Made by a program: the position numbers and the translations under genes. From positions 1,827,656-1,891,655 of the forward strand of contig JADCRB010000041.1 in the NCBI GenBank assembly GCA_021464245.1: 64,000 nucleotides of DNA. The letters are read 5' to 3'. The stretch comes from Carallia brachiata. Lineage: Eukaryota; Streptophyta; Magnoliopsida; Malpighiales; Rhizophoraceae. This document shows positions 1 to 64,000 of this stretch, in pieces; within the stretch, counting starts at the first letter, position 1, and each line of letters opens with the position of its first letter. Below the pieces are notes generated by a model. It saw only the letters and a program-made list of their open reading frames with translations. It was not told where the DNA came from and ran no database searches.

Positions 1-140
1 AAACCAACCGACCTCAAACCAATCACTCACCTAATCGTTGTCCTTGCATTGCATCTCTCTTCACAGGCACCCATCAAAACAAATAACAAAGATCCGATAC
101 AGAAAGGCATTTCACAAGTTGCAAGGAAAGAAGGAAAATA

Positions 141-353
141 ATGTCAGATTGGGGCCCAGTGTTTGTGGCAGTGGTGCTGTTTGTTCTGCTGACTCCCGGG
201 GTGTTGTTTCAGGTACCGGGGCACCACCGGTTCGTCGAGTTTGGCAATTTTCAGACCAGTGGCGCTTCCATTTTGATACATTCTCTCCTCTACTTTGGCC
301 TCATTTGCATCTTCTTGCTGGCCTTAAAGGTTCACTTGTACATTGGTTGGTGA
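141..353 (+). CDS. DUF3339 family small membrane protein, copy 1
   Basis: A single-exon 70-residue protein that starts MSDWGPV and ends YIGW. It has the layout of plant DUF3339 proteins: a conserved N-terminal DWGPV, a first hydrophobic helix at about residues 6-24, a short loop with basic residues (PGHHRFVEFGNFQTSG), and a second hydrophobic helix at about 44-66. Full length for the family is about 68-72 residues, so this copy is complete. The family is plant-specific and has no established biochemical role; a membrane location is inferred from the two helices. The ATG lies just after a CTCTTCACAG stretch at 56-65 that could be a 5' leader intron acceptor, but the upstream exon would lie outside the window. 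A paralogue sits in the same orientation at 8776-8985, so the two probably arose by tandem duplication. Confidence in coding status and family is high. Confidence 0.9.
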   Translation: MSDWGPVFVAVVLFVLLTPGVLFQVPGHHRFVEFGNFQTSGASILIHSLLYFGLICIFLLALKVHLYIGW

Positions 354-716
354 TTGATGATCAATCATCATTTACAATTAATATGTATCTTATTGAATTT
401 CTCTCTTTTTTTTCTCGTATGTGTAATTTGTGACCAATATTTATGCTTCCTTGATTGTTGGTAATCAGCTTGAGTATCAAATGGTAACTACTTGTCATGT
501 AATAATTTTGGATAGAGCTATCATTGATTGATTGTAGACTTGTAGTGATTGATTTCGGCTATAGCAGCGAACAAAGTGCTTTATTGTACGCGGCATGAAT
601 TTCAAAAGGTAATCTGGCTTAGTAAAATTTTCATGTAATAACTCAATTTGATCGCCTGGCATAGCCCCTGCTCATCCCCTTTTCTTGTTTTTTTTCCCCT
701 TCAATTGACTTAGATT
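354..716. other. 3' flank of DUF3339 copy 1
   Basis: This is the 3' untranslated region and downstream spacer of the first DUF3339 gene. It is AT-rich and has no second gene. TATTTATGC and TGTAATAAT stretches at about 438-505 could serve as plant polyadenylation elements, but no sharp signal can be fixed by eye. Confidence 0.4.
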
Positions 717-726
717 CATACTCAAA

Positions 727-1226
727 GGGATAAATATTTTTAAAGTCCTAAATCTTTAGATTTTTTTACGTTTGAGTCCTAAACCTTTTTAACATTTCAT
801 TTGAGTCCTAAATCTTTTAATTTTTTACTATATCAGTCCTTTAAATTACGAAAAGTAGTCAATCTATTAATAAGTGAGTTTAATTTAATAAAAATCATTT
901 AAAAAAGCTTAAATACATGAGTTAAATATTTTTTTCATCAACAAAATATGCATATTAAATATTTTTTTAATCAACAAATATACGAATTAAATAGGCAACA
1001 TGTATATTTTTTTATAAAAAAGACATTCAATTCATATATTTAATCTTTTTTAAATAATTTTTTGTAAAGTTAAAATTATTTTTTAATAGATTGATCACTT
1101 TTGTTAAACTGAGGGACTAATTTGGTAGAAAATCAAAAAGTTTAGGACTCAAATGAAATGTCAAAAAGGTTTAGGACTCAAATGTAAAAAAACTTAAAGG
1201 TTTAGGACTAAAAAAATCCTTATCCC
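727..1226. mobile_element. MULE-type MITE with 10-bp target duplication, copy 1
   Basis: A 500-bp foldback element. Its left arm begins GGGATAAATATTTTTAAAG and its right arm read in reverse begins with a similar GGATAAGGATTTTTTTAG. Both arms then carry GAGTCCTAAACC-like units and the shared phrase AACATTTCATTTGAG / CAAATGAAATGTCAAA. Identical 10-bp direct repeats CATACTCAAA lie at 717-726 and 1227-1236. The 9-11 bp duplication length is typical of Mutator-like transposons, hence the class call. There is no transposase inside. A second, older and interrupted member lies at 49297-51136. Confidence 0.85.
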
Positions 1227-1236
1227 CATACTCAAA

Positions 1237-3232
1237 TTCAAGACTTTTAATTAGTTACGAAAAGATTCCAATATTACTAAGTTAAAGTGTTCAGTACTTC
1301 AAATAACAGATTAATTTTTCCCGCCAACAATTGTTAATCCAGCAAAGTTGCCGGAAATGTATTCAATGGGACTCTTGCCGCAGCGCGCAAGATCAAGACA
1401 TTCTTTTTTTCTTTTTGTTTTTTTTTTTTTTTTTGGTGCATAAATTGAGAAAGCACAGGTAGTGCATTAAAGTTCCGTCAGGAATGTGTCTTATAATAAT
1501 TGGACGATTACGATATTTCTCACAATAGACAATAAGTCAATAAATCATATGTTTAATTCCACCAAAGTACCAAACGGGTTTGAAACATAGGATTTCTCAC
1601 CGAAGCCGGAAACGTGTAACCAGTTCAATCACATTGGTGGTAGGTTCGAGACACTCTTCTGAAAATATGCAAACACTTGCGCAACAACGTGCATTCCATC
1701 TCTAACCTGCTTTGCCAAATACCAGGTTTCTGACTACTAAATTATTTGGTAGATTCAAATGTGTATTATGGATCTCCAGATTTCTGCTGGTAAATTTTAT
1801 GGATCTTCTAATTAATAATCATTAATTAGCTGTTTTCCAGGACTAGGTGCGGGCTTCTCAAGTGTGAATTAGTCGGCTTTGAAATCTTCTTCAGGGCATA
1901 TATAGAGCACGAAACACATTCCATCAGCTGGACTAGTTAAAACCAATAGATATTGGATGACACGAGGGCTTTAAGATAGCTATGATTTGCCACAACGTGT
2001 TGGACATGACTATATAGGTACGTAATTTTGACACACAAAATGTATGCAGTTAAATTAATGATTTATTTGTTTTTTTTTAAATTTAATACATTTTTTTTCA
2101 ATTTAACAGTACAAATTTCACCTGTCAATTTTGTTTTATCATTGTATGTTTACGCAGCTTTTCTTTAACATCGTACAGACAGATAACATGATATTAAATA
2201 CTAACAAAATAAACGCTGAGAGAGTTTTGCCTCATTGGTTGGTCATTTTCAGTTCGAATCGAATTAATAAAGATATAATATGATTTTTAGGTACTGAAAT
2301 TTAGCATATAATAGAACAAAGTATTTTACTCGAATAAAATTTTAAAGGAGAGGAAAATAAGAGAGAAGAAAGTGAGAGAAATAAAAAATAGAAGGATAAA
2401 AAAAATATGTTATAGTACTTGTGATGATAATGTAAAAAAAAAATTGTGAAAAAAAAACTATAGATTTTTAAATTAGAAAAGAGAAAAAAAAGAAAAAATA
2501 TATATATTATGATATTAATTTTACCTTTCTTTTGATGAGGTAAAAAGAAGGATTAAAAAGGAGAATCAGGGTATTAAAGTAATTATGTTGCTGCAGGACG
2601 ACCTATTTTTCCTGGCTTGCTCACCATTTCAATGCACTCGAGCCTCGAAATCGTCCCCTCTTTCCCTCGATCCAAGCAAGGTGTTGATGGTGCCGGCGAA
2701 AATGAACATCTTGGGGACAATAGGCGAGTTCTGATCAATTAAGCATAAGGTGACCAAATCCTCGTCGAGAAAAATAATCAGGCCAGATCTCACGTGTGAT
2801 TGGGCCTCCAAGTTTTACTTAATTATCCCGTTTGGTGAAGCGCAACGAAGGCCACCATGACAAGTGTCGTACAGATTAAACCAACCAAAAAAAAAAAAAA
2901 AGTGTCATACAGAATTTCATGTTGTATATATAATATAGAAAATATTAATGGGTTTTGTTTTAAATAAGATTAACTTAATATGTGTTAATCAAAATTAAAA
3001 AAATAAATAATTTATTAAATATTAATAAATAAATTATATAATTATTTTAATATTAATTTATATTAAATTTTATAGTAGAACTCATATAATATTGTATATA
3101 TTTTGTGGGTTGAAAAGATCAACCTTCAAAACCCCACCTTTTATTCGCTTTATTGGTGGTTAAAGGAAAGTCATTCCTAAGTGAGAATGACATCTCAGCG
3201 CAGGCATCTGTCTGGCATAAATATGTCTGATC
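1237..3232. other. Gene-poor AT-rich spacer
   Basis: No gene is supported here. It holds a poly-T run at about 1404-1434, a purine-rich stretch at 2340-2500, and an AT-rich block at 2930-3110 like many others in this genome. A short minus-strand open frame at 2629-2811 (60 codons, starts MEAQSHVRSG) lies in a locally GC-richer patch of about 230 bp. It resembles nothing I recognise and may be a gene fragment. Confidence 0.4.
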
Positions 3233-3389
3233 AGTCTTATAAGCAGAGAAGGCATTTGGAATGCAACAGAAAATGTTATCCGAAGCACAATGCGTCTGCC
3301 AAATGGGTTTCGATTTTGCAATTGAAGCTGTGGGTTTGAATTGTGTTAAAATAAGATGATGAGATTAAATTTATAATTTACTATTTAAC
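3233..3389. repeat. 155-bp direct repeat, left copy (flanks retroelement)
   Basis: This block begins AGTCTTATAAGCAGAGAAGG and is about 90% identical by eye to 7657-7812, in the same orientation. The left copy ends just before the truncated retrotransposon coding sequence at 3393. The right copy starts about ten bases after the 3' LTR ends at 7646. It is far too long for a target-site duplication. Confidence 0.8.
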
Positions 3390-3392
3390 ACT

Positions 3393-4797
3393 CAGGCAGA
3401 CACGTTGGCTAATCTGACCACTTCTCTTGCAAAGTTAGAAATCCAGATAACAGTTGTTGTCGTATGCCAAAAATAGATAGTGCCACAGAAGGATGATGAA
3501 GAAACTACAACAGCTAACGCTATATCTGTACGTCTCGCGGAGGACGAAGATTGACGCCAACCAATCATTGACTATCTACAGCATGGGAAGCTGCCTGAAG
3601 ATCGTCGTCATAAGACAGAAATTCAACAACGAGTTCCCCGCTTCATATATCTCAAGGATGTTCTGTATCGAAGATCTTTTGATAGAGTTTTACTTCGCTG
3701 CCTAGGCAATGAAGAGGCAAAACAAGTTCTCACTGAAGTACATTCTGGTGTTTGTGGCGGACATCAATCAGGGCTTAAGTTGCACTTTCAGCTCAGAAAG
3801 ATGAGATACTACTGGCCAACCATAATACGTGATTCCATTGAGTTTGTTAAAACTTGTCAAACTTGTCAATTTCATGCTAATTACATACATCAATCATCGG
3901 AGCCACTGCATCCAACTGTCTCATCCTGACTCTTTGAAACTTGGAGTCTTGACTTAGTGGAGCCCTTGCCAAAATCATCCCTGAGTCACCTGTATATTCT
4001 CGCAGCAACATACTACTTCTCAAAATGGGCCGAAGCTATTCCACTTAGAGAGGTAAAGAAAGAGTATGTTGCCAATTTCATCCGGACTCAGCTGATTTAT
4101 CGCTATGGAGTCCCTCGATTCATCATCACTGATAATGGCAAGCAGTTCTACAACAGCTTGATTGACAAGCTCTGCGAGAAATTCAAGTTCAAGTAGCACA
4201 AGTCATCCATGTACAATGCCCTAGCAAATGGTCTGGCTGAAGCATTCAACAAGACCTTATACAACCTATTGCGGAAGGTAGTCTCCAAAATCCAAAAGAG
4301 ATTGGCATGACAGAATTCCGGAGGCATTATGGGCATATCGTACAACTTACCGGACTTCAACACAAGCGACGCCATACTCACTTGTCTACGGTGTCGAAGC
4401 AATACTGCCGTTGGAAACACAGATTCCATCTCTGCGCATGGCTGTTCTGGAAGGACTCACACAGGAGGCGAATGCTCGCCTACGTTTGGATGAGTTAGAA
4501 GCCCTCGATGAAAGGAGGCTCGAAGCACAATAGCAACTTGAGTGCTACCAAACCCAGCTCACCAACACGTTCAACCGTAGGGTCCGCCCTCGATCTTTTC
4601 AAGTTAGAAATCTTGTTCTTACAGTGCGACGACCCATCAACATGAAGTATCGGCCTGGTGACAAGCTTACTTCTAAATGGGACGGGTCATACTTAGTGTA
4701 GGAGGCCTATACTCACAACGCTTACATGCTGTCAGACCAAGAAGGCGTCCGAATCGGCCCGATTAATGGTAAATTTCTGAAACAGTATTATGTATAA
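3393..4797 (+). pseudogene. Retrotransposon pol remnant: RNase H tail and integrase
   Basis: Translated in pieces, the stretch gives the RNase H end, then the integrase zinc-binding region (HSGVCGGHQ near 3740-3765 and CQTCQ near 3855-3870), then the catalytic core. The three acidic residues lie in WSLDLVEP (about 3945-3970), ITDNGKQF (about 4125-4148) and NGLAEAFNK (about 4225-4252). The end module finishes IGPINGKFLKQYYV with a stop at 4795-4797. Premature stops occur near 3554, 3927, 4194, 4307 and 4531 and near 4700. Integrase would join element cDNA to the host chromosome; this copy is dead. Lineage is called from the C-terminal phrase and the general core match. Confidence 0.85.
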
Positions 4798-4799
4798 AT

Positions 4800-5230
4800 A
4801 TATTTAAAAAAAAGAAAAAAATTAAAAAAATAGAAAAAAATAGAAAAAAAATCAAAAAATAAAAAAAAAATCAAAAAAAAGTTGGGAAGTCCCGATCTGA
4901 AAGTTCAAGCGAAAATTCAAACCCGAAAATCCAAACCCAAATACTTGAGCCCAATTCAGAAAACTCAAAACCCAACTCAAAAGTCTGAAAACTAAGTCCA
5001 GACTCAAAACCCAAACACTCAACCCAAATCCAAAAATCAAAATCCAAAACCCAAACACTTGACCCAAATCCAAAAATCCAAGTGTAGAAGTCCAAACACT
5101 CGACCCAAATCCAATCCAAAGCCCAAAATCCAAAAATTCCAAGTTCCAGACACAGTCCAAAACTCAAGTTCAAAATCCAATCCAATCCAACTCCTAGCCC
5201 GCATGAGTATAAATTGTGAACGGCCTAAAA
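4800..5230. repeat. A-rich tract and degenerate AC-rich minisatellite
   Basis: A poly-A-like stretch (4800-4880) leads into a tract almost free of G on the plus strand. It is built from variants of CCCAAATCCAAAAATCCAA and CCCAAACACTCGACCC, with unit spacing of roughly 40-55 bp and at least five irregular copies. Long open frames on both strands here are artefacts of the composition. It separates the end of pol from the homeobox frame and may mark the left junction of the captured segment. Confidence 0.75.
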
Positions 5231-5326
5231 ATATAAAAACGACGGATGGTTTGAGTCTGAAACCTAACATAAGTCTCAACCGATCTTCACCACATACCAG
5301 ACCTTTGCTCCTCTACCACACGAAAG

Positions 5327-5920
5327 ATGGAACCAGTTGCAGAACCTCAAGACAAGGGAGAAGAAAAGTCACCCCGCACAAGGTGGCAACCAACCATGAC
5401 ACAACTGCAAATTTTGGAGGAAGTCTTCCACAATAATGGAGGTATTATTCCTAATGTATCTCAGCTTTACCAACTTGTCGGGGCAATCGAAGGAAAAAAT
5501 GTGTTTTATTGGTTCCAGAATCGGAGAAGCAGGAAGAAACTAGTACTGAGAACTGCTTTTTCCAAAGCACAGTCTATCGTTCCGATTGTAGATCCCACCG
5601 GTACAGTTTCGCCCTCAAATGAAGCAGGTCTGAGTTCTACCACTGCAATGGTCTCTTCAGGCTACAACGATCAAAGTAGTAGCCTGTGAGAGCATGCGTA
5701 CTGGTCCTGCTGGTCTTATGGAGTCAGTCAAAAGTTCATCCCTTCTAAGTACTTAAATTTAGGAGAGACTTTTCTAGCAGAAAAAAGTCGTTCCGGCGAA
5801 ACTTTGCCTCTCTTTCCAGAATATTCCGGCAGCATCAACCAGTCGAAAAGCGACGTCAACATCATCGGCCCACCAGATGAGGTCGAGCTTGACTTGGAGC
5901 TGCGTCTCGGGCCCCGCTAG
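5327..5920 (+). pseudogene. WUSCHEL-like homeobox gene carried inside a retrotransposon
   Basis: One reading frame of 198 codons, broken only by TGA at 5687-5689 (codon 121). Residues about 17-71 are a WOX-type homeodomain: it has the TRWQP start of helix 1 and the signature IEGKNVFYWFQN of helix 3 (residues 54-65), then a basic RRSRKK. After the TGA the same frame gives a WUS-box TLPLFP (5801-5818) and an EAR-type repressor motif LDLELRL (5888-5908), ending four codons later at TAG. That domain order is the one of WUSCHEL. About six residues are missing between helices 2 and 3 compared with WUS, so DNA binding may be altered. No intron is present, whereas plant WUS genes have introns, which points to capture through RNA. 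The first ATG has a favourable context (A at -3, G at +4). The protein up to the TGA has 120 residues and could be made by itself; whether it is expressed is unknown. Confidence 0.85.
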
Positions 5921-6840
5921 GACGGCTGATAAGATAAAGTACAACGACTTTGGCAGCACACGGCAACAACTTCTGTAACACACGATAACGACTTTCGTGA
6001 AGCGCGTCAGCCGGTGCCTCTTTTGTCTCTTATGCGGGAAAGAGATGTGGATGACTCTACTCGATTCTGCGTACCTCCTTTTTGACTTAAAAAAAAAAAA
6101 CTCTTTATGTTATATATATATCCTGCATGTCCGAGCCATAATACTTACCCTACAGCTCTTCTTCTTCTCAAAAGAAAATGGCTAGTCTCTGCACTTGCCT
6201 CAAGAAGTTCTTTGATTAAGAAATTGGAGGCGCACGAACTAAGAAAAGAAAGAGTAGTCTTCCTCGAGGGATCCCTAAAAGCCCTCGAAACTCAGTCTCA
6301 AACGTCATCGGTATCATGGAGTTCCAACTACTCTCCTTAGTTCACATCTACCACAGAGGGATGAGACGCTGCAATCATCATAATCTTCCTTTAGATGCGA
6401 CGACGTACAAGGAAGTTCCAACTACTCTCCTTACATCGGAGCAGACTCGGGAGTCATCACTACAGTCAGTCTCTCTGTGTGCAGGTCTTGAATTCCGAAG
6501 TGCTGGGTCTTCCTTTTAGGGAGGTTCAAGTTCTTTACCTACCGGATCATTCTCATTAAAGTTTTGGAATTTCAAAGAACCTTTACTAGCCTTTACGAGT
6601 TATGGAAGCTCGAACTCACCTGAAGCCAAGACTTCAATTTTTATATTAGCTGGGCTGCTAACTTTTTCAAGATCGTATCTGTTTCCTGGTGAGATCCAAC
6701 AAAAGCAGGTCTAACCGGAGATAGAAGGCTTCAACATTTAATATTTATCAAGACATCTCAAGTTTCAAACTGGACTTCAAGACGCGGTTTGGATCATTTC
6801 TGTAAAATTCTTCCTTACCAACCCTTAAAGTGAGGGCATT
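5921..6840 (+). other. Retrotransposon 3' non-coding segment
   Basis: This lies between the homeobox frame and the 3' LTR. No conserved domain is seen. A 22-bp phrase around AGTTCCAACTACTCTCCTTA occurs twice (6319-6341 and 6412-6434). The purine-rich run AAAGTGAGGG at 6827-6836 just before the LTR is the likely polypurine tract. Confidence 0.6.
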
Positions 6841-7646
6841 TGTAAACAAGTAAATTATAAAAATAATAAAAAAAAGAGGTGTTGGCAGCCGCCAACCTTG
6901 AAGTCAAGGTTGGCAGCTGCCAACCTAAATTGAATGTCACCAACCAAATAGTTGGTGGCAGACAGGCGGGGGAGGCCTATAAATTGGTCTCCCCCCAAAT
7001 CAAATAGAACCAGCAAGCGAAGCAAAAAAAAAAAAAAAGAGAGCAAAGAAGAGAGAGATAGCAGAAAGAAAAAAAAATTAAAGTTTATCAAAAAAATTTT
7101 CTGTTGCGTATTCTGTGATATTTTTTTTTAACTCTTTTGAGGAAGATATCTCAGATATAAAGTCAAAAAAATTTGCTATTTCCGTTTCTAAAGTTATTTT
7201 AGATTTATATTCTCTGATCATATCAGATCTGGATCTGTGAGAGTATAGATCTAAAAATATCAAAATATTATAAATCTGGCTGATATCAAGTTTCATACGG
7301 CCCTCAGCAAAGTCCAGACAACTCATCCGAGAGTAAGTCCCTTCGACCATAGGTGAAATTAAGTCAGATCGGCTCAGATCAGGTCTCTGCGATTCTGAAC
7401 CGTAGTCTAAATGTCTACATTAAATCCAGTTTCAGTCTACCCAGTTCAAGAAAAAGTTGTGGAAATTATTTCTGTCAAAATCAAGATCGTGCAGCCCTTG
7501 ACGGAGTCAAAAAAAAAAAGAACACTAATCGGAGAATTTACGGAGATCGACCTCACGTAAATTTTCTTTTACTTTAAATTTTTATTTGTAATTTATTTTT
7601 GTATTTTCGAGTTTAATTGTTTTAGACTTGAAATTTACTCGTTACA
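6841..7646 (+). repeat. 3' LTR of the Tat-lineage element
   Basis: The LTR begins TGTAAACAAG right after the polypurine-like run and ends TCGTTACA, giving the expected TG...CA ends and a length of 806 bp. A TATA box (TATAAAT, 6978-6984) follows a cluster of inverted GTTGGCAGC/GCTGCCAAC repeats at 6881-6960, which would be the U3 enhancer region. GC-rich U3 gives way to AT-rich R/U5. No matching 5' LTR is present in the window, so the boundaries rest on the end signals only. Confidence 0.75.
6977..6985 (+). promoter_or_regulatory. LTR TATA box
   Basis: CTATAAATT inside the 3' LTR, about 140 bp from its start and just downstream of GGGGGAGGC. The position fits the U3/R promoter of the element. 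Confidence 0.6.
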
Positions 7647-7656
7647 ATCTCTAATT

Positions 7657-7812
7657 AGTCTTATAAGCAGAGAAGGCATTTGGAATGCAACAGAAAATGT
7701 TATCCGGAGCACGGTGCGTCTGCTAAATGGGTTTCGATTATGCGGTTGAAGCTGTGGATTTGAATTATGTTAAAATGAGATGATCAGATTAAATTTATAA
7801 TTTATTATTTGA
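7657..7812. repeat. 155-bp direct repeat, right copy
   Basis: Second copy of the block at 3233-3389, in the same orientation. Differences are scattered point changes, mostly transitions, so the duplication is not recent. Confidence 0.8.
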
Positions 7813-8775
7813 TATAAAATATGTTGTCATTATACAAATTTTTAAATTTTTTTAACACAAAATTATAATATTCTTTAATATTATTCTTATTTTCTTTTTT
7901 TTTTGGTTAACAGAAAATATTACAGAGATGGGTGGACGATGACGAGCCAAATGTAACTTTACACATTTATATAAGATGATTATTAATTACATTTTTTTTT
8001 ATTTTTAGTCTCACAAAAAACGCAAAATTTAAGAAAAGAGAAACTTAATTGATTTTTTTAATTAAAATTTTTTAAATCTAACTAATTGATTAGAAAAAAA
8101 TAATTAAAAAATTAAAAATTTAAATACCTAATTTTCTTTTTATTATCATATTATTAAGTTCATTTGAATTATAAGTTGGTGACGAAAAAACTTAATTGAA
8201 TTGAAATGATGGTGTTGTAGTCATCATTCTGACAGGATCAGTTCCCTCCGAGAAAAAGCAAACGCAGCAAGAGAGCCACGTGCCATTGCCGTCTCAACAC
8301 CTATCCAGAATCCACCGACCGCGACATTGGAATATATTTGTTTATTTTTTTAAATACAGTTACATGTTTATGTGAGTTTTGTATAAAGATTTTATCTTAC
8401 ATAAAATTATTATTGATATTTTTAAAATTATAATTAATATTTTTAAAATATAAAAATATTAATTATTTTAAAAATATTAATTTTAATTTAAAAAATAATA
8501 ATTTTAATTTTACTCGATACAAAATTTAATATATAAACTATCAAAATATTATAATTTACTCTTATTTTTTCCGCCCAAATAAAAGAAGATTTCATGTCTT
8601 AATCTGTACTTGAATGCTCCAGTTCTTTCACTTATTGATTCTTTTCTTCCTCGACAACGCCAGGCCATTCCACAGAGCATTTTATTCTCTCTTCCTTTTC
8701 TATAAAGAGTCAGGAAGAGTCGTAAAATAAACAATAAAACAAACCAAAAATTGAAACTGAAAATAATAAGTAAAG
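7813..8775. other. Promoter region of DUF3339 copy 2, with AT-rich insertion
   Basis: From 7813 to 8215 the DNA is AT-rich with nothing recognisable. At 8216-8335 composition rises toward 50% GC, and this holds a CACGTG G-box. An AT-rich foldback-like block at about 8340-8560 (TTTTGTATAAAG on the left, CGATACAAAATTT on the right) looks like a small MITE inserted between that patch and the 5' leader. The leader itself probably starts after about 8570. Confidence 0.45.
8277..8282. promoter_or_regulatory. G-box CACGTG upstream of DUF3339 copy 2
   Basis: A palindromic CACGTG inside GCCACGTGCC, about 495 bp before the start codon. G-boxes bind plant bHLH and bZIP factors; function here is inferred only from the motif. 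Confidence 0.4.
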
Positions 8776-8985
8776 ATGGCGGATTGGGGGCCAGTGGTGA
8801 TAGCAGTGGTGCTGTTTGTGCTGCTAAGTCCGGGATTGCTGTTCCAGTTGCCTGGAAGGAACAGGGTGGTCGAGTTTGGAAACATGCAGACAAGTGGGTT
8901 ATCGATTCTGGTCCACACCATCATCTTCTTTGGCCTTGTCACCATCTTTCTCATCGCTATTGGTGTTCACATTTACACTGGATAG
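8776..8985 (+). CDS. DUF3339 family small membrane protein, copy 2
   Basis: A single-exon 69-residue protein that starts MADWGPVV and ends HIYTG. It aligns without gaps over nearly the whole length of the copy at 141-353, with the same DWGPV start, two hydrophobic helices (about 6-24 and 44-66) and the loop VVEFGNMQTSG. It is complete. The start is the only ATG before the conserved DWGPV. Function is unknown for the family. The two copies share orientation and are separated by about 8.4 kb of mostly transposon-derived DNA, which fits an old tandem duplication later pushed apart by insertions. Confidence 0.92.
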   Translation: MADWGPVVIAVVLFVLLSPGLLFQLPGRNRVVEFGNMQTSGLSILVHTIIFFGLVTIFLIAIGVHIYTG

Positions 8986-9269
8986 GCATCCCACATACCC
9001 CCACTTGCTTTGCTTGCTTGTGTGTTAATTCATTCTCTTCTTTAATTAGTAGCTTTCTTTGTTCTGGATCATCTTAATTGTTGCTGTTCTCAATACTTCC
9101 ATTCTATTTTGTGTATTTGATTTATTTTTATAAAGATAAGAAAAATCACTTCCAGCCGAGTCAAATCCTCGTTACCAACTAGAAATTTGAAAAACACCTA
9201 AATTTAATAAATTTGAACTTGAGATTATGCCGACTTCGTCCTTGATATTGAACTTGTGTACAGTAACAC

Positions 9270-9972
9270 CAGGGGTGGATCTGGGAACCAAAGTCAGTAG
9301 GGGCAAATTGACATAGATAAATTTATGTGCAGTTTGTAAATTAATAATTAAAAAATAATATAAAAAAAGATTGCATAAAAATTATTAAATTATTTTTTAT
9401 GTAATTTGTTTTGGTGGGGCACCTATGAAAATCTTAAAATTGGATGTCATATAATCAGTTAGAGCAAAATTAACATATGTATGCGATTGATAATATGTGA
9501 GAATTTTTATTTTTAAGAATTAAAAAAAAACATAATCTATATTTTGTTTAATTTTTGAGAGAAAAGTACTTTTAGAATTATAATTTGCAACCTCTAATTG
9601 CAAAAAATGTTGTTATTGTTTTCTATACAAGTTTCGTCGATATACTTTATGAAGTTATAAATACATAAAAATTTTATCTTATTACCAAATGAACTTCAAA
9701 TAATTTGTTTCCAATCTTGCATATATCCTAAAATCTTGCATATATTTGTTTCCAATCTTGGAAATGTAATAAAATAATTTATTGACAACTCTAACAATTT
9801 ATATCTATTGAAATTTTTTTGTCAATCATTTTAATGATTTTAGATTTTAAGTGGGGGCAAAAATACTTTTTTGAGTGGGGGCAAAATTTTTATCTTCATA
9901 TAAATTATGTGTAACTTTTTTTATTGAGTGGGGGCATTTGCCCTCACAACATACAACATAGATCCGCCCTTG
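9270..9972. mobile_element. Non-autonomous hAT element with 8-bp target duplication
   Basis: A 703-bp element with terminal inverted repeats CAGGGGTGGATCT and AGATCCGCCCTTG, flanked by AGTAACAC (9262-9269) and GGTAACAC (9973-9980), an 8-bp duplication with one mismatch. Eight-base duplications and CAGGG-type ends are hAT hallmarks. GTGGGGGCAAA-like units recur near the right end. It has no transposase frame. Confidence 0.85.
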
Positions 9973-9980
9973 GGTAACAC

Positions 9981-11723
9981 AACGTTACTTCGAATGGCTA
10001 GCAACAACCAGCAACAGTTCTTTATCTATTTTTCTTTTTTTTAATATAAATTTAATTATTTAATAATTTATATTACCTTTTTATTATTTTAAAATTAATT
10101 AAAAATAGTTACCAAACTTTTTTCTTATGTGTAATGTATTTGATTTTTGAAGCATCAATTTATGCCATACTTGGGGTGTCAGGTTTTTTCATATTTGAGA
10201 ATTCATTTCAATTTATACATTTTTAGTTAATTACCCCGATTTATATTAGGGAAAGCTAATGTAGTTTAATGTTAATTAATCTTATAGAGTTACAGAGAAC
10301 TTAATTACAAAATTTTAAATTGTTTTAAAAATAACCAATTAACATTGCTGAAAAATCTTTGTTTTTTCACTCTTTGTTTCTCTCAATTACCCCACTAATT
10401 CTATTCACATCATTAGAGTCTTTGGACATTAGACAAGGAGACACTACAATTTTTGCTTGTTGGGCACTTGTCATTTTGATGACATTAGGCTAACGGACCG
10501 AACACTAGACCCGCGCGTCATTGGCACGCGGCTTCCGTTTTCGTAAAAGCGACGATCCAATATTCCATTCCAAAGCTGTTAAATGTTCGTCACTTCTTGT
10601 AATTATTTTTTAAAGTTTAAAGGGATGGTGATGCGTTCACCCAGAATTTAAATATTCTATTTTTATTCGTTCTGTTTCAATTACTAACTATTGCTTACAA
10701 GCATTTTTGGGGGCGGGGGGAGTACTTGCACGTCATAGATTAAGAATTGAATTAATATTTAAATCATTTTTAAAATTAAAAAATTTAAGTTTGATCTTTA
10801 AATAGAGTAAATTAAAAAAATATATATATATAGATTCAAGAATTTGACTCTACGTGCCTACCTGAAGACCAGGATTTCAAGCACATTTCTTGTAGTCAGA
10901 TTTACCCATCCCGGCGAAGCTGACCCAGTTGGGTGGATAACAATCGGAGGAGCCACGCCAACGTGACAGATGCAACGCATTTCGATTGCCATGCCGCGTG
11001 AAAACAAAAAGCTCGGCTCGACATTTCTATTCCTCGGGCCCATTCCAGGGACCTGCTAAATATGGTTCCGTATTTCCATTCGAAATCTCCAAGGTTCTTG
11101 TACGACAGAGCATGAAATCATGCCCTTATCGAAGACCACAGCCACCTTCCGTCTTTACTTTACTCAGATTTTCAAATTCTTTAAATTAATGATAGCCATT
11201 AAAGACGATTAAGATTACAGTATCATAATAAAAAATACTTGATATGATATTTCAAGTAAAATTAAATTATTAAATAATTAAATTTTAAAAAATAAATAAA
11301 TTATTAAATATCGTTAAATAATTATATGACTATTTTTATAATATTTAAAAATATTTAAAAACATGCCCGCGTATTAAAGTTCTGTGCTAATACGGTATTT
11401 TACTGACCGATGATGAACACAATACTCTGAGTCAAAATCCAGTATCAGTTAGCAACTGGGAACGCAACCTTCCCATCTCTTCTCAGAAAAAAGACAAGAA
11501 CTTGATTACATAACTAGTTCTGAAAACCATCAACAATTCACTGTATTCTAATTTTTAAGAAGGGCCCTTATTCACAAATTTCGAATACAGTTATCCACAA
11601 TTCCTGCATCAATGCTTCTAGAGAGATGGGTAGTTTGCATATTTCTCCCATCAGCCTTTAAGCAGCAGCAGCATCAGAACTGGAACATAAATGCTGCTCG
11701 GTCCTCTCTGAGCATATTTATCT
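9981..11723. other. Intergenic region between DUF3339 copy 2 and the membrane-protein gene
   Basis: No gene is supported. A GC-richer stretch at about 10840-11190 has short open frames on both strands but no recognisable domain. A G-rich run sits near 10706-10721. The last 200-250 bp before 11724 are probably the 3' untranslated part of the minus-strand gene. Confidence 0.4.
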
Positions 11724-13817
11724 TCACAAAAGTTTCCATTCTGCAGCAATAAGATTTTATGGGGAGAAAAAAGGATTAGTCACCAATTTATATTAACTCC
11801 TAATGCATGGCGGTTCTGAAAATACGTTATAAGCATTTTTAGCATTAACATATCCCGACATTTAAACTAAACAGACTACTAAGTTTCAGAAAGTGCGCCC
11901 TATCCAGCAAGCAAACCAGAACAAGCAAATATCTACGATAAGCAAGCACCATCCAAACTCATCTCAGTTAAAACTCTTGAGAAGGAGGAAGTCAAAAAAC
12001 AAAACTAAACATGATAAGCTTTATTCAACCATGAAACGAGGCAGCGAACATAAAGCAAGCGTTTGAATTATGATATATCAATAACTTCCCAAATTGGCAA
12101 GAGAAAATGCACCAACAAGAGATGTTGTATCTTAAAGGCTCATAGATCCAGACACTTCCCGTCTTTACCAGCTTCAACTACAAAATAAAGTGATGTCATC
12201 TTCCATTTGGAGAAAGTGGAATTCAAAGTTCAGAACATATATGATTGATTACTAGCAGCATTCCACATCAAAATAGGGAATGTCTTACTGACGCATTTTC
12301 ATCTTAAGGATTAGACAAATATTATTTACAAACTCCTAGATTCAAAAGGTCGAAGTAGCGACTTAATTCAGAGTCACTATCAAATGTTCTTATAAGAAAT
12401 AGTGGAACCAAAAATAACCAAGGAAGAGCAATGATGGGATTATGATTCAGATTCTCGATTCGTAACTTAGGAACATGCATAAGCCTCTCTACACATCCCA
12501 TCTCGGCTATAGAGCTTCGAAAAATTGCAATTCATTAACGACACTAAGTCAGGTAACAAACGAGGCATAGATTCTCACGGGTGCAAAACAAAAGCCATGG
12601 TAATAAACGGAAACCTCTTCCATGTGTGAGGACAGTCCTAACATTAAGACAACCTTAAATTTCGCTTATAACAAAAATACCCAGATGCAGCAGCCACCAC
12701 CTATCTAATCCTCCTCCCCCACAATCCACTCCTCCCTCAAGAGGGGGAAAAAAAACTTCTGAAAACAGAAAGCAGTTCAAATATTGACCAGGTCAACACA
12801 TTACAACAAACTCTAACAAGCAGAAACACATTAACCATGTCAATAATAATGGCAGCAACAGTAGGAGACCGTAAAGCCAAAAAGGATTCTAGCAAAAATT
12901 CGAGGCACCGCACCAACCCCTTCTTCATAATGGAATGACGTGCTTCACAGAGTAGGTCCAAAGTTCATTCAATCAAATTCCTTTATCCATATGGATCCAC
13001 TACAACCAGGCCCATAATTTTTGCTTACATAGATAGAACACCCAGCAAAACATATGGTGCTTTTAATAGATAGAACTTCCATGAATGAGACAATCTATAT
13101 AACCCCATATGCTCAGGCTATTTATTGATTCAATTGGGCTTTCATGAAAGAAAAAGGTATCCAACTAATTAATGATTCAAAACTCAAAAGAGTAAAAAAT
13201 TCATCTTTACACCTACAGGGAATTGAATTGGCCATTTTACCACCAAAATTAGTTAAAGATCAATGAAGAGCAAACGAAACAAAAGCAACGTCCAAGAACA
13301 TTATCAAGAAAAAGAACCCACAAAAAAAAAAGAACAGATTTTTTTCAAAATTTATAAGAGATTATTGTAGAAAATGGTGACAAAAATTCTTACCAGGAAT
13401 GTCCTTCTTAGGAGATGGGGGAGCCATGACGTAACAGAGAAGGGAACGGCCCAACATGGAGATGGTAGAAACGAGGCCAGCCACATAAAACACCATCACC
13501 AATCCAAGAACCCAAGGCATCAACAAGAACCCGATAAAGAACGTCACCGATCCACACAGCATCAGAGCGAACGATATTCCCAGCAGCAGCGACGCGAACC
13601 CCGCCGGAGAGATCTGCGTCGTCGACCCCGGCGTCCTCCTCCTCGACGAAGGCGTAGACTGAAGAACAGGAGCAGCCTGCGGCCGGGGCATCGCCGGCGG
13701 TTGGTCGGAGAACGGGACCGGAGTCGGCGGAGAACGTAACAGATTGAGAACCAGAGACGATAGCTCGTAGAAAATCCTGGATTGCTGATCTTGCTCCTGC
13801 TGTTGCCTTCTCATCAT
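11724..13817 (-). CDS. Small plant membrane protein, two coding exons
   Basis: Coding exons are 13394-13817 and 11724-11740 on the minus strand, joined by a 1653-bp GT-AG intron; the product is 146 residues. The first 28 residues are polar and then LVLNLLRSP-like. Residues 30-72 are rich in Pro, Ser and Arg. Two hydrophobic helices follow at about 73-98 and 102-122, then a charged tail. The last exon codes for only five residues (EWKLL) before TGA. Without splicing, the first exon would end at a stop ten codons beyond the donor. The donor CTG/GTAAGA and the acceptor CTGCAG/AATGG are both strong and keep frame. I do not recognise the family and infer no role beyond membrane insertion. The ATG has a second Met directly after it; the upstream leader is CT-rich. 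Confidence 0.75.
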
Positions 13818-14754
13818 TCTCTCTCTCTATCTCTCTCTTTATCTCTGTTTTTTTTTTTCTTGAAAAAAACAACACCACAAAAAAGACAATTCCGAAAAAC
13901 CTCTAAACAACGGAAAACAATATCCTTAACCCAATCTGTTCAAGTGTTTGACTGATGCTGATGATGTCTCCGGTCGGTGGTTTTTTTTTTTTTTGCTAAT
14001 ACCGAGGCTGAAGTGGATAAACACGAAACCTTTTATCTACAGCGCCGTCCAATTAGAGATTCAAAAAGTTTATCAGGTTCTAGTTCTGACAGGAGCACAG
14101 GCTTGTTTGTTTCCCAGGAAATTCAAAGAGAAACAAAAGGAATGCGGCGGTGGTTTTATCGATAACAAAGATCTGACACTCAAATTTAAGAAAAAAAATA
14201 AGAAAGATAAAATTTTTCTTTTCTGTATTTTTCCCGGAAAAATCTGATATTCCGCAATGTGTTAGCGTTTGGATTGAGAGAAAATTTTTGAGCTAGTTAG
14301 AACATAGATATGATGCGCATCCGTGGCCATGCAATCCTTTCCATAGCAATCCTTTTTATAGGTGAATATTGAAAAAGTTCCCCCAAATGAAAGATTTATG
14401 CACTCAATTTATTTAATATTATTTATTAATTAATTAATTTTTTTAGTATTATAAAAATTAGTCAAATTCATAAAAATATACTAAATTAAAGAGTATGAAT
14501 ATGAGAAACAAACAAATCAAGCTTATGTCAAACAATGTTCACAAATTTTAAATCTAACTAAAATGTCGAGCTAAAAATAAGAGAACTTCATAGTTTATTA
14601 TAAATCATGTAATTTATTTATAAAATATTATGTTATTAATATAATTATATTTAATAATTTATTTATTTTTAATAATTTATTTATTTTTTAAATTATATCA
14701 TTATGTTGTTATATAATTATTATTACTTAATATTTACTTTGGAGGATTACTATG

Positions 14755-14935
14755 TAAATACATTTAAAAAGATACATAAAAATACGTAATTAATTAAATA
14801 ATATCTAATAATTTATTTATTTTTTATTTTTTTAAATTAATTAATTTTTTATAATTTAATAATTTAAATTATTACGTATCAATTATATTCTCGTTTATAC
14901 ATGTTTACTTATTTTTTTTTTATTTTATTCGAATT
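14755..14935. mobile_element. AT-rich foldback MITE
   Basis: The left arm TATGTAAATACATTTAAAAA pairs imperfectly with the right arm, which reads AAGTAAACATGTATAAACG in reverse. Both arms then carry a TACGTAAT core about 35 bp further in. It is short, AT-rich and codes for nothing. A related block lies at about 15480-15660. Ends are approximate. Confidence 0.5.
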
Positions 14936-17496
14936 TAACGTTCTAGATTATGTAGGCTCGCTACGTGTTCCTTTTGCGTCGACAAAAAGCAAAATAATCA
15001 AGGTTAGGGGTGGATGATTGAGCTAGAACCTATCTAAATGAGTATTAGAAAATAAAAAAATAAAAAGCTGGATTGGAACATCACACACGCGAGAATAGCG
15101 CGTGCCTTGGCGCTGTTTGGATTAGACTGGACAGCTTGTGTGTGGGCCTAGTTGACGTGGGACTCTATCCCCAGAGAGGTTATTGTCAACCTCACGTTTT
15201 TCATCCGTTTGCGTTAAAGGCGGATGGTTTAGGTTCGGAATTAATAAATGTTGTCGTTTTTACAAAATGCTTTATTAGAGAATAATTTTAGGATAGCGTA
15301 AAGACAATGATGTGAAGTACTAACCCGTAACCTTACTCGTTAAAAAAAAAAATAAAAATAAAAATACAGTTGCGCTAAATATTTATTAAAAAATTTTAAT
15401 TATTTTTTAATTTGTTTAAATCGGCTCAGATTAGTCAATTCATTGGATAGAATACTGAACAGTTTCAAATCTAAAAAATATTAAGAATACATAATTATGA
15501 AAATACAGTAAATATAATTGTAAATAATATATTAAATTTTTTTTGATTTTATTAAATTAATTATATATTTCGTATATATTTTACTAAATATATTTATGTA
15601 ATTTTACGTATTTTATTAAATGTATTTGTGTAATTTTACTCTTAAGTTAAAATTCTTGTAATAAAAAAACTACCAACTTTAATTGAATGGAGACTTTATT
15701 CTAAAAAAAAAAAAAATTGAGTCTTGATGAAGAGTCTAACATTTTTTTTTGACAAAAAAAATGTATTGCAAATGTGGTGGTCATTAATTTTATGAGTTAA
15801 GATCAAAGTGATTTTCATTTATTTGTATTTCGTTCAATCACCTTCAATATAGACCAACTACCTAAGTATTATTAGGTCTAATGAACATTTCCTATGTTTG
15901 ACTATAATGTTAATAAATTTTGAAACAACAATTATATTACTACACAATTTCAAGTAATTAGAGCAGGCAAAATTTCAACTTTGTTTTAATAATCTAACTT
16001 TGGTCAAAAAAATTTCTACTAAAATTGTGTCTAACTTTGTTTTAGTAATTTTTTATTATCTAATTGTGTCTAATTTCTGACTTTAAGTATTCAAACCAAA
16101 ATTCCAAATTTCAAAAGCAGAATTCCTCCAAGTCGCGGCATTGGAACGATACAAGTCAATTTTAGAAAATTCTACCGTACTAAAATTTTATATTAAAGCA
16201 AATAAATCAGCCCAAAAAATTTTCAGCACAAATCGGAAAAAACAAAAGGAAAAAAACAAACAACAATAAATAGATTTGAAGATGACTCAATATTTTATAC
16301 GTATTGCCATTTGTTTGAACATTAATAATAAGGACCTGCAGTTTTTCTCTATACTTGTCCTACATAACAATTATTTTAGGGAGCCCTCACCTTTTAAAAA
16401 TAATTTTGCGTGTAACATATGCAGACCAGAGATGTATAGTTCCATAAAGAAGCTCAAACAAAGAAAGAAGAAAGCAATATGTAGATTACTAATCTGGTGT
16501 GATTAATATTACTTTGCTTAAAAGAAAATACTTGTTGAATATAAAAGTGATATTCATAGTTAGACATAATACATAAATTAATCTAACAATGAAAAATTGA
16601 ATTACAGAAGAGAAAAAAAGTTAACAAAATAATATAATTCTATTTACTCTATTTAATTGCATACATCATTTCTTAATTCTTCATGCCTTTTTAGTTACTT
16701 TTTTATTATAAAATGACAAAAAAATATTATGCCCTGATTAATTTCTTCACAAAAAATATTAGATAGTAACATTTAGATAATAATATAATAATAATAAAGT
16801 GATATACGCCGTTAAATGATTAAAATGTTAAAAAAATAAATTAGTTATTAAATATTATTAGATGCACATACACAGTTACTTTATTACTATATAAAATTAA
16901 GATACGTAATAAATTTTTTTGTTAATTTGGTTGCAATAACAGCAACGATGACCGGTACGAAATGCTTCCAAATGAAGACCAAATTAAAGGAGCATAATCG
17001 TCGAAGCAATTTGGCATACAAAACCTAAAAAGGAAAAAGAAACGAAAGTAACATAATGCTAACCATTCATCCAACAATTGTTTATAGCTTATATTGTTTC
17101 TTTTTTCCAAATACGTTTTGCGTATATTGTTAGAAAAAGTATCAATCAAGAGGCGAATTCCGATCACACAAGCAATAGCAGTTCTTTGTCCAAACATTGA
17201 ATGTATGTACCTCTCAATTTCGTCTTTATTTACCAACCAGTCTCAAAGCATGTTCAAGTTCAAGGCACGTTTTCTTCCTCAAAACAAACTCATCTACCAA
17301 TATTATTCCACATGAACCAAAAAAAAAAAAAAAAATCCTCATCTACCAAATTCTCCTCGTCTCTCCATCTTTATTTTTGCTTGAAACATTCAAATCATAA
17401 GGCTTTGATTCATTTTACATTGGTTGCCAACCTATCCTGACTCTCTGTAGGTTAATAGCACTGATATAAAGTCTTTTTTTTTTTTTTTTTTTAGAG

Positions 17497-17830
17497 TTAA
17501 TATATAAAAATATCATTAATTTTGTCTAAACTAACAAATTTAACATAAATTTTAAAAAGTAACAAATATAATACTAATTTTATTTAAAATAACAAATTTA
17601 GTATGTAATGATATTATATGAATAAAATTTATCAGTTTTGATGACAAATTTATAAAAATATATCTATTTCGATAATATGATAATCATATAAATTAGTGTC
17701 ACATCATTCAAACATATAAATTCTGTTTAAGAAATTTCAAAACGTGTTAGAATTGTTATTTTAAATAAAATTGATATTAAATTTATTATTTTAAATAAAA
17801 TTAGTCATATTTTTTTTTATATATGTCTAT
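17497..17830. mobile_element. AT-rich foldback MITE with repeated arms
   Basis: The left arm contains ACTAATTTTATTTAAAATAA (17572-17591) and the right arm read in reverse contains the same 20 bases, with TATATAAAAAATAT-type ends outside. Units of the form AATAACAAATTTAAT recur within each arm. Total length is about 330 bp. No target duplication could be fixed. Confidence 0.6.
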
Positions 17831-19784
17831 TTTTTTTTTTTTATTAACACTGATACAAGGTCTCGGAAGTTAAGGTTTTGTTATTGTTGCCTCTATCTTC
17901 AATTTTCAATTAGTCCTCCCCGTACGGCTTGACTTGACCAATTGAGTTTGCGGTCACACAATTCTCAGGCATTACCCCTGAAGCCGCCAACGCACAATTC
18001 TGCACAACCAAGCCCAAATTTGCCTTGCTACCATTCTTGGGGCATGCCCAGCCGCTACTGACGACACACAATTCTCTAGTATACTTCATTAAAGCGCGTC
18101 TACATAATCTTATTCATTCCACTTTTCTTCAAAATACAATGTCATGTTGTTATCGCATCCACTCCTTCTATCGGCATTAATGAGAGCGGATATGCAACAA
18201 AATTGAGTGCGAATTATAGGTAATTTATTGGCCTTGTTGAATGAACAGACAATAGTTGTGACCCATCATGTTTCCCTCACTCATTTCGTTGATAAGTTCT
18301 AACTTCTAAGGCACGTGTGACCACAAGTCCACAACCCATTACGTGCAAGAAAATTATAAGACGACCCAAATTTTCGTTGGATAGAGTCTTAAAGTGGTGC
18401 CATTAATTTAATTTAGGAGTACGATATATGAACCACACTGGCTAGTCGATGTAATAAAGGTTAAAGGCATATATGGAAATAAAATGAAGGGACCTACTTC
18501 TTTGAACATTCAGCCATGCCTGCCATCCACATGATAAACTTGGGGTCCTGCTTCTTTTTACTAGTCATTTTCCAAATTTCAACTTTTATTGTCTTGGTCA
18601 GATTCCAAATTTGTACTTTGAATGTGCATTTTTCTTGGTCAGATTCCAAATTTTTACTTTGAAGTGCACATTCATCAGAATGAAAACAAATGACAATCAC
18701 GGAGAGGCCCCCTGTTTAAAAAGATTGAATAATTTTATGATGCTCGCGCGCCCACTTATGCGTTGTTATATATATTTTTCTTAAATTTTTTTATCGTATT
18801 ATTAATTTATGTGAATAATTGACTTGTATAAAGATGTCACCTACTTATGAGTTTTTCAAATAGAATCTTCATTAAACGTGAGGACGTGATTTCGTGTTAT
18901 ATTTAATGAAAGACATTAAGTTAGTAATTAATATTAATATAAAAATTAATCTACTTAATTATGACATGCATTGAATCTTTCATGCTTTCATTTACTAATT
19001 TTGTGATCATGGAGAAGAAATATTTTTTTTTTGTTATCAGAGCTGATAGTATAACGATAAAAAAGAGGAAGAGCGATAACGAACTGAGTTTTGAATTGCA
19101 GTCTTGTAATTAGAATTCACTTCTCCAATCAACTCTAATTAGTGCAGCCAACGATGCTCCTCGAAGAAATGTTTGTTATTTCATCCCCAAGTGTCATAAT
19201 ATTTTTAGTCGACATTTGAGACTTGAGAAAACATGTTTTGCTTGGCTGATTGTTAAATAACATCAGAGAGGAAAACGTGCCGTTCTTTATTTGGTGGAAT
19301 GAAAATCAAGAGAATTTTTTGTGGACCCATTTCTTATGTCTTTCCAAATTGAAAGCAAGATGAGAAAAAGTTACTCCAAGGAAAATTAAGTATAGTAGTC
19401 ACCAGACTTAAAACTTAGGATTAGATTATAGTTAAATTTCCTTTCGACTGTCAGTGGACCATAGAAAATTGCGTTTACTGCTGAAAATCCAACCTAGATT
19501 GCGTAATATCAAGCATTTTCTTCTCGGCCCGAACAAAAGCTATTTTTTTAGACATTGTGTTGGTTAAGCTAAACTTAATTGAGATGGATGGGTGTCGGCT
19601 GGCACATTTATGATCACTACCCCTACCTGATTTTTCTGTTGACTCTTAGAATCTGCCAGAACAGAAGAGCAAAATAGATATATTTAAAAATCATTCCTCG
19701 TGAAAAATGAGGAAATTAAATACTTTGGACATGCGTAACATGCGTAGACATGAAAACGAGCAAGCAATTTTTTTTTGCTTGAAG

Positions 19785-19816
<32 letters not shown>

Positions 19817-20348
19817 TATAAGTAATCTCTATTTTTAATTTTTTTATTCAATTGAAGTGGATGAGAATGATTTAATTATTAATAAAGGGGCTACATGAAC
19901 TGAGATTTTCTCAGTTTTTATAACTTAAATCATTATTTAATTTTTTTTGTTTTTCTCACGAAACTAAAAACTTAAAATCGATAGATATTACCTTAAAGTT
20001 TAAGGTAAAATCTGGGATTCCAAACCCGAATTTCACCTTGCATTTTGTTTTTCCATTCTTGGATTTGCCAGCTGAGCGTTTGACTACAAGGAATGGGGTT
20101 TTCGGGCCCATCCCAAAATTTAAAAAGCGTGAAATGAATGAAGGTCCATGGACTGGAATATGCGATAGTGTCCGAAAAGAAAGGGCCTCACCAAGGACAA
20201 GGCGAGCCCTGTCTAACATCAACATGGATTTTTTTGTGTTTTTAGCACACCATGGCTTCTCAACCTCCCAGACCCGAACAACTTTCTGGGCTGTTTTTGT
20301 AATGACTTATCCTAAGAAGGGAAAAAAAAAAATAGAGATAAAAAATTA

Positions 20349-21062
20349 TAGAAATTTTAAGTGTGAGTTGTATAGTTCATTAATTTTATGTTGAAAGTGA
20401 GAGTGAGAAGTGAATAACATATAAGTGGGAAAGACTTATAAATTCAATATTTTAAAAGTTTTGGATTGAAATGTAGTTACAAACTCGTGAGTATATTACT
20501 AACTTGGTCTCTACTTAAATTTCTCTCCAGTTTTACACTTTTGCGTTTCCTTACAAGTGGTATCAGAGCTGATGATTTGATAAAGAATGAGTATGGACGG
20601 CGCACATTTCCTATGACTAAAAGGACAAGTTGGTTACACTACCGGGAGAAGGATCAGGTGGTGGTGGTAAGACGTGGCTACGAAAGAAGAGTGGTAACAC
20701 GTTTGGATCTAGCGTGGCTCTTGGAGTATTAACAGGCACACACTCCAAAATTAGACAAAGCATAATTAGCTCACATGTGAACTTAGTGGAGTGGTAATGG
20801 ATTCTTAGTGCATCTAAAGAGAGAGCAGGCACAATGAAAAAGAAATTCTTACTTGAAGGGGAGCGTGAGAATTTTAAGTGTGAGTTGTATAATTAAGTAA
20901 TCTTACATTAGAAATGAGAGTGAGAAGTAACGTATAACATTTAAATAGATAGGACCCACAAATTTAATATCTTGAAATTTTGAGTTGAAATGTAATTTTA
21001 AATCTATAAGTATGTTGCTTATTTAGATCCTGCTTAAATTTTTTTTTTTTAAGGCTCTTACA
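20349..21062 (+). mobile_element. TRIM: miniature LTR retrotransposon, complete
   Basis: Two short direct repeats bound the element: 20349-20555 (207 bp) and 20865-21062 (198 bp). They share ATTTTAAGTGTGAGTTGTAT near the start, GAGAGTGAGAAGT, TTGAAATGTA in the middle and CTTACA at the end. Two bases after the first repeat comes TGGTATCAGAGC (20558-20569), the initiator-methionine tRNA primer site used by many plant LTR elements. A purine-rich GAAGGGGAGCG (20854-20864) precedes the second repeat. The internal part is only about 310 bp and has no gag or pol, so this is a terminal-repeat retrotransposon in miniature that would depend on another element's enzymes. Confidence 0.88.
20558..20569 (+). 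other. tRNA-iMet primer binding site of the TRIM
   Basis: TGGTATCAGAGC lies two bases after the 5' LTR. It is complementary to the 3' end of initiator-methionine tRNA and would prime minus-strand cDNA synthesis. Confidence 0.9.
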
Positions 21063-22392
21063 TTTTTTCACAAAAAGTAAAGGAAAATAGACCTTGTATT
21101 TAAAAATATGTTTTTGAGTTCCAGAAAAATAAAAAAGATGAACACTAACTATTTTTTCCCAGCTCACCAAATTCATTATCCTCACAATTGGGTGGAAAAT
21201 AATAGATTCTCCCATCAGTTCTATTAAATGATTCTATTGCTCCTATTTTACACATATCGTATCTTTACTACAAAGGGTAAAAATAGCACTTTGATACATA
21301 TTATTTTCTTTATCTTCATTTTCTTCGTTTTTTTAAATAAAAATATTTGGTTTTTTCCTCTCATCTAACTAATTTCCTCTCTTTTAGTTTCTTATCCAAA
21401 CAATATGTAAAAGTTATTACAACAGAAAATAAAAAACACACGGAATTCCTGTGACAGAAGCCTTAAAATTATTTTGGGATATAACTGTTGACAACCAAAT
21501 ATAAATTTGTCCAATCTGTTCCCCTGGCTTTATCTATGCCACATTGCCACTACATTCCCAGTCCTGTCTTCCATGAATATATTCATGGAACAAGTCCTTC
21601 CTATTTTCCATATACTATTTGTCGTAAGACATTCGGAAAAAAATTTATAATCATCATGAGAAGTAGTTTCAGGAATTAAGATTTTTTGTTAGATTGTATG
21701 GTGACTTTGGTATTGAACAAAATAGAATTACCTTATAACCGTTAGCAATTAGAATGGCTTGTATTTTTTTTGTTCAAAAATATACAATTTCTTTATCTAA
21801 GACTTTTTACTAATCTGTATATAATTTCCAAAATTAATTTTCGGTGTAGGCTCTCCTTTATTAAATTTAACTTTTGAAATGAAAACATTGAGCACCCGTG
21901 AATATAAATTAAGAATTTTGTTTGTATTCCATTTAATCCAAAAGTTTGAGCTGTAAATGTGAGTCTAAAAAATAGATTATATGTTAAATTCTAATATGCC
22001 ATTTACATCAGAATCTATTAAGCTGAAAGCATGAATGACAAATAGAGTCACTGTATTACTAAAAATTCATAACTAAATTTAAGGAAACGTTGAGCACCCA
22101 TGAATAGGCTTTCCGTCCTTAAATTTAACTTTCTAAGGAAAACATTGAACACCCATGAATATAAATTAAGAATTTCTTTAGTATTTCATTTAATTCAAAA
22201 GTTTGAGTTTTCAAGGTGAATGTTAAATTTTAACATCTCCTTCACTCCATTAGCCTGCAAGCATGATGAAAAATTGACTCACTGTACTAGTAAAAATTTA
22301 CAACTAAGCATAAGGAAACAATTTGAATACGATACTTTTTAATTATAAAGTTCTAATATCAAAATAAGAAATTATTGATTTAAAATTTAAAT
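21063..22392. other. Spacer downstream of the SEP3-like gene
   Basis: No gene is supported. Two related segments of about 170 bp occur at about 21890-22060 and 22090-22260 as a diverged tandem duplication. They share GAACACCCATGAATATAAATT-like and TTTAATTCAAAAGTTTGAG phrases. Confidence 0.5.
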
Positions 22393-22570
22393 TATTGGGT
22401 GAGATCTTTTTTTTTTTTTTTAAGATATCTAGACGAAGATCAACTGATTAAAAAAAGAGAAGATAATTTGGGAGGTTAAGGGTTTGAATTTAAACTTTTT
22501 ACCCATTTTTCACTAATATATTTCTACTGCGGTTTGCGATATAAGTTCATGACAGCTATTGGGTGAGATC
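22393..22570 (-). mobile_element. Retroposed SINE-like insertion with 14-bp target duplication
   Basis: Identical 14-bp repeats TATTGGGTGAGATC lie at 22393-22406 and 22557-22570. The 150 bp between them begin on the plus strand with a run of T, which is a poly-A tail on the minus strand. Long target duplication plus poly-A is the mark of LINE-driven retroposition. A B-box-like TTTGAATTTAAAC occurs but in the opposite sense, so the source family is unclear. Confidence 0.75.
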
Positions 22571-22877
22571 AAGGAAGAGATTATAGCAGGTAATAGTTAT
22601 GTAGAGCATGATAGATTTATGTAAGTTAAAAATGGACTAAAATTGCAGAAGACAATTATTTTCAAATGAAGCCTGCGCCAAGAAGTAGCGCAGTACTTAC
22701 TTTGAAACACACACAAACAAGACCACTTACATAGTTCCTAGGCTGAGTAGAGATAATTAATTGTACGTCTCAACTACAATGCTAGTGTCATCAAAACTAC
22801 ACACAAAAGAGATAAATTTGCTAACTTGGGGAAGAGCAAATGCATGGCATGGCATCCACTTTGGAGCACCCTTGTTA

Positions 22878-25800
22878 TCATGGTAACCATCCTGACATAT
22901 AGCTGCTCCCACTTGGGCCAGCAGTGACTGCTGATATCGGATCAGCAGGTTGATATCTGCAATTCGGATCAATCCAACGTTTTATTGACTGAGCATAAAC
23001 TGAAAAATCTCGCGCTGTCTGGAGATAGAATTTGCATACCCAATTTGTAATGTGGGTTCACAATCCAGTGGATGGAAGAAAGCATCAGCCTGAGGTTGAG
23101 CCTGTTGGCGGCAATAACCAACTTCTTCTGCACATGGTTGTAATTGGAGTGCATTTACTTGGTATCCTTCCATTAACTGCAAAGCACACCAGCCAACTCA
23201 ATCATTTTCATTCTTTTGCACAGGAAGATTTATTAGTTGTATATATGCCATGTGTTTGTGGGTTTTTTTAAGTTGGTCAGTATTTGTGTGATGATTAAGG
23301 AGGCAATAAGGTTAAAAAATGTTGGACACGAGAAATAGACATCAGTGAATACCGACCTACAAATATATAATCATGTTAGTTATAGTTTTTGTCTTTTTAT
23401 GCATAATGATAAAAAATTATAATTAAATAAGATGGACTCATGTTCAAACTGTATTTATTTCTCGTATCTATATAATAAAATTAAATAAGTTGTATAGGTG
23501 TTGCCCTTGCAACTGGAAGGCTAAATAAACACAAATAATGTGAAACCTACCCTTTGTTTCAAGGCATTATTTGCTTCGTTCAGCAGCTGCTCCTGAACGC
23601 AGTGATGAGTGAGACGAAATTTCATACGGATGAAAAGAAAGCGTTTAATGTCCAAATTACCTTACGTTGAAGATCAGCGAGCTGATCCAGCATGTATTGA
23701 GTCTGCAAAACAGCCATAAATATCAATACAAAAATATTGTTCCCACACTGTAATATCTCGCGTTTAGAAAACTCAACAATAGTTGAAGTGACAGTAATTT
23801 CAACTAACTGAGGCTTTTGGATCCCTCTCTCAACTCCAAAGGACAAAAAAAAAATAAAATAAAAAAATCTCACATTTAGCTTATAGACAGTTTTAAATTA
23901 ATTGGACTAACAGCATGTGACGCATATCTAAGTAAATAATTGTTTGAGAAATTACTCGAGTTGATCTGATCTGCTTCAATGAGGAATCCAGTTGTCTTTC
24001 AAGTGACTCAAGATCTTTGCTGCTTAGATGGCCAAGATCTTCTCCCAGAACATTCCTGCTACAACAACAATGGCTGATTTTAAACAATGGTATAAATCAA
24101 TTCCTCCGATGACTTTCAAGCATTGAAGAGCTTAATGAGAATGCACTTGACTGACCTTTGGTGCCTTTGGAGGGCTTCATAGCGTGCTTTAAGCTTCAGA
24201 TATTCCTGTTGGCTACTTAGCTCCTGCAGTCACAGCAGCAAACTCCATTCAAGGCATGGATCAACTCAAAATTGATTCTACTTATGCAGCCCAGACGACT
24301 ATTGAATGGCAATGACATGGTGTTTATCCCCCATAAGGGTCCATAACTTACTATCTAATCTAATATCAAGTTGCCTAAACATGTGGAGCTCCACATATAA
24401 ACTTTGACATAATTTTTTAGTACCAGGCTGCACCCGATTGTAGTTGTGTTACACTAGACTGGTGATTGATGTAGGTGGCATGCATCATGTGAGAAGTGCA
24501 TCAAATTAAAATGTAGGTACAAAAGCAAACCATGGTATCTAAGAGCGTAATTTGAATCTCCCATAGCTCAGAGTATCTTTTCTTTTTCCCCTCCATTTTA
24601 GTTTACTATCAAATCCATGAAAATATAATTGTTAAAGTTAGTAAACTTAGGCTTTTCTTAATTATAAAATGGAAAGAACAGACCAAAATCATTCTTAATT
24701 TTAATCACGAGGAACCTCGTATTTAGCGGATAACCTCAAACCCACAAGAATCACATATATATATGACTTAAATCGTGAGTCGAAATCTAGACAATTGATC
24801 TAATCATGAAAAGACAATATGATTATTTAAATTAATGTTGTAAAAATCAGACCGAACCGACAGATTTAACTGGTGACCGACCAGACTTCCGGTTTAATTT
24901 AAAATCGATTCTTGACCAATTTGAGAACCAGTTAAACCCGATAAAAAACCAATCAAAACCAATAAAAACTGGACTGATTGGACTGACTAAGCTGGATGAA
25001 AAAATTAAAAATTAGCTCCAAATTTTATTTAAATTATAATTTAAGTCTAAGTTTTATATAAAATGTTCAATTTAGTCCTAAATATTATCAAAACTTTCAA
25101 TTTTATCCTTACAACTAAAAATTAATACACAATCACCATTTATAAATATTATTTTTCAATCAATTTTATAAATATATATTTATTAATAAATATCGGCTTT
25201 ATTAGTGCAATTACCGGTTAAGTTAATTGGACCGGTTTAACATTGACCCACTAATTATTCCAGTTCAATGACCGGTCTAATTATGAAAACCTTGATTTAA
25301 ACTTAATTAATTATTGTAGCAGTCTAGTGTTTTTTTTTTTTTCCACGACACCCCATGTGGCTTCGAAAAAAAAAAAGGTACATTCACTTCTCACCAAAAA
25401 GAAATTATATTAAAAAATCTCCATAAAATTTTCCAAAATAAAACATGGATAAAATGTTAAAGAAGTAAAGTATTTGCAAATTTTAAAGTCATCAAGGGTT
25501 GTTCTGTTAACTGATTTCTTTGAATCTAAAAAACATGACAAGTATGATCTTTGAAACCCCTAAAAGCTAAAACTCTACTTCCCCTTTAAATCCAAAGTTA
25601 ATAGGGTGAAAGGCCATATCCCTTAAAATCTATCACCTCAAACCGAATTCAATGTGTTAAAAAAATGTTAACATTTTGCTATCTTCCCAACATCAAGTGC
25701 TTGACTTCTTCCAATATACCCTGGTCAAAACATAGACCTTAACCAAGGTTACTAATAATGGCGAGACTTGCATATTCAACGGATGCCTAAGAGTTCTAAA

Positions 25801-28370
25801 TAGCACTGACCATTCCTTGTAATCCTCTTGCTATTAGCTAATCTCCAGCAGACAAAAGATGGATTGGAAAGACAGAAGGGAAGAGGAGAAAACAATACCA
25901 GGGCCTCCCTGGCAGACACATTCGGCTCTGGTGCTCCATAGTTGCATTTTTGGTATCTCTCAAGTGTTTTAGGCAAGCTGAACAATGGTAACATTAAAAA
26001 TCCAGTAATATGAAAGAGAGGACAGCATAAAACACAGCAAATACAAGCAAGTATGGATGTACAATGACAAATGCCATGCCAGACCCATGAATAGGATATA
26101 TAATTTGAGTGATTATGTACATTTGTTTTTTTTAAAGCAATGGGCAACAATATATTTCAGAAGCTGATTCAGTTTAGTCAAAAAGGGGAAAAAAAAAAAA
26201 AAAAAAAAACAGAAGAAGGCAAGTTAAATAAAAAATGCCATTATGAAAATTATTCATTTTACTTTCTGATTTTGAAAAAAAAATAAAAAATCGTTTATAG
26301 GGCTGAAAATTAAAGTAAACTTAACAATACTTATACACTAAACTACACAAAAGAGAGTAAAATAATAAAATGGCCTTTTCCTCTCTTTTTCTAATTTCTA
26401 AACAAGAAAAAGAGTCGGAGAAAGAAGAGAAAAGTTTGAAAAAATTAAATTAAATAAAAGATGCTTGTAAGCTATCAAAAATTTTAATGGGTGAGTGGGG
26501 ATTATTGTGATTAATAGTCTAAAGCCAATCATTATGCATTGTAAACAGAAATTAAGCCCTAAAAATTTGTGTAATCTCCTAATCAAGAAAAAAAGATATC
26601 ATTGCAACTTTACCAAAACCAACAAGAATCCGAACATCTAATGGATGTCAGTGCTGATCACTTACTCTCATTTACGGACTTCAAAACCCATTATAGTCAG
26701 TCTAATTTCAGATCTGTCTGAAAGAAAACCGTTTTAACTAGGACCAAAAAAAGAGAAAAAGCAAAAAAAAAAAAACCCTAAATTCTTGGAATGACCAAAA
26801 CCCTAAAATGTCTCTCATCCACTTCACTGATCTCTGGAAACATAACCCCCTTTCCTGTATTGTACACTTGTGTGTGTGTGTGTAAGAGAGAGAGAAAGAG
26901 AGAGAGAGAGATGGTCCAATGGAAAGAATGGAAGCTCTAATCGGACAGGAGGAAAGAAGCAATCTTGAAGACGAGTACTCTCAAGAATAGAAAAGGGGAT
27001 ACCTTTGATTGACCAAAATGTCTTTGAGAACATAGGGAAGAGAGTATGAAACATCTAATCTTCAGTTCTTCAAAATTTTTGAAAAATTTGATTGAGATTC
27101 ACAGAACAAAATTGAATCTTGTAAACAAAAGAATTGATCTGGGAAAAGAAAGTGCAATCAGTTGAAGGAAACCCTAAGGCAGAAACTTAAGAGAGAGAGA
27201 GAGAGAGAGAATTTTGAAGAATTGGAAAATTATTGGATCAAAACTAAAACAACCCATTATTTTTTTTTTTTGGCATTTAACAAACAAAATTAACAAAAGT
27301 CTTACAACAAATTTTTTTAAAAGAATGAATTTAGCTAGGGAAAATGAGAGGGAAAAAATTGACAAAAAGAGAGAAACCAGAAAGTGAAATGGTTCAAAGT
27401 ACTGGCAGGCTTAGCTAGGAAATGAGAGGCAGCCAAACCCTCAGTAGTTGCTCCAAAATAATCAAAACGAAGCCTAAAAGACAGCTGCTTTTGCTTGTTT
27501 AATTAAGAAGAAAGCTCCAAACATGAGAGAGCTTCATCGACTCAAGTGAAGTGCTCCAAAAGCAATCCATCAGATATCAGACTTTTATTTTATAAGCAAG
27601 AAAATATCATCACAAAAATGGAAAATTGAACAGAAAAGGAAAAGTATAATAAAAAGCAAAAATGACTTTGTTGTTGGATAGGAGTTGGGGTGTTGTTGGC
27701 ATAAAACTAAGAAGAAGAAGAAGAAGGAAATTGAAAAAGAGTCATTAAAACAGTAAATTTCCTTTTCTCTTTCTTTAAGGTTTTTTTTTTTAAAGTTGCA
27801 GATCTAACACCAATTCCAACACCAAAAAAACTCAACCTGCCATAAACACCAAGACATTCACAGAAATGGCAAACCTCGCCAGACATAAAAAAAACTACTT
27901 TTGTGTTTCGTTATTCTTTCATAGTGTTTTTTTTTTCTTCTTTCTACTCCTCGTTGCTAAGCCAACCCCAGAAACAGCAAAGATCAACTATCAAAGCTCT
28001 CAAGATCAAGAGTCAGATTTCAAAACAAGGAAAAAAAGGGGCAGCAAATAAAAGAAAAAAAAAAAGGAGAATCTAGCTATGAGAGAGAGGGAGATAGAAA
28101 AAAAAGGAGAAGCTTTTTTGATGTGTTGGGGGCACAAGGTTTGGTTGTTTTGGTGATATACATATATATATGTATATATATATACCTTGAACTACTGCAA
28201 AACTCGTACAGCTTTCCTCTATTGGAGAAGATGATGAGAGCAACCTCTGCATCACACAGAACGGAAAGCTCATAGGCTTTCTTCAAAAGCCCATTTCTTC
28301 TCTTTGCAAAGGTCACTTGCCTGTTAATCTTGTTCTCAATCCTCTTCAACTCAACTCTACCTCTCCCCAT
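22878..28370 (-). CDS. SEP3: SEPALLATA3-like MADS-box transcription factor
   Basis: Eight coding exons on the minus strand: 28186-28370, 25899-25977, 24156-24223, 23956-24055, 23661-23702, 23551-23592, 23040-23176, 22878-22956. All junctions are GT-AG and in frame; the product is 243 residues. Exon 1 gives the MADS domain (1-60) with [18 protein letters not shown]. The I region then the K box (about 88-172) contain [54 protein letters not shown] and [14 protein letters not shown]. The C terminus has the SEP motifs [16 protein letters not shown] and ends MSGWLP. The phrase GAPEPNV and the C-terminal motifs favour SEP3 over SEP1/2/4. SEP3 proteins form nuclear tetramers with other floral MADS proteins to specify petals, stamens, carpels and meristem determinacy. 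Introns 1 (2.2 kb) and 2 (1.7 kb) are large; intron 1 has GA repeats. Confidence 0.96.
24838..25293. mobile_element. Foldback MITE in SEP3 intron 2
   Basis: Inverted ends: the left side reads AAAAATCAGACCGAACCGAC and the right side in reverse reads TTTTCATAATTAGACCGGTC. Both continue with ACTGG and AAACCGG-type units. The GACCGGTTTAAC motifs recur several times, and an AT-rich core lies between. It sits in intron 2 of the SEP3-like gene in an old, diverged state. Exact ends and target duplication are uncertain. Confidence 0.65.
26869..26911. repeat. TG/GA microsatellite in SEP3 intron 1
   Basis: A short (TG)n run is followed by a GA-rich run. A further pure (GA)n lies at 27191-27209. GA repeats are targets of plant BASIC PENTACYSTEINE (GAGA-binding) proteins and are common in first introns of floral MADS genes; function here is inference. 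Confidence 0.7.
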
Positions 28371-28900
28371 TTTTTTTCCCTTAATTCTTTCTTTATTCCT
28401 TTAATTTGGTTAATTTTGCTGCTCTTTTTCAAAGATTTTTTGCACCCAACAATTCTTCACCCATCAAAAGCCTCTCTTGCTTTTGCAAAAATTTTTGTGA
28501 ATTAGTGAGCTCGTTGGACTTGGACCCCTTATTTATATGCTCTCTCCACCACTTCCACCTCTAGCTCTAGCTCTCTAGATATATGCTTATCAATTGCAAT
28601 TTATCAGAATCTCACTGCAATGATAAACATTAAAAAAGAAAAAGAAAAAGAAAAAGAAAACAATGGTAAAACATGAAACCCCATAAAACAAAAAAGAAAA
28701 AGGAAAAGAAAAAAAGTGGATTTGTTCTGTTTCAAAGCTGTATTTCATTCTTCAGATGAAAGGGGTTTCTGATCGGACGGTGAAGGAAAAATGATTAGAG
28801 AACAAGGTGAAAATTAAAACAGAATTATAAAAAAAAGAGAGAGAGAGAAAAAAAAAGATGGCATTAAATGCAAAGTAAAAAATTACATTTCTGAAAGAAA

Positions 28901-29073
28901 AAATGTCTGAATTACTGTCTGAATATAATTAGGTGAATTTTATGTGCAACCGACCGAATTGTATATGCAACTAATTATAAGAAGAAAAGTGTTTCTTATA
29001 TTTAGTTGCATATGCAATTCGATCGATTGCACATTAAATTTGATTGGTTGTATTCAGGTAGTAAATCAGACAT
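28901..29073. mobile_element. Near-perfect hairpin MITE upstream of SEP3
   Basis: The arms ATGTCTGAATTACTGTCTGAA and its partner (reverse reading ATGTCTGATTTACTACCTGA) pair over about 80 bp with few mismatches. The pairing continues through GTGCAACCGACCGAATTG and TATATGCAACTAAT to an 8-10 bp loop near 28985-28997. It lies about 530-700 bp upstream of the SEP3 start codon. A relative is at 32776-32943. Confidence 0.75.
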
Positions 29074-30576
29074 ATTTTTTTTTGAAAATGTAACAGTAAT
29101 CAAATGCAAAAGCAGTAAAAGGACAAAAAAAAAAAAGCTAAATGACACGTGTCGAACGATGAAGTGAAAGGCCCTGATAATCCACCTGATATTTTTTATT
29201 TTTTTTTTTTATGGGTTCCCCTGGAGACGAGTTCGAGCAATCATGTAACCTAACCTTAAAGATGGTGAGCCTTTCGCGTGCTCCTCTCCATTTTACGCTA
29301 ATATCCACACAAGCACACAGGGGCTTTTACTGTTCTGCCTCCCAAACCTAGTCACATTGATTGTACTGTTCTGCCCCTTTTATCTCGGAGAACAAATATG
29401 CTTTTTAGCAAGGTTTGAGTTTCTAGTAAATACGTAATAATTTAAATTGTTAAATTATAATAAGTATATTAAATTTTAAAAAAATAAATTATTAAATAAA
29501 TTATATACTTTTTACATGTTTCACAAAACGTATTAACGTAATCAAACTCATTCAAGAAAGAATTAGCTGATGCAAGATAAAAAATTGCAGGGAAAACCAC
29601 CTACTATTAGTTTAATGGTAACACAATAGCATAGTTTCCCGATCAATTTTCTTTAGTTGTATTATATATTTCAAGTACGAGCACAACACTCAAGGTCGTA
29701 CTAACAAGTCGTAATTTGTCTGAAAGAATCAGGGAAAAAGGAAAAAATTGCGCCGGCATTTACCTGATTTCACCGATATATATGGATTTGGTTTGTACAC
29801 AATTTACCATTTAGTGAAGAAATGTAAACCAAATTAAGAGCAGAAAATCGTAAAAGACTGGAATTATACTCTTGATCTTTAAAATTTACAACGAGCCGTA
29901 TGATTAATGTCATCTGGGCCAATTTCAAGCTTTCGGATTTTGATTTTCCGTTTGGAGATTCGAAATTCAATAAATTAACTGAATAATTAGAAAAAGTTGT
30001 ATAATTGGATCAGAAAACAAATGCAATTGTTGGGGAGCAATGCAATTTTTTTACTTTTTGATGAATCAGTAGATGAATTTGCATTAATAAGTAGAATATA
30101 TACAAACAAAGGGTAGTATGACAAATCCCTTTTGCCAAAAACAGTTTCAACTGGAGACTCAAAATTATACTATGAAATCAGAACGGCGGAGCAATGAAAT
30201 TGTCTATCCCTTTTTCTTTATTCCTCGGTTTCACACAAATTAGAGAAAGAACAATAGGGAAACAGTCCTGCGCATTACCAAGAAGTAATCCCTTATTGTT
30301 TGCCTATAAATTACCAAGAAAAAATTGCAGCACACTAATGTCAGGACTTTCCATAACCAATGCCATGATAGGCACCGTATCCCCTCTAGGTTAGATACTA
30401 AAATTTTGAGAAATGATTCCTAGGTTCAATAGAACAATTATACATACATGAGGAGAAACTTGGACTCTGTTCTTAATTAAAAAGAAAAATTGTTCCTAGA
30501 ATCAAACACGATTTTTTCTTATATTGCCGAGACATGAACATGTCGAGGATTTTTTTTTTTTTGGGGGGGGGTGTTT
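29074..30576. other. Gene-poor region upstream of SEP3
   Basis: No gene is supported. A patch at 29100-29400 has higher GC and includes GACACGTGTC at about 29142-29151, a palindromic G-box/ABRE-like site. The rest is AT-rich with a further AT MITE-like block around 29420-29540. Confidence 0.4.
29142..29151. promoter_or_regulatory. Palindromic G-box GACACGTGTC
   Basis: A 10-bp palindrome with a CACGTG core, about 775 bp upstream of the SEP3-like start codon. It is a candidate site for bHLH or bZIP proteins, called on motif alone. Confidence 0.4.
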
Positions 30577-30592
30577 GTTTTGGGATGAACTC

Positions 30593-30980
30593 TTTTTTTT
30601 TTTTTAACGGCAAATTGTGAAATTTATTGATTATGAAGAGTCAATACATAAAATTCGATAGAAGCATTCTGGGAGTTGCTAACTCAGTCTAGGAGACATA
30701 TGCCTTTCCTAGACTGTGTAACAAATCTAACAGCCACAAGTTGGCACCTCTAGATACGAAAGTATAAAAGCATTGATAGAGAGATCCAAATCCTTCGGGA
30801 TGGGAGCAAATTCCCACGGCCATTCGTCTGGGTCTGCGAGCAAAGCTTCATGTATCACTCTGGAATCTTTCTCAATTGTTATATTACTGGTGCCTATGAA
30901 ACGTGCTAGGAGAGCAGCGTTGAGAACTGCCGTGGCTTCCCCCATCAAGGGTGATCTGGTTTTCCATCTCTTGGTTGTTC
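30593..30980 (-). mobile_element. 5'-truncated LINE (L1) with RNase H fragment
   Basis: Identical 16-bp repeats GTTTTGGGATGAACTC (30577-30592 and 30981-30996) flank 388 bp that begin on the plus strand with poly-T, the 3' poly-A tail of a minus-strand insertion. The minus strand encodes a fragment (30727-30948) with GEATAVLNAALLAR and DSRVIHEALL, the pattern of the plant LINE RNase H-like domain (RVT_3). It ends at a normal stop before the tail. Only the 3' end of the element was inserted, as usual for target-primed reverse transcription. Confidence 0.85.
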
Positions 30981-30996
30981 GTTTTGGGATGAACTC

Positions 30997-32775
30997 CTAG
31001 CAACTGGTGGTCATGTGCTAAAAAGGATTTGCTGCTTACTATAGTTATGGAAGGCTTCTGGTGACTTGCTGAAAAAAATGATCAAACCATAACACCTTTG
31101 TTTTTGGTCCTCCCTTTTTCTCCTGGCATTTGTCACTGCCATTTATAGATGCTTACTTACACTCAAATTTTGGAGGCACATTTTCATTTTTTTTTTTCCC
31201 CTTAACAAGCCTAGTTTTCCATGAAGGGTTAGATCATCTAGATGTAGGTACATGTTGGAAATCACAAATCACTACTCAAATGAAAATTTTTTCTTTTCTT
31301 TTTTTCTTTTTTTTTGCAATCTGCTGTCAATTTATGCACACTGTATTAAATTTTTTTAATAGTTTGATCAAGGACAAATCACAAACTAAAAAATAAAAGT
31401 TCTAAACAAGAAATTATCTGTTTCTGACTTGATCATATAAATTAAATAAAGATCAAACCTTAATGAAAAAGTTTGAGAGCACAAAGCACGTACCGACTTT
31501 TGAATTAGGACGAGGGAATTCACCAAGATGAAATTAGGTTAAGATAGATATATGAACATTCAATTTTTTTATTCATTTCATTTTGTTTGGTAAAACAAGA
31601 ATGGCTGTTTGATTTTTTTTTAATTTTTGTTATCTTGAAGGAGTGTTCACAACTACAAGAGAAAGAGGTAAATAGGTGAGGACTGGAAGGCATTTGAACC
31701 CTCGCTCACTGCAATGGGATACACACCTCATGACTGTTTGTATGTTACAAGTATGTGAAATTGCTGCCACAGAGGAAATTATACCAACATCTATATCTCT
31801 CTTAAGTCTCAACGAAACTATTCTTTTATCAGGACAATATGGAACTCATTGAGAATCCAATTTATTGGTAATCTACAGCCAATCATTTCAAATGTATGTA
31901 GTCTTTCCAATCTATCGCATGGTTGAATTAATAATACCGGGTTATGTTAAAAATGTTTTAACAATTTTTTCATTGTTAAAGCATTCGACGGCTTGAAGCC
32001 TTGAACATAAGGGATTTGAAAGAGACATGACCTAGTATTAGGCAGGAAGATTTTTCTAGAATTCAACAACTGATGATGTAATTTTGGTTATTTTTATTTT
32101 ATAGTTTATTTAGCTGGTTTTAAGATATTTTAGCTAATTTGAGTTAAAATATTACCGAGGTGCAAATTTAGGTGATTAATTAATTAATTAATTAATTAAT
32201 TTCCTTATTAATTGATATTTTTTAGGGTTTGAGAACTAGCATGAACATGGTCTTAACTGCCTCACTGCATCGGGGCCATCCAAGAGGCCCTGTCCGTCTA
32301 ACTTTTTTTCTTTTTTGAATAACACGATAGTGATGTTATTAGCTTAATTAAGCAAAAGTTTAGGTACAAAGCAATGGAATACCCCTAACATATCCTCCGC
32401 AGTCTCCTATACAAAAGAATTCCCCAAAATCCTACATAGAATATATCCCTTGTTGCCCTTGTACACAATCAGAGGTGGCAAACTAATCATATTGGATTCG
32501 AGTCGGATTGTTTCAGGTCATAAGCATCAGGACATAGACAATGGCACTCCTCCCATCCAACTAGCTCCAGCAAAGAGAGGCCCTCCTCCGTTCTAACAAA
32601 TATCTGGAGAGTAACTGAATTTGCATAAATTTCAAATTAAGAATATTAATAGAGGAGCTGCATACTAAAAAAGAATGACAAAGGACTCGGAAGAACTTTC
32701 AAAGAATGTCACTATAGCTGTAAAGCGTTTAATATTTAGAGAATGAGTCCCGTTACATCTCCAGAAGAAATGTTG
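30997..32775. other. Gene-poor region
   Basis: No gene is supported. A (TTAA)n run lies at 32174-32200. The stretch 32290-32470 (TAACACGATAGTGATGTTATTAG followed by CAAAGCAATGGAATACCCC-like sequence) may be a LINE or LTR-element 3' remnant but has no coding evidence. Confidence 0.4.
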
Positions 32776-32943
32776 TTTGAGAAAATGGCCGAATGCAACT
32801 AGTTGGCTTCAATGTGCAATTAATTGCATCCAGTGTGTAATGAAATAGAAAAAGAAAAAATGATTATCATTTCTTTACACACTAAATACAACTGATTGCA
32901 TATTAAATTTGATCAGTTGTATTCGGACGTTTTCTCAAACTCA
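32776..32943. mobile_element. Hairpin MITE, second copy
   Basis: The left arm TTTGAGAAAATGGCCGAATG and the right arm, which reads TTTGAGAAAACGTCCGAATA in reverse, pair along about 70 bp. TGCAATTAATTGCATCCAGTG-type sequence follows and the loop is AAAGAAAAAATG near 32852-32863. Arm motifs (TTGCATATTAAATTTGAT, GTTGTATTC) are shared with the hairpin at 28901-29073. Confidence 0.7.
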
Positions 32944-33889
32944 TTTTTATCCAAAAATATACTTTTTTTCCTTAGAGAATAAAGACATAAAAAAGTTGGA
33001 TAAAAAAAGAGGTAATCCTAAACGCTAAATGGAGTTATTGTTGAAATGAGAGCAAAGCTACATGGACCACTTCCCCCTGTTCTGATTGCGACTGCCGACC
33101 ACCCACTGTGGCTCTATTTCCCACGCCTTCAATCACCGATCGCTGGCGGGCCAACTAGGCAGATGGCTTACTATCAATCTATTAAAGTTGCAAGCAGAGT
33201 CTCACAGTACTATTAGTACAGTGGATATAAGCGTTTACAATTTAATTAATTAAATTAAAATATTATATCTATTCTCTAATTGAATTATGTAAATTCGAAA
33301 ACAGTTCTCAAACTAAAAATTTGATTAACTAAAATTTAGATAATCGAAAACTTTTGTTTAGTTTCAATTAATTGTTCGGTTAACGAAGTGTAATAATAAA
33401 AAAAATAAAAGTTATAATTTAAATGTAAAATTTTTTTTTGATATAATCTTTGAAAAGAAATTTATAGTTATCAATAAATATAAGATAAATAAGTGATTAT
33501 TGAAAATATAATAATTAGTATTAAATTTGTTTGATACTGATTATTATATTGGTAATATTTTTTCTTATTATTAGAAAAAAATATAAATATATATCCAAAA
33601 TTATATTTTAGGTCGATTCGGTTAATTACGATTTTTTAATATTCAAAATTGAAACCAAACTGAATATTTTGGTTTTTATTTAATTTGGTTAATTAATTAT
33701 AAAATAGATTCAGTTAATTGAGAACTCAGTCCGGTCCAATTTTATTTTGTCGATTAACTAAAATTTTTGATTTTTTTAAACACCTCGATATGTAAGCAAA
33801 AAACAATATTGAATAAGTTTTTAAGTTTCTCATTGCTAACAAAGGTTATTAAAATGTGATTCAAAGTATAGGACTTTCTTATTTTGATA

Positions 33890-34085
33890 AATCAAAGTTA
33901 GATTTTATTAATGAAACTAATTAGACGTTACAAGAAGTAATAAACAAGGATGGAGAGCAAGCAAAAAGAAACAAAAGTCAGGAAATGTGATTAGATTGCT
34001 TCGTAAGTAGCTCCTTACTTTGCTAAAACATTCGCCGTGAAGTTACAGTTTCTACTAATATGATGGAATCGCCTAGTTGAATTAT
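33890..34085 (-). mobile_element. LINE RNase H remnant
   Basis: On the minus strand a short frame reads SRNCNFTANVLAK just before a stop. It matches the terminal part of plant L1 RNase H domains, where a run of the form RN-N--AD-LAK precedes the end. The rest is too decayed to read. Ends are approximate. Confidence 0.45.
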
Positions 34086-37000
34086 AGGACCTTGCTAATT
34101 AAATTGCAGAAAACTCACTTTTTGGTAGGATAAGTATAGTCTCATGGAAGATCATAGGATAGGACAAAAATCGTTTAAGATTTTAATTAATATCAAAGGA
34201 ATAGGATAGCAAATTTGCGAAACCCACTTCATTAATCAAATTTCCTAGCTCCCCTTTTTTGGGTATCGTAACTAATTAATGATTGGTACTAATAAACTTT
34301 GAAAAAAAATAAAAGATTCTTGGGCATGATTAAGTTAATTACAAAGATTGAGAAGATATTCAAAAGAACCTACAATATTAAGAAGGACATCTATTCTCTT
34401 GTTACTTTAACTGTCGTTTGCCATGTGCTTTCTGTCATAGGCGCCCCTTCAGGCTTCTACTTTTTAGGTATGTGTGTGTGTATGTCACTGTGTGTAGAAT
34501 TTGACTTCCTATATACATCACAGAATAATGCCAACGTTGAACCATGCCATTTATTAATTTCTCGAACTAAATTTGTACATCTAAGGCCGAATATCAAATG
34601 GGATAGAGTATGTGCCATTTTACCTATTAGTAAATTAGGTTTACGTCTCAAGTTTAACTATCAGGTTTTGACATTTGGATACTTTCATAATAGATTTTTT
34701 TTTCTAGTGATAAAAATTAAAAATAATAAATATAATATTTTAAAATCTCTTCAAAAAGTATTACAACTCTACGTTTAACAAAGCACCAACCAATTGGTAA
34801 ACTTAGACCCGTCACTTCAACTTATTCTTGACTTGAATAATTGGAACCACAAAACTATCTTTAATGCAACATGGCATTTGTTTGTGGCATTTGATAGTTT
34901 GGGGATGAGAGCATAACGCAAGCCAATGTGGTGGTGGCCGGAGACGGTGCGGGACCATCTGGGCTGATGGCAAACTAATGGTTAGTAAAGGGGTTGAATG
35001 AAGTGGGCCCACCGGGTAACCTAGGGCTGTCAGATATCATTCCAAAACAAGGCAAACATAGTCAATTTCAACAATAATGACACGTCGACCTCATGCCCAC
35101 ATTAAGAAACTTCTATTCAATTAGGTCACGTCTTAGCGTGGAGTTTGTTCAAAGTGGGCCAAAAGTCTAAAATCCCAAAAAAAACTTGGCCTGTTTTCCT
35201 TGCCAAGTTGTGTCACGTTTCTTGTTTCAATCCGGAGTCCGCCATCTTATTTGATCGCGAAACCATCTCATGTGTTTTTTTTCATTTCAGTTTTTCTTTT
35301 CTTCACGCATAGATAATAATATATTTTTTTTAGAAAACACGCATAGATAATAATATTAACACTGCGTTACAGTGATCCAAGAAGTACGCGATCATTGATT
35401 ACATTTTTATAATTAACATAAATTACAAATATATAATTAACAATGATTATATTATCATGTTAATCCGTGTGAAAATGAAAACTTGTACTCACGGAATAAA
35501 CCTTTGTATATAAGATAAATAAAGAAAAAAGTGCTAAACTGAGAAAAGTATTGAGAAATTCTCCGTTAGTCAACTGAAGTTCTAGGTAGAATCACATGCC
35601 ATGCGTCTACAAGCCATGGTCATCTTCTTAAACGCGAGTGATTCCGATTTGCTGGGTACATTGTGTGTGTGAGGCGTCCAATTGAAATTTTCACCCGCGA
35701 TTGTTTTTCCTCAGTCAATTAGCAGAAACTTCCATGTAAAAATGGGTAATTATACATTTTAACCCCAATTTTTCCACCACTTTCAAGTTTTAATATAAAT
35801 TATTAGGAGTGCTTGTAAGATGTTATGTTATAGATATAGTCCTAGTTCTCAATAAAATTTCCTGTCCGGTAATACACACGCATAAACATACATTTTGACA
35901 TTACATATTTCAAGTGTTTAATCATACCGAGACAGGTTAATGGTTGTATTATCAATTTGAGCTTTATTAACAACAAAATAATTATATAATTTATTTAATA
36001 TATCTAGTGAGTATCCATGGATAACAAAGAGTTGGAAAGCTCTTTTAATATACGAAGTAACCTTCTCACCAATAATGTCTGCCTCAGATTTTTCTCATCA
36101 ACTACTGCACATGGGAAAAGTAGTTGGCCAGTTGCTTGGACAGCGACGTGCATATACATATATATATATTATGAATCATTATGTAACTTTATTAGAAAAT
36201 TAGGAAAAGATTACAATAGGGGAGCAAAATAAGAGACTCCTTATAAAAAGAAAATAAAGTAAAACCTCACATCAAGTAATAAAATTTGAGTTCCTAATCC
36301 TAGACATTAAGCAACAGCAACGTGCATATATATTCTTTTCTAGAATCCAACTTCCATTATTGTAACTACAAACACAATAATTAACTTCTATTAATATCTT
36401 CTTGTACGTTTTCATTCTCTCAATATTTAGATTGTACGTAAAGGCGTTCATTAGAGTTAAACATATGTCAGATCATACAAATTATGCAAATGATTGTTGA
36501 CTCTTATTACGTATCATAGAGCTTGTTTTTCCTTGAGTTCACTGTAAAGGTCCAATTTATAATACATGTGATCAGAACAATCATTCTTGAGGACCGCAAG
36601 ATATCACCCTTACTTTCTTATTTGACAGCAAAATGATATTTAGCTCACATTGGCCTAAAAGTCATTGATTATGTTGGACATCATTACCTGATTAATTATG
36701 AAAATAATTTGGTTTTACTTTGAGAATTGAGGATTGAACGTTTAAAAAATGGAATTGACTCAAAATGCCACCTGGGGTTGCCGAACTCACAAGTTAAAGA
36801 TACTTGTTTGTCTGGTCGTAATCAGACTAACTACTCAGAGGAATAATTCCAGGTACCTAAGACAATTTCGGACAATTACGATGATATCTCTTTAAGATTA
36901 AACAATTAGGGTCAAGGCCGAAAACATGAGTAAGTAAACAACAAGAACGTTTTAGAGATGTCTGTGTCATTCACGTGGCTGCCATTTTGTGGATGAACTT

Positions 37001-37417
37001 GTTAGCTTAATGAGCACAGACGATAGGTTACATCTTATGAATATATCTGTTCGGCCCCTTTAACTTCAGCACAGTACTATGGTCACTTCCTGAATTTGAA
37101 GTACCAGTTCTGGGCTAAATCGTAGAATTCCCCCCTCCCCCCCTTCTCACGAAAATAAACATAGTTGTTAAAAAACAGTTGCGCCAGAAGCAAAGTGGGC
37201 AAACGTGCATGGGTTGGGCTAGGTTCCCAGGGACTAAATTGAGAATTACTAAACGAGCCTAAAATAGATTAGGCGGCACTAACAAGTGGGCCTCGACCAG
37301 CCTATTTAAGACCAACAAGAGTAGCTCAATCCTGCATCAGCCTGGCCCATATTTTAGTATGATTTATTGTTCATGGGTTGAAAGTTCAACTTTAAAACTA
37401 AAACCTACATTGAACAA
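34086..37417. other. Gene-poor region
   Basis: No gene is supported. It includes an open frame at 34299-34778 that I reject, a 19-bp near-tandem repeat CACGCATAGATAATAATAT at about 35305-35357, and a short AT dinucleotide run at 36154-36168. Confidence 0.45.
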
Positions 37418-37444
37418 CCCCCCCCACCCCCCCCCCCCCCCCCC
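37418..37444. repeat. Poly-C tract
   Basis: Eight C, one A, then eighteen C. C runs this long are rare in AT-rich plant DNA. A second run of 18 C lies at 55314-55331. Confidence 0.9.
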
Positions 37445-37531
37445 GGGAACAAAAAAAACCCAAAAAAGGGCTTGCTTTCTGCTCTCCTAATTATATAATG
37501 TGATTGTTTGGGGCAAAAAGTCAGAATTTTA

Positions 37532-38443
37532 GGAGACATTTGGTTTATAATCTGGAATAAGAATTAGAATCAAAATCGTAATTAAATGGAATAAAAAATA
37601 GAATGACTTATTTCATAATATGTTTAGTTTACTTCGAAATCAGAATCAAAATTTTTAAACTTTTATTTCAGTTCAGAATCAAAATTAATATTAAATATAC
37701 GATAAATATTTATTTCACAAGAGAAGTTTTATTAAGTTTAAAAAAATATTGTAATCAAATTAAAAATGGTGAAATACTAATTTTAATATAATTTCAAATT
37801 AAAAATATGAAATAACATAAAAATAAAAAATTATTATTATTATTATTATTTACTTCACAATAATAACCATAAATATAAAATCCAAAATAAAAAATAACAT
37901 AAAATGTATTAATAATAATAATATTATTATTATTAAAAAAGAATTATTATTAATATTTTTATAATAGAAATGTTAGTGTACAGATAAAAAAATATTTCAT
38001 TATTAATAAATAAATAACTATTAAATTATGAAATTGTTATGTTAATACTTTTATTATTTATGGTTATTATTACTATTATAAAAAAGTATATAATAACATT
38101 ATTATTTGAAATTTAATTATTTTCCTAATTTTTTAAATATTTGATTTTATTATAACATACATACATTTATTGTCATTATCATTAATTATTATTATTATTA
38201 TTATTGTTGTTGTTGTTGTCAATATTTTATTTATGAATATTTGTATTATTTTAGTATAAAATATTACAAGGAGGGAGAAGATGTGGGAACAAAAATGATT
38301 AACTATCTAAAAGTGAAAATAGTGATTCCTATACATGAGAAAATCTTATTTCAAAAAACAAGGGACTAAGAATGAGAATTTTCCCTACTAAGAGAATAGA
38401 AATCACTCATTCCCAAATTAAAAATGGTGAAACAAACACCCCA
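37532..38443. mobile_element. Non-autonomous DNA transposon with 9-bp target duplication
   Basis: The left end GGAGACATTTGGTTTATAAT and the right end, which reads GGGGTGTTTGTTTCACCATT in reverse, form imperfect inverted repeats. Identical 9-bp repeats AGAATTTTA (37523-37531 and 38444-38452) flank them. The inside is AT-rich with (ATT)n and (GTT)n runs (38188-38217) and no transposase. Nine bases suggests a Mutator-like origin, although the TTTGG ends resemble Tourist elements. Confidence 0.75.
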
Positions 38444-38452
38444 AGAATTTTA

Positions 38453-40487
38453 AAATTTGAATAGCGAAAATGGAAGGTGGTTATGAAAACTAAATCGTTT
38501 AGGAGCCAAAGTGAAAAGACAAAGGACTTGTTCAGTTTACTGTTGTTAATTACTATTATTGATTTTCATTGCTGATAAATAAAATGCAGTCATAATGTTT
38601 AGTTAAATAAACATTAATAGTTGTTGATTAAACAATAAAATGATTATTTTAGATATGCTATTTTTGTTTTGCTAAAATAGATATTATGTATTTATAAATA
38701 AAAATAAATCAAGTGTTTGAATTGAAGATCAATTATAATTTATGATAAATTTTATTATACTATATAGATTATTATATTATAAAAAATATTATTTACTGTG
38801 TAAGTTACTCTTCACACAATAAAAAATAAATAAAAAAGAAAAAGAGAGAAGAGAGGGAGACAACTATATTCGAAATAATATTATTTTTATGATAAAAATA
38901 CACGTTGATACCTACATAAAACTTTAATAAAATACTGTACACCAAAAAGTTTGAAAAAAAAATTTTGCTTTAGTTTCTTTTCTCCCGTTCACCGAATTAT
39001 TACAAAATAATATTATATTATATATATCATACTATTTACCAAAATAAGTTTAAAAAAAAAAGGAAAAAATTGCCTTATGTCTCTATGTACTATATAGAAA
39101 TCGAAAAGTCGCGTAATTAATTTGGAGTTACAGCATTGTATAATGTGCAACTATGTTATAGATAGTTTTGTAATTATATGCTGATAAAATTAAAACGTAA
39201 GGAAACCCCTACTTTTCTTATAACCTACTTTTAGAGGTATCCAACAGCAATTAGTAGTTTTTATAAAATTTAATTAAACACTTAATATCTTATTTTTTAG
39301 AACAGAAATAATAACGACAATCCTCAAACGCAAAATCAAACACCCTCAAAGAGTTTGTGGTGTTCAGTGCTATATTTTCCTGTCCGGGTAACTGGAAAAT
39401 GTCTAAGAGCTTATGGGCTTAAAGCTTTTTAGTCATGATATAAGGTTTTAGTTTCGCCAATGAAATTCGAGTTAACTTGCCAAGGAGACGTGTGCAGTTG
39501 ATGCCTCCTAGGAACCAGCCCAGAAAACCAAAATGGACTAGGTTTGGCTGGGATCGCTTAACCCAAGGGTATGCATAGTTTGCACATGCCACGTACGCAC
39601 TAAATCCATGCATAAAAAGACCCCAGCAGATTCAAGGAATCTATATATCTTTTTATATAATTCTGGTTGTCACAAAAAGCCATCAACGAAGGACCGTAAT
39701 TTCAGTGTCTGATGCGCTAGAAAATAAACATGGAGTGGAGGCACTGCCATTAGTTTTGTATAAGATAACGATAAAAGTGGGCTGGATGCTCAAAAGGAGG
39801 GCTCATCAGTGACTGACAGTGAACTTTTGGACAGGGACACTTGTGGCTGACGTTTTGGCAACAATCAAACGTGCAGATATTGTGGTCAAAGAAGGAAGCT
39901 ACGAAAGCAATTGATCAAGCAAGTACGTATACTGGCTTGTAGGTGTTAAAAACATGGACCAATGCATCACTAATTGACAAGCTCAGACACTTCAAAAAAA
40001 ACTTTGTTTCTATGTTTTGGAAATGACAGTTGTCACATTTTATACACTCAAAACGTGTACCATAAAAAATAACCCAAAAGAAAAAAAATAGTAGGGCTTG
40101 TGACTCCTCTATGTCACGGGATCGAAAGGCCACCTGCGGCAGAAATAATCTCCCCCGAAAAAATAAACACAAATACAACACTTCTTATTAACGTGTCAGA
40201 CACTCATAAAAATATTTTCAAAATTTGTAGAGATCAAACAGACACAACAATCTTTTCTCATGAAACATGCTAAAGAATTTTAGCAAGTCTCGTGTCAATA
40301 ACATGATTTATAATTTTGCTGAGCCTAATCAAAGCAGAAAAAATTAGCATCCTCGTACAGCTCCACACAAGGTCAAGGTGATAAAATGCCTTTAATGGTT
40401 CACACTTAAAGCCATCTATCTGGTCACAAGACAGAATCAAAATGGCGTCAATTATTGGTATATATATATATATATATATATTACTAA
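38453..40487. other. Gene-poor region downstream of SPL
   Basis: No gene is supported. The stretch 38520-39350 begins GGACTTGTTCAG and ends CAAACACCCTCAAAG, and may be another decayed DNA transposon, but no target duplication is convincing. A (TA)n run lies at 40461-40480, just after the SPL stop codon. Confidence 0.4.
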
Positions 40488-43400
40488 TTAACCCCAGGAG
40501 AAGGAGAGCATCTGGTGGGGTCCGCTCACAGATGAAACATCACCTTCAGTCTGAAAAGAGTTTTGCCTTTGCCTCTGGTGGATGTTTGATGAATTAATGT
40601 TGCCATCATAGTTCAGACTACTAGATATCAAGGACAGGGGTTGAGGGGTGGTCAGTTGAGGCTGCACCAAGTCCATCTGGTTCAAACCAATTATCTCCCG
40701 CGAGCTGTTCGCCGGCGGAGATGACAGAAGAGAGAGAGCACAGTCAGAATGATGATGAATGTCCGGCATTAACCCGTTGGAGAACAACATCTTCTGACTG
40801 CTGCCACTGCCACTGTTGGCTAATATTGAATTTGCATCCAAGTTGGATTGACCACCAGATTCTATAGGAATTGACGAACTAGTAGTGCCTTGCATGAAAG
40901 GGAACTGCTTTTCCACCTTATATTTCAATGACAATGATCCTGGAAAATGGCTTTTTCTAAAACTGATGTTGAACGAGGAGGACTGGCTACCATAAAGCCA
41001 TGGATCACTCTCAACTTTGACCGCTCCCGTCCAATTGGAGCTCGCTGCAGTGGTTGAAAATACCTGAGAGCCGCCAAAATTTATATATGTGGTACCTGCA
41101 TATGTACGTAGAAGCCAGTTTCATGCACTACAGATGCACAATGTGAAAGACTCATGCATTGGGACACTTTTAATAGAAGGAATTAAAAAATTGAATGAAT
41201 TCATATTCGAAATTAGAAAATGAACCTTGGTGATGGGAAAATAGACTTGGAGAATTTATGGACAGAGAATCTGGCTGGGGCTTCCTTCGCCGGCGATTGT
41301 GTCCGTCAAGACGTTTTCTGCAGCTCCGCTTTCCCTCATCAAACTCCACTAATGAGTGGAACCTGGACAAAGGAATTTGAAGAACAAATACTTATTATAG
41401 ACCAAGAAAATTGCTCCTTAACATATTATTTCTAGTGATCAATAGTTATGATGCTGCCATGGGGTATCTCTAAGAAGAAAATTTAAGACGCTTGGCCAAG
41501 CAAATGCAGTGCAAAATGCTCGTTTCATTTTTTTTTTTTTCGTTCGTTGCTTTAACCATATGAAAATATGCAACACATATTGGCAACCATATGCATGAAA
41601 TTCCACTAGCAAAATTGATAATATTTGAGGAAATACCCCAGCAGTATAGCACCACTTTTACCAAGCATGTCAAAACAAAATGCTGTTGACTGCTCTCTGT
41701 TGGATAGTAACAACACCTTCTTTATTTTAGCTTGCTATATACATATATGGTCATCATTTAATTCTGAGATAAAGTTCATATAATAAAATATATACTTTCT
41801 AAAGATAATTATGATGAAATCATAATTATGAGATAATTATTTGATGTTTTTTCAAAATATTTCTAATTAATGTACCATTAAGTGGCGCATTTTATGTTTG
41901 CTTCTTATGAATAAAATAATTATTTTTATAGACTAGAGTATGAGATACTTGAACAACTATATAGGTGCTTTAGGAAAAAAGTACACTAAATTGATATGCA
42001 ATAAAGATTCTCTAGAATGATCTGCAACTGATGGCCGAATAACTCTTAAACTTAAGATAACTGAGGTATCTCCTATGCAAGTTATGCTTTGATCTTATTT
42101 TTGAGTTATCACAATAAAAAATTGCCAGTAGAAGTGAATATTGAACATGTCATGAATTATATGAACGTAATTAGGTGATCAATAAAAGATTTATTATCCT
42201 AAATATTTACGAAAGTATGTTCTATTATTTTCAATAAATATTGATTCAAGAAACTTTCGACCAATGTGGAATGGGGATTTATTAAGGAGCTATGATTCTC
42301 ATTGGACAAAATATGATAAATACTAATTTCATACTTTATGTCTAATTAAAATATTAATATAATGAAAATATTGAATTATAGAGAGAAAATGTGCAAAAAA
42401 GAGGCTATTATAATTACTTTGAAGTTTCTCCTATTTGAGTGACTATAACACATTGCTACATATCAGGTTTAGTCTGTAAATATAGATTGATTAATTGAAG
42501 CATTAATGATAAACTAAAAGATTCTTAGGATCTTAGTGCAGGGACTATAAATTAGCGAATATATATATATATATATATATAAAGATAATGTTGAAGTTAA
42601 CTGAAAAATTATAAAAATTTTGAAATTTACTTGAACTGGTAACTGATTCCAAATAATCAAAATCCTATATAAATATCCATCATAGAATGAGCACAAATAA
42701 TGCTAGAATATTAGGATTTTACCTCTCTTTTTTTCCTCCCTCTCCCTCTCACTCCTAAATAGTTTAAGATTTGTGAGACCTGTTCTCCCCACTGTTTATA
42801 TTGATAATTGGTAGAGGCTGAACAAATGAATTCACGACAACGCGATAAGAAGTTTGTAGAAGATATCAAAAATTACAAGTAATATCTAAATTAGATTGTG
42901 ATTATGATAAACAAGCAACCAGTATATTATTAGAAGCTAGAAGTCAAAAAACAAAAGTTCTGCTGATATTTATTCAGTAAGACTAATAATATATATCACA
43001 AAAATTGTATTACAAAATATTTCAAACTTTATAATTATAAAAAAAATCATTAACTTTTTTCAGAATTATAACTTTAGGATATTTCATGATACATTTTCGT
43101 AATATATATAATTTCTCATTTTGTAAATTTCTCCTCACGATTCTTAAAATGTAATGCATTTGTTTCCTTGTATCCATCAAAGGAAGGCTTAAATTTAAAT
43201 CTTCCTTTCATGACTAAAAACAAAGTTTTTTTTTAAATTTTTAAAAGAAGAAAGTAGACATGACACCCCACAAATTCGTCATGATAATTCCATTGCTTCA
43301 TCACAGTGAGCAAAGGTTGCTATGCTTAATTATTAGAGGAGCATATTTCTGATACTCAATAAAAGTTATCAAACCACTTCCACTACTCTTCGGGGACAAA

Positions 43401-43739
43401 AGATGCAAATGATGAAGACAGTAAACGCTAGCAAAAGATGCTACGTTTTTTTATTTCTTTTTTGTTTATCTCGTTAGAAACAAGTATGCAAATGATAAAG
43501 AACTCCACAACACACATGCTACTGGCATACCTGCTGCACTGCTGACAGAACCGCTGTTCCTGGCCTTTGATAAAGACCTTAGGAGTCTTAGAGTGGAGTT
43601 CACAGACCTTATGTCGCCGATGATAGTCCCTGCATTTGCTGAGATCTGAAACACATCCATCAACCAAGCAAGAAGGGACTTGTGTTCCATTGCTAAGCAT
43701 CCGAGCTCTCTTCGATGATCCACATGATGATGACTCCAT
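40488..43739 (-). CDS. SPL13: SPL13-like SBP-box transcription factor, miR156 target
   Basis: Coding exons 43531-43739, 41226-41362 and 40488-41095 on the minus strand; introns are GT-AG and in frame; 317 residues from the first in-frame ATG. The SBP domain has its full zinc ligands: Cys24, Cys29, Cys46, His49, then Cys65, Cys68, His72, Cys84. A bipartite nuclear signal [17 protein letters not shown] follows. The exon 1/2 junction splits the domain within CSRFH, as is standard in SPL genes. The last exon carries the miR156 site within ALSLLS and ends [21 protein letters not shown] and [16 protein letters not shown] place it in the SPL13/16 clade. SPL proteins bind GTAC cores and promote phase change and flowering; miR156 represses them in juvenile tissue. 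The frame is open for 21 more codons upstream of the ATG, and family N-terminal sequence is missing or frameshifted there. Confidence 0.93.
40722..40741 (-). promoter_or_regulatory. miR156 target site in SPL coding sequence
   Basis: The plus strand here reads TGACAGAAGAGAGAGAGCAC, which equals miR156 apart from one base (A for T at position 14). The minus-strand mRNA is therefore its complement. It codes for ALSLLS, the usual location in this clade. Cleavage between miRNA positions 10 and 11 is expected. Confidence 0.95.
42990..43115. mobile_element. AT-rich foldback MITE in SPL intron 1
   Basis: The left arm ATTGTATTACAAAATATTTC pairs with the right arm, which reads ATGTATCATGAAATATCCTA in reverse, around a TAATTATAAAAAAAATCATTAAC core. 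The same family appears at 48978-49170 and 52158-52330. Confidence 0.5.
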
Positions 43740-45060
43740 TAAAGAGTTCCCCGGCCGGCCCCTTGAATTTTCCCAACAGCTCCTTTCCTCCAAGTCACCC
43801 AAATTCCAAAGCTTTAAGATCTACTGAGCAATGCCCTGTAAGCTGATGCACTATTAAAATCTTAGCAATGGCAGGAACGTTTTGCCTTTCCAATATTTTA
43901 GCTAATTTCCCAAGTGCCCTGTAATGGCATCCCATAGAACAACCTTGCTTTGCAAATGGATTTCTTTCTGGTCAATTGGGTAAAGCAATTGAGGGGAAAA
44001 TGTAGGAAAAGGGCCATATGCTATTAGTTATTGCCACCCACCGCAGTAATAAAGTGAGACTTTTTACTGCTGATTAAAAATCACTAGATACATATGTCAC
44101 ATCAATGGAGTCACAACTCTATCTCATCCAATTCTAGCCACAAACAGTCCAGAAGATATTTATTTTTGAGTGAGAAAAATAACTAAACATAACCATTTTG
44201 CTTCCATGCAGGAAAAAAGAAAAAATAAAGGAAAATTATTTCATTAATTGACAAAATACCTACCTTACAGGGTTCAACCTATTATTTTATTAAATAAAAT
44301 AAGAAAATAAGGATGGCACCTGGACTGCGCTGTAGTCACTATGCAGAATAGGTAAGTGTAACCAAGCTAAATTAAAAGAGGAATAAACAATAATCGTCAC
44401 AACTGTAAAAAAATAGACGTACGTTTATCTTTCACCTCGCACCTTGGTATATTCGAACCCTCGTCCGAATGAACAGTGGCTTTTTGCCGCTGCGCCACGA
44501 CCCGCGGCGGTAGGGCTCAACCTATTGGCCATTAAACAAGTTAACACGGGCCAACCCGACTCTACAACGCACACGCAAGTTGTGTCACGTAGAACTAAAA
44601 TATTATTATATATGCATATATTTTTGGTGCAAACTATATTATTATTATATTGTAATATATTTCGAAGCAAATTACTTACTGATTGAAAAGAGTTACTGTT
44701 TAAATCAGCCGTGATTGCGAGAAAGCTACAGTGAACCAAATTAAACGGATAAAGAGGTGAAATTCAGAAAAGGGTACCTGAGAAATTAAGAGGCCAAAAA
44801 AACTAGTCCTGGTCACCTCCAGCTGCAGGCAGTGAGGTTGCCCAGAAAATTTTTAGACAATAAGCAAAAGAATTTGAAGATCTAAACCGACTTGGACACA
44901 AAAAAGAGGAACAAGAAGAAGATTAAACTTGACCCCCCAACCACTGATTTTTTTTTCTAAAAAACAAGTTGATTCAAAAGAGAAAAAGGCACACAGAGAT
45001 GATGGTTGGCTTTTTTGTTCTCTGGTAGGCAAAGGCCAGGAAGCAGAGAGAGAATAGCAA
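43740..45060 (-). promoter_or_regulatory. SPL 5' leader with probable intron
   Basis: A strong donor CTCAG/GTACCC at 44778/44777 and acceptor-like CAGCTTACAG near 43841-43850 suggest a leader intron of about 0.9 kb. The GA-rich stretch around 45000-45200 would be the promoter and transcription start region. In the proximal leader an ATG at 43933-43935 opens a 46-codon frame that ends at 43795; it includes CSVDLK, a motif typical of SPL N termini. The frame may be partly intronic if the acceptor above is used. Confidence 0.5.
44269..44526 (-). mobile_element. tRNA-derived SINE in SPL leader intron
   Basis: The minus strand has an A box TGGCGCAGCGG and, about 32 bp further, a B box GGTTCGAATATACC: a tRNA-type internal promoter. 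Its 5' end abuts AGGGCTCAACCTATT (44512-44526), and AGGGTTCAACCTATT (44269-44283) flanks the other side. This is a 15-bp target duplication with one mismatch. The body is about 228 bp. Confidence 0.75.
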
Positions 45061-45199
45061 GGGGAAAGTGACTTGGGGGGGTTGTTTATTGTTGAGAATT
45101 ATTGCAAGTGACAGAGAAAGTGGATAATGTGTTCAACTTTGGAGGTAGGGTAACAAGGAAAGTGTTGGGAGAGAAAGAGAGAGACAGAGAGGAAAAATG

Positions 45200-47924
45200 G
45201 AATGGAGATAACTATGTAAGGCAAGGAATTGGGGTCATTCCAAGTCTTCCTCCCTTCCTTTTTTAGGCTTTTGTCTGGCCTTTTTGACGAAAGAAGGAAC
45301 CAATAAAATAAAATAAAGGAGAACATTATATGATTTGAAATAAATAATATTATTTAACATAAAAATTAAAAATAATAAAAATTTATTATTTAAATTTAAA
45401 TTATTAATTATATTAGATCTATTATTTTATTAATAATTAAAATTTAAATAACGAATTTAAATCTAAATTTTATTTATATATATATATTTTTTTCATATTA
45501 AAAAGAGTGAAATACTCTTATCAAACAGACAATTTATTAATTTTGTAATAAATTCAATGATATGATAATTAATATTAATTTATTATTATTTTAAAATTAT
45601 TTAAATAAGAAAAATTTTACAGAGCTATAAAATTTTTTGTCAGCTCTTTGAATTGTACAGAATATGAAAACAGACTCATTTTAGACTCATTTTATGTGAT
45701 TTATTATTTTGCATGAAATTATAAAAAATACAATAAAAAAATTTATAATTATATATTTATGAGTCCGTCCATTAATTCTTCAGCACTTCACGAGATTTTT
45801 TAAAACAGAAAACGAAAGAGAGCCCAAATACGAGTAAGGAAAGGGACAGAGTGTAGTTGCTTTCTACTTTTCGGGGAGCAAAGAAAAGATTGAATTTCTT
45901 GTGTTTCACATTGCATGATGTTTCCTTTGAGGGGTTTGTGGCTGTTTTGAGTGTTCATATGATGGGAATTCCACCACGGCAAGTGCCTGATAGCACTATC
46001 CTCTAAGCCGTTGGACTGGATTTTATGAGTCTTCAAGTTCCAAGGATTAAGACAAATCTAAGTTCAAACTTCAAACTACATGCCAACAAAAAAAAAAAAT
46101 TTTGAACCAAGATAGCTGAATAGTAAACCTGACTCCCACCGGGTCCCATTTTCAATTCAAATTGGTAGTTCCTATATGCTGTTGCTGTCGGTTCAAACTA
46201 GAGAATTGGTTCTAATTCGATTTCAATTTATTCCTATTGCAGTTCAGTTCAAAATCTGGTTCGACTCAAATTAGGTTTATCAACATAATCATATTAGTGA
46301 ACTAAAATTTTTCCTCCTTTTGGAAAGAAAAATAGAAAGAAAAACATAATATCTACAGAATACATAAGAAAATACTATATAACAATATTTATGTAACATT
46401 AAAATAATATAAATAATTGGATGATTGAAATTTAAATAAAATAAATTATTAAATGTTATTCAATAAATTACGTGATAATTTTGTAATTATTTAAAATTAA
46501 ATAATACAGTAAAACTCAAATACATGGAGAGTCTTTTGCTTATGGATTTGTCTGTCTTTGTTTGTTCCTTCCCGACCCCTACTTTTTTGTTTACCGGAAC
46601 AGGAATTTGCTGTAGTAGCCGTTTACAGAAGATGCAAAGCATCAATTTTTCTATAATAACCAAACAAAGCCCGTCTTTGTCCTTTTTTTTCTTTCTTTCT
46701 TTTTTTTTTGTGATGTCGTCAACAAAAAATTGGGAGACTTTACTTGCTCGTTTGTCTTCATGCAATGATCATAGAGATATTTAATAATTTGAGCTACAAA
46801 AATGGAAACTTTCCTAATTACCCAGCATAGCAAGTGCCTATTTGCAGCCCACTAGGTCAAGAAGAACAGTGAAATATAATTATTTTAAATCTGCCAGAAC
46901 ATAGCTCAATGATTTTTTGTCTTTTTTTTTTTTTTTTTTTTGTGGCCCTTACAAGGCTCAATGATGGTGCTGTAGATTGTTTAAAATTTTTTGATGATAG
47001 GGGAGCACCTAGGGCACATCCCAGCCTGGAAGGCTTAGCTTAGCTTTCTTTTTCCCCTCATTTCAGGAAAGGCAAGTTAAGTTCAGACTTCAGAGAGTAC
47101 AACCACTTTCTTTTCTATGCAAAAGACAATGGAAGATGAAATATTAATAAATTAAAGGAAAAGGTTCTTTTTTGTGAAGGTAATTAAAATGTGTTGTACT
47201 TTCAAGAAAATGTAATCTATCTTTAAAAAAATTTATTGTATCCTAAAAAAAAAATTCTACATCCTATATGAAAATGTACCCAATTTTCTCTCTATTAAAT
47301 TTTCCTCTTTCCAAAGAAAAAAAGACAGTAGATAGGCTTCAACCGTATTACACTCCAAATAAAAGCGTCATTGAAATGTTAATTATTGTTCATGCGAGTT
47401 TAAGTACGAAATCATTTGTTACTCTTTTAATTTGACTATCTTTTATAGGACCGACCTACTTTCACAATAATAGGATTGAGTTAATTTTTTTCACATTAAT
47501 TGCTCAAATCTAAAATCTACCAGCACACATGCCTATAGCTCTTATTTATTTTAAGAAAAGAAAACACTATAAAAATTTTGAGCCGAGTTAAAATGAGAGA
47601 GACATGCAGACTTACTGCCATACATTCACTTGGTATGGTTATTGTGTGTGAAACCATGCTCAAAGAAAAATAGGATACTGAAAACGATAGAGGTCCCCCT
47701 CTACTATAGTGCCTTTACTTGAAAAGACCAGCCTCTAGCAAAGTTAGTAAGTTTTCATTACGGCCACCCACTCTGCGATTAAGTTTAATGACGTGGCCCC
47801 AGATCTAATTCCCACCATAATGCGCTGCACTTCATATCTTTAACTTTGTGAAGGAATATTCCATTGGGCATTGGCAATTTTGCTTCATTATTTATATCTT
47901 CTCCTCTACACGTTCACGTGTCTT
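45200..47924. other. Gene-poor region upstream of SPL
   Basis: No gene is supported. AT-rich, MITE-like blocks fill 45320-45790. At 46130-46270 there is a degenerate stretch with GGTTCAAAC and GGTTCGACTC phrases. Poly-T runs lie at 46681-46710 and 46920-46942. Confidence 0.45.
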
Positions 47925-48965
47925 TTTTTTTTTTTTTATTATGGGAAGAAAATATTGTATTATTATCAATTAAATTTGTACATAGATCTAACGCGAAAGC
48001 GTTAGAAAGACGTACAGACAATAAGAATATAAAATAAGTAAAATAACTTATAATTGATTTGATTAAACTAACTATTAACTAACTAAGCATAAAAATTGTT
48101 TTGACGAATTTTCTTGATGAAGGAAAAAATTGAAACGAAGTTAAATCTATCTAAACTTGATGTTTCAAACAAATCTAATTTATTTGGACAGAACTGCCTA
48201 CATCAACACAAACAGTACTTTGGCAGACTTTCAATAGAAATCGACTGGGTAAGTTTAACAACAATTTCTCACAAATCTAAACTACAAAACAAAGCTAAAC
48301 AAAATTTAAACACTACACTGCATCCATCCCCAAAACAACTAACCCAATATGGTAGGACACCCATCCCAAAAAATCCACAGCAGCAAATCCCATCAGACTA
48401 GAGGTAGTGGTGGTGAGGTCAGTGATGGCGGCGTCAGCCACAACAGTGAGAGTATCAACAGTGGCGTTGCCAGCAGCACGAGGGGCAGCGACTCCACTAG
48501 CAAAGGCTACATCAGCAGCGTTGCCGCCGAGATAAAGGAAGTATTCGCAGTGTCTTCTCTGGTGGCTCGAGCGACGCCGACGTCATCTTCAATTGTGATA
48601 GAGGGGCTCAAGGCGTTAGAGGGGATAGAACCTGAGACAACAACAAAGGCAGTGAAAAGGACGTTGAACACGAAAGGGTATAGATCCAACGACAAGATAG
48701 TTATGAGTGTCCTGTTTCAAGTTAGATCTAAAGAAAACAAAAGGTAGAAATTTATGAAAAAGAGACATGAGTAGATGATGAGGAGGATGGTGGTGGAGAA
48801 GGAGTAAGGGCACCATAGAGAGAAGGGGAGAAGAAGAGAGCTGGATGGAAGAGAAGTGATTGGGCGGCAGCAGTGGCTAGAAATGAGGATATTATACGTC
48901 GACCTTCAGACAGTAGAGATAGTTTTAGGGTTAGAAAGAGAGAATGACGCTATCGATTCACATAT
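47925..48965 (-). other. Unrecognised retroposed-looking unit
   Basis: On the minus strand this unit starts near 48965 with a leader-like CTTTCTAACCCTAAAACTATC. It continues through a GC-richer stretch (48380-48900) with open frames on both strands and ends in poly-A (poly-T at 47925-47938). The minus frame at 48507-48695 starts MSLDLYPFVFNVLFTAFVVVSG, which resembles a signal peptide. No matching domain is seen and no target duplication was found. It could be a processed pseudogene or a LINE-like leader. Confidence 0.3.
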
Positions 48966-48977
48966 ATCATTTAATTT

Positions 48978-49170
48978 CGAGTAATGTTAAATATTTTAAA
49001 AATCGTGTTATGAAATATTCTGAATTGTATAATTATGAAAAAAATTGTTAATTTATTTCCTTTTTTTATTTGACGGTATTATAAAATTAACGATTATTTT
49101 CATAATTATTTATAATTATTTATTTTGAGATATTCCATAATATAAATTTTAGAATATTTAGTATTACTTT
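48978..49170. mobile_element. AT-rich foldback MITE
   Basis: The left arm GAGTAATGTTAAATATTTTA and the right arm, which reads AAGTAATACTAAATATTCTA in reverse, form a long imperfect palindrome. Both continue with TATGAAATATTCTGAA-like sequence and TAATTATGAAAAAAATTGTTAA. Same family as 52158-52330 and 42990-43115. Confidence 0.65.
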
Positions 49171-49782
49171 TTAATTTCTACTGTTGCGTGCCTATGTATA
49201 TATATTAAAGAAAAATAGAAAGTTGGAAAGCACGATCCTTTATCGATGACATACAGGACCATTCCTTATAGCCATAGATGGCATATAAAAGTTATTGGAG
49301 ATATTAATATTTTTAGTTCTAAACCTTTGATTTTTTTTATATTTAAGTTTTAAACTTTTTTGACATTTCATTTGAGTTCTAAGTCTTTTGATTGTTTACC
49401 AAATCAGTCCCTATATTTATTAAAAGTGATCAATATATTAAAAAATGATTTTAACTTTACAAAAAATTATTTTAAAAAAGATTAAATATATGAATTGAAT
49501 GTCTTTTCTATCAAAAATATGCATGTTACATATTTAATTCGTATATTTATTGATTAAAAAAATATTTAATGTGTATATTTTGTTGATGAAAAAAATATTT
49601 AATTCATGTATTTAACCTTTTTTAAATAATTTTTATTAAGTTAAACTCATTTATTTGACTACTTTTTGTAACTTAAAGGACTGATATAGTATGAAATCAA
49701 AAAATTAAGACTTAAATGAAATATCAAGAAAATTTAAAACTAAAACGTAAAAAAAATTAAAAATTAAAAATTAAAAATATTA

Positions 49783-51126
49783 GGGGCCGTTTGGAGTGGT
49801 TTAAGTTTTCTGTTTTTTGTTTGTTTTTCACAAAAAAAACATGAAACATGTTTGTTATTGATTCTGTTTTCTGTTTTTTGTTGAAAAGTTAAAAATGTTT
49901 TTCAAAGAAAAAAAACAGATTGGGAAAACAATAAAAATAATTTTCTGATTTTATTTTTCACTTTTTTTTCTATACTTGCTCTCACAACTTTTTCTCTCTC
50001 TATCCACCCTCTTTATCATATCTCTCTTTACTCATCCTCTCTCTATCCCTCTATATTTTTTCTCTCACTACTCTTTCTCTCTCTACCCATTCTCTCTCTA
50101 CCCTCTATCTCCTTTTCTATCTCTATCATTCTCTCTCTACCCTCTCTCCCCTTTTTCTATCTATATCATTCTCTCTCTACCCTCTCTCCCTTTTTTCTAT
50201 CTCTACCATTCTCTCTCTACCCTCTCTCTCTCTCTTTTCTCTCTCTACTCATTCTTTCTCCACCCTCTTTCTCTTTTTTCTCTTTATACCATTATCTCTA
50301 CCAATTCTCCCTCTACCCACTCTCTCTCTCTCCTTTTTCTCCCTCAACCATTCTCTCTACTCATTCTCTCTGTGCTCCTTCTCTCTCTCTTATTTTTCTC
50401 TCTCTACCATTCTTTCTTCTTTTTTTTACTCTATCATTCTCTCTACTCGTTCTCTCTCTGCCCTCTCTCTCTCTCTTTTTTCTCTCTACCATTCTCTGTC
50501 TACCCATATTCTCTCTCCTTTTTCTTACTCTACATTATCTCTCTAGTCTCTCTTTCTTCTTTTTCTCTCTCTACTCATTCTCTTTCTATCTAGACTCTCT
50601 TTTTTTTCTTATTTTACCATTCTCTCTGCTCATTCTCTCTCTACGCTCTCTCTCTCTCATTTTTCTCTCTTTATCATTCTCTGTACTCGTTCTTTCTATA
50701 CTCTCTCTCTCTTTTCTCTCTCTGTCATTTTCTCTACTCATTCTCTCTCTACCCTCTCTCTCTCATTTTTCTCTCTCTACTATTCTATTTATTCATTCTT
50801 TCTCTACCCTTTCTCTTTCTGTCATTCTCTCTACTCATTCTCTTTCTTCTCTCATTCTCTCTTTTTTCTCTCTCTACCATTCTCTCTACTCATTCTGTCT
50901 CTACCCTCTTTCTTTCTCTCTCTCTTTCTCTTGCTCCCATTTTTTTCTTCATATTTATAATTTTTTTTATCATTTCTCTCACTATCCTATTTCTATCTAT
51001 TTTTTTATTCTTATAAAAAAAATAAAAATTGACAGCAATAAATATAAAAATTTAACAAACAGTAAAAATAAAAAACAGAAAATAAAAAATAGAAACAAAA
51101 AATTGACAACGTCTTCAAACGGACCC
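49783..51126. mobile_element. Tourist/PIF-Harbinger-like element with CT-rich core
   Basis: The ends GGGGCCGTTTGGAG and, in reverse, GGGTCCGTTTGAAG are inverted repeats, and TTA flanks both sides (49780-49782 and 51127-51129), the target of PIF/Harbinger elements. The subterminal regions TTTTCTGTTTTTTGTTTGTT and AAAAACAGAAAATAAAAAAT also pair. The core from about 49976 to 50990 is almost pure pyrimidine on the plus strand. It is built from CTCTCTCTACCATTCTCTCTA-like units of 20-50 bp. The 205-codon open frame in it is an artefact. Confidence 0.85.
49976..50990. repeat. About 1 kb polypyrimidine CT-rich satellite
   Basis: Irregular tandem units of the type TCTCTACCATTCTCTCTACTC, with hardly any G on the plus strand. 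Expanded inside the Tourist-like element. Confidence 0.9.
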
Positions 51127-51136
51127 TTAATATTCC

Positions 51137-52157
51137 AAAATTACTGGTGGGTGCTCGACAAGTAACAGGCGCATATTTGGTGAGCCTCACCAACGGCCCA
51201 TAACGCAGCATAATATAAAAATCTTTAAATAATTAGCATAATAACAAAAGGGAAATTTAAAATTTTTCGGAAATAAGTTACGCAACATTACATCGCCTGT
51301 ATTATATTTATGTCCAATCAAATAGAATAGTGCCATGCTTCGCCAAATTGGGGAAGTCCAAGCAATTATCTACAACCAAATCCTAATGGACATGGAGTTA
51401 TTTGATTTTGGCAGTAATCATTGACGAGTACTTCCAATGAACTTTGGGACCTACAAATACTGTTTTTCTGAATTGATACGATAATTCGCTTTCTCAGACA
51501 GAGAGATGGGAATAGTAACAAAAAAACACAATCACAATTTGTCAATTTGGTTCATGAATGTCGTCCAAATTATAATTTACATTTGAAAGCTGCCATAACT
51601 AATAGTATCTTTAAAGCTCCTATTTCATTTTAATTTTGAAAGTTAGTGTACGTTAAATATAACCAAGCCCTTTCCAATTGCTTTATTTTTAAACATAAGA
51701 CTTTTTTAATGAAAAAATGACCCAAAGGAAAAGAAAATAGAAAGCAACGTTTCACGATTTGATGAAAAAATATAAAGAGTCCAACTACAAAGACGGATTT
51801 TTCAAATAGGATGGATCGCTGTAGCAACAGCAAAAAAATAATTTTTTTTCTTGACCATGCAAACAGTATAAATGCAACAAAAAATAATAATAGTTTGTTT
51901 GAGCACGATAGCCTAAGTATCGTGTCCGTTGGTCCTTGTTTTTCCTGCTTATCCACTAGGTTTGTCCAAAACAAAAATTAAGCAATGTTTTGAACAAAAC
52001 AACCCCTTTGACACAGATGATGAGATCTTTAACCATTGAATTTAACGTGAGATAAGTTTGTAAGATTAAGGGGTCTGATTTAGATGTGGATTGCGCGTGC
52101 CAAATCATCAACTTAACAACAAACATTACAAAAGACTTAGATTGATAATTTCTTTTT
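51137..52157. other. Gene-poor spacer
   Basis: No gene is supported; open frames on the minus strand at 51630-52192 are short and low-complexity. Confidence 0.4.
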
Positions 52158-52330
52158 AAGAATAATGATAAATATTTTGAAAATTTTATCATGAAATATT
52201 CTGAATGTTAGGTATATGACTTATATTTTTTTTATTTAATAATATTAAACAAGTTAATTAACACTTTCTATAATAATAATAGAGAATATTTAATAATACA
52301 GAGTTAATAATATACATCGTTACTTTTTCT
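52158..52330. mobile_element. AT-rich foldback MITE, related copy
   Basis: The left side AATGATAAATATTTTGAAAA followed by TATCATGAAATATTCTGAAT matches the arm of the element at 48978-49170. The right side AGAGAATATTTAATAATAC is the inverted partner. Ends are approximate. Confidence 0.55.
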
Positions 52331-52772
52331 TTAATGTGGCTTACCTGAACTGAACTATTTCAAAGTATGAAAATATCATATAAGTTTCCGATGAATTTAT
52401 GAACTTATCCCATTTAACGAGTGGGAAAAAAAAATAATAAAACGACTTGATTACATGAAAACATTAAAACAAGGGTAAACATCAAGCTCCTATAACGTAT
52501 AGAAAACGTCCCTTTGTGCTTACATCTTAAGCCGTTAAACCGATGTGTTCCCAGCGAAGCATTGTGGCATGTTTTCTGATTGTAGAAGGGTTGGTAGACT
52601 GAAAAATTTTGCTAGAAGAAAGCTGGAGTGAACTAGCGAGCAGAATCTACAGAATAAAAATTATTATTTTTAAAAAAACCAATGCATTTCTTAGTGAGAA
52701 AGTTCAAAATTCAAAAAATATGATTTTTAACGCGTAGAGTCCATATGCTAATTTATCTCGCACTCTGACTTA

Positions 52773-53052
52773 GGGTGTGTTTGTTTTCAGGAAAAAATTT
52801 TATAGGAAAAAATTTTACAGGTTTTCCGGCGTTTGTATCACGGAAAATATTTTACATAGGCAAAATTTGGGGAAAATTTTTAGATTTTCAGGTAAAATAA
52901 CTTCTTCTTTTGCAGAGCTGAAGTTATTTTCAGGGAAAATACAAACTGTGCTATAAGTAAGTGATAAAGAAAAATTATTATTTTTACTACAAATATTTTT
53001 CTCTACAAATATTTTACAAATATAAATTATTTTACAACAAACAAACGAATCC
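52773..53052. mobile_element. Tourist-like MITE with TTA target duplication
   Basis: A 280-bp element. The ends GGGTGTGTTTGTTT and, in reverse, GGATTCGTTTGTTT are inverted repeats, with TTA on both sides (52770-52772 and 53053-53055). Subterminal GGAAAAAATTTTA and TAAATTATTTTACAAC-type blocks recur. Non-coding. Confidence 0.85.
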
Positions 53053-53609
53053 TTATTTTCCGTCCGTGAAACTGTTGCTCTTTCTGATGAACCAGTCCAA
53101 AAAATTCAACGACTTTTTTATTGCCACACAATTTTTATGATTTTGTCTCTTCAAATTCTGGCTACGAACCACCAGCTTATGTCCGACGTCTTTCTGCCTG
53201 CCTACCAAGCTAAAGGTCAAAATTGGAGGTCTACCCCCGATGGACTGTTTTAGCTAATTGGCCTTTTCTTTGCCGCTAAATTGATATCCCTAAAACCAAT
53301 TTATGTACACTCTTGTAAAGGTCAAAACGAAGCTCGCTTGTTGTCAATAATGGGCAATATCAATGCAGTAGAAGCCTAAAACGTAAAAGATCGCAACTTC
53401 CGTTGGGGATGTTTTTGTTTTTTGGGGAGGGGAGCGCCCTGGGAATTCAGGGAATTCTTGCCTTGCAAAGGACATAATATAACTCAACTGTGGCAATGAT
53501 GTGGTAATCTCATTTTGACTAGCGGACAAAAGGTCAACTTCCAGAAGCTGAGCTTGCTATACGGAAAAAGTCTAGACCGCATAAGAGCCTGCTATTGGGA
53601 AGAGTGTAA

Positions 53610-53803
53610 TTATGTCTCCTGATACTTTTATCTTAAAATTTTGTATTTAATGAAACTTCAGCTGTTATTTTTGAAACTGCGATTTATATTTTTGAAATGT
53701 AAAAATAACAATTGATTCAAAAATATAAATTTTAGTTTTAAAAATAACAGTTCTAATTTCATTCGACACATAATTCGATACAAAAATTATCAATCCACCA
53801 ACA
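53610..53803. mobile_element. Foldback MITE
   Basis: The left arm CAGCTGTTATTTTTGAAACT pairs with the right arm, which reads GAACTGTTATTTTTAAAACT in reverse. Pairing also covers AATTTTGTATTTAATGAAAC outside and GATTTATATTTTTGAA inside, so nearly the whole element folds. Ends are approximate. Confidence 0.65.
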
Positions 53804-54857
53804 TTTATTTTACTAGGAATTAACTTGCGTCCTTTTGTTGGTATCTGTGGTCCTTATGGGAACAGCAGTGTCGGTCGCCCCGAAGCTTCTAATTCCAGGG
53901 AATCATTCTGCAAAATAATGGACAAACAACATTTACCACACAGTTTTCACCTATCTCAGGGTTTAGTTTTTTTTTTTTTAAAGGCTTATGGAGCTCGCTA
54001 TATCACGGGCCAAGTACTTCTGACTAATGAATTCCCGGAGTCAACATGCAGCCTAACTTGAAATCAGCTTGGCACTGCTTTCTACCCATACTCAGTGCAC
54101 TGGTAATATATGTATCAATGTACGCAACACACGTATTACATGCCTAGTTATGGCCGTTTCTTTTGAGGATCAAGGGACAGAGAAAATGGAGGTGGGGTAT
54201 GTAGTATTTTAATGTACGCTGCAAGAATGACAACCACATGCTCCTTTGCTATTGCAAAATGACCACAAAAGTCATAGCGATAGATTTGATGATGCCATCC
54301 ATGATATTAAGTTTGCATCGACGTAAGACTCATGATGATAATATTAATAACAGCAACTTGGGCCCAGCAATTCAATTTATACATTGCAGTAGTCCCATGT
54401 GTGATTACAAGTCACTTTCAAATTGAGTTTCGGGCATATTTTGCCTTATGAGATTTAATTTGATTCAAACTTCGGTAATGATGTGAAGTTAATTAGACCT
54501 GAAGAATACAAGTCTGAGTCACGGAAATAGCCTCTTTGTAAAAGCAAAGATAGGGCTCTATACATTTGAAACTCCTCAAAACCTACGATGTAAGAGCCTT
54601 TCGCTAGGATCATAGGATGCCCTTTTAATTTGGTTCAAACTTCATGAGTTTTTTTGGCAGCAATTGCCTTAGATTTGATGATCTTTTGGCTGTCACTAAA
54701 ACACTGGTTAGGATGGTTAATCCCAGAATTATTTGATGATCCGTGTATAGCTTCAAACATCAACGTGCGTGCCAATTGTAAATTATGGTTTAAAGGACGT
54801 AAATACCACAAAGAAAGTCGAAGCGCCTGGAAGGCGAAGTCTGAGACAAGCTAATAA
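53804..54857. other. Spacer downstream of the five-exon gene
   Basis: No gene is supported. Two short related phrases (TAGATTTGATGAT at 54281-54293 and 54671-54683) hint at a diverged duplication. The last 200-300 bp may be the 3' untranslated part of the minus-strand gene. Confidence 0.4.
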
Positions 54858-56901
54858 TCATAAACCTGATAATGTCTGTTTCTCAATGTCCATCACCTCA
54901 TCTGCAGTACTGCTAGATGCATCATGCCGGAAAGCACAGCTGTCAAGTTCTCCACACTGTAATTGGCGAAAAAAACAAAACAAAAAAGGAATGAATACAT
55001 AATATATCACGTCAAAGATATCAGGCAACGTTAGGGGAAAACTCCTCAAAAGCATCAGGCCCAGTTATGGGGCAGAAACTTTAGAACACTAGCAATTCAA
55101 GTCGTTCATGATAATAGACAATTCTCACCCTCAGGATGTGAAATCGTGTTTGGCTTAATGACCAGCAGTTGATGCAATTTGTATCTTTGTATTCTTCTAC
55201 AAGGCTTGGTGACCAAAGGTTGAGGCCACTGTCAAATTAAAGAAGTTTTCGAGGAAAGTGAGCTATCTGTGGGGGCTAATTAAAGCAATTTGTTCTTCAA
55301 TTGCAATCACTCTCCCCCCCCCCCCCCCCCCAACCTCTAAGGGTCACCTCTCTCTCTGCCATTGAGCTCACACTGGATTTGTCTGATTATTCTTACAGTG
55401 TGGTATCTTCCCCAAGGTCTGCTTATTTAAAGCTGGGACATACCCAAGCAAATGGATCTGAAAATCAGCATAAGAAATTTTGGCAGACACATTTTTATAA
55501 AATGCTCAGAATGAATGCCTTTAAAGTTGCTTGTCATTGTTCTGCCGCAGATCTATTCATCTCTATAAAGGATTGCAATTAGTTGGGGAACTGACCTGAA
55601 ATGTTGATAGGGACAACCATGAACGTCTTCTATACTAGGGTTGATGAGATGATCTTTGGACAAGAATAAGGTGTATGACCTTGCAATAACCCAAAACGTA
55701 AGATTTGAAGAAAATCATGTATGCATAAAAAATAATTCCAGTGAGAAAAGTTGCAAACCCTGTCTATAGAGAATCAACAGCCAGATAAAATGCTTAGAGA
55801 AAAAAAGGTCTTGGTAAACGTTACAAAGCTATGTTCCGTCACAAAAATTACCCGGCCAAGAATCTCATTAAGTTAAGCATTCTAATTATTATCTAATTGC
55901 ATACACAATCCATTGCAATTGTGATAGAGAAAGCATATACATAACGCAAAATTGGAGGCCATAAGTTTTCGAAACAAGACAAATTGAAGGTAATAAGTTC
56001 GAATTTTCACAGTCCTTTTCCCCTCACTCCCATAATTATGGCGTATGCTGTATGCATTTTCTTTTTCAAACCGTTCAGCCCTTACCTACGACAAGAAGAT
56101 CGAAAAACAGAAACTAGTGACTACTATGTAACATTAAGAAAGAGAATCCACTGCACGAGGTTCCCACATTTGTGAGGTTTAGGGAATGGGTCGATGTAGG
56201 CAATCTTCTCTTTCTTTTTTAGACAAAAAGGCTGTTTCTCATATTCGAACTCATGACCACCAAGTCACAATGGAGTAACATTTCCACGACACCAAGTCTC
56301 CGTTTCAACATTTAGAGAGAACACTTGACATAGTCATCTTGAAGCTGTTTGCCTATGGATGGATCATGTGACCACTAGATGATAAAAACAGAAAGTATAA
56401 AACTCAGAATTGACTGGTTTGAATTTGAATTAAACCTCACATATCTTGCATGTCAGAGCACTCAGAACAGAAGTGGTGTACATGCGGGCATCAGCAATCA
56501 TGAAATGGAAAACATATTAATGAAATTTGACATACATTCATACATACATACTTAACAAAAATCCCGAATAATTAACAAAATGTTGAGGAGCTAAGATTAT
56601 AAAATGAGGATCGGATCGGAACCGTACAGATTTCTTCAGTTCTTAGGGTTTCTTTCCTTGGCGAGATGGTGCATCGGAGATCCTTTTGAGAACCGTAATC
56701 AATGTTTTGAACAATTGAAAAAACAAAAAACGAACAATAAAAAGAATTTATATTACTGAAAATTAGTTAAACCTCAGAGACGATCGGCGGCCAAGAGCTC
56801 GAAACCCTCAAGTCTGACTTCGAGGGGAGGGTGGGGGCAGCAGAGAGAAGAGACTGGGAACGACGTCGTTCGAAAGAGTCTTCCTCCACTATCTCCGTCA
56901 T
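54858..56901 (-). CDS. Unrecognised five-exon gene, 146 residues
   Basis: Proposed coding exons on the minus strand: 56773-56901, 56628-56682, 55596-55653, 55129-55228, 54858-54956. All five phases fit and give one open frame of 147 codons including the stop. The N terminus (MTEIVEEDSFERRRSQSLLS) is Ser- and Arg-rich. The middle has GLNLWSPSLVEEYKD and CINCWSLSQTRFHILR. The C terminus is acidic (STADEVMDIEKQ). There is no membrane helix and no motif that I can name. The first exon has a clear GC rise and a CT-rich leader, and is the best-supported part. Exon 3 (19 codons) is the weakest, because its acceptor has a poor pyrimidine tract. An Au-type SINE lies in intron 2. The neighbour DUF1664 gene ends about 0.86 kb upstream in the same orientation. 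Confidence 0.5.
55314..55331. repeat. Poly-C tract
   Basis: Eighteen C in a row, in the presumed intron between exons 3 and 4 of the unrecognised gene. Confidence 0.9.
56130..56316 (-). mobile_element. Au-type SINE
   Basis: On the minus strand the element shows the tRNA-like head with ACTCCATTGTGACTTGGTGG and B box TCATGAGTTCGAATATG, then AGAAACAGCC, then a body with GCCTACATCGACCCATTCCC and CTCGTGCAGTGGATTCTC, and a T-rich tail. This matches the plant Au SINE layout. The flanks AACATTAAGA (56130-56139) and AACATTTAGA (56307-56316) are a 10-bp target duplication with one mismatch. Confidence 0.85.
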
Positions 56902-57099
56902 TTTCTCTTTCTCTCTCCTCTCTCTCTCTCTAGATCTGATTTTTTGAAAACTCTGAGGCCGCCAAAGAGAAAGGGGTTGCGACTTGGCGGGAAACAGCTT
57001 AGACCCGACCCGGTTTAGAAGTCGGGCTGGGATGTGTAAATGAGCCATTAAACTATGGGCCCAATAGACATGTGGAGCCCTCAGCAACTGTGGGCCCAA

Positions 57100-57761
57100 T
57101 CAGGATTTATTTGTAACACTCAGATGGCATTTAGGATTTTTTTTTTCCCGAGATCAAAAACCATTATATATCCTTGTGTTATATAAATTAATATTTTATC
57201 AACTTACTTATTTCTTATTTTAATTATCAAATATATTCACCATTAGAGTTAGAGTTTGATTCTCTGCTTAATTTTTTGCAGCCATTATTTTTTATAAATT
57301 GCATCAATCAACCATGTCTACTCAATAAGTAAGAAATCTAAATATTTATTTTAGAATTCTAAGTCTCGGAAAGGAGAATGAAATGGACCCAAAAAAAACT
57401 GCATCCTCAATTGCAAAATCTATTCAAAATTTTTCACCAAAAAATTTTTCGTCAAAATAAAAACGCAAGGCATGAACAACGGGGATTTTTTTTATTATAT
57501 ATTATTGTTTCACAAGTTAGAAATAAATAGACATAGCAGAGTTTCCTTTGAAGCAGCATTTTTCCCTCTACCTTGGCCTAAGACATCGAGAATGACATGT
57601 AATTACTCTTGTGCCAAAACCATCCCTACAAAATTTAGTTCCCAAGTTGGCACCTATATTCATGGGGAGAGACTAGGAAGTACAGCAAATCTTGAAAGAC
57701 CTCCCCAAATATAGGTACGTACCCCCATATAAAATTACACGGCTTTCAATGTATAATATCA
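57100..57761. other. Spacer between the five-exon gene and DUF1664
   Basis: No gene is supported. It probably contains the promoter of the minus-strand gene at 54858-56901 near 56950-57120 and the 3' untranslated region of the DUF1664 gene before 57761. Confidence 0.45.
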
Positions 57762-60700
57762 TCAGGATTGTAATCTACGGAAACCAATTCGGTGAAGTAC
57801 AGCAGTTGTTGCACTGCGAGTTCTCCCAAGAACTGCAGACCCAATAATGGGGTCATCTGGAGCATGGAAACCATTAGAATTCCCAGGAATAGGCGTAACC
57901 TCAACTGCTCCTGAAATTCCTACACCCCTCTGGGCGGGGGAATGGAAAGGAAAGCATTAGTGATTGTATTTTGTATAGCCACATGAAAATATGGGTAAAG
58001 TTATGTACATTTAACCTTTTCTCATACCACACAGTGCAGGGGTTTCATGCACTGAGATGTCCTTTTATAGATGCATGAAAACATAAAAGAATATAATAGT
58101 CCAATTAAAAGTGAAACTGTGGTTCAAAAGTTTGCAGCATGGACAGCATAATGCAGCAGGCCTGTGGACGTGAAAAGCTCTCAGTAAAAGGACACTTTTG
58201 TTTTTTTTTTTTTCTGGTTGAGCATCGTGCTGCAGAGGAGCTTTTGTCTATGTGAGAAAGCTTAGGGATGGGAAGCTCTTAAGAACGGATAAAAAGACTT
58301 CAGTTTGAACCAATAAATTAGGCCACATAGGATCATTTAGGTAGCAGGTCGAATTAAGGTATCTAATTGCTATCTTGGATGCCATTTGTTGAATGCAGCA
58401 CAGATAAGCAGAAAGAAACTAAATTTCTGAATGTGAACAAACCTGGAAAGATTGATTAGAAGCAGGAGAAGATGGTTCAGAGGAAGGCGGAGGTAAAGCC
58501 CCAATCTGGCAGCACAACAAAACCAGTCAGAACAATGCTAACTAGCAAAGCAAATTTAGGAATCTAGCAAGCAGTTTAATCATGAAGTGTTAAGCTAATG
58601 GCAACTGGCGTAGCGTAATGAGAACATATCCAGCAAAAGTAACACTCATGTCTAAATCTCCAAGAGAAATTACCCTTGATAAGGATTGAAGTTGTGAACT
58701 GGCTTGCGGGGCCTGAGGAATTTGAGGAAAACAGTAAATAGAAGTAAGTAAAATGAAATTATCCTAGAAAAGATTTAGTAGAACGAAAAATGCAAGTCTT
58801 GCTGGGACATCAATAAAGGGATCTAGAAAATCATGTCAGCTATAATAATAGATATGAAGAATGGTCATCCAAGGGGGTAAAAAGGCCTCTATTCATACCT
58901 GAATAGTCTCTCTGAGAGTGTTATTTTCCATGCTGTAGGCATAGTCACACAACTTCTTTACACCCAGGTTTGTCAAATCCTGAACAGAAAGCTAGACTCA
59001 CTAACAACGACCACAAAACAAACATAAACAAATCATACCTGATAGGATTGCATAAAGAATTACCTGCTTCCCTTCTATTCTACTAATTTTCAGTTCCTGA
59101 AACATAAAAATGTCAACCAACTCTCAAGCTTCTTATACAGACATTTGTTCATGAGCAGCAGAAGAACTTGGTCTTAAGAGATTGCTTACCAGCGTTTCAA
59201 CAGCACTGCGCACATGCCGAACATCATGACCAATGTTTTCTGAATGTTGTAGTAGTTCAGTAACCTAGAGAGTCAACATATTTGACATGAGTATTGCTAC
59301 TCCAGCCATCCAGCATATGAAATTATATTTACTAGGTAATATGCCGTATGGAACCAACCCTATCTTGTGTATTAGCAGTCAGTTCTGCAGCCTCATTCAA
59401 ATTAGAGTCAACACGATCTATGCTTGAAGATAGTTGCCTCCTGGTGGCCTATTAAACAAAAATTTACCAAAAGACATTCAAAAGAACGTTGCAATAGCAC
59501 GGAAAGCAAGGCACATCATTCAGTTTTCAGCTCTTCTTTAGTAACACAAGACAATTTAGTAACGGTTAAGAAACTTACCCGGATTGATGAATAAACATTC
59601 TCAAGCTGTTGGGCTATGGAAGTGCAAGCATCAGACAAGCTGCGTCTTGTAGCAAATGTAATATCAGGAAGTTTCCAACCCTGAAGACACAAGATCAGCC
59701 AACAACAAAGACGACAATGGGGCTAAAAACATAATAATGAGTCTAAAAGCACAAGCAGTCATGAAATGTTGATTCAAACAAAATGGCAGCATTACATTAT
59801 CAGATCTTGCTTTTTTTGCTGAATTGGCCTATGAAAATCTTTCCTAAACCTCAAGAAAAACACAAATTTTCAGGAACTAGACTATGTAAGCTAGCTGTAC
59901 ACCATTTATTAAACTGTAAGACAAAAATTAAATTAGAGTCTAATGAAAATTGACAGTTTTCATTTTTTAACGCTATCAGATTTGCATTTGCATATAATTT
60001 TTAACAAACATAAATAAAGTTGCACTTAAACATTACCTTCCACCATATATAGCCATATCCAACTACTGAAATAACAATGACTATGACATATCTACTGGCA
60101 CCTGCAAAGTTCAACACATGTCAACGAACATTCCAGAACAAACCCCAAAGTCAAAAATAGAATAGACCAGAAGAACTCTTATACAGTGAAGTTGGTAGGG
60201 ACTAGTGTGAAATTGAAGCAAAACCAATAATTAGATAATTTTTATTGCTTATGGGCAAAGGGTGGGACTTGAATTTGAGACCTTTTGTTCCTATGCCTTA
60301 ACTTTATCCATTAGGCTCAAGCTTAAGTCCTGTCTGATGATTCAACAATTACCCATAAAATGCACAGAAGAATAGAGGGAAAAAAAAAAGAATAAATAGC
60401 AGAAAGAGAATAATGAAGACAGAAGATATCAAGTGGGGGAAACCAAAGCCAGAACCACCTGAACAATTTTCCATACAAAACTGTCAGCACATCCATTTCA
60501 CTTACAACATAGCCCGAGGGGAATCATTTCCTAATACAAACTTGATTATCGAGAGAGAGAGAGAGAGAGCGAGACAGTGAGAGAGAGACTGTGGCATGTA
60601 GAGATTGTACAAGTGAACATGCAAAATGCAAGTATGCTGTGCGCACTACAGTGCTTAATGTAAGTAGCTCGGCAGGCAAATGCTTAGATTGTAAATGTTC

Positions 60701-63456
60701 TATTAAAACATATGCAAGAGAAGGGGCCAATACAAACCTCTTCCACTTGCAGTTACAATAGTAATTGATCTATTGGATGCCAACATTTGCAGCTCTTGCC
60801 GAAGATCATTAACCTGTAATATTAAAAAAATAATAACAATAAAAAAATAAAACAAAGCCCTTTAATCACAGTATCTGCCACTAGTTTCCAATGTTGAACA
60901 GGTCAAATTCTTAATAACATAAATAATAAGCACATTTGATGTCAAAACACGACAAAGAGAATTGAGCAAGTTTAACTCACATTAATTAAAATTGCAAATA
61001 ATAATGTGACTGACAGATTTTAAGAATATAGGATAATCTGTGTGGTGCCTCAGAAAAAAATCGTTGCTTTCTTGTTGGTACATCAAAACAAAGAAGCGGA
61101 AGGGAATGAAAACTAACAAATGAAGTGCTCAATTTGAAAACACAGGATGTTCAGCTTTTCCAGTCTTCTCCATTATCTTATTTCTGCAAATTTTTCTCCA
61201 AGTTCTAGCTAATTGGAATGGAGAAGCACTGTGGCCGAAACATGACGACCACATACCATTACCTATAACAAATTTAATAATGGCATCAATTAACATCATG
61301 CAGGATGTTCACTACATGGTATAGAGTTAAATGCATGCCAAAACCCTCAAATTGCCCATTTGCCAAGTCTGGCTGCTGAGCAGAAAAGGATTGGATGGTT
61401 GCTCTCAGCTTCAACAGTGAGAAGATTCAACCCAACTAACTACAGTTTTGGTCAAAACAATGCTGTAAGGAGGGAGAGAAAGCACATCCATCATTTTGTA
61501 AAACACATATGAAGTAAAATGACAAGCCAGAATTCCCATAAGATATGTCCCCAGAAGTTAGCCCAACAAATTATTCTGTAATGGAAACATAAGATTGATT
61601 TGCTAACCTGATTTAACAGAAAGCTGTCATGCGGCTTTTTAACTGATGAAGTAGAATCATCTCGCTTAATTTGCCTCAAAGCAATCTGCAGTAGAATACA
61701 AAATATGAGAAATTGGAAGAACAAATGATGTGCAATTCTGTTAATAGAAGGGGACAAAGGGAAAACCATATAACATCATGGTTTGTACAACTGCGAAATA
61801 AATGAGAAGTAAAGGAGAAATCTCATCTTAAACTTAAAAGGCCAACCAAAATCTGGTCGTTTGTGGCAACACAAGCCACAAAGCCCTTTAGTGTACAGAA
61901 CATGAGATGCAAGGAATGTTGAAAATGATTAAGAACGACAGGATCATAATTTCTAGAGTTATGGGGGTCTAAGACATCCGAGATTAATACAAACCAGAGA
62001 CTAAACAGCTGAACAGGGTCTCAGCAGACTAAATTACGACCAATGACAACAGCACACAATGCTTTCACAACAATCTAATGCCTGGAGGGAAGAGGCTTTA
62101 TTTTTGTTTAAAGGCTCCCATCAGTAGTCCACTTATAGTTTATGGAGTTTTGGCAAACTGCGTAAGGAAAAGAATAGTGGCACATTCTACCATACATGGA
62201 AACAAGATTAGATGGACCTTCATCTGAAACAAGATGAAAGAAGAACTAGCAAACAAGTCTAGCTATAGAGGAAAATAAAGCACCAATACAGCTTCATGCA
62301 TACCTTGGTAACTCCAGAAATAAAATCGGAAACACTTGAAAGGCGTCCCTCTTTTGCAAGAACAGACCCAAGAATACCTAGAAATGCATAATCAATTCAG
62401 AGATAGGAGATTATTTCTGTTTTGGCATATAAAATGGAAATTAAAAGGGGTTAAACGAAAAAAGAAGCAGCGTTAAAATATACTAGTGACACAGAAAATT
62501 GATCATGGGGACATTACAAATTGGCAGAAGCACATGGTCCAATTCAAATAAATGCACCCAACAACATCTGAATAGAGAAACATGCCAAAATTCTTTCCAA
62601 TAAAATCACATCCCAGGACGAGATTATAGTCTGTCAAAATGATACATTTTCTAACCCAGATATTCATCATTCCAACAAAGTCATTCAAACCCCCGGGACA
62701 TTTTATCAGCCAAACCTTGATACACATTACACATGTTTGAGGAAAGCTTCTGACTAGCCAAAACAAGCAGGAACAAATTTCAGTTCAATTGCAATGCAGC
62801 CCCACTCATACCCAAAACCCATCAGTTGCCAAAACCATTACGCCAACATATTATTCGTTACATTAAAGACTCATCAAAAAGTGCTGAACAATTCTAAAAA
62901 AGTGCTAATCCAAAGGCATTATTCCTAGTTAAGGACAGTGCTCACAGAAGTTCAAAACAAAAATCCATATCAAGGCACAACAACCATAGCAATTGATCAC
63001 ACACCACAAGAGGTCCTCAGCACAGATTTTTCCAATGTTGCCATAAACAACAGCATAGACTACAAAAACTGAACTCAAGTTCCCCAATATGTAATCAAAA
63101 ACCCCAAGTTGCTACACAGAATCACTTCATCCGAAAAATAGACGGGACAATATAGAAAAGACCCAAATGAAGAGTTTTCTACAACAATTTTGTAAAACCC
63201 AATTCATAAAACTCGCGTCAGTCACTTTACAACTTATATATAACAATTCGAAACCGACAAAGGGCTTAGGGTTTATCAAAAACCCTAGAAACTATAGCCA
63301 CCCACGAGTATCCCAAACCCAACAGAGAACAATCAAATCGATTTGGAAACCAAACAAAGACAAAGAAATGAATAAGCGGGTGGTGGGGGCGGGGGAGTCG
63401 TTGTTGTACGGACCTGCGCCGGCGAGGATGGCTATCTTGCCGACGGAGATAGCCAT
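57762..63456 (-). CDS. DUF1664 family protein, 13 exons
   Basis: Coding exons on the minus strand: 63414-63456, 62304-62377, 61608-61685, 60738-60813, 60037-60101, 59579-59680, 59359-59448, 59190-59264, 59064-59096, 58899-58979, 58674-58712, 58443-58505, 57762-57929. Every junction is GT-AG and in frame; 328 residues. The N terminus MAISVGKIAILAGAG has a hydrophobic segment (about 5-20), then KEGRLSSVSDFISG. A membrane helix at about 95-112 (YVIVIVISVVGYGYIWWK) is followed by GWKLPDITFATRRSLSDAC, the family core. Residues 113-240 look like coiled coil. The C terminus is Pro/Ser-rich and ends GFRRLQS. The family is plant-specific and uncharacterised; some database entries call it bZIP-like, but no basic region is visible. 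In Arabidopsis, DUF1664 genes AT1G24265/AT1G24267 sit beside SEP3, matching the linkage here. Confidence 0.93.
60225..60351 (-). mobile_element. tRNA-derived SINE in DUF1664 intron
   Basis: The minus strand reads TTGAGCCTAATGGATAAAG (A-box-like) and later AAATTCAAGTCCCACCC (B-box-like), with an A/T-rich tail. The flanks CAATAATTA (60225-60233) and CAACAATTA (60343-60351) are a possible 9-bp target duplication. Short and decayed. Confidence 0.55.
60551..60569. repeat. GA microsatellite
   Basis: GAGAGAGAGAGAGAGAGAG in the same DUF1664 intron. Confidence 0.85.
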
Positions 63457-64000
63457 TAGAGCCCCGATGGGCTAAGACTAATGAATTTATTAATTGTATG
63501 GTTCCAGAGAGTCGCGGCTCAGCAGCACGACTATAAACTATCCATCCTCGCTGTACATAAAATCAAGAAAAGCTGCGGCATCTTTGCAAATTGCGACGGT
63601 AAAAATAAAAAGAATATTGGATTGGTCAATTGTGAGTTCTTTTTTACTGGACTGGGTTGGGGTTTTTGTGAAGCCTTCTTCGGGGGCTTGGTTAGTTAGA
63701 ATTTTTTTTTCATACTTTATTCTATAAGAATAACTTTTTTACCAGATGCAATTTGTGGCTTGTATCTTTCTCATGCCTCAATTAATGTTCATCTCAATAC
63801 ACGCTAATAAGAATAATTGAGATAAAATTTATTGTTGTGTTTTAAAGTTGGAAGATTTGTATGTACTATGTAGTAATGGGTTGAATTTTGATTAAGGTCA
63901 TTGGTAAGATAAAATTTATGTCTGCTTCTACACAGTTGTAGAGTAATTTAGTGATAGTAATTCAGTATAATGATCATTATCTATTGTGTATGGCTTTCGT
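63457..64000. other. Upstream region of the DUF1664 gene
   Basis: This is the presumed promoter and leader of the minus-strand DUF1664 gene. Open frames on the plus strand up to 63727 are not supported. Nothing else is recognised up to the window edge. Confidence 0.4.

Follow-up and report, generated by a model that had tools for sequence, protein, structure and literature searches.

Introduction

The described systems nearest to the element reported here are the Retand/Tat retrotransposons Grande, RIRE2, and Retand. In the passages of PMC11963269 and PMC7264820 covered here, these elements share with the present family a gag-pol with a second RNase H and a region between pol and the 3' LTR that holds tandem repeats and additional coding sequence. 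Across 63 Retand clusters, extra open reading frames (ORFs) with known domains lie antisense and nearly always encode TRP28, and no sense ORF with a known domain is reported for the clusters surveyed in these passages (PMC11963269). The family described below differs in bearing a sense WOX gene in this region.

Additional protein domains are considered to be rarely fixed in plant LTR retrotransposons, and those named in the covered part of PMC9289625 are PMD, G-patch, AIR1, DUF1409, YgdH, L26, B3, ArgoL2, and 2-ODD. The same part describes Gypsy elements of Phalaenopsis whose extra ORF encodes an AlkB m6A demethylase and in which, as in the present case, a host-derived gene is fixed in many copies. 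The covered parts of PMC6482515 and PMC7109043 deal with transposable elements (TEs) in the neighbourhood of WOX genes and with the usual expression of WUS.

Here, we describe a locus in a window of Carallia brachiata DNA (the whole stretch that was analysed, 64,000 nucleotides), at which a WOX frame lies between pol and the 3' LTR of a Ty3/gypsy element, and the family to which it belongs. The original prediction, made from the letters of the window, had read this frame as a WUSCHEL-like gene captured by a Tat-lineage retrotransposon.

Results

Structure of the window copy

The WOX frame, intronless and with WUS-clade motifs, occupies positions 5327..5920 (+) of the window, with an ATG at 5327 and a stop codon at 5918-5920. 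It encodes, in this order and in the frame of the ATG, a WOX homeodomain (5381..5539, +; Pfam PF00046, Homeodomain, E 5.7e-10), the WUS-box TLPLFP (5801..5818, +), and the EAR-type motif LDLELRL (5888..5908, +). The solved structure nearest to the homeodomain by sequence is Arabidopsis WUSCHEL (6ry3, E 1.9e-12), in an alignment with a 6-residue gap. The motifs and their position between pol and the 3' LTR are where the original prediction had placed them, and the Pfam and WUSCHEL-structure matches agree with it. Its description of one shared intronless frame holds for the motifs, but the window copy is decayed: an in-frame TGA (5687..5689, +) breaks the frame, and the homeodomain has lost six codons relative to the majority of the other copies.

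Upstream of the frame, the Ty3/gypsy element, truncated at its 5' side, is represented by the integrase-encoding 3' part of its pol, which spans 3387..4800 (+) and is homologous to all 20 copies fetched from elsewhere in the genome; the corresponding frame of one of them, L020, matches Pfam rve (E 8.9e-11). The spacer between pol and WOX (4806..5326, +), also matched in 20/20 copies, consists of an A-rich tract followed by C/A-rich tandem repeats of ~40 bp, with the repeats within it at 4806-4880 and 5005-5114. Downstream, a non-coding 3' internal region with a purine-rich tract at its end (5921..6840, +) leads to the 3' LTR (6841..7646, +; TGTAA...TTACA, ~806 bp), the ends of which were compared across family copies. 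Homology to the family begins inside pol, at 3387 in 19 of the 20 alignments and at 3392 in the remaining one, so of pol and the LTRs the window copy retains just the integrase end and the 3' LTR. Because neither a 5' LTR nor gag belongs to it, it is a 5'-truncated relic.

A 164-bp direct repeat flanks the element (both copies unstranded). The left copy (3223..3386) is flush with the truncated end, and the right copy (7647..7810), 91% identical to the left, is flush with the LTR end. These repeats are placed as a target duplication would be around an insertion that lost its 5' part, though they are very long for one, and the window copy was perhaps inserted by repair rather than by integrase action.

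Two other features were observed elsewhere in the window. A 148-aa frame at 40488-40934 (-) looks by eye like part of an SPL (squamosa-promoter-binding-like) protein, and a CT-rich degenerate tandem array of nearly 1 kb, with TCTCTCTAC-like units, lies at 49979-50931.

Copy number and linkage of the homeobox to the element

A DNA search of the 337.5-Mb genome (164 contigs) gave 40 scored matches of 1203 candidates, 85-100% identical to the window frame. Among the 39 matches outside the window, 20 were fetched with 10 kb each. All 20 had the order integrase, spacer, WOX, 3' region, and 3' LTR, and in 19 a 5' LTR fell inside the fetched stretch. A 35-base homeobox word was present, at up to two mismatches, at 638 places genome-wide, which are word places and not each shown to be a complete element, and an integrase word was present at 705; the reversed control gave 0 in both cases. 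The former number probably undercounts the WOX pieces because only 16/20 fetched copies carry the homeobox word within two mismatches.

Linkage was counted for the 74 exact homeobox places within the range covered by both word lists. For at least 51 of them, the integrase word was matched exactly on the same strand at a distance of 721-963 bp upstream, a lower bound because the word lists contain exact matches only; the other 23 were without a listed exact integrase partner. After shifts of 20, 50, 100, or -20 kb, this linkage was 0 each time.

Taken by itself, the window copy, being truncated and with a broken frame, would also look like a retroelement fragment that lies by chance beside a decayed host WOX gene. 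The same frame in the same slot in 20/20 fetched copies and the homeobox word at hundreds of places rule this out, as do the target duplications around the whole unit (see below) and the linkage that vanished on shifting, and we give the explanation next to no chance. The spread through the genome that the original prediction had suggested is borne out by these hundreds of copies. The genome search that it proposed, for the frame joined to pol, found homeobox and retroelement joined in every fetched copy, and the case that it had set against itself, in which no other copy joins the two, does not apply. There is hardly any doubt that this is a high-copy family and that it captured a WOX gene.

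Two copies on contig C88, L015 and L019, lie ~61 kb apart, share the same eight bases past the 3' LTR, and have a nearly equal match profile. They probably represent a segmental duplication carrying the element.

Retrotransposon cassette and lineage

Pfam matches in stretches of four copies (L016, L018, L020, and L021) comprised Retrotrans_gag, RVT_1, RT_RNaseH, a second RNase H (RVT_3/RNase_H), and rve; the aspartic protease match was weak in the same scan. RT_RNaseH_2/RT_RNaseH was followed by RVT_3/RNase_H in L021 and L016, and the second RNase H lies between RT-RNaseH and integrase. An additional RNase H (aRNH) is a Tat trait according to the covered part of PMC5348765. Judged from the double RNase H, the family has a Tat-type architecture, and the lineage named in advance is supported by this domain order. 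The other features of Ty3/gypsy elements were also found, namely paired LTRs around gag-pol, the order RT-RNaseH-integrase, and a 5-bp duplication.

The 3' LTR ended in TACA in all 19 copies examined, each with a 5' LTR partner, and LTR starts were read in 5 copies. A PBS-like sequence after the 5' LTR was similar across 19 copies and most altered in L024. The K2P distance between paired LTRs was 0.008-0.101 in 19 copies (177-613 sites compared). Target duplications of 5 bp were present in all five testable copies, those with the 5' LTR start within the stretch, as read from their flanks; they were perfect in L014, L022, L024, and L027 and matched at 4/5 bases in L012. Because the LTRs and target duplications enclose the whole cassette, the WOX gene lies inside the transposing unit.

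The best 120 relatives listed for the RT-RNaseH stretch were 56-87% identical and were mostly plant or unnamed polyproteins without lineage names. The region between pol and the 3' LTR was ~2 kb in the fetched copies, which is below the range of 2.9-6.6 kb given for Retand in the covered part of PMC11963269. In one decayed copy (L021), seven antisense frames have at least 70 aa; five of them were scanned, and none contained TRP28.

A second gene 3' of WOX was considered and rejected. A long sense frame present in some copies (L021:8193-8966) had no Pfam match, and across 20 copies the region downstream of WOX gave no sign of frame-specific constraint.

Origin of the captured gene

Nine WOX genes of the host genome outscored the element copies with a WUS homeodomain query. 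Named by sequence reading, they are two WUS, two WOX1-like, WOX2, WOX3, WOX5, and two WOX4 genes. In seven of the nine, a WUS-box was found 3' of the homeodomain but in a different open frame; that of L032 is at the very end of the fetched stretch. The other two, L031 and L033, had no WUS-box within the fetched stretch. The element is unlike these seven genes in that its homeodomain and WUS-box share one frame. An mRNA-derived capture, as originally proposed, is supported because the element has a single frame and the host genes have split frames, as expected with introns. The gene was probably captured by reverse transcription of a spliced mRNA from an ancestor plant.

The IEGKNVFYWFQN core and the WUS-box TLxLFP mark the modern (WUS) clade of WOX. 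The element carries both, and its donor is accordingly read as a gene with WUS-clade motifs. In alignment score, the homeodomain of element copy L046 is nearest to WUS, with 34/68 residues identical to Vitis WUS and 32/68 to host WUS; a WOX3-like Turnera protein has 35 identities with it at a lower score. The element homeodomain equals that of host WUS in length and is one residue longer than those of the other seven host WOX genes read.

In a homeodomain tree with an intermediate-clade outgroup, the element rows fell just outside the modern rows (support 88/66). Forcing the element with WUS in this tree was marginally rejected (68 columns, AU p = 0.049), and the values for WOX1, WOX3, and WOX5 were 0.13-0.23. 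Without the outgroup (68 columns), none of the groupings tested was rejected (AU p = 0.284 for WUS and 0.24-0.29 for WOX1, 3, 4, and 5), and WOX2 was the unforced neighbour of the element. The trees do not place the donor gene because the homeodomain is too short and too diverged. The WUS-clade donor, for which the original prediction had proposed a WOX tree as the check, is therefore supported as to its modern-clade motifs, with WUS itself as one candidate. The long branch of the element means either an old capture or a fast-evolving gene.

Among 5.8 billion annotated proteins, 33 matches to the element WOX were found up to E 10, none of them of the element type as judged from identity and the 11 sequences read. 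Of these, 31 were homeodomain proteins, either from plants or unnamed, with no more than 53% identity in the homeodomain region, and 2 were rotifer matches at E above 3. Viral contigs gave 5 pattern matches, none of which was confirmed.

The two WUS genes of the host are L029 and L030. The proteins nearest to host WUS are two WUS of Erythroxylum novogranatense (57 and 60%), which marks the host as a eudicot, perhaps of the Malpighiales. L030 clusters with one of these two in the homeodomain tree (98/87), and L029 is unresolved beside the other. The two WUS genes of the host and of Erythroxylum novogranatense possibly reflect a shared duplication.

Intactness and residue conservation of the WOX frame

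A protein search gave 150 scored matches (2297 candidates), of which 102 are stop-free and span residues 2-205 of 207 or more, 39 contain stops, and 9 are partial. Stop-free full-length frames persist where the protein differs from the query by ~10%. Three further copies, read as short stretches, have an unbroken 207-codon frame. The copies L049 and L050 lie on separate contigs and were identical across 800 bp. All three motifs lay in one open frame in 5 of the 34 copies examined letter by letter, a sample in which 21 were the window copy and copies picked by likeness to it.

Helix 3 and the cores of both C-terminal motifs vary little among 33 aligned copies. In the WUS-box, the residues L, P, L, and F are identical in 33/33 copies, T in 27/32, and the last P in 30/33. 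The EAR-type motif has L in 33, D in 33, L in 32, E in 30, and L in 33 copies, followed by R/H/C and then L in 32. Of 24 homeodomain columns without variation among 33 modern WOX rows, 22 are kept in all 7 element rows, and the commonest residue is matched in only 13 of 43 variable columns. The structure predicted for the L051 protein contains a three-helix homeodomain with pLDDT block means of 91-95 (residues 21-70), the rest being of low confidence; the best structural matches of this model are WUS homeodomain chains, most of them on DNA.

Selection on the WOX frame

Selection was analysed by comparing singleton variants, which are mostly post-insertion, with variants shared by at least three copies, which come mostly from transposing lineages. 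The test used 33 copies, with L019 (likely a duplicate of L015) and L043 (same place as L021) omitted. N/S in the WOX frame fell from 126/41 (3.07) for singletons to 46/31 (1.48) for shared variants (p = 0.016), and no such fall was seen in two shifted frames and the adjacent non-coding region. In the integrase, used as a positive control with 20 copies, N/S fell from 94/43 (2.19) to 1/14 (0.07). Within the WOX frame, the fall was clearest in the homeodomain, from 28/11 (2.55) to 4/7 (0.57; p = 0.04); the linker gave a borderline value (p = 0.058), and the WUS-box/EAR part alone showed no fall (p = 0.75).

This signal was not robust. Variants of the test gave p = 0.044 without the duplicate L050; p = 0.038, 0.20, and 0.13 when sharing was set at 2, 4, and 5 or more copies; p = 0.46 without C>T and G>A changes; and p = 0.11 on 20 DNA-chosen copies. 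The dN/dS check across copies that had been called for gave 0.28-0.58 for the WOX frame in the 27 pairs listed, pooled 0.45, in 11 chosen copies that were partly picked for open frames, a choice that favours open frames. The integrase value was 0.25 (12 copies).

If WOX had been captured accidentally as a neutral passenger, its frames would be open only since many copies are young. A young burst, in which many matches share one score and frame length, the variants in which the shared/singleton test loses significance, and the result for the WUS-box/EAR part all agree with such a capture. It accounts poorly for stop-free full-length frames at ~10% protein difference, for the modern-invariant homeodomain columns kept despite otherwise strong divergence, and for the dN/dS values, and we consider it unlikely. 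Purifying selection on the WOX frame is supported but not proved, and there is a good probability that a working protein has been selected for. We read this pattern as a working homeodomain under constraint, with loose constraint elsewhere.

Discussion

Taken as a whole, the best explanation is a Tat-type family with a captured sense WOX accessory gene that has been kept, its product being a putative trans-acting repressor in stem cells; we hold this account to be very probable. A homeobox mRNA of an ancestor plant, with WUS-clade motifs, would have been reverse-transcribed into a Tat-type Ty3/gypsy element, and the captured gene would have been kept in sense orientation between pol and the 3' LTR. 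Its product is predicted to be a nuclear DNA-binding repressor that combines a WUS-type homeodomain, a WUS-box, and an EAR motif. The WUS-box and EAR motifs of host WOX proteins recruit TOPLESS-type corepressors. The repressor may act in trans at host WUS-type target sites in shoot or floral stem cells, and the element would thereby be better expressed or transmitted in germline-founding cells. Among the functions considered, such action on host sites to the benefit of the element is the most likely, and we propose it tentatively.

The 18 LTRs analysed were not enriched in the words TAAT, TGAA, TTAATGG, or G-box. All of these are known WUS words, and TGAA, TAAT, and the G-box are named in PDB titles. 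Control of the LTR through known WUS motifs was rejected on this result, which favours host targets over the element itself, with the reservation that the specificity may have changed. The result also bears on the idea of a self-regulator, in which the protein would bind the LTR of its own element and tune the element's transcription, a role suggested more generally for Retand accessory proteins. A possibly DNA-binding accessory protein in the slot between pol and the 3' LTR is a common Retand theme in the covered part of PMC11963269 and speaks for this idea; given the LTR counts, and even with an element specificity that may differ, we think it improbable.

In another reading, the product would compete with host WUS and so weaken a barrier to heritable transposition. 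WUS takes part in the exclusion of RNA viruses from Arabidopsis shoot stem cells (covered part of PMC10589665). In stem cells, TE expression changes, and in the meristem it rises transiently before flowering (covered part of PMC7560203). The motif set and order of the element product are the same as those of WUS, but its homeodomain shares fewer than half of its residues with host WUS (32/68, as above), and the exclusion was shown for RNA viruses and not for retrotransposons. This putative antagonism is in our view quite unlikely. We infer the link of the element WOX product to stem cells. In the wider form of our preferred reading, a selfish element would encode a diverged WUS-type repressor, maintained by selection, with which it either re-tunes shoot or floral stem cells or counters the WUS-dependent barrier that keeps parasites out of them, and so reaches the germline; we offer this as a possibility that falls short of an even chance.

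Germ cells descend from shoot stem cells (covered part of PMC7560203), and an element with a stem-cell-type homeodomain repressor therefore bears on how transposons enter the next generation. The findings suggest that a plant stem-cell regulator has been turned to the advantage of a selfish element. The family also supplies hundreds of natural WUS-type protein variants. It carries a warning for the annotation of WOX genes because element copies can be miscounted as host WOX genes.

The original prediction knew of no described family of this kind, and no homeobox-bearing plant retrotransposon was found among the papers listed in searches of an open-access library either. The main texts of PMC9289625 and the review PMC13317346 do not contain the word "homeobox", nor does PMC7264820 contain words starting with "homeo". 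The open-access passages covered describe no developmental master regulator as a fixed extra domain.

Compared with WUSCHEL and other modern-clade WOX proteins, the element product shares the homeodomain with IEGKNVFYWFQN, the WUS-box, and the C-terminal EAR-type motif, but about half of its homeodomain residues differ, and helix 3 ends in RRSRKK, not HKARER. The element gene further differs in being one intronless frame of about 205 residues that is multicopy within LTR elements. Whereas the Phalaenopsis elements encode an RNA demethylase and are 25 kb long (covered part of PMC9289625), the present family encodes a developmental transcription factor. An element with its own stem-cell regulator would have a parallel in the captured host regulators that some viruses carry. 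A Gypsy element with a host-derived accessory gene is known; the WOX cargo is, as far as we could see, new.
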